DNA from: Chryseobacterium nakagawai
GTDB taxonomy: Bacteria; Bacteroidota; Bacteroidia; Flavobacteriales; Weeksellaceae
Direction of reading: 5' to 3'
Length of the DNA: 64,000 bases
Assembly (NCBI RefSeq): GCF_900637665.1
Contig: NZ_LR134386.1
Span: 2,472,501 to 2,536,500, forward strand
Position 1 is the first letter of the stretch; each line of letters starts with the position of its first letter. Shown piece after piece: positions 1-64,000 of the stretch. The notes beneath the pieces are model-generated. The model made no database searches. It had not been told where the DNA came from and saw nothing but the letters and a program-made list of their open reading frames with translations. A program made the position numbers and the translations under genes.

Positions 1-3000
1 ATTGGATTTTATCTATAATATAATTGGATGAACTGGTACTGTAATCAGGAAGGATTAAAGTTCTTGATGGTGCATTGATTCCTGCAAAAGTCAGCCTGTC
101 CAAACAATCTCCAAGCATTTTTAAAGATTGGTTTACCTGCAGATTACCTTCTAAAGCAACATGATTATTTTTCTCAATAGTCAGATTATTGACTGACATA
201 GTTGTTTTAAGAACGATGGAAGGGTTTACTTTATCAATTCTTGAAACCACCGCTGAGCGGATGATGAAATTATTGATAACCCCGCCAGGAAAACTAAAAG
301 AGATGATATAGTCAGTATTCGTTGTGGAATTGGTATATTCTATTCTTTCAAAATAATGATTGACGTTGCTGAAAGCAATATCAGCATCGGAACCTCCTGT
401 AGATCTGAATAATTTGATTACACTATTGGCCGTATTTACTACCGGTTGTTTGGTATTGATGGCGAAGCCGCTATTTACGGTAAGATCTGCGTTGTCCATC
501 ACCAGCTGTGAACCATTGAGATTAAAAGCATTGACATTCATTATCGTACCACTTATATCTAAACTGTTACCAGGTACATTGGTTTGGCTGATGCTTGAAG
601 ATCCGATAAGGTCATACTGTGACGTTCCTCTATTGATTTTCCATTGAGCATCTCCTGAGAAAGTTAAAGCAGATGTTGCTCCGTTGGGAGTTACATTTTT
701 TAAAGCACCTGTAGGTTTGTTAATGTTGACAAACGTAAATCCACTGAAGTATCCGGCATCATAATATCCAGCATGTAAGACCATATTTCCATTGACATTC
801 ATTTTGTAATAATTGTTATTTCCTGCAAAATAAGATCTTGATCCTGGAGTGAGTCCACTGAATATGATATCATTCACTGAAACATCATTGGTCATCTGTA
901 TAGCTGTAATTCCAGTAGTGTAGAATCCTGAATACTGGTCAAAGAAAACATTATCGTTAATCGTAGGAAGACCACAATTGGCTGTTGCTCTGGTACTTGA
1001 TGGATCCAGGGACCAGTGGCTGAGGTCATTCCAGGTTCCGGCCCCTCCTTTCCAGTAAAAGTTTTTAGAAGCGCTGGCCTTGAAATTAATTCCGGAATTA
1101 TTCCCACTGTCTACGGAATTGCTGGCATTGATAGGTTTTGCACCTGCAACAGGAGTGACATAGCTTGCATTAATCCCTGAAATATTCATTCGGTTAAGCT
1201 CAACGAATCCATTTCCGTTAATGTTGTTGCCTAGGATCAGATTATTTCCACCCTGACCAGTAAAAGTAAGAACCAAATCACAGTCTGCACGATTAAAAAT
1301 CCAGCTGTCTGTGATGGTAAGTTTTACCGTAGTATCAGAAATAGTAATATTAGAAGCTGCATTAATAACTGCATTTTTTGTTTTGTTGTTTCCAAAAAAT
1401 CTGATGTCACCACCATTCACCTGAAAGTTGTCAGTAGTAAGGTACTGTATATTTCCAATACTGTTGCCTTCTTTATAGGCTTTACCAAAAAAATGATTGG
1501 TATTTCCTGAACCGGAATAACGCCCGTTGTAGTTTTGGAAGTATACAGAAGTATTGGGAGCCGTAATGGTCTGTTTTGTTAAAATATTGAGAAGATTCTG
1601 ACTTAGCAAAGCATTATCTATATTAACATTATTTCCTCCCAGCCAAAGCTCACCGGCTTTTATTTTTCTTCCGTCAGCATAAAGATTACTTGTTAAGGCA
1701 TTGTTATCAAAATTGAAAATGCCAGCCACTTCTACATCATAAGGAGTTCCTGAATTAGAGGGCATAAGATAAAAATTATCATTTCCGTAGATAACCAATT
1801 GACTTACTTTCTGACCTTCGAAATTCATATAACGATTTGCTGCCGGATCTCCTGGATTATATTTAATAAAACTAATGCTAACAGGAGCAGACACGTCCTT
1901 CTGAAGATAAAGATTACCATACAAAGTCGTATTAATATTCAAAACAGGACTGGCAGGAGCATTATTCCAGGTCATATTCCTTATTAAGGCAACTGTCCCA
2001 CCATTATTAATAGTGTTATTTCCTGAAGTAAAACCTGAGTTTTCATTAAAGATAACATCGTCATACATGATAGGAATGCAGTTAGCAGAAGGTCCTCCAG
2101 ATGTGAATGACCAATGGGCAGGATCATTCCAGTTACCTCCGCCACCTATCCAGTAATATGTCTTTGCGGCTATCCCTGGATAAGTAATAGTGCCAGTATT
2201 ATTTCCTCCATCTATGCCTGCTGTTACAGATGCTCCTCCTGTAAGCTTTACCGAAGCTAAATTATAACCATTAAATGAAACGACTCCATTTCCATTGATA
2301 GAACCTGGAAGAATCAGGTTGACAGGTAATAAAGGTTCTACAGCTAAAAACTTTGGGATAATTCCATTACATGGAGTATTGGCCGTAAGACTTTGATTAA
2401 CCTGAAAATATGTATTGGATGAAGTTTGTCGGAAGCTGTATTGTCCGCCATTCAGGGTGAGATTATTGATGTCAAATTGTGATGCTCTGAATATATTATT
2501 TCCCTTTCCAAGGGTCATATTTTTTATTTCAAATCGGGTTCCTATCATTTCAGCACTTCCATCACCCAAAACCATATCATTGGCATTATATAAATTAGCA
2601 TTAATGTAGCAGGCATATAAATTAACTTTGTTAAAATTAAACTGTGTTCCGGTAAAATTACCTCCTGCGGTAGCTATTCCTGTTACCTCATCCACTGTCA
2701 GAAGATTTCCGCCTGTTATCTGAGAGTAACCTGAGGAAGTAAGATGTATTTTTTTGATATTCTGGGTAGTCTGTATATTCAATGCAGGAAAGGAAACTGT
2801 AGCCTGGGTAAGATTAGCCGCTGAATTTAATGTCATCGTACTGGTGGTAGTCACCGTTGAGGACCTGAAGTTGGAAGCTGCTGTAGAACTATAGCTGAAT
2901 ACCATAGAATTGATATTCTTATTATCCGTATCTAAAAAAGCACTGTCGCTGATGTTGAAATAGAAAAACCCGTTGCTGGCAAAATTTTTCACCAGTTTAA

Positions 3001-3490
3001 AGGCTCCGTTTCCTTTAAGATTAATAGCAGATTGATAACTACCGTTGATATATGAAGGATCAATCATATTATCGGGAACGTCAATCATATTGGGGGTAGG
3101 ATTGGAGCTTTCTGAAAACAAATTCATCGTAAGATTATAGAATGCCGTGGCATTGGACTTCCATTTCAGATTCCCATATATATTAAAAACACTTGCTGAT
3201 GGAAAACTTAGCTTAGTAGTAAATGAATCATCTATAATGAAATCTTTACAAGTAGCTGATGATGGGATCGTTAATGTACCTCCACTAACAGGAAAACCAC
3301 TTCCTGAAGTAAAATAGACATTATCATACCGTGAAGGAATAATAGTAGCTGCCTGTCCTGATGCCGAGCCTATACGCCAGTGATTCAGATCACTCCAGCT
3401 ACCGGCACCGCCTACCCAGTAATAATTATTCTGAGCAAAAATAATTTGGGAGGTAAGGAATAATAATATGAAATATAATTTATGTTTCAT
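1..3490 (-). CDS. Very large secreted repeat protein (partial, C-terminus outside window)
   Basis: An open frame on the minus strand starts at ATG 3490-3488 and leaves the window at base 1, giving about 1163 residues without a stop in the stretches I checked. It begins with a signal peptide (hydrophobic stretch ending in IIFAQ, about residue 20). A unit opening with [YF]YW.GG.G.W.D..HW occurs three times, with the Trp at residues 25, 447 and 813, each followed by long beta-rich, Asn/Gly/Thr-rich sequence. This is the style of Bacteroidota adhesin-like cell-surface proteins, which usually end in a type IX secretion signal, but that end is not visible. The S74 protein lies 100 nt upstream on the same strand, so co-transcription is possible. 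Ligand and function are unknown. Confidence 0.8.
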   Translation of the reverse strand, partial: MKHKLYFILLFLTSQIIFAQNNYYWVGGAGSWSDLNHWRIGSASGQAATIIPSRYDNVYFTSGSGFPVSGGTLTIPSSATCKDFIIDDSFTTKLSFPSASVFNIYGNLKWKSNATAFYNLTMNLFSESSNPTPNMIDVPDNMIDPSYINGSYQSAINLKGNGAFKLVKNFASNGFFYFNISDSAFLDTDNKNINSMVFSYSSTAASNFRSSTVTTTSTMTLNSAANLTQATVSFPALNIQTTQNIKKIHLTSSGYSQITGGNLLTVDEVTGIATAGGNFTGTQFNFNKVNLYACYINANLYNANDMVLGDGSAEMIGTRFEIKNMTLGKGNNIFRASQFDINNLTLNGGQYSFRQTSSNTYFQVNQSLTANTPCNGIIPKFLAVEPLLPVNLILPGSINGNGVVSFNGYNLASVKLTGGASVTAGIDGGNNTGTITYPGIAAKTYYWIGGGGNWNDPAHWSFTSGGPSANCIPIMYDDVIFNENSGFTSGNNTINNGGTVALIRNMTWNNAPASPVLNINTTLYGNLYLQKDVSAPVSISFIKYNPGDPAANRYMNFEGQKVSQLVIYGNDNFYLMPSNSGTPYDVEVAGIFNFDNNALTSNLYADGRKIKAGELWLGGNNVNIDNALLSQNLLNILTKQTITAPNTSVYFQNYNGRYSGSGNTNHFFGKAYKEGNSIGNIQYLTTDNFQVNGGDIRFFGNNKTKNAVINAASNITISDTTVKLTITDSWIFNRADCDLVLTFTGQGGNNLILGNNINGNGFVELNRMNISGINASYVTPVAGAKPINASNSVDSGNNSGINFKASASKNFYWKGGAGTWNDLSHWSLDPSSTRATANCGLPTINDNVFFDQYSGFYTTGITAIQMTNDVSVNDIIFSGLTPGSRSYFAGNNNYYKMNVNGNMVLHAGYYDAGYFSGFTFVNINKPTGALKNVTPNGATSALTFSGDAQWKINRGTSQYDLIGSSSISQTNVPGNSLDISGTIMNVNAFNLNGSQLVMDNADLTVNSGFAINTKQPVVNTANSVIKLFRSTGGSDADIAFSNVNHYFERIEYTNSTTNTDYIISFSFPGGVINNFIIRSAVVSRIDKVNPSIVLKTTMSVNNLTIEKNNHVALEGNLQVNQSLKMLGDCLDRLTFAGINAPSRTLILPDYSTSSSNYIIDKIQ

Positions 3491-3589
3491 GTTGTTAGAA
3501 TTACAAAATTGGTAATAGATTGAGAGAGAGCTGTCTCAACCTTTGCTAAACATAATACCTCTTTGACTAGAGGCAATCCGTCATGAAGA

Positions 3590-4450
3590 TTATTTGGATT
3601 TTTTCAGGTGTTGCAATGCTTTTTGTAATTCTTCTATTTTTTTTCCCTGTTCCTGAACCGTTTGTAATAAAAGGGGAATCAATTCATTATAATTGACAGA
3701 TTTATATCCATCATTATCGGTACTTACGATGTTGGGCAGTACTTTCTCTACTTCCTGAGCAACAAGACCATACTGAAGCTGAGCATTTCCGCCTTTCTTT
3801 TTTCCGGTTTCATTCCAGAAATAAGAAACAGGTTTTAGCTTACTGATAATTTCTTGGGAAGACTTTATTTCGGTAATATTTTGTTTTAATCTTTCATCAG
3901 AATTATAATCTATAGCGCTTGCTTTTACCGTTCCGGCAACATCCAGTTTTGCAGTGGCTGAAGGAGCCGTTCCAATCCCTACACTGCCAATGCCGGAAAA
4001 GACAAGGTTTTTACCGTTCAGATCTACATTTCTTGAAGCCAAAGCGGTTGTAATAGCTCCATCTGAAGTGTAAATATTAGAATTAACTCCCATACTTTCC
4101 CAGCTGGTTCCGTTCCAGAAATAATAACCGGGTTGGGTGATCTTGGCTACTTTTGAAGTAGGGGAAGCTGGTGTGGCAGTAGCGTAAATCATTAGAGATT
4201 CACTTCCGGACTGGATGCTTGCCGTCATCGTTTGAATCTGATCTCCGGTAAGCCTGGGAATCATAAGCCCTTCAGCCTGTGAACTTCCATTTGTTTTAGC
4301 GGTAATATCCAGTGTAGCTTTTGGATCTGGGGTGTTTATCCCGATTCTACCGGCCTGAGAATAAAATAATGAAGAGATGGAAATACTTCCGATGAGGCAT
4401 AGCCTGAACACTGCAGAATGAGTCTTCTGCACAAAAGTAGAGTTTTGCAT
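3590..4450 (-). CDS. Secreted VGIN-type protein with C-terminal S74 chaperone domain
   Basis: 286 residues. The N-terminal hydrophobic segment ends near YSQA (30-33) and is followed by the RIGINTPDPKATLDI motif typical of Bacteroidota fibre-like secreted proteins. Residues 181-275 match the intramolecular chaperone of endosialidase (peptidase S74): SDERLKQNI with S184 and K189 at the spacing of the known Ser-Lys dyad, LKPVSYFWN, YGLVAQEVEKVLPNIV and VNYNELIPLLL, then a short coiled coil (265-283). In known S74 proteins this domain trimerises a fibre and cleaves itself off just before the Ser. The gene lies between the TetR gene and the large repeat protein on the same strand. Confidence 0.85.
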   Translation of the reverse strand: MQNSTFVQKTHSAVFRLCLIGSISISSLFYSQAGRIGINTPDPKATLDITAKTNGSSQAEGLMIPRLTGDQIQTMTASIQSGSESLMIYATATPASPTSKVAKITQPGYYFWNGTSWESMGVNSNIYTSDGAITTALASRNVDLNGKNLVFSGIGSVGIGTAPSATAKLDVAGTVKASAIDYNSDERLKQNITEIKSSQEIISKLKPVSYFWNETGKKKGGNAQLQYGLVAQEVEKVLPNIVSTDNDGYKSVNYNELIPLLLQTVQEQGKKIEELQKALQHLKKSK

Positions 4451-4493
4451 AGTTTTTTTAATTGTTTTTTATTTGAGTATGTTTAATCTTTCC

Positions 4494-5030
4494 TTAGTGT
4501 GAGGAATGAAGTATATTTTTAATAATAGTTTTAGAGGTTTCAATAAACTCATTGGACCTATAGAGCTGGCTGGTAAGTATTGAGCTTTCAAAAAGGAGAT
4601 AGATATGGGCTGCTATCTTTTCATCCTTCATTTCATCATTGAAGAAGATTCTCAGCTTATTCTTATGATAGCGGAGAACGGAATGGATTTCCTCTTTATC
4701 AGCAGGTATTTCAGATAAGATATTCCAGAAACTGCAGCCTCTGAAATTTTCTTTTTCATTCATATACATCAGAAAATCAAAAGATTTCAGAATCTTTTCT
4801 TCAGAGCCTAAAGCTCCGGAGATGAACTTTTTCAGTTCCGAGACCCAATAATCATATCTTTTGTTGAGGAATTCAATACACAGCTCATCTTTTGACTTAA
4901 AATGCTGATAGAAGCTTGCCTTTGAAACATTGGCTTCTTCAATGATCTGATTAATGCCGGTACTGTTAAAACCTTGCTTATGAAACAGAAGCAGGGTGGT
5001 ACTTAATATTCTTTCACGAGGTTTGGACAT
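4494..5030 (-). CDS. TetR/AcrR family transcriptional regulator
   Basis: 178 residues, a normal TetR length. Residues 4-50 form the DNA-binding domain: ERILSTTLLLFHKQGFNSTG, INQIIEEANVSKASFYQHF and KSKDEL are characteristic of the helix-turn-helix of this family. The rest is an all-helical ligand/dimer domain without recognisable ligand motifs. It ends 43 nt before the S74 gene on the same strand, so the two could share a transcript. A palindrome just upstream of the start is a likely autoregulatory site. The inducer cannot be told from sequence. Confidence 0.9.
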   Translation of the reverse strand: MSKPRERILSTTLLLFHKQGFNSTGINQIIEEANVSKASFYQHFKSKDELCIEFLNKRYDYWVSELKKFISGALGSEEKILKSFDFLMYMNEKENFRGCSFWNILSEIPADKEEIHSVLRYHKNKLRIFFNDEMKDEKIAAHIYLLFESSILTSQLYRSNEFIETSKTIIKNILHSSH

Positions 5031-5064
5031 TGGTTATGTTTTTCACAAATTTAAACAAAATATG

Positions 5065-5080
5065 AACAGACTGGTATGTT
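5065..5080. promoter_or_regulatory. Candidate TetR operator
   Basis: The 16 bases AACAGACTGGTATGTT, 35 nt upstream of the TetR start codon, form an imperfect palindrome in which six of eight pairs match (pattern AACAnACnnGTnTGTT). Position and symmetry suit a TetR homodimer site. Assignment is by inference. Confidence 0.45.
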
Positions 5081-5214
5081 TGTTAAAAAAACATCAATAT
5101 TCCTATGAAATATAAAAAAAATAAAGTAATTATATTAAGAATTTAATAGGTAAAGTGCAGGTTTTAAATGAAATAGCATTAATATGCTTGGCATTGTTTT
5201 TTATAAATAGTTAT

Positions 5215-5943
5215 TTATACAAAGCCTTTTGCATAATAAAGCTGTATGAGAAAAAACAATAAGGTAAAGAACCATACTACATAAGGATGATAGCGGAAAT
5301 TTTCTTTCAGGATATAATGAAGGGCTTTGAATAGTTTAAACAATCCAATCACTCCTATAACAGAAAAGAGTATGAAAATGACAAAAAATGTGTATTCTCT
5401 GGAACTGTAATCTCCAGACAATGATAATTTATCCAGATGATCTATGTAAGACTGTACATTGATAGTATGTCCCAAGAACATAGTAGAAAGAATCAGTATA
5501 AAAAATGGAGTAGAAGTGTAAACTGTAGTATAGATAAAAGAAAAGAGTAAGGTACGGAAAGCTACAGTATTCACTTTTTCTTTTTTATACCACAACAATA
5601 TTACACTAAACATCACAGCTGTAAAATTGTTCATCAGGAATATAAATAAGGCTTTTTCTACCATACTTAATCCCTTGATCTGTGAAAGGAAATTTTGTTC
5701 TCCGCCATAATCCATTAACAGGACTGATACAATCACTGAAGTATATACAGAGAGCTTGATAGGAGAAAGATAGTCGTGAAATCGTTCGGTTTCTTCTTTC
5801 TCCATCTCATGAACGGACAGATCATAGCAACGGCGGGGATCCTGAAACAATTTAAAAATAGTTACCGGCACCAGCAATATTTCAATAATGATCTGAAGAC
5901 ATAGCTTCTCGAAACTGTCAATCAATTTTTCGAACATACACAA
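5215..5943 (-). CDS. Integral membrane protein of unknown function
   Basis: 242 residues with about five or six hydrophobic helices (roughly 18-32, 65-80, 93-118, 128-155, 185-208, 220-238). Between the first and second lies a polar stretch containing DPRRCYDLSVHEMEKEE. The arrangement recalls small Yip1 or DUF3667-like membrane proteins, but I see no diagnostic motif and assign no function. It stands alone: 184 nt separate it from the TetR gene and 81 nt from the cupin-like gene, all on the minus strand. Confidence 0.7.
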   Translation of the reverse strand: MCMFEKLIDSFEKLCLQIIIEILLVPVTIFKLFQDPRRCYDLSVHEMEKEETERFHDYLSPIKLSVYTSVIVSVLLMDYGGEQNFLSQIKGLSMVEKALFIFLMNNFTAVMFSVILLWYKKEKVNTVAFRTLLFSFIYTTVYTSTPFFILILSTMFLGHTINVQSYIDHLDKLSLSGDYSSREYTFFVIFILFSVIGVIGLFKLFKALHYILKENFRYHPYVVWFFTLLFFLIQLYYAKGFV

Positions 5944-6024
5944 GTATTAAGGGAACGGGTTCACTATGCAATTTAATCATTTTTAAATTGCATATCGCAT
6001 AAAACCAGTGAAGTAAGAGGTAAT

Positions 6025-6906
6025 TTATTTCGGAAGTCCCTTCTTCAGAGCTATATTGGCTCTTTCAACAGATTTTCTTTCCTTCCAATCCATGTATCTT
6101 TTTTTATACCTTCCTTTCATGAAATTATCAAAATTACGTTGAACAGCAAGGTTCCATAAAGAATGAGCCTTTACAGACCAGCTTTTATCCCATGCACGAA
6201 GCGAAAGAGAGAAAGAACCATCCAGGTATTTCATCCAGTGCCACCAACCGGTAGGCATAAACAGGGTATCTCCATGCTCAAGATAACATTCTATTCCTTC
6301 GATCCCATCCAGTGCCGGGAATTTTTCAAAATCAGGGTTGGAAATATCATAATCTTCCAGAGCATACGTTGCATAAGGAAGCTTATACAAACGGGTTTTC
6401 CACTTATATTCGAAGAGAAGAACATGCTTTCTTCCGTTGAAATGAGTATGGAAGATATGCGGCATATCAATATCATAATGAAGGAACGTTACAGAACCTT
6501 TACCACCGAAGAACATGCTCGGGTATTTATCAAGGAATCCCCCCATTAGGTTTTTAGGTGGGATATAATCATCCAACAATTTAGGAGCAAACTTAATAGG
6601 ATCAAAAAAGAAGATTCTCAGATCCGTAGGTTCTCGCTGGATCAGATCTACGTATTCACCAAAAGGCATTTTGGTGGTCGGAGTGTTAATGGGAGCTGCA
6701 GGATCCGCTTTAGCACTGTCATATAAAGGTACAACAACATCGCCAACCACTTCCTTCATGTACTCCATTGTCCATTTTTGATATGCAGGCCAATTTCTTG
6801 CCATATTTTTGATTACCACTGGCTTGCGAGGCTTAAGATATTTCTCACGGAAATCTTCCTGTGAAATGTCATCTACAATATCAATTGGTTTAAGGAGTAT
6901 GCCCAT
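6025..6906 (-). CDS. Cupin-like (JmjC-type, Cupin_8) protein
   Basis: 293 residues. The N-terminal part contains FREKYLKPRKPVVIKNMARNWPA (split here by motif), the usual opening of Cupin_8/JmjC proteins. The core shows a metal site: FLHYDID gives H143-x-D145, and GDTLFMPTGWWHWMKYL gives a distal H223. These are the expected Fe(II) ligands of a 2-oxoglutarate-dependent oxygenase fold. Relatives include protein hydroxylases, but the substrate here is unknown. No signal peptide is seen, so it is probably cytoplasmic. The C-terminal 40 residues are very basic. Confidence 0.85.
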   Translation of the reverse strand: MGILLKPIDIVDDISQEDFREKYLKPRKPVVIKNMARNWPAYQKWTMEYMKEVVGDVVVPLYDSAKADPAAPINTPTTKMPFGEYVDLIQREPTDLRIFFFDPIKFAPKLLDDYIPPKNLMGGFLDKYPSMFFGGKGSVTFLHYDIDMPHIFHTHFNGRKHVLLFEYKWKTRLYKLPYATYALEDYDISNPDFEKFPALDGIEGIECYLEHGDTLFMPTGWWHWMKYLDGSFSLSLRAWDKSWSVKAHSLWNLAVQRNFDNFMKGRYKKRYMDWKERKSVERANIALKKGLPK

Positions 6907-7077
6907 TCGTTTTAAATTATCCCGCTAAATTATTAATAATTTATGATAGTAAGTGAAAATAATTTCGTTTATCTGGAATTAATATAAATAGATGAAAAAT
7001 TAACAAGGCTGACTTCTTTGTAAAGCATTTATTAATAGGGATATTTGTATGTTTTTGTTGGAAAATAAACTGCTTAT

Positions 7078-7702
7078 ATGAAAGAATACTATTTTCATGA
7101 AAAAGATGGTGCTTATTTTATAAGCTTTGCTACGGCATTCTGGATTGATGTTTTTACCAGAATGGAGTATTTTGTCATTAATGCTTTGGATTATTGTAGA
7201 AAGAATAAAGGGATGTCCATTTTCGGATATTGTATCATGCCGAATCACATTCATTTGCTTTTTCGTTCAGAGAAGGGTGAACCTTCAGAATTGATAAGAG
7301 ATTTTAAAGGTTTCATAGCAAGAAAATTATTAGAAGCTATTGAAGAAAATACTCAGGAAAGTAGAAAAGATTGGTTTGTTATAGATGTTTGAGAAAGCAG
7401 GAAAGAGAAATTCAAACGTTAAAAAATATCAGTTTTGGCAACAGCATAATAAACCAATAGAAATATGGTCTCTCAAAGTATTTGAGCAGAAATTGAATTA
7501 TATTCATCAAAATCCTGTTAAAAGTGGGTTTGTCATAGACCCATGGGAATGGAAGTATAGCAGTGCTAGAAATTATTGTGATGATTATCAGGAGATATTG
7601 GAAATAGATGTAAACTATAATAATGACAAAAAGCACGAGCTAGAAGCTCGCATCAGCGGATGCACATTAATAAATGTTTACATGATTACTCATTATAGAT
7701 AG
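7078..7702 (+). pseudogene. REP-associated tyrosine transposase (RAYT, IS200-like), frameshifted
   Basis: Two adjacent frames together make one Y1 transposase of the RAYT type. The first (7078-7392) opens with EYYFHEKDGAYFISFATAFW and carries the HUH motif in MPNHIHLLF. The second (from 7385) carries the catalytic-Tyr context LNYIHQNPVKSGFV. The frames meet at about 7384: skipping one base there joins DWFVI to MFEKAG without a gap, so a one-base insertion broke the gene. The predicted C-terminus reads through two small hairpins (7636-7663). Related proteins mobilise or process REP hairpins. The gene is probably inactive unless the frameshift is bypassed. Confidence 0.85.
7636..7663 (+). repeat. 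Paired small hairpins at the end of the RAYT gene (REP-like)
   Basis: Two perfect hairpins lie back to back: CGAGCT/AGCTCG with a 3-nt loop (7636-7650) and GCATC/GATGC with a 4-nt loop (7650-7663), sharing base 7650. They lie inside the last codons of the RAYT frame, where REP/BIME or IS200-type subterminal hairpins are expected. I did not find another copy in the window. Confidence 0.5.
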
Positions 7703-7752
7703 TTTTTTGTTTGTAATAAAAAGTAACCTTAAATTTTACAGGTATAATTTAT

Positions 7753-7791
7753 AATTGGAATTTTCCCCTTAGATTCCAATTCTTATATTTG
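7753..7791 (+). promoter_or_regulatory. Inverted repeat and -7 element of the M1 peptidase gene
   Basis: AATTGGAA (7753-7760) and TTCCAATT (7774-7781) form a perfect 8-bp inverted repeat. Immediately after it lies TATATTTG (7784-7791), a match to the Bacteroidota -7 consensus TAnnTTTG. The ATG at 7796 follows after only four bases, so the transcript would be leaderless or nearly so. The inverted repeat would sit in the spacer of the promoter. Confidence 0.45.
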
Positions 7792-7795
7792 ATGT

Positions 7796-10363
7796 ATGAA
7801 AAAAGTACGTCTATTAGCATTATTTCTTGTCGTTTTTAATAGTGGGTATCATGCACAAACGAAATCATTATCTAAAATTGAATCCGGAGTATCGTATGAA
7901 TTGGCTCAGTTTAGAAAAAGTACATTAAGTGAGATTAAATATGAACTCAGTCTGAAAATTCCTGAAAGCAAATCGGAAAGGATTTCCGGAACTGAAGTTC
8001 TTACTTTTAACTATAAAAAAAAGGATGAAACGTCATTGTTAATAGATTTTAAAGAAGACCCTGCTTCGCTTTTATCAGTATCGGTGAATGGCCACACGAT
8101 AAAGCCTGTTCTTGAAAACGAACATGTGGTGATTGATGCCAAATACCTTAAGTCAGGTTCCAACCAGATTAATTTCAATTTTCTGGCTGGAAATGGAGCA
8201 TTAAACAGACGCGATGGATATTTGTATGCCTTATTTGTACCTGATCGTGCCAGAACCATGTTTCCATGTTTCGATCAGCCCAATCTGAAAGCTAATTATT
8301 CTCTCACTTTAACCATGCCTGAAAAATGGAGTGCCATATCCAACGGAAAATTGGAAGATACTTTTGTACAACAAGGGCAGAAAACACTACGCTTTAATCA
8401 ATCAGATTTACTTCCAACGTATCTGTTTTCTTTTGCAGCCGGAGATTTTAAAAACCATACAGAGAAAATCAGTCAACAAGATTCCAGAATTTTATACCGT
8501 GAAACGGATTCTGCGAAAATTAAAAATAGTATGGACTCTATCTTTACACTCTATCGTAATTCTCTTGCTTATTATGAAAGATGGACCGGTATAAAACATC
8601 CTTTTCAAAAACATGGAATGGCAGCTATTCCAGACTTTCAATTTGGCGGAATGGAACACCCCGGAGCTATACTATTTCAAAATTCAACCTTGTTTTTAGA
8701 TAAAAATGCAACACAAAATCAGCTGAATAACCGTTCAAACCTGATTGCCCATGAAGTGGCTCACCTTTGGTTCGGAGATATGGTGACGATGGATTGGTTC
8801 AATGATGTCTGGATGAAGGAGGTTTTTGCTAATTTTATGGCTGACAAAAGTACCGGAGCATCCTCAGATAAAAGCATTTACGATCTGAAATTTTTAACGA
8901 CCCATTTTCCGGCAGCCTATTCTGTAGACCGTACTTTGGGAGCGAATCCTATCAGACAGGTATTAGATAACTTACAGAATGCAGGGATGATGTATGGTCC
9001 AATTATTTATAATAAGGCACCCATTATGATGCGTCAATTGGAATTGCTGATCGGGGAAGAAGATTTCCGAAAAGGAGTCAATGAATACCTTGCCAAATAT
9101 GCTTACAACAATGCTAGCTGGCCGGATCTTATTACCATTCTGGATAATCATACCCCCAAAGATTTACAAAGCTGGAATAAAGTATGGGTGAATGATCCCG
9201 GCAGACCAGTGATCGATTATGATATAAAATACAAAGGCAATACAATAGAACGTTTTACCATATCCCAAAAACCGGAATATGGAAAAGAACAGAAATCGTG
9301 GCCTCAGGAATTTGAGATCAGTTTATTTTACACTGACAGAATTGAGAAAGTGAATGTAAAACTGGATGGAAAGCAACAGGATGTTTCTGAATTAAAAGGA
9401 AAAATAAGACCTCTGTTTATCCTGCAAAACTCATCGGGAATAGGGTATGGAGTCTTCAAGACAGACAAAACGCTCCTATCAAACTTTTCATTGGTAAAAG
9501 ATCCTATCAACCGTGCCAGTGCCTATATTTCGTTGTATGAAAATATGCTGAACGGTTCAGAAGTGAAGGCTCAGGAATTATTGTATTTTTTTGCAGAACA
9601 GCTGCCAAAGGAAACTACGGAACTGAACCTTCGTTTAATTACAGGATATAGTTCTTCTATTTATTGGAACTTCTTACCTGAAAGTTCCAGACTGAAAGAA
9701 TCAGGAAATATGGAAGATAAACTATGGAAAGCGTTACAGGTGCAGACAGCAAAAAACAATAAGAAAATTGTGTTTGATGGGTATCAGAGTATTTTCCAGT
9801 CTCAGCAGGCGTATGATAATCTGTACACGATCTGGAAGTCTCAGATCCCACCACAAGGAGTATCACTTAATGATGAAGACTTCACAAATCTTGCTCTTGC
9901 TTTATCATTAAGGAATTCAAATAATAATGATTTGCTGCAAGAACAATTGGGTAGAATTAAAAATCCGGATCGGGTGAATCGTTTTAAGATTATTATGCAA
10001 GCTGCTTCATCCGACCAGAAAGTGCGTGACGATTTTTTCAACGGGCTTACGCAAAAACAGAACAGATCCAATGAATCTGCGGTGGGCTCAGCGGTGAGTT
10101 ATCTGCACCATCCATTAAGACAACAGACTTCCGTGCATTATCTTTCTAAGACTTTGGATATTTTACAGGAAATTCAGAAAACAGGAGATATATTTTTCCC
10201 GGATAATTGGCTTCGTTCCACATTTAGTAGTTATCAGGACCCAAAAGCACTTGATGTGGTTAATCAGTTTCTTCTGAAAAACCCCAATTATAATGCTATT
10301 TTGAAAAATAAGATCTTACAGGCAACGGATAATCTGAGAAGAGCTCAGAAGTTGGTGAAATGA
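7796..10363 (+). CDS. M1 family metallopeptidase (aminopeptidase N-like)
   Basis: 855 residues with a signal peptide ending near YHAQ (about 20). The zinc site is complete: HEVAH at 319-323 and the third ligand E342 after 18 residues. The exopeptidase motif, GAMEN in most M1 enzymes, appears as GGMEH at 284-288. Such variants occur in Bacteroidota M1 proteins, but the altered last residue could change N-terminal recognition. A long helical C-terminal domain follows. The enzyme should remove N-terminal residues from peptides in the periplasm or at the cell surface. It stands alone, with a promoter directly upstream. Confidence 0.92.
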   Translation: MKKVRLLALFLVVFNSGYHAQTKSLSKIESGVSYELAQFRKSTLSEIKYELSLKIPESKSERISGTEVLTFNYKKKDETSLLIDFKEDPASLLSVSVNGHTIKPVLENEHVVIDAKYLKSGSNQINFNFLAGNGALNRRDGYLYALFVPDRARTMFPCFDQPNLKANYSLTLTMPEKWSAISNGKLEDTFVQQGQKTLRFNQSDLLPTYLFSFAAGDFKNHTEKISQQDSRILYRETDSAKIKNSMDSIFTLYRNSLAYYERWTGIKHPFQKHGMAAIPDFQFGGMEHPGAILFQNSTLFLDKNATQNQLNNRSNLIAHEVAHLWFGDMVTMDWFNDVWMKEVFANFMADKSTGASSDKSIYDLKFLTTHFPAAYSVDRTLGANPIRQVLDNLQNAGMMYGPIIYNKAPIMMRQLELLIGEEDFRKGVNEYLAKYAYNNASWPDLITILDNHTPKDLQSWNKVWVNDPGRPVIDYDIKYKGNTIERFTISQKPEYGKEQKSWPQEFEISLFYTDRIEKVNVKLDGKQQDVSELKGKIRPLFILQNSSGIGYGVFKTDKTLLSNFSLVKDPINRASAYISLYENMLNGSEVKAQELLYFFAEQLPKETTELNLRLITGYSSSIYWNFLPESSRLKESGNMEDKLWKALQVQTAKNNKKIVFDGYQSIFQSQQAYDNLYTIWKSQIPPQGVSLNDEDFTNLALALSLRNSNNNDLLQEQLGRIKNPDRVNRFKIIMQAASSDQKVRDDFFNGLTQKQNRSNESAVGSAVSYLHHPLRQQTSVHYLSKTLDILQEIQKTGDIFFPDNWLRSTFSSYQDPKALDVVNQFLLKNPNYNAILKNKILQATDNLRRAQKLVK

Positions 10364-10612
10364 GATAAGGTATTAATAAGAAAAAGCAATATTTGATAGA
10401 AGTATTATACAGGCATACATAATGATTATCTGGCAAAATATTTAGATTCCAAAGCCATTAAGCCATTGACAAACTCATGGTATTTTTAAGAGTTAGCTGA
10501 AGAATTAAGATATAGGGGTAGTTTTTTTGTATTGGGTGTATAATACTGCTTGAAGGCAAAGTCTTCTCATTTTTTAAAAAATGGTTATCTTCGGCTTCAT
10601 AAAAAAAATGAT

Positions 10613-12112
10613 ATGCAATTATATGAAGGGATTTCTGTGGGGTTGTATCTATTATTGATGATAGGTATAGGCATATATTCTTATAGAAAATCAACAAATA
10701 ACTCGGAGGAGTTTTTAATTGGAGGACGAAAAATGGGAGCTGCTGTGACAGCGCTGTCTGCAGGGGCTGCCGATATGAGTGGCTGGCTGCTGATGGGAGT
10801 TCCGGGAGCAATGTATCTGTCTGGGATTTCCAGCTCATGGATTGCGATAGGGCTAACACTTGGGGCTTTTCTCAATTACATTATTGTCGCACCAAGACTC
10901 AGAATTTATACCGAAGTGGCTCAAAATGCCATTACATTACCCGTATTTTTTGAAAACAGGTTTAAAAATAAAAACCATCTTCTGAAGATCACTTCTTCTA
11001 TCTTTATTCTCGTGTTTTTTACCCTCTATACTTCAGCAGGAATGGTATCTGGCGGAAAGCTTTTCGAATCAGCGTTCGGAATGGATTATACCGTAGGATT
11101 ACTGTTGACGAGTTTGGTAGTGGTCTTATACACCTTCTTAGGCGGATTCCTTGCAGTAAGCCTTACCGATTTTGTACAGGGAACCATTATGGTGTTGGCT
11201 TTGGTTATTGTACCTATTGTTGCCATTATTCAGATTGGCGGAGTAGGAGAGACTTTATCGTTGATTGAGGCTAAAGATCCAAATTACCTGGATCTATTCA
11301 GAGGAACCACCACCGTGAGTATTATGTCTTTATTGGCTTGGGGATTAGGATATTGTGGACAACCACATATTTTGGTTCGTTTCATGGCTATTGATAAACC
11401 AAAAGACCTGATTAAAGCGAGAAGAATCGGAATTACCTGGATGATTTTTACGGTGGCAGGAGCCTTAGCGATTGGTTTAGTAGGAATTGCTTATCTGCAA
11501 AAATTTGACATAGAAACGATGATGAAATTTGACGGATCAAAGACAGAGGCAGAAACAATTTTTATTTATTTTTCCCGTATTTTATTCCATCCGTTTATTG
11601 CAGGATTCCTATTGACAGCAATTCTTGCAGCAGTAATGAGTACCATTTCTTCTCAGCTATTGGTCACTTCAAGTTCATTAACGGAGGATATTTATAAGGC
11701 TTTCCTGAATAAAAAAGCAACACCAAAGCAGCTTCTGATGGCGAGTAGACTTTCTGTTTTATTAGTAGCGATTATTGCTGTTCTTTTATCACTAAATCCT
11801 AAAGACAGTATCCTTAATCTGGTAGGAAATGCCTGGGCAGGATTTGGCTCCGCATTCGGACCGTTGATTTTGTTGTCTCTTTTATGGAAGAAAACAACAT
11901 GGCAGGGAGGTTTGGCCGGAATGTTAGTGGGAGGAATCACCGTGCTGGCATGGGTATACCTTCAGCATCCGTTGAAAGACTGGTATGAAATAATTCCTGG
12001 ATTCATTCTTTCTTTATTGACCAATATTATTGTTTCCTTATTCACTTACAAACCTGATACGGTTATTGAAAGCGAGTTCGATGAAGTTAAAAAAATTATG
12101 CTGGAACCATAA
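10613..12112 (+). CDS. putP: Sodium/proline symporter (SSS family)
   Basis: 499 residues from the ATG at 10613. An upstream TTG at 10550 is possible but would add a polar, non-family extension. The protein begins LYEGISVGLYLLLMIGIG and has about 13 membrane helices. Diagnostic PutP sequences include EEFLIGGRKMGAAVTALSAG, ADMSGWLLMGVPGAMY, TLYTSAGMVSGGKLFES and AAVMSTISSQLLV. It should take up proline with sodium across the inner membrane. It ends with an intrinsic terminator at 12142 and appears monocistronic. Confidence 0.9.
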   Translation: MQLYEGISVGLYLLLMIGIGIYSYRKSTNNSEEFLIGGRKMGAAVTALSAGAADMSGWLLMGVPGAMYLSGISSSWIAIGLTLGAFLNYIIVAPRLRIYTEVAQNAITLPVFFENRFKNKNHLLKITSSIFILVFFTLYTSAGMVSGGKLFESAFGMDYTVGLLLTSLVVVLYTFLGGFLAVSLTDFVQGTIMVLALVIVPIVAIIQIGGVGETLSLIEAKDPNYLDLFRGTTTVSIMSLLAWGLGYCGQPHILVRFMAIDKPKDLIKARRIGITWMIFTVAGALAIGLVGIAYLQKFDIETMMKFDGSKTEAETIFIYFSRILFHPFIAGFLLTAILAAVMSTISSQLLVTSSSLTEDIYKAFLNKKATPKQLLMASRLSVLLVAIIAVLLSLNPKDSILNLVGNAWAGFGSAFGPLILLSLLWKKTTWQGGLAGMLVGGITVLAWVYLQHPLKDWYEIIPGFILSLLTNIIVSLFTYKPDTVIESEFDEVKKIMLEP

Positions 12113-12134
12113 TGATAACCAAAATGTAATATAA

Positions 12135-12171
12135 AAACAAGCCCTTGCCAAAAGCGAGGGTTTTGTATTTT
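12135..12171 (+). terminator. Intrinsic terminator after putP
   Basis: CCCTTGC (12142-12148) pairs with GCGAGGG (12154-12160), with one G-T pair; flanking ACAA and TTGT extend the stem and a T-rich tract follows. It lies 30 nt after the putP stop codon. Confidence 0.8.
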
Positions 12172-12217
12172 ATGAGGATGACCGGAAGCTGGAAGTAATG
12201 AAACTCTAAAAATAAAA

Positions 12218-12496
12218 GTGCTGTTTAGATTTTATAGCACCCATTTAATTTTAAGAGGCTTAGAGATAATGAGAGAAATTCTTTTTAGTTTAAATGGGGT
12301 AGATTTTGAAGGTGCTCATCTTCTGTATGATATCATCAGACAATTAAAAACGGCGAATAAAGTCGTGGTGATAAGTTCCCATATCATAGAAACGCTTTTC
12401 CATACCTGTGATAAAATTGCTTTGCTGCAAAACGGAAGTGTTGAAGCTATATACCATAAAGAAGATTTTGGGCAGCTGAGTACACTAAGATTTTAA
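12218..12496 (+). pseudogene. Remnant of an ABC transporter ATP-binding subunit
   Basis: Only the C-terminal third survives: NGVDFEGAHLLYDIIRQLK, VVVISSHIIETLFHTCDKI with the H-switch histidine, and a tail IALLQNGSVEAIYHKEDF. The Walker B Asp-Glu that should precede NGVDFEG is gone: the sequence reads EILFSLNGVD where family members read ILF.DEPFNGVD, consistent with a small deletion. There is no Walker A or signature motif upstream. The fragment lies between putP and the convergent MFS gene and no partner permease is nearby. Confidence 0.75.
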
Positions 12497-12510
12497 AGGT
12501 TGGGAGTGAT

Positions 12511-13653
12511 TTATTTCACAAGTTTTTTCTTAATGCAGACCATTATTAAAGCAAAGATCAAAATCAAAATGCTTGATCCCATAATGTTTTCAATGCCATA
12601 ATGAGCAATCCAGAAACCTCCGAATAAAGTTCCGGCTGTGACTGCAAAATTTCCACAGGAAGTAAAAATACTGTTGATGAATTCTGAAGAGCCGGAAGCC
12701 GAAGAAGTAACATTGATATTGCTGATGAGAAAACCACCGGAATGAATCAGTCCCCAAAAGCCGATAATCCAGACCATAGGAACAAAAAAACTTCCATACC
12801 AATAGATGAATACATGGATACCAGCCAGTAAAATCAGGAAGGTATACGTGGTCTGAAACGGGAACCTGCTCATATATTTTCCTGCGATTCTATTTCCTGA
12901 AATCCCCACTGTACCAAACATAAAAAGCATCATACCGATCTGTTTACCATTCATATGGGTTACATTTTTAAGAAAATCAGCCATATATCCGTAGGTAGAA
13001 TACATTGCGGCAATAGTGAAAAATGCTATGGATAACCCCATCCAGAGGCTTTTATTCTGAAAAATTTTAAGATCAAATGTTGCCTGAGTTTCAGTTCCTT
13101 TTTCAATGGCCGGCAGCAAGAATTGAACTCCGATTAATGCCACAATATTAATGAAGGCTGTAAGTAAGAAGGAAGACTGCCAGGAAAATAGATCAGACAT
13201 TAAAGTGGCCAATGGCACTCCTAAAACAGTGGCCAGTGTAAGTCCGGAAAAAATAATACTTACCGCTTTTGATGTATTGGAAGGATTGGAAGTCTTTTCA
13301 GCAACGGATAAAGCAATAGACCAATAAACGGGGTGAAAAAAAGCAGGAATCATTCTAATCGCCAATAATGCATAAAAATTTTCTATATAAGCGGAAAGAA
13401 TATTAGCAACCGCAAAAATAAGCAGGGAAGAAACCAGCAGGTTTTTTCTTTTGAATGCAGACAATGCAACAAGCATAAAAGGCCCAAAAACAGCTACGAT
13501 CAAAGCAAAAGCACTCAGAAGCCAGCCAGCCTTTTCAATGGAAATATTGAAAGAAGATGCTATTTCCGGTAATACGCCAATAACTCCAAACTCTGTAGTG
13601 GTAATCCCGAATACCCCTAATGCAAGCACATAAAGATTTCTTTTCGATTTCAT
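12511..13653 (-). CDS. MFS transporter (DHA1-type efflux permease)
   Basis: 380 residues with 12 predicted membrane helices. The N-terminus ALGVFGITTTEFGVIGVLPE and the following FNISIEKAGWLLSAFAL are typical of AraJ/YdhP-like sugar or drug efflux proteins, and there is a motif-A-like loop after helix 2. It is divergent from the HxlR regulator at 13756, with a direct repeat between them, so it is probably the regulated target. The substrate is unknown. Confidence 0.88.
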   Translation of the reverse strand: MKSKRNLYVLALGVFGITTTEFGVIGVLPEIASSFNISIEKAGWLLSAFALIVAVFGPFMLVALSAFKRKNLLVSSLLIFAVANILSAYIENFYALLAIRMIPAFFHPVYWSIALSVAEKTSNPSNTSKAVSIIFSGLTLATVLGVPLATLMSDLFSWQSSFLLTAFINIVALIGVQFLLPAIEKGTETQATFDLKIFQNKSLWMGLSIAFFTIAAMYSTYGYMADFLKNVTHMNGKQIGMMLFMFGTVGISGNRIAGKYMSRFPFQTTYTFLILLAGIHVFIYWYGSFFVPMVWIIGFWGLIHSGGFLISNINVTSSASGSSEFINSIFTSCGNFAVTAGTLFGGFWIAHYGIENIMGSSILILIFALIMVCIKKKLVK

Positions 13654-13695
13654 TTTTTTTTGTGCAAATTTGCAGAATAGACTATCAGAAAACTA

Positions 13696-13728
13696 TATAC
13701 TTACCTTTTAGTTCTATACTTACCTTTT
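13696..13728. promoter_or_regulatory. Direct repeat in the MFS/HxlR intergenic region
   Basis: TATACTTACCTTTT occurs twice, at 13696-13709 and 13715-13728, a 19-bp offset (about two helical turns). It lies between the divergent MFS and HxlR starts. It is the most likely binding site of the HxlR protein, by position only. Confidence 0.5.
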
Positions 13729-13755
13729 TGAAAGTGTAACGATAAAAATACTCTT

Positions 13756-14112
13756 ATGCCTCAGTTTTTCCACGATAAAAGATTGTATTATACTCCTATT
13801 GAATTTGCATTAAGCCATATTGGCGGTACCTGGAAGATGCCTATTTTATGGCGGTTACAAGAAAAACCACTTCGCTTTAGTGAACTGAAAAAAGATATTC
13901 CTCATATCACAGACAAAATGCTGACCAGCCAGCTTCGGGAGCTGGAAAGCAAGGAAATGATTCATCGTGAAGTATATCCTGTTGTTCCTCCAAAAGTAGA
14001 GTACAGTCTTACGGAAAAAGGGAAAAAAGCAATTCCTGTTATTGAAACCATCATGAAGTATGGATATGACTTGATTCAGGATTCAGGAATTATATTTCCA
14101 CCTAAAGAATAA
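13756..14112 (+). CDS. HxlR family winged-helix transcriptional regulator
   Basis: 118 residues, full length for HxlR. Typical features are PIEFALSHIGGTWKMPILWR, LRFSELKKDIPHITDKMLTS, QLRELESKEMIHREVYPVVPP and KVEYSLTEKGK, which form the winged helix. Members often sense electrophiles or oxidants through a cysteine, but this protein has none near the N-terminus, so that mode is not supported. It is divergent from the MFS exporter gene and probably controls it. Confidence 0.9.
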   Translation: MPQFFHDKRLYYTPIEFALSHIGGTWKMPILWRLQEKPLRFSELKKDIPHITDKMLTSQLRELESKEMIHREVYPVVPPKVEYSLTEKGKKAIPVIETIMKYGYDLIQDSGIIFPPKE

Positions 14113-14387
14113 CTACTTCTTCAGCCTTCATTTTCATAAAAATGAATTATCTTTACGGATAAGAGTAGATTCAATATTCTATTGAGTTCCTACTGGAACC
14201 GTAAATTACTCCGAGAACATTTTGGTTTTCTATCACTATTGTCTGTGCAGACATTCACTTATTCCTGACTTTGTTTTTTCATTATTCCTGATACTTATAC
14301 GATTATAAGACAGCGTCTCTTTTCTGATTTTATCTCCCTATGGAATGTTGATTTTTAATAATGATTAAACCCAATACAATTTGAAAA

Positions 14388-14951
14388 ATGAATAATAATA
14401 CAGCTCAAAATTTCTATATCATCACTGGTGGTCCGGGAGCAGGCAAAACTACATTACTGAACAGATTACATCACATCGGATTTATAACTGTTCCTGAAGA
14501 AGGGCGGAGAATTATTAAAGAACAGGAAATTTCTAATGGAAAAGGATTGCCCTGGCTGGATAAAAAACTTTTTGCTGAATTAATGTTTGAAGCCTCAGTA
14601 AAAGCATATGAGAAGATGAGGTCAATCTCTTTGAGTGATCCTGTTTTTTTCGATCGGGGAATAGTAGACACTATCGGTTATCTGAAGCTGGAAAAGATTG
14701 CTGTACCCAAAGAAATGGAAATTGCTGCCTGTAAAATGAATTATAACGTCAATGTTTTTATCCTTCCGCCCTGGAAAGAGATCTATGAAAACGATCCTGA
14801 AAGAAAGCAAACTCTAGAGGTGGCTGAACATACCTTTGAATGTATGAATGAGACCTACCGGGAATATGGCTATCATGTAATAGAAGTTCCCAAAGTAACG
14901 GTAGAACAAAGAATAAGCTTTATTCTTGAGACTGTTAAAAATATTTCATAA
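14388..14951 (+). CDS. P-loop ATPase, AAA_28 family
   Basis: 187 residues. A Walker A motif GGPGAGKTT lies at residues 14-22, and DPVFFDRGIVDTIGY is the DRG/Walker-B-like segment of AAA_28 (NadR/kinase-like) proteins. After the Walker A the usual VPEEGRRIIKEQ is present. These proteins are small NTPases or putative nucleoside/metabolite kinases with no firm role. The gene is followed after 71 nt by the DUF6624 gene, which seems to have its own promoter. Confidence 0.8.
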   Translation: MNNNTAQNFYIITGGPGAGKTTLLNRLHHIGFITVPEEGRRIIKEQEISNGKGLPWLDKKLFAELMFEASVKAYEKMRSISLSDPVFFDRGIVDTIGYLKLEKIAVPKEMEIAACKMNYNVNVFILPPWKEIYENDPERKQTLEVAEHTFECMNETYREYGYHVIEVPKVTVEQRISFILETVKNIS

Positions 14952-14959
14952 AACCCGAG

Positions 14960-14993
14960 TTGTTTATCCGCTAGAGTTATTTTTGTAGCTTTG
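14960..14993 (+). promoter_or_regulatory. Candidate promoter of the DUF6624 gene
   Basis: TTG at 14960-14962 and TAGCTTTG at 14986-14993, separated by 23 bases, fit the Bacteroidota -33 TTG and -7 TAnnTTTG pattern. Transcription would start near 14998, about 25 nt before the ATG. Confidence 0.5.
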
Positions 14994-15022
14994 AGAAACA
15001 GCTAACTTTAGTTTAGAATATA

Positions 15023-15583
15023 ATGGAATCCGAATTTGAAAAAGAATTAATACACCTTGCAGAGCATGATCTTGAAGTAAGGGAAAAACTATCTTCTGAA
15101 GGGAAGTTAGCAGGAGGATATCACCCGGAAATGGAGCGTGTTCATAAAGCCAATGCAAAAAGACTTCGGGAAATAATCAGCAAAATAGGATTTCCAACAC
15201 GTTCAAGGGTTGGCTTAAAAGGAAGTGATGCCGCATGGCTTATCGTTCAGCATTCTATTGGTGAGCCTGAATTTATGAAGGCATATTATAAAATGATGGA
15301 GGAAAGCGATGATGACATTAATCCCAAAAATAAAGCCTATCTCTATGATCGGATCCAGGTTTTTCAAGGCAAGCCTCAAAAATATGGGACTCAGCTTATT
15401 GCTGGAGGAATTCCTTATCCGGTAGTAAATAAAGAAAACCTGAACAGAGAACGGGAGAAAGTGAATCTATCCCCATTATCAGAAAAAGCAATTAACCAGA
15501 TTTTTGATCCAGAAGAGATTCCGGAAATTGATGGAAAGGATCAGGACTATTTGATCTGGAGAAAGAAAGTAGGTTGGGTGTAA
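15023..15583 (+). CDS. DUF6624 family protein
   Basis: 186 residues, soluble, no signal peptide. The pattern MERVHKANAKRLREIISKIG, FPTRSRVGLKGSDAAWLIVQH and DRIQVFQGKPQKYGTQ matches the conserved blocks of DUF6624 proteins, where a nearly invariant QH precedes a substrate-loop-like segment. No biochemical function is established. The gene has a promoter-like element upstream and a hairpin terminator 50 nt downstream, so it is probably monocistronic. Confidence 0.8.
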   Translation: MESEFEKELIHLAEHDLEVREKLSSEGKLAGGYHPEMERVHKANAKRLREIISKIGFPTRSRVGLKGSDAAWLIVQHSIGEPEFMKAYYKMMEESDDDINPKNKAYLYDRIQVFQGKPQKYGTQLIAGGIPYPVVNKENLNREREKVNLSPLSEKAINQIFDPEEIPEIDGKDQDYLIWRKKVGWV

Positions 15584-15630
15584 GATTCGAAGTTCAAGGC
15601 TATTGATTAGCTTATCAGCTTATGCTCAAA

Positions 15631-15655
15631 AAAAACGGACCAAAGCCCGTTTTAT
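15631..15655. terminator. Intrinsic terminator between convergent genes
   Basis: AAACGG (15633-15638) pairs with CCGTTT (15647-15652), A-rich on the left and T-rich on the right, so it can work in both directions between the DUF6624 gene and the convergent DUF2938 gene. Confidence 0.65.
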
Positions 15656-15724
15656 CATCTATTTTAAATCTACGCTGGATTCAAAATTTGTAATTCATAA
15701 CGATGTTTTTTCATCCAGTTTTGT

Positions 15725-16213
15725 TTATTTGAAAAAGGTTGAAATAAATAATCCCACCAAATATAAACCAATTCCATAAATAAGGTGTGCTTGCAGACTT
15801 CGTAGTCTGGCAACAGTAGGGTTAGATAACTTAGAGGCTGCGATACCAAAGCCAAAAGCAGGCTGCATTATAAACCATGGTGCTAAAGTAGTTGCAAGGC
15901 CAATACATATAGGTGGAAAAACAGTAGGTTGCACCAGCCAGCCTTTTCCCCAGAGTAAAAGTAAGAGATAGGCAAACGCAATCCCGATGGAATAGTGAGC
16001 CAGCCATCCCAGAACTTTTTCTCCTCGTATGGGAGTGGCCTGTATAATAGTAGAATGGCTAAAGGTTCCATTTTTAAAATGTCCAATCCATCGCCCTACA
16101 ATACGATAGTCGAGAGAGGGAATATTCCAAATCTTTTTGATGATAAGAGCATACCCATCCATAAAAAGGGTTGCTCCCACACCAAGTAACATGGCATTAA
16201 CTAACACATTCAT
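15725..16213 (-). CDS. DUF2938 family membrane protein
   Basis: 162 residues from the ATG at 16213. A longer start at 16288 would overlap the thioredoxin gene by 70 nt and add a polar non-family stretch. Four membrane helices are visible, and the order MLLGVGATLFMDGYAL, GRWIGHF, LGWLAHYSIGIAFAYLLLL, PWFIMQPAFGFGIAASK and LIYGIGLYLVGLF matches DUF2938. Function is unknown. It follows the thioredoxin gene by 5 nt, so the two form an operon, perhaps linked to redox handling at the membrane. Confidence 0.85.
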   Translation of the reverse strand: MNVLVNAMLLGVGATLFMDGYALIIKKIWNIPSLDYRIVGRWIGHFKNGTFSHSTIIQATPIRGEKVLGWLAHYSIGIAFAYLLLLLWGKGWLVQPTVFPPICIGLATTLAPWFIMQPAFGFGIAASKLSNPTVARLRSLQAHLIYGIGLYLVGLFISTFFK

Positions 16214-16218
16214 TTTCT

Positions 16219-16524
16219 TTAGATTTGTCTTAAACTGTTCAGTTTTTGTTCTAATATCATTTCCGAAAGTACTCCTGAACTGCGCCATACTTCTACGTTG
16301 TTTTTTAAGACTACAAATGTAGGAACGGATCTTATTCCATATTTAACGGCCAGTTCCTGCTGTTCATCCACATCCACCTGCTGTACATTCAGCCAGTCTT
16401 CCAGTTTCACTTTTAAAGTATTCACTACCGGCATCATCATTTTGCATGGATAACACCATTCAGCATAAAATTGGAAAAGCATCAGTGAATCAATTTCCTG
16501 TACGTTGTGATTTCTCTCTGTCAT
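16219..16524 (-). CDS. Thioredoxin-family protein
   Basis: 101 residues, one thioredoxin domain. FQFYAEWCYPCKMMMPVV places the redox-active pair at C24 and C27 (W-C-Y-P-C, Tyr instead of the usual Gly), and VPTF at the cis-Pro position is present. No signal peptide is seen, so it should act in the cytoplasm as a disulfide reductant. It is the first gene of a pair with the DUF2938 membrane protein. Confidence 0.9.
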   Translation of the reverse strand: MTERNHNVQEIDSLMLFQFYAEWCYPCKMMMPVVNTLKVKLEDWLNVQQVDVDEQQELAVKYGIRSVPTFVVLKNNVEVWRSSGVLSEMILEQKLNSLRQI

Positions 16525-16740
16525 TGTTTTAAAATTTATGGAAACAAAATTAGAGAGTTATTATATGGTTTTGCTGACACAAATCAGAGCGAAAATGGCA
16601 TAAATCAAAGATTTTTGAGAAGATTGAGTTTAGAAACCAGAAGATAAAAGTTATTATAGGCTTTAGATTGATTTATGCATCTTGTTTTCTTCTATGATGT
16701 TTTGATACCCTTCAACAGACAAGTTGATATTTTTTATGAC

Positions 16741-17481
16741 TTACAACTTTTCTACAGATTCCGGTGAAATAAAGTTCCATTTGGCAAATAAACTGAGATT
16801 AAGTTTTTTAGCCAGCGCAACAGAAGCAGCGTTATCCAGTTGACAGCGGTACTGAGGTTCATAACCATCTTCTAAGGCAGCCTTGGAAATAAGCTGAACC
16901 GCTTGTTTGGCATATCCTTTTCCTCTGAACTGATCTAATGTAATAACTCCTATATCCGATAGTTTTGTATCTTGCCATGGGTACATACTTGTTGCGGCAA
17001 TCAGCTGATTTTCTTCAAACACTCCAAATACTTTCCAGTGATTTAGTTCTACAAAAGCACCATCCAGATTTTCTTCTGTGGACAGAGATTCAAAAATAGA
17101 GAAATGAGCCGTATCATTCTCCGTCAAAGGACGGGTGTTTTCGGGCGAATTAAGGGTTAGAATATATTTTTTTTCTTCCTCAGGAAAATAAAAAATATAA
17201 TCTGCTCCATACAGAAAGATTTCTTTGCCTTTTAAAATGTTAACAAAGTTTTCAAAATCAAGTGTGGTAAGGTTTACATTGTTGAGATAAGTGACAACTT
17301 TTGAATTGATGATTGCCCAGCTGTTTCCGGATGGAAACTCCAGTGTCATGATCTGGCTGTCTTCCTCCAGATCATCATTAAGAAATAGTGTGAAGCCAGG
17401 ATTGTTGCAGATAACTTCGCCCTGAAACTGATCTTTCCAGTATTCATGAACAACGGATGATGTGATTTTGGAGGCGTACAT
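16741..17481 (-). CDS. GNAT family N-acetyltransferase
   Basis: 246 residues. The C-terminal half is the GNAT fold: DIGVITLDQFRGKGYAKQAV contains the acetyl-CoA motif R/Q-G-x-G-A (RGKGYA), followed by a helix and C-terminal NAASVALAKKLNLS. The N-terminal 110 residues are a less conserved extension. The acceptor is unknown. It starts 14 nt after the stop of the AraC gene on the same strand, so the two are probably co-transcribed. Confidence 0.85.
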   Translation of the reverse strand: MYASKITSSVVHEYWKDQFQGEVICNNPGFTLFLNDDLEEDSQIMTLEFPSGNSWAIINSKVVTYLNNVNLTTLDFENFVNILKGKEIFLYGADYIFYFPEEEKKYILTLNSPENTRPLTENDTAHFSIFESLSTEENLDGAFVELNHWKVFGVFEENQLIAATSMYPWQDTKLSDIGVITLDQFRGKGYAKQAVQLISKAALEDGYEPQYRCQLDNAASVALAKKLNLSLFAKWNFISPESVEKL

Positions 17482-17495
17482 GCTGTTGTATTTGA

Positions 17496-18452
17496 TTAAT
17501 GTTTATGATTTTTACGGTATTGAAGCGGGGTAACACCGGTATGTTTTTTAAAGAATCTGCCAAAGTAAGAATCATCGGTAAAGTTAAGACCTACGGCAAT
17601 CATAGAAATGGTATCACTGGTTTGAATAAGGCGTGATTTGGCTTCCTGTACCAACTGTTTCTGAATAAAATGGCTAGCAGGAAATCCGGTAACTTCTTTA
17701 ATAACATCATTAAGATGATTAGGATGTAGATGCAGTAGCTCTGCATACTCTGTAACCTGTTTTTTATCTATAAAATGCTGGTTGACCAATAATTGAAATT
17801 GTGCAGTCAGTTGATCTTTTCTCGATAAGGAGAAAGCATCCACAGAAGTTTGTTGATTGTAAATACGTTCTGCTTCCAAGAGGATAATATTCAGAAACAT
17901 ACGGGTAAGCAAATCATCATTGAAAGTAGTCTTTTGACATTTTTCGTTGTTTAATTTCCAGAAAAGGTGCTCCATCATTTGGATTTCTCTTTCCGAAAGT
18001 CTGATGAACGGTTTCTGAGTAACCTGAAAGAAGGGAAATTGGTTAAGCTTGATCTGATGCTTAATGCAGAGTAAGAAATAATCAGCATCAAACATGCAAA
18101 ATATTCCCTTTACATCATTACTCCAGTGTTCAATGGCATGGAGCTGATTTTCTCCAATAAAATAAAGGGTCCCAGGTAAAAAATGATAAAGATTATGACC
18201 TATATTTTCTTTTATTTCTCCTTCCTTAAGCAGAATAATGCTGTAAAATTTCCGTCTTGTCTGTTTTCCTTCTATGGATTTTTGCCCTTTTTTAAGATCT
18301 TCCAGCTTAGCGATTTCTAAAAAACCATTTCCATGAGCATAAGTAATATTATTACATTCTTCACAGAAAGAAGCAGGAGCATCATTAAGATAAAAATCTT
18401 TAAAATCCTGGTCATTTCTCAGTTCTTTGATTTCAGAATGTTTCATATTCAA
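17496..18452 (-). CDS. AraC family transcriptional regulator
   Basis: 318 residues. The N-terminal part is a cupin-like sensor (YSIILLKEGEIKENIGHNLY, FLPGTLYFIGENQLHAIE). The C-terminal 100 residues carry the two helix-turn-helices, with YAELLHLHPNHLNDVIKEVT and ISMIAVGLNFTDDSYFGRFFKKHTG, VTPLQYR being the AraC signature. It lies upstream of and probably in one operon with the GNAT gene. The ligand is not evident. Confidence 0.9.
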   Translation of the reverse strand: MNMKHSEIKELRNDQDFKDFYLNDAPASFCEECNNITYAHGNGFLEIAKLEDLKKGQKSIEGKQTRRKFYSIILLKEGEIKENIGHNLYHFLPGTLYFIGENQLHAIEHWSNDVKGIFCMFDADYFLLCIKHQIKLNQFPFFQVTQKPFIRLSEREIQMMEHLFWKLNNEKCQKTTFNDDLLTRMFLNIILLEAERIYNQQTSVDAFSLSRKDQLTAQFQLLVNQHFIDKKQVTEYAELLHLHPNHLNDVIKEVTGFPASHFIQKQLVQEAKSRLIQTSDTISMIAVGLNFTDDSYFGRFFKKHTGVTPLQYRKNHKH

Positions 18453-18554
18453 TTATTCTTTTTCCGAAAGGTTATTGTTTTGGTATAAAGATAAGTACAG
18501 ATCTTAGTTTTCGTACTGCAAAACGTCTATGAATTACATAGAAAATTTATATAA

Positions 18555-18581
18555 GGCAGCCACTCCTAGGGAATGGCTGCC
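18555..18581 (-). terminator. Intrinsic terminator of the NTF2-like gene
   Basis: GGCAGCCA (18555-18562) and TGGCTGCC (18574-18581) form a GC-rich 8-bp stem. Read on the minus strand it is followed by an AT-rich tract and lies 26 nt after the stop of the gene ending at 18608. Confidence 0.6.
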
Positions 18582-18607
18582 GGATTTATATGATATTCGA
18601 GATACGA

Positions 18608-18946
18608 TTACTGATCGTTCAGTAATGATCGTGGATCAAACAATACTTTTAAAGAATGTATTTTACCATCAATGATCTGATACCACCCCGAAGCCTCTAT
18701 GGCTTTATTCCCCATATCAATTATATACCAGAAAGAAACATCTTCACCAGCTGTAAAAGTCTTTATAATCTGATATTTAAATTTCATCTGCCTCATGTCT
18801 TTTATATAAACTGATGCGCCTTCTCTTGTCCCTAATACTCCAATGAATTTAAAATCAGGATCAAGGCAGCTTTCTGCTTTTTCAAAATTTTCTTCATTTA
18901 AATACTGAATAAACTGTTCTGCTGCATTTTGGTTTGTGTTGCTCAT
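18608..18946 (-). CDS. NTF2-like (SnoaL-type) protein
   Basis: 112 residues with the layout of a small NTF2/SnoaL cone: AAEQFIQYLNEENFEKAESC forms the first helices, DPDFKFIGVLGTREGASVY the entry strand, and DMGNKAIEASGWYQIIDGKI the closing sheet. Such proteins are either small-molecule binding or isomerase-type enzymes; no catalytic residue can be assigned. It is a single gene with its own terminator. Confidence 0.75.
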   Translation of the reverse strand: MSNTNQNAAEQFIQYLNEENFEKAESCLDPDFKFIGVLGTREGASVYIKDMRQMKFKYQIIKTFTAGEDVSFWYIIDMGNKAIEASGWYQIIDGKIHSLKVLFDPRSLLNDQ

Positions 18947-19567
18947 ATTAGATTGTTTTATAAAGACAAAATTAAGGCATGAGAATTAGCTGTCGTTGTG
19001 ACAATTGTCACAAACGAACATATAAATAAAAATCTTCATTATCATAAATATTCTGGTTGATCAAGTGATTAAGTATGTGAAAGCATTGGAACAAATAATT
19101 GAAGTTTTTCAAATACTGAACGTAATTCAGAAGTTACAAATAGCTGTAAGTTATTCCATAGTCTGTATTGAAAGTTATCCCGATCCGGATTAGTGTCCAG
19201 AACAGCTTCATCAAATGAAATATCATCAAAAGATGCAACAGCACGGGTTGCGTTTACTTTTTCCGGAATGAACATTTTTAAAAATCAGAATGGCTATCAG
19301 CTGGCCGCAGAAAATAACAACTGTTTTTCATCCCATAATGAGGTACTTTGGTGATGAATACAACCAGTATCAATTTTTCAACAAAAAAAGAAAGAAACAC
19401 AGAACTAATACTATTGACGCGGCAGAAAGCGTAGATTAGATGTTTAAAAGAACCTGAAGCAATATCAAAATCACAAACCTGCTTAACCTTACCCAAATCA
19501 AGGACTTTGATGAACTGAAAAACAGCATATTAAACCTGAATTTTACATTTTGTTTTAATCCAAAACC
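18947..19567. other. Mostly non-coding stretch with weak small frames
   Basis: Between the NTF2-like and TPR genes I see no recognisable gene. Two short minus-strand frames (19275-19069, 68 residues; 19496-19278, 72 residues) have no family resemblance. On the plus strand an ATG frame at 19290-19439 encodes 49 residues with a basic tract KKRKKHR. It could be a small protein or a remnant. None is supported beyond being open. Confidence 0.3.
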
Positions 19568-20710
19568 CTATTTTACCTTAAGTAAAGTAATTCTGTCTTT
19601 AGCATAAGCAATTTGTTCTTTTTCCTTTTTCTGATCAGGATTGTTCTTAAGATACAAATGATAGTAGGTGACTGCATTTTTAGGCTGTTTCAGATTACCA
19701 TCATACAATAGTCCCAAACGGTAATAAATGATAGTACTGTTTCCAAAGGTCAGGCCTCTTTTATAAGCTGTTACTGCATCATTGTACTGGTTCTTAACTT
19801 CATAAATTCCTGCCAGTGCAGCATAATAAAGTGGGGTATGGTCTGAAATCGCTTCATCAATTGTTTTCTGGGCATAAATAGCAGCTTTGTCATAATCTTT
19901 TAGTTCACGATAGCTCAATGTCATATAATATAACGTTCCTTCATTCTGCATTCCCAGATCTTCCAGCATTTTATAAAGATCAACACAACGTTGGTAATTT
20001 TTTACATAAAAATACGCTTGTCCCATTTCGTTCATTACATTGGTATCTGCATGGATCTGCAATAATTTTTCACCATTCTCAATAACTTCCTGATATTTCC
20101 CCAAACGGTTAGAAATGGGTAATTGGGTCTGTTGTAGAGTAAAATTTTCCGGATCAGAGGCGATGGCGATTTTCAATACATCATAAGCAGGCTGAAACTG
20201 TTTAAGTCCGTCGTAAACGGTGGCCAGATCATAGGCTATATCAGGATCAGCAGGATTCAGACTATTGGCTCTTTTAAGAAATTCAAGCCTTACTTCGGGG
20301 GTATCCGCATAAGCTGCCATTTGTTTGTAAGCGCTGAAGTTTTGACGGTCCAGCTGAATGATCTGCTGAAGATAATTTTTTGCATTTGTACGATTTCCTC
20401 TCCGGGAATTAATGCTGGTCAGGCTGAAGAGAACCGGAATGTTGTTGGGTTGGATAATATTGACTTTCATATAGTTTTTTTCTGCATCAGGAAGTTTCCC
20501 GGCCATCATCTGGCAATAAGCGATCTGGGTGAGTGCTTTTACATCTTGAGTGTTTGCAGGGTATAGGCTTTGGAGATATTGGGCAGCATCTGCATAACGT
20601 TGATTTTCGTAATACTCAAGCAGTTTTTCAGTATCAACTTTCACAGTCTGGGCAACAAGTGTTTTGAAGCTTAGCCCAATAAGCAGAATAAGAAACCCTA
20701 TTTTCATCAT
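19568..20710 (-). CDS. Secreted or periplasmic TPR repeat protein
   Basis: 380 residues with a signal peptide (MMKIGFLILLIGLSFKTLVAQ). The rest is tetratricopeptide repeats of about 34 residues, for example YADAAQYLQSLYPAN, LPDAEKNYMKVNIIQPNNI, LKQFQPAYDVLKIAIASDPE, YDKAAIYAQKTIDEAI and YNDAVTAYKRGLTFGN. TPR arrays are protein-interaction scaffolds; the partner is unknown. Monocistronic, divergent from the DinB gene. Confidence 0.85.
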   Translation of the reverse strand: MMKIGFLILLIGLSFKTLVAQTVKVDTEKLLEYYENQRYADAAQYLQSLYPANTQDVKALTQIAYCQMMAGKLPDAEKNYMKVNIIQPNNIPVLFSLTSINSRRGNRTNAKNYLQQIIQLDRQNFSAYKQMAAYADTPEVRLEFLKRANSLNPADPDIAYDLATVYDGLKQFQPAYDVLKIAIASDPENFTLQQTQLPISNRLGKYQEVIENGEKLLQIHADTNVMNEMGQAYFYVKNYQRCVDLYKMLEDLGMQNEGTLYYMTLSYRELKDYDKAAIYAQKTIDEAISDHTPLYYAALAGIYEVKNQYNDAVTAYKRGLTFGNSTIIYYRLGLLYDGNLKQPKNAVTYYHLYLKNNPDQKKEKEQIAYAKDRITLLKVK

Positions 20711-20889
20711 TATTAATTTTTAATAACTAAAATATTTGTTATTTGTTAAGCTTACAAGTTTTATTATCACTTATTGGGGAATTTTTAAATATTAATAGTA
20801 AATAAGTATTATAGAATGAAATAAATATTCCTGGATTTCTTATATTCACAATACGGAAATTCAAAACTAAAGATTATAAACTTTTTGAA

Positions 20890-21393
20890 ATGGAAATTAC
20901 TTCTGTAGCATCATTCATTGACTATTATGAAAAAATCAGGTCCAGAACCAACCGGATTATTGAAATTATTCCTCCTGAGCATCTTGATTTTTCTTATAAA
21001 CCAGGGAAATTTACTATTGGAGATCAGATTAGGCACATTGCATCTATAGAAAGGTATATGTATGGTGAAACCATTTCAGGAAGGAAAAGTGCTTATCCGG
21101 GATGTGGAAAAGAACTGGCGGATGGCTATGAAAATATCATCGCTTTTTTCAATGAAATGCACAGCCAGACCCTGAAAATTATTAATGGGCTTTCCGATGA
21201 AGACCTTAATCGTAAATGTCTGACACCTGGAAATAATCCAATTTCTATATGGAAATGGCTTAGAGCAATGGTAGAGCATGAAATTCATCACAGGGCAGAA
21301 CTCTATATTTATCTCAATCTTCTGGACATTAAAACCCCGCAAATTTTTGGCTTTTCAGCAGAAGAAGTTCAGGACTTGAGTGTGAAGCTATGA
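20890..21393 (+). CDS. DinB family protein
   Basis: 167 residues, a four-helix DinB/YfiT-like bundle. The metal-binding histidines are in place: H49 in GDQIRHIASIERYMYGE and H130 with H133/H134 in MVEHEIHHRAELYIYL. Family members are metal-dependent thiol transferases or hydrolases, many uncharacterised. The next gene starts 76 nt downstream on the same strand, so an operon with the S41 peptidase is possible. Confidence 0.88.
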   Translation: MEITSVASFIDYYEKIRSRTNRIIEIIPPEHLDFSYKPGKFTIGDQIRHIASIERYMYGETISGRKSAYPGCGKELADGYENIIAFFNEMHSQTLKIINGLSDEDLNRKCLTPGNNPISIWKWLRAMVEHEIHHRAELYIYLNLLDIKTPQIFGFSAEEVQDLSVKL

Positions 21394-21469
21394 GTCTCAG
21401 CACAATCATGAATTTACAGTCATTAAAATGATGAAGGTTAATTTGTATATTGCCATTCAAAAATTAATA

Positions 21470-23245
21470 ATGACCAAACCCTTTATTATTCCCTTATTAC
21501 TACTGGTAAACTCCATATACGCACAGACAGATATTGAATTGAAATCTGGAGATACTCTTACATATTCGCCACAATCTCAGAGACCAGTATGGATAACTGT
21601 TCAGTCAAAGGATGCAAATGTTGCTGTCGCCTTGTTTATGGAAGGTAAGAAAATAAAAGAGCAGGATGATTCCAAAGGAATAAAAAGTATAGAACGGTTG
21701 TTGTATACCCCTGAAAAGGGAAAACGCTATGAACTTAAAGTTTGGCCAAAGTCCTATGTTGAAAAAAGTAAAGTTTCAAAGATTTCTATCTCAGAATCCA
21801 AAAATATTCCCGTCCTGAATGGGCAGTTTACTTCCGCTCAATTTGTAGAAGATTTGCATGTTTTCCGCTCTATCAGAGAACAGGCGAATTCAGGATTATA
21901 TGTTTACAGAAGCAGAGAACAGATAGACAGCATTTATAAAAAAGCAGAGGTAACAGCAGCCAACAGTAAAAATATTTTTGATTTTTATAAAGTGATAGCC
22001 AGCGTTACAGGTTTTGAAGGCAGCTGTCATAATTATACAGATCTTCCTAATCATGCATCCTATTATTTAACACAAAAACAGGAATATCTACCCATCACAC
22101 TGAAAAATATTGATGGCCGATTGTTGCAGGACTCAAAGGATCATAAGATTCCACTTGCTGCCGAAATTATTTCTATTAATGGGATTCCTGCTAAAGAAAT
22201 GATTAGCCGTTTTTCTCAATACTATTTTTCTGATGGTTATTCTATGCCTTACAGAGAGACCACAGGTTTTGAAAGAGGAATGCTGGATAAATTTTATATA
22301 GAATTCGGTACTCATAAACAATACCTAATCAAATACCGATGGAATGGTAAGATTCAAGCGGTGAGTTTACCAGGAATTTCATTGGAAGCCTTTAAAAAAC
22401 TCCAGGATTCAAGGCATTCTCTTAGCTTAGATAAAAAACTGATGGCTGAAAAATATAGTTTTACCAAAGAAGGCGATGATGTATATCGCTTATCGATAAG
22501 AGGTTTTGATTTTGCAACAGGAAAAGAAGATCCGGGCTATAAAAAGTTCAGTGCTTTTCTTGATCAAATGATGGATACTCTGGAACAGCAGAAAGTAAAA
22601 AATCTCATCATTGACCTGAGAGGAAATACCGGAGGAACCGGTGCCCTTTATGAAAAAGTTTTCTCTTATCTTACTCAGAGACCTTTTCGTGACAGTCATT
22701 ATGCTTATACCTGGTTTAATGAAGTTCCAATGGAAGATAAACTTGTGATTACCCCGCTTTTCCTTTCCAATGGTGTAAAAGATAAAAATGGGATCAATAA
22801 TTACCTAAAACAGCTTTATCCAAAACAGGTCCAGGGAAAATATTATTGGGCAGATGATAAAAACCTTTCGATCTTACCTAATGAAAGAACGTTTAAAGGA
22901 CAGCTTTATCTTCTGGTAGATCAACGGGTAGCTTCTGCTGCATCTCATTTGGCTTCTTTAATAAAATCCTATACCAATGCCATTGTAATTGGAAAAGAAA
23001 CGGTTGGAGGATATTACGAACATAATGGCCATCTTCCGTTAGTGTATGAGCTTCCCAATACAGGGATTCAAACTGGGTTCTCCATAGTTCATGTGATTCA
23101 GGATGCCCAAAATCTTCCAGATCAGAGCAAAGGGCAGGGGATTATTCCACATTATGAAATACGGGCAACTCCTCAGGAGTTTTTAGACCAGTCTGATGTT
23201 TATCTGAAAAAAACATTGGAACTTCAGAAACAAAAAAATAAATAG
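21470..23245 (+). CDS. Secreted S41 family peptidase
   Basis: 591 residues from ATG 21470, which gives a clean signal peptide (MTKPFIIPLLLLVNSIYAQ). An in-frame ATG at 21428 would add 14 residues. The S41 domain fills the C-terminal half: NLIIDLRGNTGGTGALYEKV, then VDQRVASAASHLASLIKSY, where the Ser of the ASAASH segment is at the usual nucleophile position, and IVIGKETVGGYYEH. No clear PDZ domain is seen; the N-terminal third is an extra domain. It should cleave proteins in the periplasm. Confidence 0.87.
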   Translation: MTKPFIIPLLLLVNSIYAQTDIELKSGDTLTYSPQSQRPVWITVQSKDANVAVALFMEGKKIKEQDDSKGIKSIERLLYTPEKGKRYELKVWPKSYVEKSKVSKISISESKNIPVLNGQFTSAQFVEDLHVFRSIREQANSGLYVYRSREQIDSIYKKAEVTAANSKNIFDFYKVIASVTGFEGSCHNYTDLPNHASYYLTQKQEYLPITLKNIDGRLLQDSKDHKIPLAAEIISINGIPAKEMISRFSQYYFSDGYSMPYRETTGFERGMLDKFYIEFGTHKQYLIKYRWNGKIQAVSLPGISLEAFKKLQDSRHSLSLDKKLMAEKYSFTKEGDDVYRLSIRGFDFATGKEDPGYKKFSAFLDQMMDTLEQQKVKNLIIDLRGNTGGTGALYEKVFSYLTQRPFRDSHYAYTWFNEVPMEDKLVITPLFLSNGVKDKNGINNYLKQLYPKQVQGKYYWADDKNLSILPNERTFKGQLYLLVDQRVASAASHLASLIKSYTNAIVIGKETVGGYYEHNGHLPLVYELPNTGIQTGFSIVHVIQDAQNLPDQSKGQGIIPHYEIRATPQEFLDQSDVYLKKTLELQKQKNK

Positions 23246-23758
23246 TATAAGAATAGTTGCAGAAGATTAATTTGTAGCTATTTTTTTTTTTTTAAGAATG
23301 ATAAAAAAGATTGATTATTTCTCTTGTTAGTGTGAAAATTCAGTTTTTTATAAATGTATTATGTTGTTTGTATGATTTTAAAATAGAGTACCTTGTAGTT
23401 TTTCATAATTCTATTAGAATGGAAATATTTTCAAAAAAGTCGTAGAACTACTACAAATTTTCAGATTGATGCTTTAAAATTTTTTGAATATAAATAACCG
23501 CTTTATATTTGTTTTACCATCACACCATAACAAAGTATTATTAACGATTAAAATTTACAGACTATGACGGCAATTAAAAAGAGATCCTAACATTCAAAAA
23601 TGGAAAAGAAAAAATGCTGTTAAAACAATATCTGATCTACAGCAGTTCATAAAGCTTACCATTATCCATTAGTTAAATCATTTTAAATACTTTCTGAAAC
23701 TTTTGTTTTAGGGTTATTTTTTAGTGCCAAAAAAATAGAAATAAAAAAGACGAAGAAT
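23246..23758 (+). other. Intergenic region with a possible decayed gene start
   Basis: 513 bases with no intact gene, including a 14-base T tract near 23280. At 23564 an ATG begins MTAIKKRS then stops. With a one-base shift the frame continues DPNIQKWKRKNAVKTISDLQ to a stop at about 23673. The segment KRKNAVKTISDLQQFIKLT loosely recalls the N-terminus of lysine 2,3-aminomutase-like proteins, but it is too short to assign. The rest shows nothing. Confidence 0.3.
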
Positions 23759-24109
23759 ATGGACCATAATCATTTTAAAGAAGCCATTACCCCTTTCTTC
23801 TGGGTAGAACATGGCAACAGTTTTTCAGTATGTCTGGATGTGGGAAGCTATAAACAGGAAATCTTTGATACACGGGCAGATGAAGGTTTTGAAGGAAATG
23901 GCTATGACTGGGGCTCTTTGGCTCAGGTTTTTCTGGATGAGAAAAGACAGGATCTGATTGAAAGTATACGATTTGATCCTGAAGGCGGAATGTTTTGTGC
24001 ATATTCCTCCCAAGAAAGCCAGCTGAAAGATTTTATCCTGGATTTCAAAGCTATATGCGAAGATGAAGCGTTGATAAGAGATTTGTTTTCAAGAGCAGAA
24101 TTGGATTGA
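23759..24109 (+). CDS. Immunity protein 51 family protein (Imm51)
   Basis: 116 residues. The sequence PFFWVEHGNSFSVCLDVGSY, FDTRADEGFEGNGYDWGSLA and IRFDPEGGMFCAYSSQESQL matches the conserved blocks of Imm51. These are cytoplasmic antitoxins that neutralise the toxic C-terminus of polymorphic toxins. No toxin gene lies on either side, so it is an orphan immunity gene. It is followed by another small gene of similar style after 98 nt. Confidence 0.75.
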   Translation: MDHNHFKEAITPFFWVEHGNSFSVCLDVGSYKQEIFDTRADEGFEGNGYDWGSLAQVFLDEKRQDLIESIRFDPEGGMFCAYSSQESQLKDFILDFKAICEDEALIRDLFSRAELD

Positions 24110-24207
24110 TTCTTTCAAAAGGTAAGGTGGTCTATCAGTTTTTAATAGAAAAAGAGTTATAGCCGGATTCGGTAGACAATATTTTAAACCCATCTAATAA
24201 AAATAAT

Positions 24208-24702
24208 ATGAAGAAAATATTTTCAGAACTCAAAGGCTTTGTTATATACAGCCCTGAGCTTTTATCAAAATATCTGCAGGATCATAATCTTCCGGGGAAC
24301 AATATCCTAAAATATTTTGTGGAAAATGAACATGGAGATGAAATAACAAGATCTGGAATTGCTATTCCTGTAATAGGAGTAGAAGAGGATTATTATTCAT
24401 TCTGCATTTCTGCGAATGAAGAGCATGTATTGGGAAACGGAGAAGTTGCGGCACAGTCTGATGGCTGGATACTTCAGACTTCCAATAATGAATTGAGAGT
24501 GGTGGGTATTGGCTATTTAAAAGATATTTCTACCATTAACGACGAAAACAGTATTCAGTTGAATCTGGAAAATGGCTGGTTTTCACTAAGAATACTTGCC
24601 GGCCATAAAAATGGAGAAAGACTTTTTGAGCTCAATACGAAGAAGCAGGAAAACAGACCGGACTTTACAGGAGATCTTACTACAACGTACTATTTTAGTT
24701 GA
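24208..24702 (+). CDS. Hypothetical protein, possible immunity protein
   Basis: 164 residues, acidic, soluble, no signal peptide. I do not recognise the family. The N-terminal FSELKGFVIYSPELLSKYLQ and the central SGIAIPVIGVEEDYYSFCIS alternate strand and helix. Size, acidity and place right after the Imm51 gene suggest a second immunity protein, which is an inference from context only. Confidence 0.6.
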   Translation: MKKIFSELKGFVIYSPELLSKYLQDHNLPGNNILKYFVENEHGDEITRSGIAIPVIGVEEDYYSFCISANEEHVLGNGEVAAQSDGWILQTSNNELRVVGIGYLKDISTINDENSIQLNLENGWFSLRILAGHKNGERLFELNTKKQENRPDFTGDLTTTYYFS

Positions 24703-24886
24703 TCAGAGTGGCTTAAAAATTATGAAAGTCATTACAAAATGAGACAGAGGAAACTAAAATCCAAATAATTTGCTAAAAATTATAAAATTCTAAAGCCAAT
24801 TTATTTAATCAATCAATAGGAAAATTATACTTTTTGAGCATAATCTAAAAGGGATCTATGGATAATTCAAAACTTAAAAAAATAAA

Positions 24887-25666
24887 ATGAATAAACTATT
24901 TCTTTGGGCAGGTATTATTCTTTCCACAAGCTTATATTCTCAAGAAAACATTAGTTTTGACCGGGCTACTCAGCTTTTTGATTTTATAGAAGTGAGTTTT
25001 AAATTGGAGAATAAACCCAATGATAAATTTCATTTAATAAAATTTGATACCATTACGGCCTCAGCTAAAAAAGGAATCCTTTTGATCGAAAACGGTGATA
25101 TAAAGAATATCTATAGAAGAGCTAACATCCTTGCGCGTTATGAGCTACCAAAAGAGCCGCTAAAAACTGTAAATGCTAAAGGTATAGTCAAATATTTTAA
25201 GCCTTCAAAGGAAAATAACTCCTACTTTATCTTGGGTAAAGTACAGGATTTGAAAAAAGATGTGAACCTTATTGACAAAAGTATTCTGGTGAAAAATTCA
25301 AGGCTTTATTTTGGTATTGTATCTATAGAATCAGCGAATAAAACATTTAAGGATTTTATTAGCCATAAGAGTAATCAGGGGAAAAGTGTGGACTTTAATG
25401 ACTATGATCTGATCATTGCAGTAATAAATGATAAAGAACATGAGATTATACCTGTAGTAACTAGTATGGATGATGAACTGGACTTTGGTTACCACAATAT
25501 TACAATAAAAGATCCTAAAACCGGAATTGTCTATACATTCTATAAAATTAATAAATCAATGACTACAAAGCAAAGAGGAGATATTCCACTTGAACTGTTC
25601 ATTGAAAATGAAGAATCTGTACAGAAAATTCCTTTTGATTTCAAAAATTTTCAGGTAAAACAGTAA
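24887..25666 (+). CDS. Hypothetical secreted protein
   Basis: 259 residues with a signal peptide (MNKLFLWAGIILSTSLYSQ). The mature part is mixed alpha/beta and lysine-rich, without motifs I can name. It follows the small cytoplasmic genes by 184 nt and may have its own promoter. Function unknown. Confidence 0.65.
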   Translation: MNKLFLWAGIILSTSLYSQENISFDRATQLFDFIEVSFKLENKPNDKFHLIKFDTITASAKKGILLIENGDIKNIYRRANILARYELPKEPLKTVNAKGIVKYFKPSKENNSYFILGKVQDLKKDVNLIDKSILVKNSRLYFGIVSIESANKTFKDFISHKSNQGKSVDFNDYDLIIAVINDKEHEIIPVVTSMDDELDFGYHNITIKDPKTGIVYTFYKINKSMTTKQRGDIPLELFIENEESVQKIPFDFKNFQVKQ

Positions 25667-25757
25667 GTCCATATTTGAATACATTTTTATTTTTTTAATA
25701 TGCTATTATATAGCATAAAAATTTATATTTTAGAGAAATAACCATGACTATCTTTTT

Positions 25758-26069
25758 ATGAGCAGACTATATTTCATTTTTGTTCTGATTCTAATGATTA
25801 CACCTCAATTTATTAACGGGCAGGGGAGATCCCTTGAGAGTGTAACTGATATAGCTGAAGAGAGCAGTCATGTAAATAGAAGCTGCATTGAAATTAAGAA
25901 CTATTGTTGCAATTACGCTGCTGTGAAAACTAATAGCCATCCAGAAGAACATTATGAAGAATTTGTCAGTAATTCAAGATCATCAGCTGGGAATATCTTC
26001 TTTGGACCTATATTAATCATGATAAGCCTATTGGTTTTGAGGGCTTTTTCTAAAAGAGTAGAAGAATAG
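25758..26069 (+). CDS. Small hypothetical envelope protein
   Basis: 103 residues: an N-terminal hydrophobic signal (3-20), a central polar stretch with a Cys pair in EIKNYCCNYAAV, and a hydrophobic C-terminal segment ending in positive charges (NIFFGPILIMISLLVLRAF, then SKRVEE). This is a short tail that could anchor in the membrane. Not recognised. Confidence 0.5.
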   Translation: MSRLYFIFVLILMITPQFINGQGRSLESVTDIAEESSHVNRSCIEIKNYCCNYAAVKTNSHPEEHYEEFVSNSRSSAGNIFFGPILIMISLLVLRAFSKRVEE

Positions 26070-26161
26070 GCATTGTATATTTCTATTAACTTTTGTAGAG
26101 TCGTAAACAGAAATTTACTTTAAATACTAAGACATCATCTGAATATTCTATTTTAGCTCAT

Positions 26162-27085
26162 TTATTTCAATAATTTCCTATTTGCTATCCACTTAATAGC
26201 GTAGTTAACAGGCTCATTAGAGTTTGAAAATGCTGTATTATGCCCTAAGTTTGGGTATAGCTTATATTCATATTGTTTATTACCGGATTTTAATGTATTC
26301 AGATGCTCTATGGATAGGTTAACAGGCACTTGTATGTCTTTACTGCCAAAAATCCATAATCCTGGAATTGATATTTCAGCAAGGGTAGTGCAGGGGTCAG
26401 TATCTGTAAACTCATACCTATCCGGATCAGTCATGGTATGCTTTCGTGCATCATCTTCTGTGTGTGTAGCCCAAAAATTTGAATTTCCATTGGTGTAGAA
26501 TTGAAAGCGAAGCTGCTGTTTTGCCGTAATAAGGGCTCCGCTGAATATCGTCATAAATTTAACGTTATTATTTTTTTTTGCGGCCAAAGGAATGATCCAT
26601 CCGGCTTGGCTGGCACCAATCAAACCGATCTGTATCTTATTATTCTGTAAATCCTTAGATAATGTATTTACAGCGGCACTTGCATCTAAAGACAATAGAT
26701 TAAGGTTTGAGGCATCTACATTATTGGTACCCACCTCCGGTCCTGCATATACCCCTTCGGATTCACCCACACCACGTTTGTCATAAGTTAAAACAGCAAT
26801 GCCGTTGTTAGCCAAAAGTGTTGCGAATTCTGTCATCCTTTTTTCTTGCCCCGACCCATGAACAATTACAACAGCAGCAGAAGCATTTTGGGGCTTGAAA
26901 ATGGTTCCTGAAAGCGATACCCCTTCACTGCTGAACTTTATATTCTTAGTAGTGAAATTTGGTAAAACTGCTGACAAAGAAGTGTTTGCAAAAAGGAATA
27001 ACACAAGAAGGAAGTTCATTGAAAAAAATCTCGTATACATGGAGTTTTTGAGAAGAGTCAATGGGCTTAGAACACTATGTTTCAT
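26162..27085 (-). CDS. Secreted alpha/beta hydrolase
   Basis: 307 residues with an N-terminal signal region (hydrophobic 24-39). The hydrolase fold shows VVIVHGSGQEKRM (HG oxyanion strand), YDKRGVGESEG, the nucleophile elbow GLIGASQAGW with S159, FGSKDIQVP for the acid and LGHNTAF for the His. It resembles BAAT/dienelactone-like esterases of the BCE family. Substrate unknown. It is alone on the minus strand. Confidence 0.85.
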   Translation of the reverse strand: MKHSVLSPLTLLKNSMYTRFFSMNFLLVLFLFANTSLSAVLPNFTTKNIKFSSEGVSLSGTIFKPQNASAAVVIVHGSGQEKRMTEFATLLANNGIAVLTYDKRGVGESEGVYAGPEVGTNNVDASNLNLLSLDASAAVNTLSKDLQNNKIQIGLIGASQAGWIIPLAAKKNNNVKFMTIFSGALITAKQQLRFQFYTNGNSNFWATHTEDDARKHTMTDPDRYEFTDTDPCTTLAEISIPGLWIFGSKDIQVPVNLSIEHLNTLKSGNKQYEYKLYPNLGHNTAFSNSNEPVNYAIKWIANRKLLK

Positions 27086-27521
27086 TTTATTATTAGTTTA
27101 TTATTTTCCAGTGGCACCTAATAATGTTTTGAAGTTATTTGTGCTACAGGAAAGCTCTGTTTTTAAGAGGCTAATGTACATAAATTTGGCAGAATTCAAT
27201 ACGTTAATTTTATAGGATAAAATGGTTACTTGTTTGAACAAAAATAAGGTAAGATAAAAAGGAGTTTCCGATCTCCATACAACAGAAATCTGATTCAATA
27301 TCTTCAAAATTATACCTTGATCGTTACCTGTATATCTTTGCGGATCAGATCTCCGGGTTGGTATAATCAATTTTCATAAGATTCTATTATGATATTTTAA
27401 ATAAGTATTGAATCATTATTTATCAATTTAGTCAGAATCTTTAATCCCAACGAAAATAAAAAAGAACCAAAAGAATTTGTGTATTTTTATATTGTTGAAA
27501 ATTAATAAACTAACTGTAGTG
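27086..27521. other. Intergenic region without a supported gene
   Basis: About 430 bases between divergent genes. A minus-strand frame at 27370-27101 (89 residues) shows no family features, and an adjacent reading MKIDYTNPEI stops early. I see nothing I can support; it contains the promoters of both flanking genes. Confidence 0.4.
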
Positions 27522-28847
27522 ATGATAATAAATTTTAAAAATAATTTCATTTCCGTCAGACTGTGGCTTTTATTATTTATGTTATGCTCTTATAGTCTAA
27601 GTAAAGCTAACGTCACTTTAGTAGAAGATTCAATTCCAACGATAATAACACTAAATGGGCCATGGAAATTCAAAACAGGTGACGATATGGAATGGATTGC
27701 CCCTGATTTTGATGATTCGGAATGGGAAACGGTTGATCTCAAAGCTCCTATTGGGGCACATGATGGTGATGTAGGTCTTTCTGGTTACGTTTCGGGCTGG
27801 ACTCATAGAGGGCATTCGGGGTATTCAGGTTATGCATGGTATCGTATCAAAGTTTCGTTAAAACAAGTCAAGGGAAATATACTGGCCCTAACCGGCCCAC
27901 CTGCTGTTGATGATGCATATCAATTATTCGTTAATGGAACTTTATTAGGCGCTGCAGGAGATTTTTCGGACTTGGTTCCCACCGCCTACAGTATACGCCC
28001 ACAGATGTTTCTGCTGCCGGAAAATGTAAAGAAGGAAGACCAGGTGACGATTGTCTTCAGAGTGTGGATGAGTGAATCTACGTTAAACCAACTAGCAGAT
28101 GCCGGAGGAATTCATATTGCTCCGGAGCTTGGTGATAAAAGCAGTATCGAATCGAAATATAGAGAGCAATGGGGACAGACTATCAAGGGTTATATTGTAG
28201 AAGTAATTGAACCCATACTCTTCATTTTATTAGCAATCATGATCTTTGTTCTGAAACCTGTAAAACATTATCGATGGTTTATTATTGCTTTAGTTTTGTT
28301 GTCCTTAGTACGTGCTAATCAGGCTTTTTTCTATTGGTTTCAAGTGGAATCTGCCCACGGAATTGATATTGTCACAACAGTAATTCTTATGCCTTTAGTA
28401 CTAGGCTCTTGGGTGATGGCATGGAGAGATTGGAACGGATTATACAGAGTAAGCTGGATTGCCAAAATTGCGATAGTGCTCACTTTGATGTATATGGTTT
28501 CCCAACTTTTAGGGCTTCCTTGGCTGTTCAAATCTATTCCTTACAGTTCTTTTCAAAAAGCTTCTCAATATATAAGGCTGTTTTTTGTTCTTTTGATGAT
28601 CTATACATTGTGTCGTGGCATTCATCAGCAGGGAAAAAAAGGCTGGACTTATCTGCCTGCGGCATTACTCGTTTCTATAGGTTTATTTTCGCAGGAAGTA
28701 TCAGCGCTTCATATTCAGGGAATCTGGTTTCCATATGGTGTGGGAGTTTCCCGTACTCAGTATGTTTATCTAGCCTTCGTAGTTGTTATGATTATTATAT
28801 TATTAGTGTATAAGAAGAGGTCAGAGAATAGGATTTTAAAAGTATAG
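27522..28847 (+). CDS. Membrane protein with an extracytoplasmic jelly-roll domain
   Basis: 441 residues from ATG 27522. A signal peptide is followed by a beta-galactosidase-like jelly roll at about 40-210, with NGPWKFKTGDDMEWIAPDFD, DSEWETVDLKAPIGA and the lattice YAWYRIKV and VDDAYQLFVNGTLLG. Then come six or seven membrane helices. The layout resembles sensor proteins of the 7TMR-DISM type, but it has no output kinase or GGDEF domain. It may be a receptor or a membrane-bound assembly factor. Confidence 0.75.
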   Translation: MIINFKNNFISVRLWLLLFMLCSYSLSKANVTLVEDSIPTIITLNGPWKFKTGDDMEWIAPDFDDSEWETVDLKAPIGAHDGDVGLSGYVSGWTHRGHSGYSGYAWYRIKVSLKQVKGNILALTGPPAVDDAYQLFVNGTLLGAAGDFSDLVPTAYSIRPQMFLLPENVKKEDQVTIVFRVWMSESTLNQLADAGGIHIAPELGDKSSIESKYREQWGQTIKGYIVEVIEPILFILLAIMIFVLKPVKHYRWFIIALVLLSLVRANQAFFYWFQVESAHGIDIVTTVILMPLVLGSWVMAWRDWNGLYRVSWIAKIAIVLTLMYMVSQLLGLPWLFKSIPYSSFQKASQYIRLFFVLLMIYTLCRGIHQQGKKGWTYLPAALLVSIGLFSQEVSALHIQGIWFPYGVGVSRTQYVYLAFVVVMIIILLVYKKRSENRILKV

Positions 28848-28977
28848 ATATTGTTCAAATCTTAGATTACTTGATATAAAATATGATCTGTACCTTGATA
28901 AATATTATTTTTTTCATAATTTTCCTTGGTGGAGTATCCTTTTGAATAAAAAAATAAAATAAAGTCAATCAAATTTT

Positions 28978-28985
28978 TATATTTG
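28978..28985 (+). promoter_or_regulatory. -7 element upstream of the membrane AraC gene
   Basis: TATATTTG matches TAnnTTTG and lies 88 nt before the ATG at 29074. No TTG at the expected -33 distance is seen, so support is partial. Confidence 0.3.
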
Positions 28986-29073
28986 CAACAGTTGGAATTT
29001 TAATATTGATAGACTATCAGAATTGCAATTAAAAACTTAAAACTACTATAACTATAAACAAAGAAAAGTAAGA

Positions 29074-30228
29074 ATGGATAAAATTAATTTATTAATTATT
29101 TTAACTATAGTCTCTTTATTCATTTCATTTTTTCTGGTATTTTTCCTAATTACAGTTAAAACAAAGTATAGAACGAGTAATTTCCTATTTGCATTTTTTC
29201 TTGTGCTCAATGCAATAGATATCAGTGAGCCTTTGTTTAACTTGATGGCGAATGGGCCATCAAATTTGGGAATGTTTAGGACTACCTTCGCTTTTTTGCA
29301 AACCCCGGTTTTGTATCTCTATGTAATGTCAGTTTGTTATTCTGATTTTAAATTGAAGCCAAAATATTTACTGCATCTGCTTCCTTTTTTAGTAGTGAAT
29401 GGGATTTTAATGCCTCGTTTTTATACCGTAGATCTGGGATCAAAAATAAGTTTTATTCAGAATCGTCAAAATATGATAGAGTTTCAGTTCATTCATATTT
29501 TAATACATACGCAGATCGCAATATATATCATCGCTGTTTTCAAAGTATTAAGAAGATCAAAAAAACTTTATCTTGAAAATTATGCAGGGAAAAGCATCAG
29601 TTCTTATAATTGGCTATTTCAGTTTACCATTGTATTAACTTCTTTATATACAGTGGCTCTTGTAAAAAATATTTTTAAATTTTCTGATTATCCACATATT
29701 TCTGAATGGTTAAAGATTACACTTTTGGTATCTTCTCTTTTTGTTTTTTGTTGGTATCTGTTCAAGGCATTAAATAATCCAGGCCTTTTTAGGAATATTG
29801 ATTCAAAATTAAAGCTTGTTTCTGAGCTTGTTTTGGAAGAAAAAGGTGTTGAACAATCAATATCAGAGGAAAAGGAACCTAATGAAAAGCTTTTGAAACT
29901 AAAGAAATATATGGTTGAAAAAAAACCTTATCTTAATTCTTCGCTCACTATTCAGGAGGTCTCTGATGATATTGAAATTCCAGTACGGGATTTATCTCTT
30001 TTGATTAATCATCAACTAGGGCAGCATTTTTATGATTTTGTAAATACTTATCGCATAGAAAATGCCATGGAAATTTTAAAGGATCTTACAAAAAATAAGG
30101 TGACTATTCTTGAAATTCTGTATGAAGTGGGTTTTAATTCAAAATCTTCTTTTAATACTGCTTTTAAAAAACACACGGGTAATACACCAACTGGTTATCG
30201 TAAAAACTTACAAATCAGTGAATTGTAA
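29074..30228 (+). CDS. Membrane-bound AraC family regulator
   Basis: 384 residues. The first 240 hold about seven membrane helices; the last 100 are an AraC DNA-binding domain: LTIQEVSDDIEIPVRDLSLL, INHQLGQHFYDFVNTYRIEN and ILEILYEVGFNSKSSFNTAF, followed by KKHTGNTPTGYR. Such 7TM-AraC regulators are common in Bacteroidota and bind DNA from the membrane. It is 138 nt upstream of a serine hydrolase gene whose leader carries an inverted repeat, the most likely target. Confidence 0.88.
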   Translation: MDKINLLIILTIVSLFISFFLVFFLITVKTKYRTSNFLFAFFLVLNAIDISEPLFNLMANGPSNLGMFRTTFAFLQTPVLYLYVMSVCYSDFKLKPKYLLHLLPFLVVNGILMPRFYTVDLGSKISFIQNRQNMIEFQFIHILIHTQIAIYIIAVFKVLRRSKKLYLENYAGKSISSYNWLFQFTIVLTSLYTVALVKNIFKFSDYPHISEWLKITLLVSSLFVFCWYLFKALNNPGLFRNIDSKLKLVSELVLEEKGVEQSISEEKEPNEKLLKLKKYMVEKKPYLNSSLTIQEVSDDIEIPVRDLSLLINHQLGQHFYDFVNTYRIENAMEILKDLTKNKVTILEILYEVGFNSKSSFNTAFKKHTGNTPTGYRKNLQISEL

Positions 30229-30330
30229 TTATTCGCACTTTTTTATGTAAATATTCATACATATTTTTCTGAACAAATACGACCCTTTACTTTTATTCGG
30301 TCGCATAGCTTCAATGTCTTCTACATATTT

Positions 30331-30365
30331 GTATCGAAATAAATTTTAATATCAAAATTCGATAC
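30331..30365 (+). promoter_or_regulatory. Inverted repeat before the serine hydrolase start
   Basis: GTATCGAA (30331-30338) and TTCGATAC (30358-30365) are a perfect 8-bp inverted repeat with a 19-nt spacer, ending two bases before the ATG at 30367. It could be an operator for the neighbouring AraC protein or a leader hairpin covering the start. Confidence 0.5.
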
Positions 30366-30366
30366 C

Positions 30367-31829
30367 ATGAAAAATAGCTTTTATTTACTAATTCTACTAG
30401 TACTGATTTCAAGTTGCCAAGCAAGTAAAAAAATCATTTCAGAAAAAAAAGACTACAGTTTTCTTACTGATAGCTTACATATTGAACAGCAATTGGAGAA
30501 GTACAAACTCCCGGGATTTAGTCTTGTTGTATTTGAAAACTATAAGATTGTATATTCAGATCAGGTAGGAGTGAAATCGATGAACTCTAAAGAAAAGTTA
30601 GATGAAAACACTGTTTTTTCTACAGCGTCAATCACAAAACCGATAACAGCACTTCTTTGTCATATCCTTGAAGAAAAGGGTTTAATTAACCTGGATGAGC
30701 CCATTGATAAGTACTTAAAACGATGGCATTTACCAAAAAGTAAGTTTACTGAAAAGAATAGCCCAACTTGGAGACAGTTTTTTAATCATACTTCGGGTAC
30801 AAACCAGGGTGGATTCTCAGATTATTATAATGGAGATGTTATTCCAACTATTAAACAAAGTCTTTTGGGGCAGATACCAAGATATGATAAGGAAATTGAA
30901 TTCCTGTTTATACCAGGAACCGGTTTTGAATATAGTGGTGGCGGGTATGTAATTGTTCAAATGGCATTAGAAGACACTTTGAATAAGTCTATTGCAGAAC
31001 TGGCAAAAGAACATCTTTTTTCGCCTCTTGGTTTGATGAATACCACTATGATACAGCCTAATGAAAAGGGGTTTCCAAAAAATGTAGCTTCTGTTCACGA
31101 TAAAGATGGAAAAGTTATAAAAACAGGCTTGCCTATCACACCACAGATTGGAGCATCAGGCGTATGGACTACCCCTATAGATTTAGCTAAGCTTTCTATT
31201 GAGATACAAAATGCTTTACGCAATAAAAATAACAAAGTGATTTCTCATCAGGTTGCCAAAAAATAACGGAAGTAACAGCTTTGAAAGATGCCGTTGGAGG
31301 TTGGGGCTATGGCTGGCAAAAGTCTGTTGCTTATAACAACTATGATTGGTTTATGTGTAATGGTTCCAATACCGGAGTTGGCGGAAGTATTTTGGCTACT
31401 ATGGAAGACGGAAATGGCTTTGTAATGCTTGCGAATGGTGAAAAGCCTAATCGTATTCCGGTAATAAACGAAGCCCGCATAAAGCTTCTGACTTTAATGG
31501 ACTGGAATAAGAAAATATCTAATGAAAACATTCAGGAACTTCCTTTGAATTTAAAAAAACAACTTATCGGGACGTATAATGATTTTCTTTATGGACAGGG
31601 AGCAGAAACGAAAATTGTAGAAAATAATAACCGTCTCTATGTTGAATCTCCATTTTTGGGGTTTTTTAAAGGAAAAAATGCTAACGAGTTAGTATATCTG
31701 AAAAATGGGACTTTTAGAATTGTAGATTATCCCAATGCATTACAATTTGATTTCAGTAATGGAAAAGTAAATTCTGTCACTCTAACAAGAAATTCCATGA
31801 AAACAGAAGTTCAAATTACTAAAAAATAA
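30367..31829 (+). pseudogene. Serine hydrolase (class C beta-lactamase fold), frameshifted
   Basis: A lipoprotein signal (LVLISSC, lipobox Cys 17) is followed by a beta-lactamase-fold hydrolase: SxxK as S88-I-T-K91 in FSTASITKPITALL, and Tyr in GFEYSGGGYVIVQM. The frame ends at 31266 in an A-run. The remainder, 31260-31829, is in another frame (KITEVTALKDAVGGWGYGWQ, then FMCNGSNTGVGG), completing the family's C-terminus. The run has six A; seven would restore one continuous protein of about 486 residues. So this is a one-base loss, a phase-variable tract, or a programmed slip. Confidence 0.8.
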
Positions 31830-31870
31830 ACCTAACAAATAGTAAATAACAACAATTTAAACCAAAAAGA

Positions 31871-32569
31871 ATGAATCCAATATTTTTAATTCCGGTTGTA
31901 TTAATAATTGCAGGGGTAGCTTTCATGATAATGATGAGTAAAAAATACAAAACTGCAACATCAGAAATTGATTTAGATTCTGAAAGAGCTAAATATGATC
32001 AATACAAACAAGAGCTTCTCGATCAGGATTTTTCAAAATTAACACAATGGATGAATGGTAAGTCCATTGATGCTTTTACTTCTGCCTCTGTTCCCCAATC
32101 AACAACCCATAAAGTGCAGGAGCTTGTAACTGAGGGGATAAAAAATGTGGCATTATCCACAATAGGGGTAAAGCTCAATCGAAGTGAAACAGATTGCTTT
32201 TGGATTTTAAGTGGAAATGATCTTCACTTTTTTAGTGCCAATATAGCGGGTGAATTAGGCGAACACATTGTATTTGATAATTTTAGAGTTGAAAAAGCAA
32301 GTCTTCAATACGGAGGGATTCTGAAATTGCAGTTAGGTGTTTATTCAAAAGCATCAGAAGAATATTTACCCAAAACATATCTTATCACTTTTGATATTGA
32401 TGGAAGTTCATTATCTCTTGAAATTCATGATAGGCTTAATTATAGGGTTAACCCGGAAGGTATGCTTGATCTAAAAATGCAATTAGAAGCAAGAGCAAAA
32501 TATCAGGTAGTTGGTGAAAGATTTGTGAAAATTTTACAGAATAGATTCTCTAATCTAAAAATGTCTTAA
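31871..32569 (+). CDS. Hypothetical protein with one N-terminal membrane helix
   Basis: 232 residues: an N-terminal helix (about 4-23, FLIPVVLIIAGVAFMIMM) then a soluble domain with a helix-rich front part (DLDSERAKYDQYKQELLDQ) and a beta-rich rear part (DNFRVEKASLQYGG, TYLITFDIDGSSLSLEI). Family not recognised. It follows the broken hydrolase by 41 nt and may share its transcript. Confidence 0.6.
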   Translation: MNPIFLIPVVLIIAGVAFMIMMSKKYKTATSEIDLDSERAKYDQYKQELLDQDFSKLTQWMNGKSIDAFTSASVPQSTTHKVQELVTEGIKNVALSTIGVKLNRSETDCFWILSGNDLHFFSANIAGELGEHIVFDNFRVEKASLQYGGILKLQLGVYSKASEEYLPKTYLITFDIDGSSLSLEIHDRLNYRVNPEGMLDLKMQLEARAKYQVVGERFVKILQNRFSNLKMS

Positions 32570-32641
32570 TATAATATAGGATTTTTTCAAAACTTTTGAA
32601 CTCATTTAAAAGCATACGATTAAAATAAAGTAAATAGTTAT

Positions 32642-32923
32642 TTATTTATTAGATCATATACTCGTAGGTTTAAGGTATGCAGAACAATAGTCGGCATATT
32701 TTTAACGAGCTGTTGTTACGAATTGGGTTATATTTCTGAAAAAGAACTGATAGAATATTTAGCAAAATCCCACAAAGAATTGAAAAAATACTGTAGCACC
32801 TGGAAAGAATACACAACAAATTATACTTTGGCAGGGCAGTTTGGAATGGAGGCAATAATAATGGGTATAACTAGACCAACGTTGAGAATTCTATTCTTTG
32901 GAAACTCACATATTCCTTATTGA
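32642..32923 (+). pseudogene. Remnant of a DUF1266 protein
   Basis: A frame open from about 32642 contains YELGYISEKELIEYLAKSHK, ELKKYCSTWKEYTTNYTLAG and QFG, the core of DUF1266 proteins (GYISE...W.E...NY..G). The usual W-D start motif and the rest are missing, and the tail diverges at 32850. A piece of a lost gene. Confidence 0.55.
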
Positions 32924-33302
32924 TGGGAAACGGTTTCAACACCTATACAGGTTATACCTGTTTGTTTTCGGAAAACTTTTTAAGACAATCTGATCGTGCG
33001 GAAAGCGTACAACAGTCTCCTTTTTTTTAATCGACGAGAGGAAAGAATTGTTCCTATTTTTATTTAAATCCCCATAAATTGTTAAGGGAAAATAAAAAGC
33101 CTTAGAAATTTACTTTCTAAGGCTTTTTTTGGAGGTTGAGGGATTCAGTTTTTAATATAAGTATTTGAAGGAAAGCTTGCTTATTGAACTTAATTTCAAA
33201 ATAGTCACGAATCAGCCACAAATCCATTGATATCTATTCTAAAAAATCTTAATCAAAGATTTAAAGAGTGTTTTAGCTTTTAAGAAAAAGCCGGAATGTT
33301 CA
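32924..33302. other. Intergenic region with a strong terminator
   Basis: About 380 bases with no supported gene. It contains the strong hairpin at 33094-33130; otherwise I see nothing. Confidence 0.4.
33094..33130. terminator. Very strong intrinsic terminator
   Basis: AAAAAGCCTTAGAAA (33094-33108) pairs with TTTCTAAGGCTTTTT (33114-33128): a perfect 15-bp stem with a 5-nt loop and a T-run. It can stop transcription in either direction between the DUF1266 remnant and the convergent lipoprotein gene. Confidence 0.85.
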
Positions 33303-34160
33303 TTAATTGGTGATCATCATATTGTATTGACGGGATGCTTCTTTAGGTGGACTGATCCAATCTACTAATGATGATGCACCAGCACTTGCTCCAACTGCAC
33401 CGGCTATTGCACCTCCTATAAGAACTACACCACCAGATACAGCCCCTGCTGCTGCACCTCCCGATATTCCACCTGCAACGTCAGCCAAGCCTACTGCTAC
33501 CCATTTCCACCAAGGTTTTTTTGCGATGATACTTGATGGTGAATAGCCATTAGCTAAAGCATCCAAATAGATAGTATTCCAAAAATAGGCAGAGTGTCTG
33601 CCAATAGAAGTTACGGATAAAATACTTGCTTTATCTTTATCATTAATCGCACTGTTATTGATAATTGAAGTTTCAAAAGAGATTATTGTTTCTTTTAAAG
33701 CGGCATAATCATTATTGTTGGTTGCTTCAAAATCTATTAGTAATTTTATAAAACTGGACATATGATTTCTTACAATTGGGCTAAGGTTTGGGTTATTAAG
33801 AGCTGTAGCGTAATTATTGTCCGAATCATCCAAAATACTTTTAATTTTTATATTGGGTAAGAATATTTCTGGATTCTCCCCAGGATACAGCTTGAAAAAT
33901 TCCTCTCTGGAAATGTTAATATAATCATCCGTTGTCAAATTTTCATCCCATTTTTCTACTACTTTTTGAAGGATCTCATTATGAACCTTACCTGCATTAT
34001 CATAGGGGTTTAGCGCAAAATCAGCAGAAACACCAAATTTATTTGTTACTGCAACGGTTGGGATTTCGTTTTTAGAAATCTTTGGCTCCTGATCCTCTTG
34101 ACAGGCATTAATAGAAAAAAATAAGGTTAGTGCTACCGAAAGTTTTAAAAATTTTCTCAT
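33303..34160 (-). CDS. Lipoprotein with a C-terminal glycine zipper
   Basis: 285 residues. The signal peptide ends at C20 in FFSINAC, followed by QEDQE, which resembles the acidic lipoprotein export signal known in Bacteroidota and suggests surface display. A helical domain of about 190 residues precedes WWKWVAVGLADVAGGISGG, then alternating Gly/Ala repeats (VSGGVVLIGGAIAGAVGASA) and a short tail. The glycine zipper could insert into membranes or pack against a partner helix. Family not recognised. Confidence 0.75.
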   Translation of the reverse strand: MRKFLKLSVALTLFFSINACQEDQEPKISKNEIPTVAVTNKFGVSADFALNPYDNAGKVHNEILQKVVEKWDENLTTDDYINISREEFFKLYPGENPEIFLPNIKIKSILDDSDNNYATALNNPNLSPIVRNHMSSFIKLLIDFEATNNNDYAALKETIISFETSIINNSAINDKDKASILSVTSIGRHSAYFWNTIYLDALANGYSPSSIIAKKPWWKWVAVGLADVAGGISGGAAAGAVSGGVVLIGGAIAGAVGASAGASSLVDWISPPKEASRQYNMMITN

Positions 34161-34365
34161 GGTTTTAGAATTTAGGTGTTATTAAGTTTTTACTATTTGA
34201 TCTTTGTTAAAATCAATAATCTAATATAATAATTTTATTTTTAATAAATATATTTTTAATTGTTTGTGAAATTCTCAATGTTTATTTTTGAATAAAATAA
34301 GAATGAACAATTCTGGTATAATAAATTAGGAAATGATATACTTCTAAAATAAACTCCTAATTATA

Positions 34366-36852
34366 CTAAATCAGGTATTTCTTAAGCCCTTCCATAATAC
34401 CCTGCCATAAGGTGTTGAAAAAACTTCTGTTCGGGTCACGTTCTTTTTCTACTTCCACATGATCCGGCTCCCCTTTGGAATCGTTTTTCACAAAGATATT
34501 GGCAATGGCAGTCAGCAGCTTTCTCTCTTTCCCTGTATTCTTATTCATGAAGTTAACATGCATATCGGTATATTTAAAATAAAAATTCCCTCCTATTTTA
34601 CTGCTGTTTCCTCTATAATCAAATTTTAGGTAATGAATTTTCCCGTCAAGTGTTACATTCAGGTAAGGCCTTACAAAGAGATTGGCATTATCTACCGAAA
34701 GATCTTTGATGGTTCCGTTGATGGCATAGTCATCATTTCTATTGGCCACATCAAACTGCCAGTGAACGTCTGTAGGAGCATCTCCAAAGAATTTAAAGTC
34801 AGTATCTACTTTCACCATGGTAGGCTTTCCTCTCATTTTGGCGCTGTTTACGTTGGCGATTTTTGCGTTAAATTGCTCAAACGTGATTTTCCCGGGAATC
34901 TGTGCCTTTTCCGCTATTTCTTCATAGGCCAGCTTTGAATTTTTAATATCTACCTGTCTTATATACAGAGGGAATTTGACGTCACGGAGTTTTTTGCTGA
35001 ACATATAACGGGCACTGTTATCATCGGGTGGGGCAAGATCGTGGTAAATATTACAGTTTATCCCATCCAGAACAATATGGTCCAGGTCTATACTTGTTTT
35101 TCCGCCTATTACCGAGTTTTTATCCGTTATGCTGATTAACTTCGCTTTGATTGTATAAAGATCTTCCTCTACAGCAATCATCCTGTTGAACTGCTTTCTT
35201 GAGTATTTGGGAAGAAAAGCAAAATTACTGATGTTGGTTTTTTTGCCGGAGTTTTTTATATGATCTGCTTTCAGTCGGTAATATTTTCCGGCATCCATAT
35301 CAATGGCTTTGGCAGTAATCAGGTGGTTTTTACTATGAAATGGGACAGGTTCTTTCAGGATGTCTTTGTTCGTGGTAACAGTATTCAGGTTGATATTAAA
35401 ATTTCCAACCTTCATTTTCTGAATGCCCTGCTGCTTTTGACTGAATGTTCCGTTAATTAGATTCAGTGCTCCGAGATGTAAGATGAGGTCAGGGGTAGGA
35501 CCCTGTTTTTTAGAAAGAGTTTTCTTCTTTTGAGCGGCGGCAATGATCTGAATATCGGGAGTATATACATTGATGGCCTCCAGCTTAAGCTGCAGTTGCT
35601 GCCCCACAAATTTTGAAGTATTGTTAAGGATCTCAATTTTCTCTGTTTTAATGTTGAAAACATCTTTTGTACTGCTGACTCCAATTGCTTGGAACTGTGC
35701 ATTATTAATGAAAATATCAGCATTGTCAGAACGGATGTTTTTAACGCTTACCGCCTGTAAAGGGTCTACCTTGAAATAGATATTCTCAAGCTCAACATTG
35801 TGGGTAGAAAATGCAAAAGGTACTTTCTCTTTCACCGTATTTTTGTCAAAGACAATATCTTTAAGGTTCACATGGAAGTTCTCTATGGAAGCTGTTTTTG
35901 TTTTATCCTGCTGCTGTATCAGCACAGAACCCTTTTGTAGATCCAGGTCTTTGATTCCTATTTTCAGGTTGATTTCTTTCGGGTTTTCTTTTACTGTTTT
36001 TTTATCGGTAGAGGTAACGGTCAGCTGTGGTTGGACAAACCTGGTTTTATCAATGATAAGGGAGTCCTGATCAATAATGAAGTTCTCAGCGGAAAGCTTG
36101 CTTACTTTCAGATCGAATACATTTTTAGCATTATACAAGGCAGGACTTTCCACAGGCTTCAGATGAAACGCTGAAATATTCAGCTGCTTGTTTTTCGCAT
36201 CGATCTTACCTGCAGAAATGGTATAAAAATCATTGACGGTGATTAACACATCGTGGGCATCGATCTTAAAATCTTTAAAGGCTACAGGTATTTTGGAAAC
36301 ATCCTGGCTCTGGCGGATATCCGTAAGCTTGATATTGATATTTTTACCGGTAAAAAGATCTTTCTTATCACTTTGCTTTACGGAAATATTGCCATTGTTT
36401 ACGAGAATATTTTCAATACCGAAGTCTACTTTCTTCTGTGCTGAATCTTTTTTATTTTTAGACTTGCCTAGAACCACCCGAATATTCGGGTCAATAAGCG
36501 TAACGGTATTTACTTTGTAAGATTTATTGAATATAGCTTTCCAGATCCCGAAGTTTTCAACCTGAAGGCTTTTAATATTTCCAGATATTCTGGACACTGC
36601 AGAATCACGGGTCGGTTTGGTTTTTATAATTATGGTATGGGCTGAAATATCGCCCTTGAAGAGATTCATATCAAAATCCTTAAGGGTTATCTGATATGGG
36701 GTTTTCTCATTGATGAGGTCAGGTAATTTATGTTTAAGATAAAGGTTCAGCAAAAATGGGAAAATAAGGGCTATAACGACCACTATTCCCAGTACAATTA
36801 ATACGGTTTTTTTTCTTTTCTGAAATTTTGACTGGCCTGAGTTTTTTTTCAT
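34366..36852 (-). CDS. AsmA-like (DUF748-type) envelope protein
   Basis: 828 residues: an N-terminal membrane helix (about 17-38, TVLIVLGIVVVIALIFPFLL) then a very long repeating beta-rich periplasmic part with the AsmA/DUF748 pattern (ITLKDFDMNLFKGDISAHTI, and repeats of VKNGNISVKQ-type strands through the protein). AsmA-like proteins span the envelope and carry lipids through a hydrophobic groove. It follows the outer-membrane barrel gene by 52 nt and is probably co-transcribed. Confidence 0.8.
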   Translation of the reverse strand: MKKNSGQSKFQKRKKTVLIVLGIVVVIALIFPFLLNLYLKHKLPDLINEKTPYQITLKDFDMNLFKGDISAHTIIIKTKPTRDSAVSRISGNIKSLQVENFGIWKAIFNKSYKVNTVTLIDPNIRVVLGKSKNKKDSAQKKVDFGIENILVNNGNISVKQSDKKDLFTGKNINIKLTDIRQSQDVSKIPVAFKDFKIDAHDVLITVNDFYTISAGKIDAKNKQLNISAFHLKPVESPALYNAKNVFDLKVSKLSAENFIIDQDSLIIDKTRFVQPQLTVTSTDKKTVKENPKEINLKIGIKDLDLQKGSVLIQQQDKTKTASIENFHVNLKDIVFDKNTVKEKVPFAFSTHNVELENIYFKVDPLQAVSVKNIRSDNADIFINNAQFQAIGVSSTKDVFNIKTEKIEILNNTSKFVGQQLQLKLEAINVYTPDIQIIAAAQKKKTLSKKQGPTPDLILHLGALNLINGTFSQKQQGIQKMKVGNFNINLNTVTTNKDILKEPVPFHSKNHLITAKAIDMDAGKYYRLKADHIKNSGKKTNISNFAFLPKYSRKQFNRMIAVEEDLYTIKAKLISITDKNSVIGGKTSIDLDHIVLDGINCNIYHDLAPPDDNSARYMFSKKLRDVKFPLYIRQVDIKNSKLAYEEIAEKAQIPGKITFEQFNAKIANVNSAKMRGKPTMVKVDTDFKFFGDAPTDVHWQFDVANRNDDYAINGTIKDLSVDNANLFVRPYLNVTLDGKIHYLKFDYRGNSSKIGGNFYFKYTDMHVNFMNKNTGKERKLLTAIANIFVKNDSKGEPDHVEVEKERDPNRSFFNTLWQGIMEGLKKYLI

Positions 36853-36904
36853 GTTTGTTTTTTTGATAAAGATGAATAGAAAAATAAGGTTGTCAGTCCT
36901 GTAT

Positions 36905-39358
36905 TTAGAATCCTAACAATTTAAACTTAAACTGGATTGCAAAATTATCTTTGAACTTTGGAGTATTGTAATAGCCTACACGGTAGAAAAATCCTAAGTT
37001 AAATTGGGATGATAAGAAGTTGTTCCATTCAAGACCCACTTCATTATACAAATGGTCCAGCTTCTTGAAATCGAACTGATGAAATTCCGGATTTTTCATA
37101 TCGCCAATGGTTCCTCTGTAGATAAGGTCGAAGCTTGAAGTATTTTTTCCGAAACTTTTAAAATACCATGGCAGCCTATGAGTAAGATAGGCCCCCACAA
37201 ATTTATCATTATAGTATCTTCCGCCTTCCATGGTGGCAAAACCAAGATAGGAGGTAAGGTTGAAATTCAGTCCTTCTGTTCCGTCACCCAGTCCGTTTAG
37301 GGTAAAGTTTTTCCATACAGGAGCATTACCGGTAATCAGACCTCCGTAAAGCCTCACGCCTGTTACCCCAAGCTTTGTTTTGACGTTGTGAACAAACAGT
37401 GCGTCAAATCTGCTGAAGTTAAAATCGCCGCCCAGGGCTTTATATCCCTGCTCATAGTTCAGATAAAGTTCCGGAAGGTTCTGCTCATACGTATATTTAC
37501 CGGTAGGGGTCATGATATTCTTTGAATTCGGAGAATATTTTATGGTGATGGTAGATGATGCAATATCAAACCGGCTTCCAAGGCCTTTAAAATTGTAATC
37601 AAATTTTGATTCTTCCTGAGTTTTTTTTGCCGAAACATTAATGGTCAGTGCATTGGTGATATCATTTTCATAGCTCACTCTAAAACCTTCGTAACCATAG
37701 AAAACTCCATTATTCAAAGCCACCCCGGAATTCATTATTTTCATCCTGAAGTTCCATAAGTTTTCAGAAAAGCGACCTGCTGCCATGACATCATTGAAAT
37801 ACTCCACCCGGAAAAACGAATTTTTTTCCAGACTGGTACGGATATCCACTCCAGCTCCGAACTTCCAGTCTTTATCATAGATACCATAGGCAAAATAGGC
37901 ATCCGGGGAAATATACCTGCTGAACTTTTCATTCAGTTTGGCTCCGGCTCCAAGCCGGAAATGCTCATATTTGTTGTAGGCGACTATTTTAGAAAGGTCA
38001 AAATCTACCATTCCCAATCTTATTTTACCTTTCAGTAAACCGGTTAATGCTTTCGCTTTTTGGTTCAGCTTATACTTGCTGCTTAAGCTGTCAATTGTTG
38101 TATAGGTGGCTGCTTCACGGGCGGTAAGTTTCTCTGTACGGTACTGCTCTATACTGGTTCCGTCAGAGTTTTTTACGCCGATGGTGTAGCCCCTGAAATC
38201 TTCCGGCTTTTCTTCAATCGGTGTTTTGAAATCAAAATAATCAGCGGTTACAAAAGCATAGCTTCCAAACCTTGTGGTATTCTTTTTATCAGCTTCTTTC
38301 TCCTCTTTGCTTTTATTTTTCTCTTCTTTATCATTATTATCAAAGATGGTGGAAGTCATTTTCAGCTTATAGTTTTCCTTTACAAGAAACCATTTGTTAT
38401 CCACGGGTTTCCAGATGCTGGTAATGCTGCCTTCGCTTTTGACTTTACTATTGCTTTCAATCTTTTTGAGGGCATAGGTTTCTTTGTCTACATACAGATA
38501 TCCGTTGTATTTCCTCTGCTTTATAGTTTTTTTGTAATCTACCTGACGGAAACGGATGACGTAATTCTGCCTTCCCTCAATTTCTATAGAATCTGTTAAA
38601 AAGAAACGGTAAAGGTTTCTGTTTTCTTCACGAATCTCTTTGGGGATCTGATTTCTGTTGGACCGGAAAGTCATCAGCTCATAGATAGGATCTTTGATAC
38701 CCGCCATCTTATTGTCCAGGATATTGATTTTTTCGCCGAATTTTTTTGAGTACAGGGTCTGGGAAGCTCTTTCCCATAGAAAAATTTTACTTTCTCCCAA
38801 AAGCTTCATCAGATCCACAGATTGCAGAGAATCTTTTTTCTCTGCAGCTTTCATAGGGCGTTGTGGAAGTTTTTTTAGCGAATCGATACGGTTGGTAATA
38901 TAGGCATTATATGCATTGATGCTGTCTTCATCCAGATCCAGAGAAATTTTTTCATAAGATTTATATGAATAAGAATCCAAGCTCTGAGGAGAATTCTGTT
39001 TGTAGTTTTCGTTGACTTTCCTTAGAATCTCCAACGCTCTGGGGTCACTTTTGTCTTCCAGAACGATGGCCTGAATATTTTTTATACTGGGATCAGCCTT
39101 GGAAAGAAAAACTTCCATCACTTTGTCTACCACTGCATCTTCCTCTTGGAAGCCGTTGGCTGAAATTTCTACTTTTTTACATTTTGTTTTGAAGTTAAAG
39201 GTTCCTGTTGCATCTGTTTTGCCCAGCAGCCTATTGTTGCAGGAAACAGTTGCATCAGAAATAGGGGAATGGTCTCCTGAACTTCTGACGATAATCTTTG
39301 ATTGCGAAAACACGCTGAAATATCCAAATGATAATAGCAGGACGAAAAGTTTTTTCAT
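36905..39358 (-). CDS. DUF5686 outer-membrane barrel with N-terminal CarboxypepD_reg domain
   Basis: 817 residues. The signal peptide (MKKLFVLLLSFGYFSVFSQ) is followed by a CarboxypepD_reg-like domain (about 20-95, ISDATVSCNNRLLGKTDATG, TFNF) and then the DUF5686 region, RALEILRKVNENYKQNSPQS, with aromatic beta strands to the C-terminal aromatic end FKFKLLGF. Full length for the family. It is likely an outer-membrane protein. The gene is upstream of and coupled to the AsmA-like gene. Confidence 0.88.
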   Translation of the reverse strand: MKKLFVLLLSFGYFSVFSQSKIIVRSSGDHSPISDATVSCNNRLLGKTDATGTFNFKTKCKKVEISANGFQEEDAVVDKVMEVFLSKADPSIKNIQAIVLEDKSDPRALEILRKVNENYKQNSPQSLDSYSYKSYEKISLDLDEDSINAYNAYITNRIDSLKKLPQRPMKAAEKKDSLQSVDLMKLLGESKIFLWERASQTLYSKKFGEKINILDNKMAGIKDPIYELMTFRSNRNQIPKEIREENRNLYRFFLTDSIEIEGRQNYVIRFRQVDYKKTIKQRKYNGYLYVDKETYALKKIESNSKVKSEGSITSIWKPVDNKWFLVKENYKLKMTSTIFDNNDKEEKNKSKEEKEADKKNTTRFGSYAFVTADYFDFKTPIEEKPEDFRGYTIGVKNSDGTSIEQYRTEKLTAREAATYTTIDSLSSKYKLNQKAKALTGLLKGKIRLGMVDFDLSKIVAYNKYEHFRLGAGAKLNEKFSRYISPDAYFAYGIYDKDWKFGAGVDIRTSLEKNSFFRVEYFNDVMAAGRFSENLWNFRMKIMNSGVALNNGVFYGYEGFRVSYENDITNALTINVSAKKTQEESKFDYNFKGLGSRFDIASSTITIKYSPNSKNIMTPTGKYTYEQNLPELYLNYEQGYKALGGDFNFSRFDALFVHNVKTKLGVTGVRLYGGLITGNAPVWKNFTLNGLGDGTEGLNFNLTSYLGFATMEGGRYYNDKFVGAYLTHRLPWYFKSFGKNTSSFDLIYRGTIGDMKNPEFHQFDFKKLDHLYNEVGLEWNNFLSSQFNLGFFYRVGYYNTPKFKDNFAIQFKFKLLGF

Positions 39359-39813
39359 ACAAAGTTTTTTTGATAGGTGTTCTTGGGTTTATAAGTACAT
39401 CATCATCTCCCATTTGCAGATATAAACTATACATATTGAGGCAAAAAAGGTGCCGTCAATGTATTTTTTATTGTAGTTCATAAATAATTCCTTTTATAAT
39501 AGTTGACATATTATTTACATGAGAAGACTTTAACCTCTCATAAAATGACAAATAATGGGAGACTCATGATCATTTTAGGAATGATTTTTTTTGCTTATTC
39601 AGTTCAGGATAGATTAATGGAGTAGGGCGCTAAATTAGGATGTTAATGTTTGTTATGGTCTGTATGTTAGTGAGTTGTGTAGGCTTTATCTGTTTTTTTG
39701 ATGCCTTTTGAAAACTTTTGTTTTTGCATCTTGTGGGGAGGGAGGGACTTCAATCGAATTTTTAATACCACTTTTAACATTTTTGAAAGTCAAACTCTAA
39801 AACTTCAAAATAG

Positions 39814-40182
39814 AAAGGTCAGTTTCGAGGGCGAGGCATCCCAGTTTCAGAGGCAGTCACTATTCTTTTTTCAAAGTACAAAATAGAAAAAGGTTCTGCT
39901 ATAGAACTTGAAAACTTTCGAATAGGTAAAAAAGTGAAATGTAAAGAAGTTCCCTTTGTCGATTGTTTTAAGAAAATACTTGACGGATTACCTTTTGAAA
40001 TTTCGATATTCAAAGAAAATACTGTTTTTATCCGTTATAAAATTTCTGAAAGCAGTTTCAACCAAAAAGACAGGATGAGGGAGCAAAAAGTATTTGCAGT
40101 AAATTCTGATTCTATTTATGCAAAAATCAAAGAACATCAGATTGAAGAAGCCATTCTCAATGTAGGAATATTCACTTTATAG
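39814..40182 (+). pseudogene. Remnant of a SusC/RagA-type TonB receptor (STN domain)
   Basis: An open frame with no start gives ILFSKYKIEKGSAIELENF, VKCKEVPFVDCFKKILDGLP and FEISIFKENTVFI, which fits the secretin/TonB N-terminal (STN) domain, followed by IEEAILNVG, the sequence that in SusC-like receptors leads into the plug. A stop follows immediately. No barrel remains downstream. The start is also lost. Confidence 0.6.
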
Positions 40183-40318
40183 AAAAGCGTATATTAGATT
40201 CATGAAAAAGTTACAGCAATACCCATTTTTTACATACATTTAATCCTGTTCAAAAGATTAATGCTACAACAATAAGTGAGAGGCTTAGCAGAAACCACAT
40301 CAGTTATTCCAGCCCCAT

Positions 40319-41003
40319 ATGACCGACTTTTATATAGTCTATCTTTTTACAGATGGTTCGGGAAAGCATTCTGTAGATTTTAATGATATTGAGGTGATTC
40401 CCGGACATCTTTTGTTTATGATCCAAGGGCAAGTTCATCATTTTGATCCATTGGAAACCTATGATGGGGCAAACCATTGTTTTTACGGAAGACTTTTTTT
40501 GCAGATCTGAGATACATCGAAACTTCCTTAACCAAACCACACTTTTCAATGACCCCTTCAGCTGGCTTATTTTGATTCTGGTGCTTATTTTAATACTTTT
40601 TCAACCCTCTATCAGTTCATTATTGATGAATTAGAAAATGTACCTGACGAGAATCAAACAGGAATTCTACATAACTGTCTTTTTAATGTGCTTTTGACAG
40701 CTGAGAGGATTTATAACCCAACACAAAAAAACATTACCTTCCCGAAAACAGCTATTAACATATGACTTTAAAAGATTGGTGAACCAGAACCTCTTTAATC
40801 ACTTGACTATTGAAGAGTATGCTGTTCTCCTACATGTAACCACACGCACACTTCAGGGAGCTTTTTCTGAGTATGAAAATAAAACTCCAAAGGGCTGGCT
40901 AACCGAAAGACTTGTTCTTGAAATCAAAAGATTACTAGTTTATGAAACCATGTCCATAAGTTTTATAAAGACCTTCACTTTTAATAGGGGGCTTTATTAT
41001 TAA
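40319..41003 (+). pseudogene. Decayed AraC family regulator
   Basis: Pieces of one AraC protein lie in order but in different frames: a cupin part DFYIVYLFTDGSGKHSVDFN and HLLFMIQGQVHHFDP (40319-), TIVFTEDFFCRSEIHRNFLN (about 40450-), FIIDELENVPDENQTGILHN (about 40615-), and the DNA-binding part LTIEEYAVLLHVTTRTLQGA (40800-). At least three frameshifts are needed. It is related to the intact AraC genes downstream. Confidence 0.8.
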
Positions 41004-41032
41004 AAGAGATTATTTATAGCTATTAAGAGTTA

Positions 41033-41458
41033 TTAATAACTGATCAAGGGATTGAAAAATTTTTGATTTGATATTAATGCTGATAATCTAAATCCTGCTT
41101 TAATGTTCCTATTACTAGTTTTAAAATTTAATAGTAACACTTGTGTTAGTTGCAATTCGATGACCGAATAATTTACAAAATAGTTGGATGGAACTACAAG
41201 GGATGGTTTTATGAAGCGCTTAATCTTACTTTGTAAAATGTTTACTTTTCTAATAATAATGAAATTACCGTCAAATTCGTATTCAAAATAGCTGAGTGTA
41301 AGAATAAGGTAAACATCCAAAAGAGCAATAACAACTAATAGATATAATCCGAATCCTTTATTAAAAAATACGAACCCGCATATACACAACGCAATGAGGA
41401 TGATGGCAAATATACAAAAGTAGATATTGACGAGGTTATGGTTATTAATTTTTATCAT
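41033..41458 (-). CDS. Hypothetical two-helix membrane protein
   Basis: 141 residues: two adjacent membrane helices (about 11-32 and 36-55) then a beta-rich cytoplasmic part starting FEYEFDGNFIIIRKVNI. This is like small bacterial PH-like (YdbT/YcxB-style) proteins, but not enough for assignment. It is separate from the nearby AraC genes. Confidence 0.55.
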   Translation of the reverse strand: MIKINNHNLVNIYFCIFAIILIALCICGFVFFNKGFGLYLLVVIALLDVYLILTLSYFEYEFDGNFIIIRKVNILQSKIKRFIKPSLVVPSNYFVNYSVIELQLTQVLLLNFKTSNRNIKAGFRLSALISNQKFFNPLISY

Positions 41459-41586
41459 TAGCTATTTCTATTGGCGCTATATTTAACTTTAATATATATT
41501 GAAATATTTCATTTAGCTAATTATATTATTATTATTATTATTTATCTAAAACGATCAGCATATTTTATGATTAATGCGTTGCGCGT

Positions 41587-42411
41587 CTAACTTCTATACT
41601 TTACAGGGGTAAGACCTGATTTCTTTTTAAAGAATGAGGTAAACGATGATGGACAAGAGAACCCCAGATCAAAAGCAATTTCTTTTATATTTTTATTGGT
41701 TAATCGTAATTGCTGCTTCGCTTCATAAAATATTTTTTGACTGATTATTTCTGATGCATTAATATTTAAAATCCGCTTGCAAAGAATATTTAAATAATTA
41801 GGTGTTACACAAAGCTGATAAGCATACCAAGAGACATTCTTTTGAATACTACAATGTTGATTAATTAATACCCAAAGTTTTTTAATAGTTGGATTCAGTC
41901 CGGTATAATATTCATTCTCAAAATATTGGCCTGCTTGGTGTTTAATGATTGAGGAGAGAATATCCAATCTCCGAAAAAGTATAAGGCGAAAAGCAAAATC
42001 TATTTCGATTAAATTAATATCACGTTTTATACCTTCGATTTCTTGTTGTATAAAATTAAAAATGACATCATTGAGTTTAAAGACTGGGCAGAAGTTATTT
42101 TTAATATAATATAATTCTTCAATACAAGAATACTCCTCAAATAACATTTTACTGATCGTTATTTTCTGTGCTATGGTATCATTGTTTGTTTCAAAATAGT
42201 GTTGTTGGCCCGGAAACAAAAAGTGAAGTTGTCTCTTAGAAATAGGGTACCCAATCCCATCAATATAATGCATACCACTGCCTTCCGAGAATAGTACAAT
42301 TAAAAAGTCTGTATTGGAAGCCTTTTCGTTTAGATCATTTATTTGATTTATAGGGCTATACCCTATTTGATGATCAGCTATTTTGATTGCATATGTATTT
42401 TTTTCCACCAA
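41587..42411 (-). CDS. AraC family regulator (paralogue 1)
   Basis: 274 residues. Cupin-type N-terminus (FLIVLFSEGSGMHYIDGIGY, QLHFLFPGQQHYFE) and a C-terminal AraC domain (YAYQLCVTPNYLNILCKRIL, IKEIAFDLGFSCPSSFTSFF, KKKSGLTPVKYR). It is clearly paralogous to the regulator at 52689. It is divergent from the three tandem secreted-protein genes starting at 42794, with 382 nt between, and is the likely regulator of that set. Confidence 0.9.
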   Translation of the reverse strand: MVEKNTYAIKIADHQIGYSPINQINDLNEKASNTDFLIVLFSEGSGMHYIDGIGYPISKRQLHFLFPGQQHYFETNNDTIAQKITISKMLFEEYSCIEELYYIKNNFCPVFKLNDVIFNFIQQEIEGIKRDINLIEIDFAFRLILFRRLDILSSIIKHQAGQYFENEYYTGLNPTIKKLWVLINQHCSIQKNVSWYAYQLCVTPNYLNILCKRILNINASEIISQKIFYEAKQQLRLTNKNIKEIAFDLGFSCPSSFTSFFKKKSGLTPVKYRS

Positions 42412-42793
42412 TGTTTGTGTTTAGTTAGCAGGATCAGCACGATTATAATAGTATATCTATTGCGAGCCTGCTAGTTATTTTACTCATTTTGTTAAGTAAA
42501 ATTAGGCTTAGCATAATAAATGTTTTATATACAAATCATCGGAAATATTCTGCAAACTCTTCTTATTTCCAATTCTATGTTTTTAAGTTAGCAGATTATC
42601 CCGAACATTTTATTAATTCTTGAAAACAGGTTATAATGATAATATGAATAGTATTTGGAATAATATAATTAAGAAGTAAAGTACTGATATGTTATAATTT
42701 TGCTTACACATAATGAGACATTCATATCAGATCATAATGTATAGGGTTATTTCTTTTTAAAGAATTATTTATAAACACTAAAAATATCTTTAT
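42412..42793 (+). promoter_or_regulatory. Divergent promoter region with a -7 element
   Basis: 382 AT-rich bases between the AraC gene and the tandem secreted genes. TAATTTTG at 42695-42702 fits TAnnTTTG and would give a leader of about 85 nt for the gene at 42794. No clear -33 TTG is at the usual distance. No small gene is seen. Confidence 0.4.
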
Positions 42794-43519
42794 ATGAGGA
42801 AAAAAAGAATATTAATAAGCGGATTGTTGCTGATTTCGATTTTGACATTTTCACAGGTCGGAATAAATACAACAACTCCTCAAAGAACCCTGCATGTTAA
42901 CGGATCGTTACAGCTGACAAAAGAATTGAATGTTGGTGGAAACGAAATAACAGCTGGAAATCCGGGGGAGGCTGGCCAGGTATTAAAGTCTAATGGACCA
43001 AATCAACCTCCATCTTGGCGTGATCTATTAGATGTTCCAAATTCTGAGGGAACATTGATTGCTGTTAGTGGGGCATTTTTTGTGGCACAGGAAATAGTTG
43101 TCCAGATGTCTGGAAATTTTAGCGTTACCGGAGGATCGGCTTCAATTCTAGGGAATCTGGATTCCGAAATTGTAGATAATGAAAGTAAATATTCAGGTAA
43201 TGCAACAACAAATTCTTTCCAAGTAAGTGTAGATGGTACCTATCAAGTGATTATGAATATGCAGCTTTCTACTACTAAAGGGAGTAATCCTGTCATCGGT
43301 ATTTGGGACAATGTTTCTAATAAATGGATAGCAAGAGTCAATGATACTTATACGGCAGCGGATGGTACACGTCAAACCTATAGCTTAATAACTGGCATAC
43401 CGATGTTAGCCGGAAGAGACTATTCATTTCGGGCCTCAAGTAATGTTAACTGTGTTATCAACAAAGGAGGATCAGGCTCGGTTCCCATGTCTTATGTTTC
43501 TGTGAAACGTATGAAATAA
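42794..43519 (+). CDS. Secreted VGIN-type fibre-like protein (tandem copy 1)
   Basis: 241 residues. Signal peptide, then SQVGINTTTPQRTLHVNG, the typical start of this secreted class, and a low-complexity stalk (LKSNGPNQPPSWRDL). The C-terminal 130 residues form a jelly-roll head: NSFQVSVDGTYQVIMNMQLS, GIWDNVSNKWIARVND, YSLITGIPMLAGRDYSFRA. The head resembles C1q/TNF-like folds in the order G-Y-x-V, strand, L..G..Y.F.A. First of three tandem paralogues, probably one operon under the divergent AraC. Confidence 0.78.
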   Translation: MRKKRILISGLLLISILTFSQVGINTTTPQRTLHVNGSLQLTKELNVGGNEITAGNPGEAGQVLKSNGPNQPPSWRDLLDVPNSEGTLIAVSGAFFVAQEIVVQMSGNFSVTGGSASILGNLDSEIVDNESKYSGNATTNSFQVSVDGTYQVIMNMQLSTTKGSNPVIGIWDNVSNKWIARVNDTYTAADGTRQTYSLITGIPMLAGRDYSFRASSNVNCVINKGGSGSVPMSYVSVKRMK

Positions 43520-43574
43520 GAGTTTACAGTACAAGCAAATAGATTTAATTATTCATATTAATACCTACAATCAA

Positions 43575-44324
43575 ATGATAATGATTAAAAATATTACGTT
43601 TTTTATAAGCCTGAATATATTTTCTTTTTTTTATTGTCAGGTGGGAATAAATACAACAACTCCTCAAAGGACGCTGCATGTAAATGGTGAATTACAGATT
43701 ACTAATGAATTAAATGTTGGCGGAGATGGAAGTGTTGCAGGGAATGCGGGAGCCACAGGGCAGGTGTTAAAATCCAATGGCCCGGGACAACCCGCTGTCT
43801 GGAGTGAATTAACCGAAGCTCCTACAGCTACAGGTACTGTTATGGTTGTAGATGGACATTATGTTGTAGCACAGGAAATTACCGTTAACTTAACATCGGA
43901 TTTTTCAGGTCCGGGAATTCCAGGTGCTACAATAGCTATTAATATAGGTAATTTAAATGATGTAATCATCGACAATGAGAATAAATATACAGCTGATGGA
44001 ACTGGAAATAAATTTCAGGTTACAAACGACGGGGTGTATAAAATCATGATGAATATGCAGCTTTCTACAACAAATAATACTCAACCGGTAATTGGTATCT
44101 GGGATAATGTTGCCAATTTATGGGTTGCGAGAGTCAATGATCTTTTTACGGCGCCTACTAATGGCTTGCAAACCTACACATTATTGACTGCCATACAACT
44201 TACAGCTGGTAGAGATTATTCTTTTAGAGCTGTAAATACTGATGCATTTACTATAAAGGCTGTAAGTTCTGGGGCGACAGGTTCTGGCCCGGTATCCGAA
44301 GCTTCCATGAGGCGATTGAAATAA
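43575..44324 (+). CDS. Secreted VGIN-type fibre-like protein (tandem copy 2)
   Basis: 249 residues, paralogous along the whole length to copy 1 (CQVGINTTTPQRTLHVNGEL; NKFQVTNDGVYKIMMNMQLS; LLTAIQLTAGRDYSFRA). The DNA around the VGINTTTPQ codons is almost identical to copy 1. It starts 55 nt after copy 1 and ends 33 nt before copy 3. Likely surface-exposed trimeric or head-forming protein by analogy; function unknown. Confidence 0.78.
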   Translation: MIMIKNITFFISLNIFSFFYCQVGINTTTPQRTLHVNGELQITNELNVGGDGSVAGNAGATGQVLKSNGPGQPAVWSELTEAPTATGTVMVVDGHYVVAQEITVNLTSDFSGPGIPGATIAINIGNLNDVIIDNENKYTADGTGNKFQVTNDGVYKIMMNMQLSTTNNTQPVIGIWDNVANLWVARVNDLFTAPTNGLQTYTLLTAIQLTAGRDYSFRAVNTDAFTIKAVSSGATGSGPVSEASMRRLK

Positions 44325-44357
44325 CTTATTTAGCTTATAACCCCAAAAATAATCATA

Positions 44358-45089
44358 ATGAATAAACTCATATATATTTCTATGATTGTGCCTTGCACTG
44401 CTTTAGCCCAAATGGGCATTAATACGATAACGCCTCAAAAAGCATTACACATCAATGGAAGTTTGCAAGTTGTTAATGAGATTAACGTTGGAGGTGACAC
44501 TCAGACGCCGGGGAATGCTGGAACGGCAGGTTTTGGCTTGGTTTCAAATGGACCTGGGCAAGCTCCGCAATGGAAAGACATCTCTGAAACTTCTGATGTT
44601 ACTGGAACACTCATTGTGGTTAATGGACAATTTGTTGTAGCGCAGGAGATTACCGTTCAATTGTCAGCTGACTATTCAGGCTCCGCAAACGGTTCGACAG
44701 TGCCCATTGCTATCGGTAACTTAAGTAATAAAATTTTGGACAATCAGAATAAATATACAGGTACTGCATCATCAAATTCTTTTCAGGTAGCTAACGACGG
44801 AGTTTATGAGGTATATTTAAATATGCAGGTGGTAACCAGTGCAAATACATATCCTACTATAGGTATATGGGATAATACAATGAATAATTGGCTGGTTAAT
44901 GTAAATGATCTTTTTGTTGCAACTAGTGCTGCACAAACTTATACGCTTATCACAACAGTACCTATGAATGCTTCAAGAACCTATTCCTTCAGAGCAACCA
45001 ATTCTTCCAACTATACGATCAGACGGCTAAGTGGAGGAACCACAGGATCTGGCCCTATCTCACAGGTTACAGTTAAAAGATTAAAATAA
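44358..45089 (+). CDS. Secreted VGIN-type fibre-like protein (tandem copy 3)
   Basis: 243 residues, the third paralogue (AQMGINTITPQKALHINGSL; NSFQVANDGVYEVYLNMQVV; TLITTVPMNASRTYSFRA). It is more diverged from copies 1 and 2 than they are from each other. No hairpin follows closely; the nearest terminator is 215 nt downstream, part of a candidate small RNA. Confidence 0.78.
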   Translation: MNKLIYISMIVPCTALAQMGINTITPQKALHINGSLQVVNEINVGGDTQTPGNAGTAGFGLVSNGPGQAPQWKDISETSDVTGTLIVVNGQFVVAQEITVQLSADYSGSANGSTVPIAIGNLSNKILDNQNKYTGTASSNSFQVANDGVYEVYLNMQVVTSANTYPTIGIWDNTMNNWLVNVNDLFVATSAAQTYTLITTVPMNASRTYSFRATNSSNYTIRRLSGGTTGSGPISQVTVKRLK

Positions 45090-45222
45090 TTTATAAAAAG
45101 TACTTTGCTTAATATTAAAACTATCCTGAAATCTCATAACAATTTGAAGTCATATTTTTATTTGTAATAATTTGAACAATATAATTAATTATTCAGGTAA
45201 CAATTAGTTTTTATGAGATTAA

Positions 45223-45338
45223 TACTTTTGCCAAGTAGAGAATGATCCATCTACAATAAGTAGAACCATTATTATATTATTTAATGGGTACGTTTGTTTA
45301 GGCACCGGCGGAATATTAATTTATTTCGCCGGTTTTTT
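45223..45338 (+). ncRNA. Candidate structured small RNA
   Basis: TACTTTTG (45223-45230) fits a -7 element. About 100 nt downstream is an intrinsic terminator, ACCGGCG (45304-45310) with CGCCGGT (45327-45333) and a T-run. Between them are two more hairpins, TCTAC/GTAGA (45250-45264) and CCATTA/TAATGG (45266-45287). No open frame is present. The order promoter, three stems, terminator suggests an independent small RNA. It could instead be the long 3' end of the preceding operon. Confidence 0.4.
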
Positions 45339-45397
45339 GGGTAGAGTTCATATTGAAAACTTATTCTAATTTTGTCAGTTTATAATAAAATCATCTC

Positions 45398-46291
45398 CTA
45401 TAGTTTAAAATAGAAAGGGTCACTATGTGATTTGGGCATCCATTGAAATTGATCGTTAATTTTACAGACATATCCTATACTGGGCCATGGTAAATGAGAT
45501 GCCATAATTAACATTCGATTTTGAGAACATTTTTCTAAAATCTTTTTACGCGTTTGTACTGCCATTTCAAAGTCGATATCCCATTGTGTTCCCCAATCAG
45601 GTTGTGAAACTAGTAGCGGTGAATGAATGATGTCAACTAAATTTGTAATAGACATTTCATCACAATAAACATTAAAAACTACATGGCCGGGTGTATGCCC
45701 TGGAGCAGCCTCCGTTTTTATACAATCAAATAGATCATCTCCAGGGTCAAATAATTGAAGATAAGGTTTTATGGAAGTGAGGATTCCTGATATTAATTCA
45801 ATATTTGCACAGTTTATTTCAGGGTTTCTACTTTTTGAGAAATCAGGATTTTCACCAAGCCAGAAATCAAATTCTTCATAGGAAAGATAGTATTGTGCAT
45901 TAGGATATATAAAATTATGGTTTTCATCTAAAATTCCACCAATATGGTCCCGGTGTGCATGGCTAATAATTATATCTGTAATTTCTTTCGGTTGAAAACC
46001 GGCGGATGCCAAACTTTTTAATAATAAACCGGCATTTTCGGTATTATAATACCCTTCACCAGTATCAATTAAAATAATTCGATCATTTTTTTTAATAAGC
46101 ATTACGTTAATTGGAGCTTCGTAAATAGATTCTGGAAGAAATAACTTGTGTAACATTTCATGCATGGCTTCCTCAGATATATCAGGAGCTAAAATTGGTT
46201 GCGGGTTACCAATATTAAAAAAGCCGTCTGTGAGAATAAAAACCTCTAATTCCTTTAGATTTGTTTTAATAAAACCTACATTCTGTTTCAT
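45398..46291 (-). CDS. Metallo-beta-lactamase-fold hydrolase
   Basis: 297 residues with HAHRDH at 111-116, the dinuclear zinc motif (HxHxDH), a later GHTPGHVVF with another His, and D in NLVDIIHSPLL. No signal peptide, so cytoplasmic. Members of this MBL subgroup include lactonases (quorum-quenching AiiA/AttM-like) and thioesterases; which applies here is unknown. It is divergent from the VGIN-type gene at 47017. Confidence 0.85.
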   Translation of the reverse strand: MKQNVGFIKTNLKELEVFILTDGFFNIGNPQPILAPDISEEAMHEMLHKLFLPESIYEAPINVMLIKKNDRIILIDTGEGYYNTENAGLLLKSLASAGFQPKEITDIIISHAHRDHIGGILDENHNFIYPNAQYYLSYEEFDFWLGENPDFSKSRNPEINCANIELISGILTSIKPYLQLFDPGDDLFDCIKTEAAPGHTPGHVVFNVYCDEMSITNLVDIIHSPLLVSQPDWGTQWDIDFEMAVQTRKKILEKCSQNRMLIMASHLPWPSIGYVCKINDQFQWMPKSHSDPFYFKL

Positions 46292-47016
46292 AATTTTTTA
46301 AGATTAATATTTCAAATTTTATGATTGCTTGTACTCAAGCTTTTGAATAAAATTATAGATAAATGATTGTGTACTTTGAATGTATATAATCTAATTTGTT
46401 TTGTAAATGATTTCAGTTTTGTTGAAATGTTTTTAATTTAATTGCAAGAATTAAGAAGTGCTCTTGAAGTTATACAATAATCAATTTTTAGAATAATTTG
46501 ATTAATTAAAATTGTGAATACTCCTGCTATTTTTGTATAAAGTTTTTAAAGTAAGGCCAATAAGCTTGTCTTCACAAATCTATTATTGGCCTTTATGTTT
46601 AACTGTAATGGGATAATACTTATTTGGATTTTTAGCAACAATAAAGAATAGAGGAATCTTTCAAATCTGATCTTGCTAATAGATACAATTTGTATTACTT
46701 CCGGCATAGAACCAACAAGACTTATTTCACCCAAAATATAATTTTTTTTTCACTTTGAGTAGGCTTTTCAGTAATACTGAAAAGTCTTTTTAAATTCCTT
46801 AGTTTTCTACAAGTATGGGATTAATAATTAATATGAATTAAAAAGATGATTTTTTAATGTTAATCATAAGTTACTAAGTATAGTTGGTTTAAATATTTAA
46901 AAATTAGAATGATGCAGATAATGTTTGTAATGATTTACATAATATCTTTTGATGGTAAAGGAAATATTTTTGCAAAAGATTTCATTGAATTCATTTTAAA
47001 TAACAAACAAAACACT
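46292..47016 (+). other. Intergenic region with promoter-like element and two hairpins
   Basis: About 720 bases, no supported gene. A -7-like TATTTTTG lies at 46528-46535. It is followed by a perfect 11-bp hairpin, AAGGCCAATAA (46553-46563) with TTATTGGCCTT (46583-46593), and then by a terminator hairpin, CTTTTCAGT (46764-46772) with ACTGAAAAG (46776-46784). The order resembles the duplicated modules at 60.3-61.0 kb. An in-frame extension of the downstream gene to 46909 is unlikely, since its signal peptide starts at 47017. Confidence 0.4.
46764..46790 (+). terminator. Terminator-like hairpin
   Basis: CTTTTCAGT and ACTGAAAAG with a 3-nt loop, then TCTTTTT. No gene ends upstream on this strand; it may close a non-coding transcript. 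Confidence 0.5.
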
Positions 47017-47889
47017 ATGAATAATAAGGCAATATCTTTAAAAAAATATCTCTGTATTGTTTCTTTCTTAGCCGTAGGAAAGTTCTATAGCCAAGTTGGA
47101 ATCAATAATACTACACCAAAAGCGACATTAGACGTTACTGGCCAGGCAACAAATACAACAACTATTGATGGTATTATAGCCCCTCGAATTACTGGTGAAC
47201 AACTGAAAAGCAAAGACAACGTGTACAATGCGAATCAGGATGGTGCTATAATTTATGTCACTCAGCCTTTAGCAGCTGGCCAAACAACAGCACGTACAGT
47301 GAATGTTTTAGATAAAGGTTACTTTGGCTTCAACAGTAGTTTGGGAACAACAGGTCAATGGGTTTCGTTATTTAATAGAGATCCTACTGTTATAGCAGGT
47401 GGTGATATCTTGAATCGTGTGATGATTGCTGAAACGACATTAAGTACAGCAGGAACAACGCAGGCCAATTTATACTCAAAGCAATTTACATTGACTCGTA
47501 AATCCATGATAGATGTTTTCTTTTCTATTCCGGTAAGTACTGTTGCAAGAGCAAATGGCCAAGCACCTGTTGATGGGACATCAAAATTATTTGGATTAAA
47601 TGTCTATCTGGTAAAAACAGATGCCCCTACTTTTCCTAACCAAAATATATTAAGGGATACAGAATCATTTACAAATTCAGGCAATTTTTATGCTAATGGT
47701 ATTTATCAAATTGGAGGAAGTCGCAAATTCGTTCTCGAAGCAGGAACATATACTATGAATTTCAATGCTTTTGTTTATGCCAACCCTAACGAGAATGTGG
47801 GCGTTAGAGCGACATTTGGAACTAATGGGAATGGAGCCTCAGATCTAAGGTCTGTAATTGATATCATCGCAACTCCAATGGATAAATAA
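47017..47889 (+). CDS. Secreted VGIN-type protein
   Basis: 290 residues from the ATG at 47017, which gives a proper signal peptide (YLCIVSFLAVGKFYSQ). VGINNTTPKATLDVTGQ is the usual start of the mature protein. The C-terminal half is beta-rich (QFTLTRKSMIDVFFSIPVST, KFVLEAGTYTMNFNAFVYAN) and jelly-roll-like, though different from the tandem copies. A strong terminator follows at 47924. Confidence 0.75.
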   Translation: MNNKAISLKKYLCIVSFLAVGKFYSQVGINNTTPKATLDVTGQATNTTTIDGIIAPRITGEQLKSKDNVYNANQDGAIIYVTQPLAAGQTTARTVNVLDKGYFGFNSSLGTTGQWVSLFNRDPTVIAGGDILNRVMIAETTLSTAGTTQANLYSKQFTLTRKSMIDVFFSIPVSTVARANGQAPVDGTSKLFGLNVYLVKTDAPTFPNQNILRDTESFTNSGNFYANGIYQIGGSRKFVLEAGTYTMNFNAFVYANPNENVGVRATFGTNGNGASDLRSVIDIIATPMDK

Positions 47890-47923
47890 TTATCTTAGCT
47901 CGAATCTAAAAACACTTATGATT

Positions 47924-47957
47924 ATCCTTTCAGATCGTTTTCTGAGAGGATTTTTTT
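47924..47957 (+). terminator. Intrinsic terminator
   Basis: ATCCTTTCAGA (47924-47934) pairs with TCTGAGAGGAT (47941-47951; one G-T pair), followed by seven T. Lies 35 nt after the VGIN-type gene. Confidence 0.85.
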
Positions 47958-48078
47958 GATTCTATGGTATGCTTTACATCATTTTAAATTAAAAGCTATT
48001 TTTACTAATTAAGGTATAAGTGATAATCTGATTTCTTTATTTCTTAAACCTGAAGCTTCAGACTTTTTCTGTAAATTA

Positions 48079-48972
48079 TTAATTACTACCGTTTTTAAAT
48101 TTTGATGGACTTATTCCTGTATTTTTTTTAAAGAATCGGCTAAAAACCTCCAAATTATCGTATTCTAGGATAGTGCAGACTTCAGAAATATTAAAAGATC
48201 CTGTTCTTAGAAGTATTTTAGCCTCAGTTAAAAGAGCATCATTGATCCATGCTTTTGTTGTTTTACCTGTGCTTTCCTTTAGCAGTTCATTTAGATATTT
48301 TGTTGTTATGCTTAAGGAGTTGGCATAAAAAGAAGTATAGTGTTCTCGTTTAAAATGTTTTCGTAAAAGATCCTTAAACTCGTTCAATAATTTTTCTTTT
48401 CCTTGTATTGGGGCAATGCTTAGGTTTTTACAATAATTAGAAAGATAAATATGTTCCAGCTCATTAATCAAACTGATGATCTGATTTTTTATTATAATAT
48501 CCCTGAAAAGATGACCCATATCTTCCATCTTTGACTGTAGTCTTTCAATGTACTCCACAATAAGATCCATTTCCTGATTTGCAATCTTGATTCTGGGAAC
48601 TCCTTTATAATTAAGTGAGTGGTATTTTTCAAGCTGATAAAGGCTCAAATCAGTTAATAGAAAATCTTTTTCAAAATATATGCTCATTGCTGAGTAATCC
48701 TTCGAAATCTCAAGGACTTTCGAAACGGTATTAGGTAAAAGTATAGCAAATGAATTTTTATCGTAATTTAATATTTCACCATTGACCATAATTTTAGCAT
48801 AGCCAGAGGTGCAAATTCCTATTGCATAATAATCGGATCTACATGGATATGAATTGAATGTCTCATGAATATTTTGGCTATGTATAAAAAAACCTTTTGC
48901 TTTCCATCGGTTAACAGAACTGAGAATAAGATCATCAATTTTTAAGGAAGGGATGTTTTTTACATTATTCAT
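48079..48972 (-). CDS. AraC family regulator (of the catabolic operon)
   Basis: 297 residues with an N-terminal cupin-like sensor (DYYAIGICTSGYAKIMVNGE, SFAILLPNTVSKVLEIS) and a C-terminal AraC domain (YANSLSITTKYLNELLKEST, SEVCTILEYDNLEVFSRFFK, KNTGISPSKFK). It is divergent from the esterase/BVMO/SDR operon with 171 nt between and so is the likely regulator. Inducer unknown, probably a cyclic ketone or alcohol. Confidence 0.9.
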   Translation of the reverse strand: MNNVKNIPSLKIDDLILSSVNRWKAKGFFIHSQNIHETFNSYPCRSDYYAIGICTSGYAKIMVNGEILNYDKNSFAILLPNTVSKVLEISKDYSAMSIYFEKDFLLTDLSLYQLEKYHSLNYKGVPRIKIANQEMDLIVEYIERLQSKMEDMGHLFRDIIIKNQIISLINELEHIYLSNYCKNLSIAPIQGKEKLLNEFKDLLRKHFKREHYTSFYANSLSITTKYLNELLKESTGKTTKAWINDALLTEAKILLRTGSFNISEVCTILEYDNLEVFSRFFKKNTGISPSKFKNGSN

Positions 48973-49143
48973 AGGTATAGGATGGTAATGGTTGAAGATA
49001 GTTGTGTTTTATTATATTAAAAGTAGTGAAAATCTTTCATACACAACATATGTTATAAAAGATCAAAAATTGAGGAGTTAATGTCAAACAAGTAGGTCTT
49101 TATTTACATCTATTTGTAATACAATTAATTCTAAATCTTAATT

Positions 49144-50091
49144 ATGACTTTAGACAAAATTTCTCAAAACTTTCTGGCTCAAATGAGAAATCATGGAGCA
49201 TTACCATTTCATTTGTGTACACCTGAGCAAGCTCGAATTATATATGATTCAGCACCATCCAAAATTGAAGATCAGGCTCAAATAAAAGAAATCAATAAGA
49301 CAACTATTCCTGTTTCGGGTGGTGAAATTGATCTTTTTGTCATTGAGCCATTAGAAGAACCCGTTTCTGTGATTGTCTTTTACCATGGTGGAGGCTGGGT
49401 GATTGGTAAAGCCTCAGGGTATATCTCATATGCTTGCTATCTCGCTAAAATAACAAATAGTATTATAGTTGTTGCAGACTATCGTAAAGCTCCTGAAAAT
49501 TCCTATCCTATCCCTGCTAATGATGCGTATGAAACCCTTTTATGGGTAGACAATAATATGGGAAAAATAGCCGGAAAGCGCTTACCCTTAATTGTTTGTG
49601 GTGAAAGCGCAGGAGGTAACCTCGCGGCTGTAACTGTTCTTAGGGCAAAAGATTCAAATGGACCAGAAATAGCTTGCCAGATTTTAGCTTGCCCTATTAC
49701 AAATCACAATTTTGAAAATGAGAGCTATAACAGCCATGGAGAGCAGCTTATTATCTCCAAAAAGGATATGATTTGGTTTTGGGATCATTATGTTCCTGAT
49801 GTGGAAGTACGTAAGAATTCTTATGTATCACCAATGTATGCAAAGAATGTAAGCGGTTTACCCAGAACAGTAATCATTACTGCTGAGCATGATCCGTTAT
49901 GTCAGGAAGGAGAAGATTATGCAGAAAGGCTCATTAATGCAGGTGTGCCGGTAACTTTTAAAAGATTTGAAGGACAAATGCATGGATTTTTTACCTGGGT
50001 TGATTTTTCATCTGTAAGCAGGGAGGCTCAAGCCATTATTTCGGATGTTATATTAAATGAAGTACTAACTGAAAGTAAAAATAAAAGGTAG
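49144..50091 (+). CDS. Alpha/beta hydrolase (HSL-type esterase)
   Basis: 315 residues with HGGGW at 81-85 (oxyanion hole) and the nucleophile elbow GESAGG with S155; the acid is in AEHDPLCQEG and the His in MHGFF. This is the hormone-sensitive-lipase-like family. As the first gene of the operon it could open the lactone made by the monooxygenase. No signal peptide, so cytoplasmic. Confidence 0.88.
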   Translation: MTLDKISQNFLAQMRNHGALPFHLCTPEQARIIYDSAPSKIEDQAQIKEINKTTIPVSGGEIDLFVIEPLEEPVSVIVFYHGGGWVIGKASGYISYACYLAKITNSIIVVADYRKAPENSYPIPANDAYETLLWVDNNMGKIAGKRLPLIVCGESAGGNLAAVTVLRAKDSNGPEIACQILACPITNHNFENESYNSHGEQLIISKKDMIWFWDHYVPDVEVRKNSYVSPMYAKNVSGLPRTVIITAEHDPLCQEGEDYAERLINAGVPVTFKRFEGQMHGFFTWVDFSSVSREAQAIISDVILNEVLTESKNKR

Positions 50092-50095
50092 AATT

Positions 50096-51748
50096 ATGAA
50101 TATCAAATCAAAGAAAATAGACATATTGGTTGTCGGAGCAGGATTTGCAGGAGTTTATCTTACGTATAAACTTCGTGAAAATGGTTTTTCTGTGCAAACT
50201 ATTGAAGCAGGGCAGGATGTTGGTGGGACCTGGTATTGGAACAGATATCCGGGTGCACGCTGTGATGTTCCCAGTGTTGAATATAGTTATTCATTTTCCA
50301 GAGAGCTGGAAAAGGAGTGGACTTGGTCCGAGAAATATTCCCCACAACCAGAAATTCTAAAATACATACAACACGTAGCAGACAGGTTTGACATCAGAAA
50401 GGATATTCTTTTTAATACTCGGGTAGTAAGTGCACACTACAATGAACAGGAAAAAGTATGGATAATTAAAACGGATGACGGAAATTATTTTGAAGCTTCT
50501 TATTTTATTTTAGCTACAGGTAATCTATCTGTCCCAAGACTCCCTAATTTTAAAAACCTCAAAGATTTTAATGGAGAATTTTACCACACTGGCGACTGGC
50601 CTACGACTCCTGTAAATTTCAAGGGTAAGCGTGTGGCAGTGATTGGGACCGGATCTTCAGGTATCCAGTCAATACCTGTAATTGCTGAGGATGCGAAGCA
50701 TTTAACGGTATTTATAAAGGATTCCAATTATACTCTTCCTGCAGGGAACCAGCTATTGACACCGGAATTTACCAAAGAGGTTAAAAATAATTATCCTGAT
50801 TTAAGAAAAAAAGCCCGTCAAATGTGGGGCGGGATTCTGTTTAATTCAAATCCTACTGTTGAATCTGTAAGCGAAGCGCTCAAAGGTGAAGAGAGAAGAT
50901 CAAAAAGAACATTAGGCTCATATTCCAGTGAAGAGGTAAAACAAATGATGGAGGAAAAGTATCTGGGTACAGGATTGGGCTTTGTTACAAATTTTCCAGA
51001 TATACAGTATGATTTAGAAACAGACGTTCGACTTCGTGAATATCTGAATAATAGAATTTATACGTTGGTTAAAGACCCGAAAAAGGCATCGGCATTAATA
51101 CCAAAGTCTGAACACTATGCTGATCGCAGGCCTGTTATTGATACAAATTATTATCAAACATTTAATAAAAAAAATGTAAACATTGTTGATGTTAACGAAG
51201 AACCCATCCAAGAGTTCTACGAAAGAGGTATCAGAACAACCCAGCATGATTATGAATATGATATTATTGTTTGTGCTACCGGTTTTGATGCAATGACTGG
51301 TGCTATAAACAAGATAGATATTGTGGGTAGGGAAGGGCAGGTACTTAAAGAAAAGTGGAGTGCAGGTCCAAGAACTTATCTTGGTCTGATGAGTAATAGC
51401 TTTCCAAATATGTTTATGATTGCAGGCGCCGGTAGTCCATCGGTTTTCTGCAATATGGTCCTGGCCATAGAGCAGCATGTGGAATGGGTAAGTGATTGCA
51501 TTAGCTATATGAGAGAAAAAGGAAAGGACATAATAGAACCGATTCTAGAACAGGAAGATGAATGGGTAGATCATTGTATTGATGTTGCACAACCACTTTT
51601 TGTGTCTAAGGGCGATTCCTGGTATGTTGGGGCTAATGTACCAGGTAAGCCTCGGGTATTTATGGCATACATCGCGGGGATGCCGAATTATATTGCCAAG
51701 TGTGAAGAAGTGGTAAACAATAACTATGAGGGATTTATCATCCATTAA
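50096..51748 (+). CDS. Flavin-dependent Baeyer-Villiger monooxygenase
   Basis: 550 residues, full length. FAD-binding VVGAGFAG at 12-19, GGTWYWNRYPGARCDV, the second Rossmann motif VAVIGTGSSGIQ for NADPH, and the Baeyer-Villiger fingerprint F-x-G-x-x-x-H-x-x-x-W-P as FNGEFYHTGDWP (158-169). It should insert oxygen beside a ketone, as in cyclohexanone or phenylacetone monooxygenases. It starts 4 nt after the esterase stop, so translation is coupled. Confidence 0.93.
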   Translation: MNIKSKKIDILVVGAGFAGVYLTYKLRENGFSVQTIEAGQDVGGTWYWNRYPGARCDVPSVEYSYSFSRELEKEWTWSEKYSPQPEILKYIQHVADRFDIRKDILFNTRVVSAHYNEQEKVWIIKTDDGNYFEASYFILATGNLSVPRLPNFKNLKDFNGEFYHTGDWPTTPVNFKGKRVAVIGTGSSGIQSIPVIAEDAKHLTVFIKDSNYTLPAGNQLLTPEFTKEVKNNYPDLRKKARQMWGGILFNSNPTVESVSEALKGEERRSKRTLGSYSSEEVKQMMEEKYLGTGLGFVTNFPDIQYDLETDVRLREYLNNRIYTLVKDPKKASALIPKSEHYADRRPVIDTNYYQTFNKKNVNIVDVNEEPIQEFYERGIRTTQHDYEYDIIVCATGFDAMTGAINKIDIVGREGQVLKEKWSAGPRTYLGLMSNSFPNMFMIAGAGSPSVFCNMVLAIEQHVEWVSDCISYMREKGKDIIEPILEQEDEWVDHCIDVAQPLFVSKGDSWYVGANVPGKPRVFMAYIAGMPNYIAKCEEVVNNNYEGFIIH

Positions 51749-51774
51749 TATAACTTGAACTTAACAATATTACA

Positions 51775-52551
51775 ATGAATAGATTACAAAATAAAGTGGC
51801 CATAATAACCGGTGCTGCAAGTGGAATTGGATTGGCTACAGCAAAATTATTTCATGAGCAGGGGGCGAAAATTATAGCGGCAGATATTCAGGAACAGCAC
51901 CTGCAAAAAGAATTTGGTGATGCAGCTAATTTCCCGAATATAAAAATAGAGAAACTGGACGTAAGTTCGCTAGAGCAATGGAATGATGTAGTGAAAAGAA
52001 CGATAGAGAGTTATGGAACTATTGATATTCTGGTAAACAATGCTGCAATTCATTCTGCCGATACGGGGATATTGTCAACGACATTGGACTCTTGGAATCA
52101 TTTGATGTTGATTAATTCAACAAGTGTCTTCTTGGGAACAAAGGCGGTTCTGCCTTATATGCAAAAATCGGGTGGTGGTTCTATTGTAAACGTTGCATCC
52201 GTTGCCGCGCTAGTAGGCGGAATGAACGCAGATGCAGGTGCTGCTGCATATAGTGCATCCAAAGGCTCTGTACGCTCTTTTAGTAAACATACAGCACAGC
52301 ACTTTGCCAAAGATAAAATTCGATGTAATTCCGTTTATCCTGGCGGTGTCCTGACACCAATGATGATAAAAGGACTTGAAGCGGGTGGATTTTCAAATGA
52401 ACAACTCTCTGGGACAGGGCCAATTCCATTGCCTCCACATGTTGCGCAACCGCATGACATAGCTTATGGAATTCTATATTTAGCTTCGGATGAAGCTAAA
52501 TATGTTACAGGAACTGAATTGGTGATTGATGGAGGTTTTGTATCTCAATAA
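51775..52551 (+). CDS. Short-chain dehydrogenase/reductase
   Basis: 258 residues. TGAASGIG at 12-19 (TGxxxGxG), NNAA at the NNAG position, Y159-x-x-x-K163 in AYSASKG, and Ser in IVNVASVA complete the catalytic set. It resembles cyclopentanol/cyclohexanol-type dehydrogenases and would oxidise an alcohol to the ketone taken by the monooxygenase. Last gene of the operon, followed by a strong terminator. Confidence 0.92.
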   Translation: MNRLQNKVAIITGAASGIGLATAKLFHEQGAKIIAADIQEQHLQKEFGDAANFPNIKIEKLDVSSLEQWNDVVKRTIESYGTIDILVNNAAIHSADTGILSTTLDSWNHLMLINSTSVFLGTKAVLPYMQKSGGGSIVNVASVAALVGGMNADAGAAAYSASKGSVRSFSKHTAQHFAKDKIRCNSVYPGGVLTPMMIKGLEAGGFSNEQLSGTGPIPLPPHVAQPHDIAYGILYLASDEAKYVTGTELVIDGGFVSQ

Positions 52552-52606
52552 GGAATTTAAGGTTAAAACTAATTGTATATTAATATAGTTTTAGTTTGTA
52601 ATTGTA

Positions 52607-52642
52607 AAAAAGGATATTGATTAAAAAATCAATATCCTTTTT
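52607..52642. terminator. Bidirectional intrinsic terminator
   Basis: AAAAAGGATATTGATT (52607-52622) pairs perfectly with AATCAATATCCTTTTT (52627-52642), 16 bp with a 4-nt loop, between the convergent SDR and AraC genes. Confidence 0.9.
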
Positions 52643-52688
52643 ATATTTTTAATTGATGCCTGGAGATGACAACTATAAAGCTTTACGA

Positions 52689-53516
52689 TCAATGTGATTC
52701 TCGGTAAGAGGAAGGTGAAAAGCCGGTATTTTTCTTAAAATAAGTAGAAAAAGAGATTAAGGATTCAAATCCAAGTTCATAAGATATTTCTTTTATAGAA
52801 TTATCTGAGAATTTAAGTTTTTGTTTAGCTTCCTGGATGACTTTTTGTTTAATGATATCTGAGGCAGTAATGTTTAGATGCTTTTTACATAAAATATTGA
52901 GATAATTAGAGGTAACACATAGCTGTTCTGCATATGCAGAAGTCTTTTTCTCTGTAATAAACTGTTGGTTGACCAATTCCCAGTATTTTTCTATAGTTTG
53001 ATTTTTGGAAATCAATAGGTTTTCTTTGATATATGTTTCAGCTTCTCGTTTCATAATGGAAGCCAAAATATCCATTCTTAATAAGAGGATATTATTCCAT
53101 GCTCCATTCTCAGAATGTATGACAATATCATTTTCAATGGATTGAATTTCCTTGTTTACTGTATGATAAATCGAATCAGAAAGTTTAAAAACCGGATGAA
53201 GATTATGTCTGATGAAGTGAAATTCATCTGTACTTGAAAACGACGAAAAGACTTTCTGTCCAATGACTATTTTTTGAGCTATTGTCTCGGCTCCAGTTTC
53301 CCAATGGTGATGCTGACCTGGAAAAAGAAAATGTAATTGCTGTTTACCAATAGGATAAGATTTATCATCAATGAAGTGAGTACCACTGCCTTCGGAGAAT
53401 AGCACCAATAAAAAATAAGTGCATTTTGTAGTTTTATTATAATTTTCTATACCTTCAATTCTTTTGTATGCAATCTCATTATCAGCAAGTTTAGTAGGTA
53501 CCTGTTTAATTTCCAT
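52689..53516 (-). CDS. AraC family regulator (paralogue 2)
   Basis: 275 residues, paralogous to the protein at 41587 (LFSEGSGTHFIDDKSYPIGK, QLHFLFPGQHHHWE; YAEQLCVTSNYLNILCKKHL, IKEISYELGFESLISFSTYF, KKNTGFSPSSYR). It is divergent from the DUF11 protein gene at 53717 with 200 nt between and is probably its regulator. Confidence 0.9.
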   Translation of the reverse strand: MEIKQVPTKLADNEIAYKRIEGIENYNKTTKCTYFLLVLFSEGSGTHFIDDKSYPIGKQQLHFLFPGQHHHWETGAETIAQKIVIGQKVFSSFSSTDEFHFIRHNLHPVFKLSDSIYHTVNKEIQSIENDIVIHSENGAWNNILLLRMDILASIMKREAETYIKENLLISKNQTIEKYWELVNQQFITEKKTSAYAEQLCVTSNYLNILCKKHLNITASDIIKQKVIQEAKQKLKFSDNSIKEISYELGFESLISFSTYFKKNTGFSPSSYRESH

Positions 53517-53689
53517 GTTATGACCTGTTTGAGTTCTTATAAGTACTTTAATTCATATTTTATGCCATTCTCTTTTTAAGTAAGTTATTGTTTTTTAGGC
53601 GTTTTATCCGGTTATAATACGATGTAAAATATTATGCTATGAGCAATAACTGGAATAATTTAGTGTGTTTAATATTTTTTTAATGTTAA

Positions 53690-53697
53690 TATTTTTG
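53690..53697 (+). promoter_or_regulatory. -7 element of the DUF11 protein gene
   Basis: TATTTTTG fits TAnnTTTG, 19 nt before the ATG at 53717. No good -33 TTG is seen at the usual distance, which suits an activator-dependent promoter. Confidence 0.4.
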
Positions 53698-53716
53698 AAA
53701 TCTTAAATACACTAAC

Positions 53717-55201
53717 ATGAAAATCTATACTTTTTTTTTACTCAGGGTAGGGCTACTTACCCTTTCTTGCCCTATGCTCTGGGCTCAATCATCTCCCAAC
53801 TTAGAATTTGCAACCCAGCAAGGAGTTCAGAATCCACAAGGAAATGGACCTGCCTATAATGCCAGTATTAATTTGGTTAAAAATACTAATAACCCTAATG
53901 GAAATACTTATGTGGCTTATCAACCTAATCTAAAAGTAAATTTTTCAATCGTTGGTCAAAATTATAGTTCCGCAGTGATAATGGGATATAATATTAATGA
54001 TACCAGTATCCCTATTTATCCCAAAATGAATTATATTGGGACACCCTCAAACAATGACTTCACCTCATCAGGTGCTCCTATCGGAAAAGGGATATCGATT
54101 TCTAATAATAATGGATTATCCCTTTTTTATAATACGGCTGTACTTGGTAATAAATATACAGGTGGAACCTATCCAATGGCCGATCTTTTGATTAACTTTA
54201 ACCGTCCTGTTGATGATCCAATTTTACACATTGGCGCTATGGGAGCGTTTAAAGATCAATTGGGCCTTGCTGGAGGCTTTGATTTAATTGATTCAAATGT
54301 GCCGGTTACCTTTTCCCGGGTTTCTGGGAATAACTCTAATTTTTCCGTGACCACAACAAGCATAAGAAACTCGTCTATGCACCCTAATGACATAGGAACT
54401 GAATCTGCCTCCGGATCTGTGCGTGTTAATGGTAAAGGTATAACAGCAATGAGACTTAGAATGTCAGTCCGTGGTGATGGTGGACAATCAACTTGGGGAT
54501 TGGGCTCAGGAGATTTAATAACATTTGGAATTTCTGTACTTGAAAGCGATTTGGCTATCAGCACTTTTATTGATAATAATACTCCCTATTTCGACGATAT
54601 TGTTACGTTTACTGTAAAAGCGAAAAATTTAGGAGCATCTGACAATACTGATGTTCAGGTTGCTACTACAATCCCAGACGGATATGAAATTCTTACGGCA
54701 TCTACAGTTACAGGTGCTTTTGATGTAAATACAGGAATCTGGAATATTGGATCGTTGAATGATAATAGTGAGGTATATTTAACGATTAAGGCAAAGGTTA
54801 AAAGTTCAGGTTCATACACTTTAGCTGCCTCAATTTCTGGAGATCTTCGCGATCCCAATTTGGATAATAATCAATCTTCGATTACTCCTTTGATTGCAGG
54901 AAGAGCTGTTTGTTATAAGGATCCGAACAGGAGTGAGGTAGGCACTGACTCTCGATTTGGGATTACCACTTTACAACGTGCTGGAATCAATAATGGAAAT
55001 TGGCCCATGGTAAGAAAATCAGCATATCTAGTATTAGAGTCCAATAATAAAGGATTTGTGATTACCAGGATGACATCTGATCAGATCAGCAGTATAGTGA
55101 TACCAGTAGAAGGAATGATGGTTTACGATACCACCGAAAAATGTCTGAAATTATATTCAGATAATAGCTGGAACTGCTTTACCACAGCCACATGTCCTTA
55201 G
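53717..55201 (+). CDS. Secreted DUF11-domain surface protein (copy A)
   Basis: 494 residues with a signal peptide (to about 23). An N-terminal region of about 270 residues (NLEFATQQGVQNPQGNGPAY, then DDPILHIGAMGAF) leads to a DUF11-like Ig domain at about 275-385 (SDLAISTFIDNNTPYFDDIV, TIPDGYEI). The C-terminus KGFVITRMTSDQISSI and PVEGMMVYDTTEKCLKLYS, with conserved Cys, is widespread in Chryseobacterium surface proteins. It is paralogous to, and exactly as long as, the inverted gene at 56416. Confidence 0.8.
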   Translation: MKIYTFFLLRVGLLTLSCPMLWAQSSPNLEFATQQGVQNPQGNGPAYNASINLVKNTNNPNGNTYVAYQPNLKVNFSIVGQNYSSAVIMGYNINDTSIPIYPKMNYIGTPSNNDFTSSGAPIGKGISISNNNGLSLFYNTAVLGNKYTGGTYPMADLLINFNRPVDDPILHIGAMGAFKDQLGLAGGFDLIDSNVPVTFSRVSGNNSNFSVTTTSIRNSSMHPNDIGTESASGSVRVNGKGITAMRLRMSVRGDGGQSTWGLGSGDLITFGISVLESDLAISTFIDNNTPYFDDIVTFTVKAKNLGASDNTDVQVATTIPDGYEILTASTVTGAFDVNTGIWNIGSLNDNSEVYLTIKAKVKSSGSYTLAASISGDLRDPNLDNNQSSITPLIAGRAVCYKDPNRSEVGTDSRFGITTLQRAGINNGNWPMVRKSAYLVLESNNKGFVITRMTSDQISSIVIPVEGMMVYDTTEKCLKLYSDNSWNCFTTATCP

Positions 55202-55238
55202 AAATAAAATAATTTTTGATACTATTGATTTTTTTTTT

Positions 55239-55270
55239 AACCTGTGCAATACTATTTGCATGGGTTATTT
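55239..55270 (+). terminator. Intrinsic terminator of copy A
   Basis: AACCTGTGCAA (55239-55249) pairs with TTGCATGGGTT (55256-55266) with two G-T pairs, followed by ATTTTAT; 37 nt after the stop. Confidence 0.6.
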
Positions 55271-55731
55271 TATATTAATGAAGTGAGTCCGCTAATCATT
55301 TAAATACCAATTATTAGCTTTTAATCCATGCTCTTTTTATTTACATTATTTTTAATTCATTGATATTCTTTGTTTTAAATATGTAATTTAGGCTTTTCAA
55401 TATTTACCTAAGAAAAAGATGATTTGTGGATTAAACAATTAGATTATTGATTACCATTATAATCTAATTGGTTTTTAATGAGGACGATTGTTTTAAATAT
55501 CGTGCAATAAATAATAGTAAACTCAATCTTTCAAATTTTTCGATTACTTCTGTTTTTCATTTTATATTCATAATTATTTAATGGTAATAAAAGAATTGAA
55601 GAATTATTTCGTTACATAAAGAGCACATATGAAAATAATAGTTTATTGATGCCCATTGATTAAATATCATTTGTATCTTGGAATTTTAAGGTGTCTATTG
55701 AGGTAATAATGTGTTTAATTTAAACATGAAA

Positions 55732-55758
55732 TGGAAGCCTGTTTTAAACAGACTTCCA
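55732..55758 (-). terminator. Terminator-like hairpin of the convergent operon
   Basis: TGGAAGCCTGTT and AACAGACTTCCA pair with one mismatch. It lies about 100 nt after the stop codon of the minus-strand gene ending at 55857. Confidence 0.4.
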
Positions 55759-55856
55759 CCAATCCATCTCCACCTTTCATCGTAGTATGTTTGAGGTGAA
55801 GACTTTCTGTAAAATATATAATAACCTTTGTGTTTATTATTATAAGACCGTATTTA

Positions 55857-56396
55857 TTAAGGCATCCAATACGACCACTTATTCCCGTTAAAAACGGCAA
55901 GTCTCTTACTCCCGGTTTTATTAATATATACAATCATTCCGGGCGAGGGATCCGGAATGTTGTCCGTACTATCAACAGTAGGTAATACCATCGCTTTTGT
56001 TGAAGACTCCAAGATTAGAACACCTTCTGCAGATGATACATTTGATCCAATGATAGCCTTCGTGTTGTTCTGTTCAAAAACCTGAGCAGAGGTAGGCTGA
56101 ATTGTCATCTCAGAAGCAACATTAGCGTCCTGGCCACTTAAATCAGTCCAGGATCCATTATAATATTTGACACGTGCTTGAGATTCGTTGCTGACATCCA
56201 GTAAAAGAGTACCCTCTGCTGGAGAAGCAGGAAGAGTTCTTGTATATGGAATAATAATTCCTTTGTTCTGCCCTTCAAATTCCAGTAATACTGAAGCTTT
56301 GTTTGGTGCTATTCCATTTGTTCCACCAATAATAACCTGCCCGTTAAGAGCACTGATCGCTATTACTGCTAAAATTGAAAATAGATATTTCTTCAT
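55857..56396 (-). CDS. Small secreted fibre-like protein
   Basis: 179 residues with a signal peptide (MKKYLFSILAVIAISALNGQ) and a start VIIGGTNGIAPNKASVLLEF like truncated VGIN-type proteins. The C-terminal DPSPGMIVYINKTGSKRLAV, FNGNKWSYWMP is the same kind of end domain seen in the DUF11 proteins. It follows the inverted DUF11 gene by 19 nt and is probably in its operon. Confidence 0.75.
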   Translation of the reverse strand: MKKYLFSILAVIAISALNGQVIIGGTNGIAPNKASVLLEFEGQNKGIIIPYTRTLPASPAEGTLLLDVSNESQARVKYYNGSWTDLSGQDANVASEMTIQPTSAQVFEQNNTKAIIGSNVSSAEGVLILESSTKAMVLPTVDSTDNIPDPSPGMIVYINKTGSKRLAVFNGNKWSYWMP

Positions 56397-56415
56397 TATG
56401 ATTATTTTTTTTTAA

Positions 56416-57900
56416 TTATGGACATGTCGGTGTGGTAAAGCAGTTCCAGCTATTATCTGAATATAATTTCAGGCATTTTTGGGTGGTATCGTAAACCATC
56501 ATTCCTTCTACTGGTACCATTATACTGCTGACCTGATCGGATGTCATCCTGGTAATTACAAACCCCTTATCGTTGGATTCTAATACTAAATGTGCTGATT
56601 TTCTTGCCATTGGCCAATTATCACTGTTAGCACCTGCCCTTTTTAGTAATGTTATTCCGAATTTTGAGTCTGCGCCAATACTGGACCGATTGGGATCATT
56701 ATAACAGGCACATGGCTTTGGATTAACAGCTGGGGTTACTGATGAACTGTTATTTCCCGATATATGGTCAGATAAATTTCCTGAAATAGTGGCTATATTG
56801 GTATAATCTCCTGTACAATTTACTTTTGCAGTAACCGTAAGACTAGCTGTTATTCCGGCATTCATATTTCCTATCGTCCAATTTCCTGTTGAGCTGTTAT
56901 ATACTCCGGAATTGGTTGATGAGCCTATAAAAGTGTAGCCGTTAGGAAGTAAATCCGAAACTACCACATTCGTATTATGGGAAGGTCCATTATTAATGGC
57001 ATTGATAGTAAAAGCAACAATCGATTGTCGTTCAGGGTTAGGATTATTAATGGACTTTGTAACCGCCAGGTCACTCTCTAATGTCGAAATCCCCATTGTC
57101 ACCACATCTCCACTCTGCGTAGTCCAGGAAGTATCGTTCCCATCTCCTCTAGCTGTCATTCTCAATACAATGGTTGTAATTCCTTTTCCTGTAACGAGGA
57201 CAGATCCTGATGCCGAATTATTTCCGGTGGAGGTGGGATTAGCAGCTGTATTCTTAATGGAAGTGGAAGTAACTGTAAAACTATTTGAATTTCCGGATAA
57301 TCTGGAAAAACTAATAGGTACATTGGATGAAACATAATCAAAACCTCCTGTTAAGCCCAAATTATTTTGAAATCCTCCCATACCTCCAATATGAAGGATT
57401 GGATCGTCCACTGGTCTGCTGAATGTAATGGTTAAATCTGCCATTTGATAAGTCGCGTTAGTTGGTCTTCCGTTCAATGCTGCGGTGTTGAAGAATAGCC
57501 CCACACCTCTGTTGCTAGCTGTATTGATTCCAGTACCTGTTGACGCACCTGAAGCCGTAAAATTATTGTTAGCTGGTGATCCTGCTGAATTCATTAGGGG
57601 AAAGATAGGAGCAGATACATTTAGATTCGCATATCCAATTCTCCCCGCATTATTATACATTTGATTGGAAATTGCAAAAGTTACACTCAATGTAGGAGTA
57701 TAGGTTTGAAAAGTATTCCCAGAGGGGTTGTTGGGATTCTGTACAAAATTGATTATTGTATTGGTCACAGGGCCATTACCTGTGGGATTAGATGTTCCTT
57801 GGGCGGATGCAAATTCTAAATTTGGAGAATTTTGCGCTGCCGTTTCTATGCCCCTCAATAGAATCAAAACGAGAATTAAATTCCCAGCGAGCTTATTCAT
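56416..57900 (-). CDS. Secreted DUF11-domain surface protein (copy B, inverted)
   Basis: 494 residues, the paralogue of the gene at 53717 in opposite orientation: signal peptide, N-terminal region with DDPILHIGGMGGFQNNLGLT, DUF11-like domain (SDLAVTKSINNPNPERQSIV, DLLPNGYTF), and the same C-terminal domain (RMTSDQVSSIMVPVEGMMVY, DTTQKCLKLYSDNSWNCF). The last 190 coding bases are nearly identical to copy A. A CAAAATTA (57926-57933), the reverse of a TAnnTTTG element, is 25 nt upstream of the start. Confidence 0.8.
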   Translation of the reverse strand: MNKLAGNLILVLILLRGIETAAQNSPNLEFASAQGTSNPTGNGPVTNTIINFVQNPNNPSGNTFQTYTPTLSVTFAISNQMYNNAGRIGYANLNVSAPIFPLMNSAGSPANNNFTASGASTGTGINTASNRGVGLFFNTAALNGRPTNATYQMADLTITFSRPVDDPILHIGGMGGFQNNLGLTGGFDYVSSNVPISFSRLSGNSNSFTVTSTSIKNTAANPTSTGNNSASGSVLVTGKGITTIVLRMTARGDGNDTSWTTQSGDVVTMGISTLESDLAVTKSINNPNPERQSIVAFTINAINNGPSHNTNVVVSDLLPNGYTFIGSSTNSGVYNSSTGNWTIGNMNAGITASLTVTAKVNCTGDYTNIATISGNLSDHISGNNSSSVTPAVNPKPCACYNDPNRSSIGADSKFGITLLKRAGANSDNWPMARKSAHLVLESNDKGFVITRMTSDQVSSIMVPVEGMMVYDTTQKCLKLYSDNSWNCFTTPTCP

Positions 57901-58097
57901 TTTAGTGTTTAAAAAATTTCAAATGCAAAATTATATGCTTTACATATTATTGAAGTTTTTTAAATCATTCGCTTACTTATTTGCTTTATTATAATAACAC
58001 GAAATAAAAACAAAATATTTATTGATGAATACTTCCAACTTTTCAAACTGAGTATAAATGAAGTAGATTGTAATGGTAGCCTTATCTGTTTTTCTGA

Positions 58098-58346
58098 CAA
58101 ATTAAAAATGTTAAAAATGTTGATCCAAGCTTTCAATCTCGAAGTGGTTTTGTAAACGTATGGTATGTTGACAGTAGCTTCTACTTAAATAAAGATAAAA
58201 GTACATTCCTATCTTTTAGTTATTTTACATCGCTCCCTTATCATACTGTAAACAATGAAAATAGAACTGTAACTAATATTAATTCTAATACCAATCTTGT
58301 AAATGATATGCTCAGGTTAAAATCATTAACTGTTATCATCGGTTAG
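58098..58346 (+). pseudogene. Possible remnant of an outer-membrane barrel protein
   Basis: An open frame without a start (82 codons) reads FQSRSGFVNVWYVDSSFYLN and FLSFSYFTSLPYHTVNNENR, alternating aromatic beta strands as in the C-terminal part of Bacteroidota outer-membrane beta-barrel (TonB-receptor-like) proteins. Too short to be sure. Confidence 0.35.
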
Positions 58347-58604
58347 ATTCCAATTGTTATCTCGAAGTCCATGAGTGATATGGTGCATAATACTCATGAT
58401 AGATATTAAGTAGTGACTTTGAAAAATAATTGATTTTTTAGCATAGGGACTCCATAATTCTAGAGTGGGGTAAAGTTACAAAGATGATGACCTTGAGTAC
58501 TTTTCATATTATTCCTATTGGTTATTTCACATATATAAGTTGTTAGCTAGAAATAATAGAATTGTTTTTGCTTTACATATCGCTTCCAAATCTTTATGAA
58601 ATAA

Positions 58605-58745
58605 ATGAGGGCTACCGACATCCCTTCAACCGTAATCCATCATTATTTGGATGCATATATTTTTGAAAGAGATTTCCGAGCAACAGGAACTCCGGCAAAG
58701 GCTTTTGTTTATGGCGAAGTGTCTGAGTTAGTTTATGAAGTATAA
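58605..58745 (+). CDS. Small hypothetical open frame (46 residues)
   Basis: An ATG at 58605 opens MRATDIPSTVIHHYLDAYIF, ERDFRATGTPAKAFVYGEVS, ELVYEV. Composition is protein-like and it is distinctly more GC-rich than its surroundings, suggesting either a small gene or a 3' remnant of a larger one. No family recognised. Confidence 0.35.
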   Translation: MRATDIPSTVIHHYLDAYIFERDFRATGTPAKAFVYGEVSELVYEV

Positions 58746-59038
58746 TATTCTTCAATATTTAAATACAAAGGTGGGCAAACTCTAAGTTCCCATCTTTTGT
58801 TTTTGTAATTGTTTCAATCTTTAGCCTCAAGAAAAAATTCTTTATCGATTTATAATTTGCATAAGTTATGGCACAAATGAGATTATAAAGTTTTTATGGT
58901 TTGCATATAAATTTGCACCAGCATTAGTAGGTTTGGTAATTGTAAACGATTAAGCTGCCATAATAAACTAATGTTTGAATGTGAAAGACAAATCTAATAT
59001 ATGGCAATCATAGACTAACTTTAATTATTTAATACAGT

Positions 59039-59070
59039 GAGCTATTTCTTTCGAGATAGCTCTTGTTATT
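59039..59070. terminator. Isolated terminator-like hairpin
   Basis: GAGCTAT (59039-59045) pairs with ATAGCTC (59056-59062), followed by a T-rich tract. No gene ends upstream. Confidence 0.4.
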
Positions 59071-59610
59071 TTATTCTTTTTTTTAAAATCTTTCTTAAAA
59101 TAGTGGCTTATTTAAAAAATATAGGTTAATTAATTGTATGGTGTTTTTTCGTTTGGGAAGTATTTATCCTGAAATCTCTATGAATTTTTTTTACATTTTC
59201 CATAAGTTATTGGTTACACATTAGTTTTTATTGTGTCAGGTTATGCCGCTATATAACCGGAATATTGCTGAAATCAAGCTAATGATTTCAAAACTACTAT
59301 TAACCCGGATTCTAATTTTTAGGATCAGTGGCCAAAAACACATTATATTATAATGAGAATATTTAATGCTGTGATAATTTCCTTTTTCAGGAATTGTTGG
59401 ATTTATTGTTTGCTTTCATTACCTCAAAGATGACTTTATATTTACCTTTGAAATAGATTTACAATAAGTTAATGTAGTTTGTTAACTTACTGATAATCAG
59501 TATTATTTAAATGATAAATATGAGAAGACATCAAAGAAGAGTCCCTTAAGACGGGGTGTTGATTCCTATCGCTTGACATTAAAAGACTAACAAAAAATAA
59601 ATCAGAAAAT

Positions 59611-59769
59611 ATGAAAAAGCTTTAGTTAGCTGTATTTCTTGTATGTTCTGGCTTATGTATCTCATTTGCTCAGGGTACAGCGGTCTACTACCAATATGAT
59701 GAGGCTTACAGCCAAAGATATCGTGGACTTCAAAACAATACTATGCAGGCAAACGAAACTGTAGATTAG
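59611..59769 (+). pseudogene. Secreted-protein gene broken at codon 5
   Basis: ATG 59611 reads MKKL, then TAG, then continues in frame with a perfect signal peptide (LAVFLVCSGLCISFAQ) and GTAVYYQYDEAYSQRYRGLQ before stopping at about 59769. A nonsense mutation and a truncated 3' end make it a pseudogene. Confidence 0.55.
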
Positions 59770-59834
59770 CACCTCAATCAATTTTTTCATTCCAATCACC
59801 AATATAGGGATTGGGTTAGGCGAACGTTATTTTT

Positions 59835-60197
59835 ATGAAGCTGGGAGTTCTTAATAAAATTATTTACCCTACTGGCGGTTCTACGACTTATGAATATGAA
59901 CCTAATTATTTTTGGCAAAAGAATAGGAATTATCATTGAGTGTTTTTAGCGGAGGGGGCAGGAGCTTACGCACTTAAAGGCAATTCTGGATGTACAGATG
60001 AGGCCAGGCTTATTTTCCTTACCTCATACAAAACAAGAATATAACACATTGCACAGCAGGTGTTTGGTGTTATAAACTTTGATATTATGCTATCTGGTCA
60101 TCATAATTTAGGTCAGCCATTAACAGCAACGATTGATGTCGACGGAGAAGTCAAAACAGTTGATACAATATTTGAAAAACTTTTTATTAAAAAATAA
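59835..60197 (+). pseudogene. Rhs/YD-repeat protein remnant and following fragment
   Basis: The frame from 59835 reads KLGVLNKIIYPTGGSTTYEY, a sequence typical of Bacteroidota Rhs/YD-repeat proteins (K.G.L..I.YPTGG...YEYE), then stops at TGA (about 59939). The same frame continues to 60197 (LAEGAGAYALKGNSG; INFDIMLSGHHNLGQPLTAT; TVDTIFEKLF) with one further stop. The second part is not recognised. Confidence 0.5.
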
Positions 60198-60387
60198 CAG
60201 TCTTAATGAAGTTGTCTATAGGTAGCTCAAACTTATAAAATGTATGATTCGTAAAAATAGTGTTTTAAAAAGAAGTATTTGTTGCGAAGATCAATCTATT
60301 GATTGAAATATTCGAATACTAATGAAATAAATAACTTATAGAATGATACCAATAGTTCCTATCTATTCCATACTTTCTACTTTTGAA

Positions 60388-60440
60388 AAGTAAGCCATCT
60401 GCACTGTCATTAGTTAAAACTAGGGCAGTCTTTTTCATTT
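60388..60440 (+). ncRNA. Candidate small RNA, unit 1
   Basis: After TACTTTTG (60378-60385) a hairpin ACTGTC/GGCAGT with inner TAG/CTA (60403-60429) is followed by a T-rich tail. Size would be about 50 nt. No frame is conserved between the two units, which favours RNA over protein. Confidence 0.35.
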
Positions 60441-60577
60441 TTTTTTTAATATATAGATAATTCCAATTTCATTCTAATTTCAATTCTTTTTGGATTATCT
60501 TATATGAAAATCTTTAAGACTTACATTGGTTTATGTTTTTACCATTGAAATTTTAAAATTTCATGGACTTAGTTTTT

Positions 60578-60616
60578 AATAGGTTTTTCAGTCTTAAACT
60601 GAAAAACCTATTTTTT
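60578..60616. terminator. Intrinsic terminator, unit 1
   Basis: Perfect 15-bp stem AATAGGTTTTTCAGT/ACTGAAAAACCTATT with a 5-nt loop and a following T-run. Confidence 0.7.
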
Positions 60617-60785
60617 AGATAATTATTTGCGAAAGGATTACCCTTTTTTAATAAAAGACACAGCTATATATACTACCTTAAAATAAAGGACCTTTTTGTT
60701 ATTTCAAAAGGAAATACTGATGAAATAAATAACTTATAGAATGATACCAATAGTTTCTATCTCCCCAATACTTTATACTTTTGAA

Positions 60786-60838
60786 ATGTAAGTAAACGAC
60801 ACTGTCATTAGCTATAACTAGAGCAGTCTTTTTCATGA
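60786..60838 (+). ncRNA. Candidate small RNA, unit 2
   Basis: TACTTTTG (60776-60783) and hairpin ACTG (60801-60804) with GCAGT (60823-60827) and a TCTTTTTC tail repeat the arrangement of unit 1; the paired bases are kept although the loop differs. Confidence 0.35.
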
Positions 60839-60991
60839 TTTTTCCGACAGATAGGTATCCCCCTAATACCATTTAAATCTTTTATCTCGTTGGATTAGTT
60901 GTACGGAAATCTCTATGAATAATTTTGGTCTTGTTTATTCCAATTGAATTTTAAGAGTTTTTCAGTAAATAGTTTTTTTTTCATAAGCCAG

Positions 60992-61026
60992 GGTTTTTCA
61001 GTTTCAGAACTGAAAAACCTTTTTAT
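60992..61026. terminator. Intrinsic terminator, unit 2
   Basis: GGTTTTTCAGTT (60992-61003) with AACTGAAAAACC (61008-61019), loop TCAG, then TTTTTATTTT. Confidence 0.7.
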
Positions 61027-61079
61027 TTTAGATAAGCATTTCTATCTACAATAAGGAGATTATAAGCTTAAGAGGAGCT

Positions 61080-61331
61080 ATGGAAAGATTGAGTGAAAAT
61101 AGAAGTCTTGCATTTGGTATACTGGAAAATAAATTGGATATGTTGACTGATCTAAGTTATGTATATGATTCATCGGAGACGCTTCAAAAAAGTGTGGTGT
61201 TCGATAACAATCTTTATTATGAAAATCGAATCTTTCGAATACCTACCATGATGAAAATATTGTTGCATAATTATTTAAAAATGAAGGATAAAGGACTGCT
61301 TATATACAAAAAAAAGAGGGTCTTTTATTAA
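61080..61331 (+). pseudogene. Possible C-terminal remnant of a site-specific recombinase
   Basis: 83 residues from ATG 61080. LTDLSYVYDSSETLQKSVVF, DNNLYYENRIFRIPTMMKIL and LKMKDKGLLIYKKK resemble the C-terminal end of Bacteroidota serine recombinases (a helix, then [FL]..NLYY..G.YRTPT and MK.KG.L.Y.K). The catalytic N-terminal domain is absent. The frame runs into a hairpin and lies next to a tRNA-end-like sequence, as expected for an integrase at the end of an element. Identity is uncertain. Confidence 0.4.
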
Positions 61332-61342
61332 AAGACCCTCTC
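61316..61342. terminator. Intrinsic terminator hairpin
   Basis: AGAGGGTCTTTT (61316-61327) pairs perfectly with AAAAGACCCTCT (61331-61342). It overlaps the end of the 61080 frame. Confidence 0.65.
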
Positions 61343-61343
61343 A

Positions 61344-61358
61344 GCGGAGAGTGAGGGT
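61344..61358. mobile_element. Possible att remnant: tRNA-Ser 3' end (antisense)
   Basis: AGCGGAGAGTGAGGG is the reverse complement of a tRNA-Ser-like 3' end: T-stem CCCTC, acceptor ACTCTCC, discriminator G, then C. The sequence diverges just where the T-loop should begin, so no tRNA is present. Short tRNA-end copies are typical crossover sites of integrative elements. Confidence 0.4.
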
Positions 61359-61513
61359 TTTTGTAACTTCTTCTCGTCCTTTTATTGATAAGCATTTCGC
61401 TGTAGCATCTTGTGAAAGGCCTTAAATAGGGCATTTGCAAAAAGCGGTAAAATCCAATATAAAAATTTTACGTAGTAAAAGTAGAATTTTTCGTTCGGAT
61501 TTGCAAGTAAAGA

Positions 61514-61807
61514 TTGCTAAATTTTGAACACTTTTTTTCAAATTCATATTTGGAATTTAATACTCTACTTTCTAAATATTTTTATTATTCGAAGGATAAA
61601 GTAAATTTTTATTTATATCATTATCAAAAAAGGGTATCAGGTATACCAAGGTTCAAACTAGTTGATAATCCTCAAATTTGCATTAAAAACTACAGTGAAT
61701 TCATCATTCATTTTCACAAATATCAAAGAAATTGCAATTATGGTTCCAGAATACTTTTGAGTCTAGCTTATAAACTTCAAAGTATACTGTATAATAGATT
61801 ATTTTAA
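61514..61807 (+). CDS. Hypothetical open frame (97 residues)
   Basis: The frame opens with TTG at 61514 and no ATG near the start. It reads YYSKDKVNFYLYHYQKRVSG and YSEFIIHFHKYQRNCNYGSR, rich in Tyr and Lys. No family recognised and no start signal seen; may be a real small gene or an accidental frame in AT-rich DNA. Confidence 0.3.
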   Translation: MLNFEHFFSNSYLEFNTLLSKYFYYSKDKVNFYLYHYQKRVSGIPRFKLVDNPQICIKNYSEFIIHFHKYQRNCNYGSRILLSLAYKLQSILYNRLF

Positions 61808-61940
61808 TTTAACCCAAGTATATTTTTCCAAAGAAGTTCATCTAAAAAGCAATATGTACATTTTTTAAGCAACGATTAAAATATTGATCATATAATAATA
61901 GTAATAGATTGTTAATATGTGATTTTCTTAATCAAAACAA

Positions 61941-62912
61941 TCATAATAATTTAAGTTGTTTTGCTATGTCTTGCGTAAATTTGGCCATAGGTCTTTTATG
62001 GATATCAGCCTCATTAATATAGTTACCTATAAGCAGTTGTTCTAACATTGGACTCTTATCCTTGTAAAGTTTTTTTAAGGCATTTTTTAAAGAATTAGTA
62101 TAAGATTGATTATATATAATCGATTTTAAAACTAATTCTTCTGCAATATCCTTTTGTGTTTCGTAGATACCTTCAATTGCAAATAACGAATTGAAATTAC
62201 TACCTAGTGGCTCTTTAAACTTCAGTTTTAACTCAGAGTTAATACCATTAACTCTATATTTTAATAATGACTTTTTATCTAGTTCAAATTTAAATTTAGA
62301 ACTTTTATATTCATTAAAATCATCTGAGTATAAATTAAAATTTGTAGTATTAGTGCTTTTACTATTATTACAAGGACCACAAACAGGATATAAATTATAA
62401 AATGAAATACTAAAACATGGATAATCTGATTTAGAATAATAATGATCAACTTGAAATTTTGCACACTTTTTACCATTTACAGTTCTAACAGTTAAAGCAT
62501 ATTGAGAACTACAATAGACACAGGTTTTTATACCAATTTTTTCAAAATATTCGGAATAAAAATTATCTCTTAAATCTTTATATCCCAATCTTCTATTCAG
62601 TTCATTACGAAATTCTTTATAAGTAGTAGTTTTCATTAATTTAACACTTATAATACTATCAAAAACAATCTTGAAATTTTGAATTTCAAAAGTGTTAGCT
62701 AAGACAATTTTTTCAAAATTTCCATACAACTCTTGTAAATAGGCTAACTGATTACCTATTAACACTATAGATGTTGGTTTTCTATTAACTATTTTAGTTG
62801 GATTATTAATAAAGTGCAATAATTCTGCCTTTCTGCTGGAAATTAGAGCATCAATATTTAGTTTATCTTTAATATGGATATCAATTAATATCTTGGAATT
62901 TATTGAAATCAT
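61941..62912 (-). CDS. HNH endonuclease of an ATPase/HNH pair
   Basis: 323 residues. The HNH/zinc unit lies in the middle: CVYC (C131, C134), FQVDHYYSKSDYP (D156-H157), FYNLYPVCGPCNNSKS (N173, C178, C181). The first 125 residues (KILIDIHIKDKLNIDALI and following) and the last 130 flank it and are unlike known small HNH proteins. It should cut DNA or RNA. Its start overlaps the ATPase stop in a TAATG, so the two are translationally coupled and very likely act as one complex, as PtuB and PtuA do in Septu. Confidence 0.8.
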   Translation of the reverse strand: MISINSKILIDIHIKDKLNIDALISSRKAELLHFINNPTKIVNRKPTSIVLIGNQLAYLQELYGNFEKIVLANTFEIQNFKIVFDSIISVKLMKTTTYKEFRNELNRRLGYKDLRDNFYSEYFEKIGIKTCVYCSSQYALTVRTVNGKKCAKFQVDHYYSKSDYPCFSISFYNLYPVCGPCNNSKSTNTTNFNLYSDDFNEYKSSKFKFELDKKSLLKYRVNGINSELKLKFKEPLGSNFNSLFAIEGIYETQKDIAEELVLKSIIYNQSYTNSLKNALKKLYKDKSPMLEQLLIGNYINEADIHKRPMAKFTQDIAKQLKLL

Positions 62913-64000
62913 TATTTACCAATTTTTTTTATTTTAATCTTCTTTAATCGTTCAATTTCCATATCAATTTCATCAATCTCTATTTGCTCATTATTATAGT
63001 ATTTATTAAAAAACATTTCTCTCAACTCTATACGAATTAACGGCTCACCAATTAATTCTATAAATTCTTTAGCGTTTTCTTCACTCCACTCATTGTTAAT
63101 GTTTTTATTTTCATTAATATAATCAATTAAAGAATTTATTTTGGTTTTTACAAATTCTCCCATAAACCCATTTCTTAAAAAGAATTCATTAGCTAAAATA
63201 TCATTGATATTAGCACCAAACGTCTCCTCTTTATTATTAAATGGTTGTGGAGAGCCATTTTTAAGTTTTAATACATTAGCATTTGATATATCAGATAAAA
63301 TAAAAGGTGAATGCGTCAGAAAAGTAATATTAATTCCTTTAATATTTTTAATACTATTATGAGGAATTTTACGGATAGAACCTAGCAAATCTTTTACATA
63401 ATTGCGTTGCCAATCAGGATGATAATATAGTTCAATTTCATCTAAAATAATATTTATATATGGATAACTATCATATTTATCTTTATCATCTTCATCCTTT
63501 ACTGAATTTAAATTAATAATGTGGTATATAATTGAACTATTGCTATGTATTCTTTGTTTTTCACCTGAACTTAATGATGAAAATAAAGACCCGTCCGAAA
63601 GAATGATTTCAGTCTCGAAAAAACTTGGAGGTACCATGGTAAATGTGTTAATAAAATAATCACTCTCTTTTTCTCTTATCTTTGTAATCTTTTTAGATAA
63701 ATCTTCAATATCAATAATCAAATCTTGTTTGCTTAGACTATACTTATTCCCAAATATTAGTTCATAATATTTAAGATACAAAATAGCTCCTTTCACTTTA
63801 AATACAATGTGACTATTTCCATATTTAATTCTTTTAATATATGAATCAATATATTTAAGACTATCACCATCCTTATACTTATAATAAGGTCGATATTTTG
63901 AACTCATTTTTAGTAATTTTTCAATAATGTAATTAATACATATATTAGTAAAAAAATTTCCGTCTAAATGTTCCTGTTTTATTTTAAATCTAAAGTTGTC
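62912..64000 (-). CDS. ABC/AAA-type ATPase of the HNH pair (N-terminus outside window)
   Basis: The frame is open from the stop at 62914-62912 to base 64000 (362 residues). An ATG at 63907 is internal: 31 sense codons precede it. Visible motifs, counted from that Met, are the signature LSSGEKQ (112-118), Walker B with catalytic Glu in IILDEIELYYHPD (153-165), and the His switch FLTHSPF (196-202). Walker A must lie upstream of the window. The layout is that of SMC/OLD/PtuA-like ATPases in phage defence. The HNH gene follows with a 1-nt overlap. Confidence 0.8.
   Translation of the reverse strand, partial: DNFRFKIKQEHLDGNFFTNICINYIIEKLLKMSSKYRPYYKYKDGDSLKYIDSYIKRIKYGNSHIVFKVKGAILYLKYYELIFGNKYSLSKQDLIIDIEDLSKKITKIREKESDYFINTFTMVPPSFFETEIILSDGSLFSSLSSGEKQRIHSNSSIIYHIINLNSVKDEDDKDKYDSYPYINIILDEIELYYHPDWQRNYVKDLLGSIRKIPHNSIKNIKGINITFLTHSPFILSDISNANVLKLKNGSPQPFNNKEETFGANINDILANEFFLRNGFMGEFVKTKINSLIDYINENKNINNEWSEENAKEFIELIGEPLIRIELREMFFNKYYNNEQIEIDEIDMEIERLKKIKIKKIGK

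Follow-up and report, generated by a model that had tools for sequence, protein, structure and literature searches.

The locus considered here raises one question: does an ABC-type ATPase gene followed by an HNH nuclease gene in Chryseobacterium nakagawai constitute a separate class of Septu-like defence system, as the initial annotation had considered possible, or does it belong to a kind that is already catalogued? The window, that is the whole stretch of DNA analysed, comprises 64,000 nucleotides (G000:C1:2472501-2536500) of a genome of 5.60 Mb that forms a single contig. The pair is located at the right-hand end of the window:

61941..62912, minus strand: HNH nuclease gene, 323 aa; PDC-M62B, with a predicted PtuB-like fold
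62912..64000, minus strand: 3' part of the ATPase gene; PDC-M62A, PtuA-related; the gene extends to window-equivalent position 64888, beyond the window
62910..62914, minus strand: TAATG stop/start overlap leading from the ATPase gene to the HNH gene, read from the sequence

The 323-residue reading frame with its CxxC..DH..CxxC pattern, the TAATG coupling and the ATPase motifs LSSGEKQ, ILDEIELYYHP and THSPF had all been described before, and each was recovered at the same place. The motif residues of the HNH protein are C131xxC134, D156-H157, N173 and C178xxC181-N182. Reading past base 64000 in the source genome, as had been proposed, yielded a complete ATPase of 658 residues with a Walker A motif (GNNGSGKSS at residue 85) ahead of the signature LSSGEKQ at 439, ILDEIELYYHP from 481 and THSPF from 525; the ATPase carries the Walker A, signature, Walker B and switch histidine expected of a Septu ATPase. 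A third gene beyond base 64000, also contemplated, was not seen: the gene directly upstream of the ATPase, on the same strand and after a gap of 140 bp, is hsdR, and downstream the only open reading frames of at least 60 aa within 58000-61940 encode 83 and 97 aa. The pair is indeed more AT-rich than its neighbour (25% GC in both the ATPase and the HNH gene versus 34% in hsdR). A 51-base imperfect palindrome (85%) at window positions 62090-62140, within the HNH coding sequence, showed up as a match to its own reverse complement when the genome was searched.

In PADLOC-DB both proteins find their best match in the candidate system PDC-M62. The ATPase matches PDC-M62A (PDLC04737, E 1e-48, 165 bits) with residues 78-654 of 658 along model positions 52-596 of 601, the HNH protein matches PDC-M62B (PDLC04743, E 3.2e-46, 157 bits) with residues 53-321 of 323 along positions 40-324 of 328, and the two genes lie adjacent with the TAATG overlap. 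A full-length match of both proteins to one named subtype had been given beforehand as the outcome that would speak against novelty, and this is largely what was found, over most of the length. Because both proteins match PDC-M62 in this way, the reading as a separate class is unsupported and we rejected it, while the description as a Septu-like ATPase and HNH pair on mobile-looking DNA stands. Judged from these profile matches, the pair is a well-preserved member of a catalogued, Septu-allied candidate and not a new kind. According to the excerpts of a B. cereus genome survey (PMC11811056), PDC names denote unpublished candidates of Payne et al., and PDC-M62 is among the protein sets to which DefenseFinder gives other names. 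Our literature search for 'PDC-M62' found a mention in this source only, and the literature searched contained no phage assay of the pair or of any PDC-M62.

We compared the predicted fold of the HNH protein with the 121 chains ranked highest by Foldseek. It aligns to PtuB-type proteins, and since the alignment spans the first to the last residues, with 120-143 of the 323 residues unaligned, the HNH protein is in this model a PtuB with insertions, its PtuB fold extending across the whole protein, and not a foreign architecture. The nuclease had been singled out as unusual in size and extensions. Insertions relative to PtuB-type proteins do exist, but a nuclease of this length is usual in the family, whose members span 289-412 aa across 48 pairs (see below). 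At the sequence level H157 and N173, the presumed catalytic histidine and asparagine, align to a solved PtuB-type protein at E 0.25-0.3, and their spacing of 16 is that of H75/N91 in the excerpts of PMC13096335. Two matches to staphylopine dehydrogenase (E 0.04-0.05), which rank above the PtuB-type chain at E 0.25, fall outside the HNH motif and were attributed to chance. For the ATPase, the best solved relative in a profile match is PtuA (8ee4, E 7.7e-07). The predicted structure provides evidence that PDC-M62, a little-characterised candidate, works with a nuclease of PtuB fold. This links the candidate to Septu and to retron effectors and points to ways of testing it.

The same evidence allows for another interpretation, namely that the pair is a diverged canonical Septu or retron I-A effector acting on the same substrate, the variable loop of tRNA-Tyr. 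The predicted PtuB-type fold agrees with this, as does the order of the PADLOC models, in which PtuA1 (E 2.7e-16, 58 bits, a short stretch of the ATPase) follows after most M62A models and PtuB1 (2.5e-07, 28 bits) after M62B and PDC-M01B (4.1e-09), the last two matches to the HNH protein other than M62B likewise being short. The excerpts of the B. cereus survey moreover count 244 duplicates in which PADLOC gives the same B. cereus proteins both a Septu and a PDC name, the latter being PDC-M62 in 203 and PDC-M01 in 41 (PMC11811056). However, 58 and 28 bits compare with 165 and 157 bits for the PDC-M62 models, and the NCBIfam models for PtuA and PtuB, which were built for the retron Ec78 effectors, score 46.7 and 19.1 bits against curated cut-offs of 500 and 150. 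The Septu of a relative (G275) resembles the present proteins at motif level only, with 25% identity over 56 residues (E 0.054) and 24% over 63 (E 0.002). No reverse transcriptase was seen among the genes read beside the pair, where hsdR, integrase, hsdS and hsdM lie upstream, and no Rfam family was matched in 58000-64000, a search that a retron RNA missing from Rfam would escape. We therefore regard this interpretation as quite improbable and keep to PDC-M62.

Is the pairing itself conserved? A protein search at E 0.001 returned 356 relatives of the HNH protein and 2490 of the ATPase, of which the best 120 each were listed; for the ATPase, scoring was confined to the 8000 candidates with the most shared words, and the two totals are therefore not comparable. 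We aligned 85 HNH and 76 ATPase sequences, picked from the listed relatives and with our own among them. The C, D/H and N residues of the HNH motif, including H157 and N173, show no variation, and in each of the four ATPase motifs the key residues either do not vary or are kept in at least 90%. A scan of GTDB contigs provided 46 named loci, which were considered together with our own and nine fetched regions. The ATPase lies directly upstream in 48 of the 56 HNH reading frames of at least 200 aa (own included; one shorter frame, in L066, was left out of the count), with gaps of -62 to +12 nt where -200 to +400 was allowed. Of the eight misses, seven concern HNH frames that match weakly (E 6e-10 or worse); the eighth, L076, has an ATPase on the opposite strand. 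Similarities of the two partners correlate across loci (Spearman 0.29, a value reached in 1 of 2000 permutations; 44 pairs, four with short ATPase frames having been dropped). This correlation is modest, and in three discordant locus pairs the nucleases are similar although the ATPases are not. A variant order ATPase-HNH-ATPase, with one M62 nuclease between two different M62A types, occurs at L067:7522-12618, where PADLOC models were applied, and at L068:2481-7577.

The distribution is patchy. At E 1e-10 the HNH protein was present in 7 and the ATPase in 11 of 198 genomes of the class, own included; at E 0.001 an HNH match was obtained in 14 of 59 relatives, again with our own, several of these being weak and one containing stops. 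None of 50,697 phage records matched the HNH protein, none of 29 pattern hits in viral contigs was confirmed, and the 8 matching plasmid records show at most 31% identity; a phage-borne system was rejected on these grounds. The same survey bears on the idea that the ATPase is a housekeeping or metabolic protein with an HNH neighbour by chance, which the initial annotation would have accepted had Walker A been missing. Pfam above cut-off indeed gives only the generic AAA_21 and AAA_23 on the ATPase. But Walker A is present, the pairing in 48 of 56 HNH frames already contradicts such a reading, and the restriction to 7 of 198 genomes, the GC content of 25% and the several other defence-type genes of the surrounding island all argue against it, leaving it extremely improbable.

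The pair was suspected to lie next to a mobile-element junction, and this suspicion gained substance as an att-like site derived from tRNA-Ser. The relevant features are:

61344..61357, plus strand: attL-like site, a 14-base copy of the tRNA-Ser(TGA) 3' end, forming the left island edge
61343..61566, no strand: non-coding island end, 93-96% identical in three close relatives and 79-80% in two more
61344..64000, no strand: island part in the window; the putative integrative island of about 42.4 kb runs to genome position 2576277

The 14 bases GCGGAGAGTGAGGG at 61344-61357 correspond, on the complement, to the tRNA-Ser(TGA) 3' end. Our genome contains four copies, all in forward orientation, and none of a reversed control pattern; ARAGORN called tRNA-Ser(TGA) at two of the four and no tRNA at the other two. 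The intact tRNA-Ser at genome position 2576262-2576349 and the copy at 61344-61357 bound 42.4 kb, and a tyrosine integrase of 405 aa adjoins the tRNA (PF00589 4.9e-18, Arm-DNA-bind_5, Phage_int_SAM_5). Paired copies 39-46 kb apart were also located in G264 (C19, 82/45992), G288 (C24, 56054/16906) and G275 (C1, 4702405/4741225). With our own this makes four genomes, in all of which except G275 the far copy was called as a tRNA-Ser. In the alignment of the four genomes the sequence around 61343-61566 diverges on both sides. A defence island on tRNA-Ser is well supported by these observations. Its cargo includes, besides the M62 pair, a type I restriction-modification (RM) system, a second recombinase, Druantia-like proteins, Vsr and PDC-M16A/B, together with other genes that have no defence assignment. 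A structured RNA at the island end was considered and rejected (RNAalifold covariation +2, which is unfavourable, from 6 sequences; 3 of 53 pairs changed on both sides; no Rfam match). Just left of the island edge, the non-coding stretches 60325-60450 and 60721-60850 look alike by eye.

Several further observations concern the island and its genome. At L003:15996-19319 (window-equivalent 67996-71319) two hsdS genes stand in opposite orientation by a tyrosine recombinase of 308 aa, with inverted repeats nearby that are weak (74-81%, 25-37 nt); from this arrangement the type I RM system may possibly be phase-variable. The Druantia-like set, from L004:12906 to L119:4421 (window-equivalent 84906-96421), consists of a fused DruF/DruL (942 aa), DruE (2026 aa, of which the first 1420 aa matched), DruK and DruM, a cytosine methylase; Vsr comes after the set. 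At L119:4572-10110 a PDC-M16A/B candidate pair adjoins the island integrase; its proteins measure 992 and 856 aa, and TOTE-conflict S1/CSD domains occur in the latter. Elsewhere in the genome (L120, G000:C1:2354373-2370519), another two copies of the tRNA-Ser 3' end lie 16 kb from each other, and a tRNA was called at one of the two. They enclose apparent RHS-type repeat proteins and an IS3-like transposase, as named from reading the frames.

Three of 78 genomes were chosen for comparison as having a flanking protein 94-97% identical to ours (G264, G288 and G275). In G264 and G288 the block from hsdR to the integrase is 93% identical and homology ends at the end of hsdR, to resume at the island end 61343-61566 (93-96% in all three genomes). 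Between these two points our genome holds the M62 pair. The same slot in G264 contains two genes and, besides them, a different M62 pair, whose proteins of 584 and 335 aa are best matched by PDLC04733 (2.8e-97) and PDLC04743 (2.3e-42), respectively. In G288 it is occupied by several genes, among them one that is HEC-06/Orf5-like and one that weakly matches REase_II. The G275 locus has no hsdR and carries a methyltransferase, a HerA-like gene and Septu (PADLOC PtuA1 1.8e-214, PtuB1 2.8e-112). The pair is exchangeable cargo just inside one island end. This natural exchange site, which accommodates our M62 pair, another M62 pair, HEC-06/Orf5-like genes or Septu, would allow their anti-phage ranges to be compared in one setting.

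The position directly behind hsdR, on the same strand and with a gap of only 140 bp, permits a further interpretation. PrrC acts as a back-up for its host RM system, and by analogy the pair might guard the neighbouring type I RM system and fire when a phage inhibitor disables it. The homologous slot of G264 holds an M62 pair too, four of the 46 named loci (L045, L047, L052 and L077, all among the 38 that have an adjacent pair) contain an hsdR match, in L088 such a match directly precedes the pair, and among NCBIfam models the ATPase scores best with TIGR04435, 'restriction system-associated AAA family ATPase', albeit at 52 of 300 bits. Against this, 42 of 46 named loci are devoid of an hsdR match in their flanks (up to 10 kb, some shorter, in a one-query search), and among the six other genomes of the class with the HNH protein a nearby match is found in G097 alone, whereas 86 of 198 genomes have one somewhere. 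The slot behind hsdR in G288 holds other cargo, and clustering with RM genes is expected for any defence gene of an island. We consider a guarding function unlikely. A still bolder and slightly less likely proposal is that PDC-M62 forms a distinct branch within the PtuAB superfamily, marked by a large ATPase and by a trigger and a target of its own. Its hsdR-adjacent copies would guard possibly phase-variable type I RM systems and would respond either to the inhibition of restriction by a phage or to a switch of the specificity subunits to an unsafe state. If true, the island would be a two-layer defence in one gene cluster, its second layer (M62, HEC-06/Orf5-like genes or Septu) being freely swapped at the same chromosomal site.

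We favour, with good though not full confidence, the reading that the pair is a complete, Septu-related PDC-M62 system, carried as exchangeable cargo on a tRNA-Ser defence island and working as an ATPase-gated HNH nuclease; most likely it defends against phages. The ABC-type ATPase (M62A) would oligomerise with nucleotide bound and, in this form, keep the PtuB-fold HNH nuclease (M62B) inactive. Upon sensing a phage-induced change the ATPase would release or activate the nuclease, which could then cut nucleic acid, either host tRNA or phage DNA, through its H157/N173 HNH centre, and the cut would stop the infection, probably at the expense of the cell. This proposal is derived from related systems. 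In Septu EcB88, according to the excerpts of PMC13096335, both ATPase and HNH residues are needed and tRNA-Tyr is cut in its variable loop. The excerpts of PMC11555353 state that toxicity of Retron-Eco7 needs PtuA and PtuB and is accompanied by depletion of tRNA-Tyr, that retron-Eco4 apparently spares tRNA, and that another E. coli Septu is reported to act on nicked DNA. As PtuAB proteins are thus reported to differ in target, an RNA or a DNA substrate cannot be read from the sequence.

How does the pair compare with known systems? The profile search that had been recommended, against PtuA/PtuB, Gabija, retron and PARIS models, gave PtuA/PtuB matches far below the cut-offs, with PDC-M62 best, and did not favour the other three. 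Gabija consists of the OLD-type nuclease GajA and the UvrD-like helicase GajB. No Gabija model appeared among the best 25 of 48 and 41 PADLOC matches of the two proteins, and Gabija was rejected, the partner here being an HNH protein. The ATPase AriA of PARIS belongs to a related class and gives a weak profile match to our ATPase (E 0.0073), but its partner is the Toprim nuclease AriB; the HNH partner found in place of AriB rules PARIS out. Retron I-A effectors (Ec78 PtuAB, Ec83 ATPase) have a reverse transcriptase and an ncRNA beside them; neither was seen beside the present pair, and these systems were rejected on the neighbours described above. The E. coli Septu of 8ee4/8eea is built from shorter proteins, a PtuA of 465 aa versus an ATPase of 658 aa here and a PtuB of 234 aa versus 323 aa. 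PDC-M62, by contrast, provides the best model for both proteins and has the same layout of two adjacent genes; nothing tested sets the present pair apart from it, and we regard the pair as its Chryseobacterium member.
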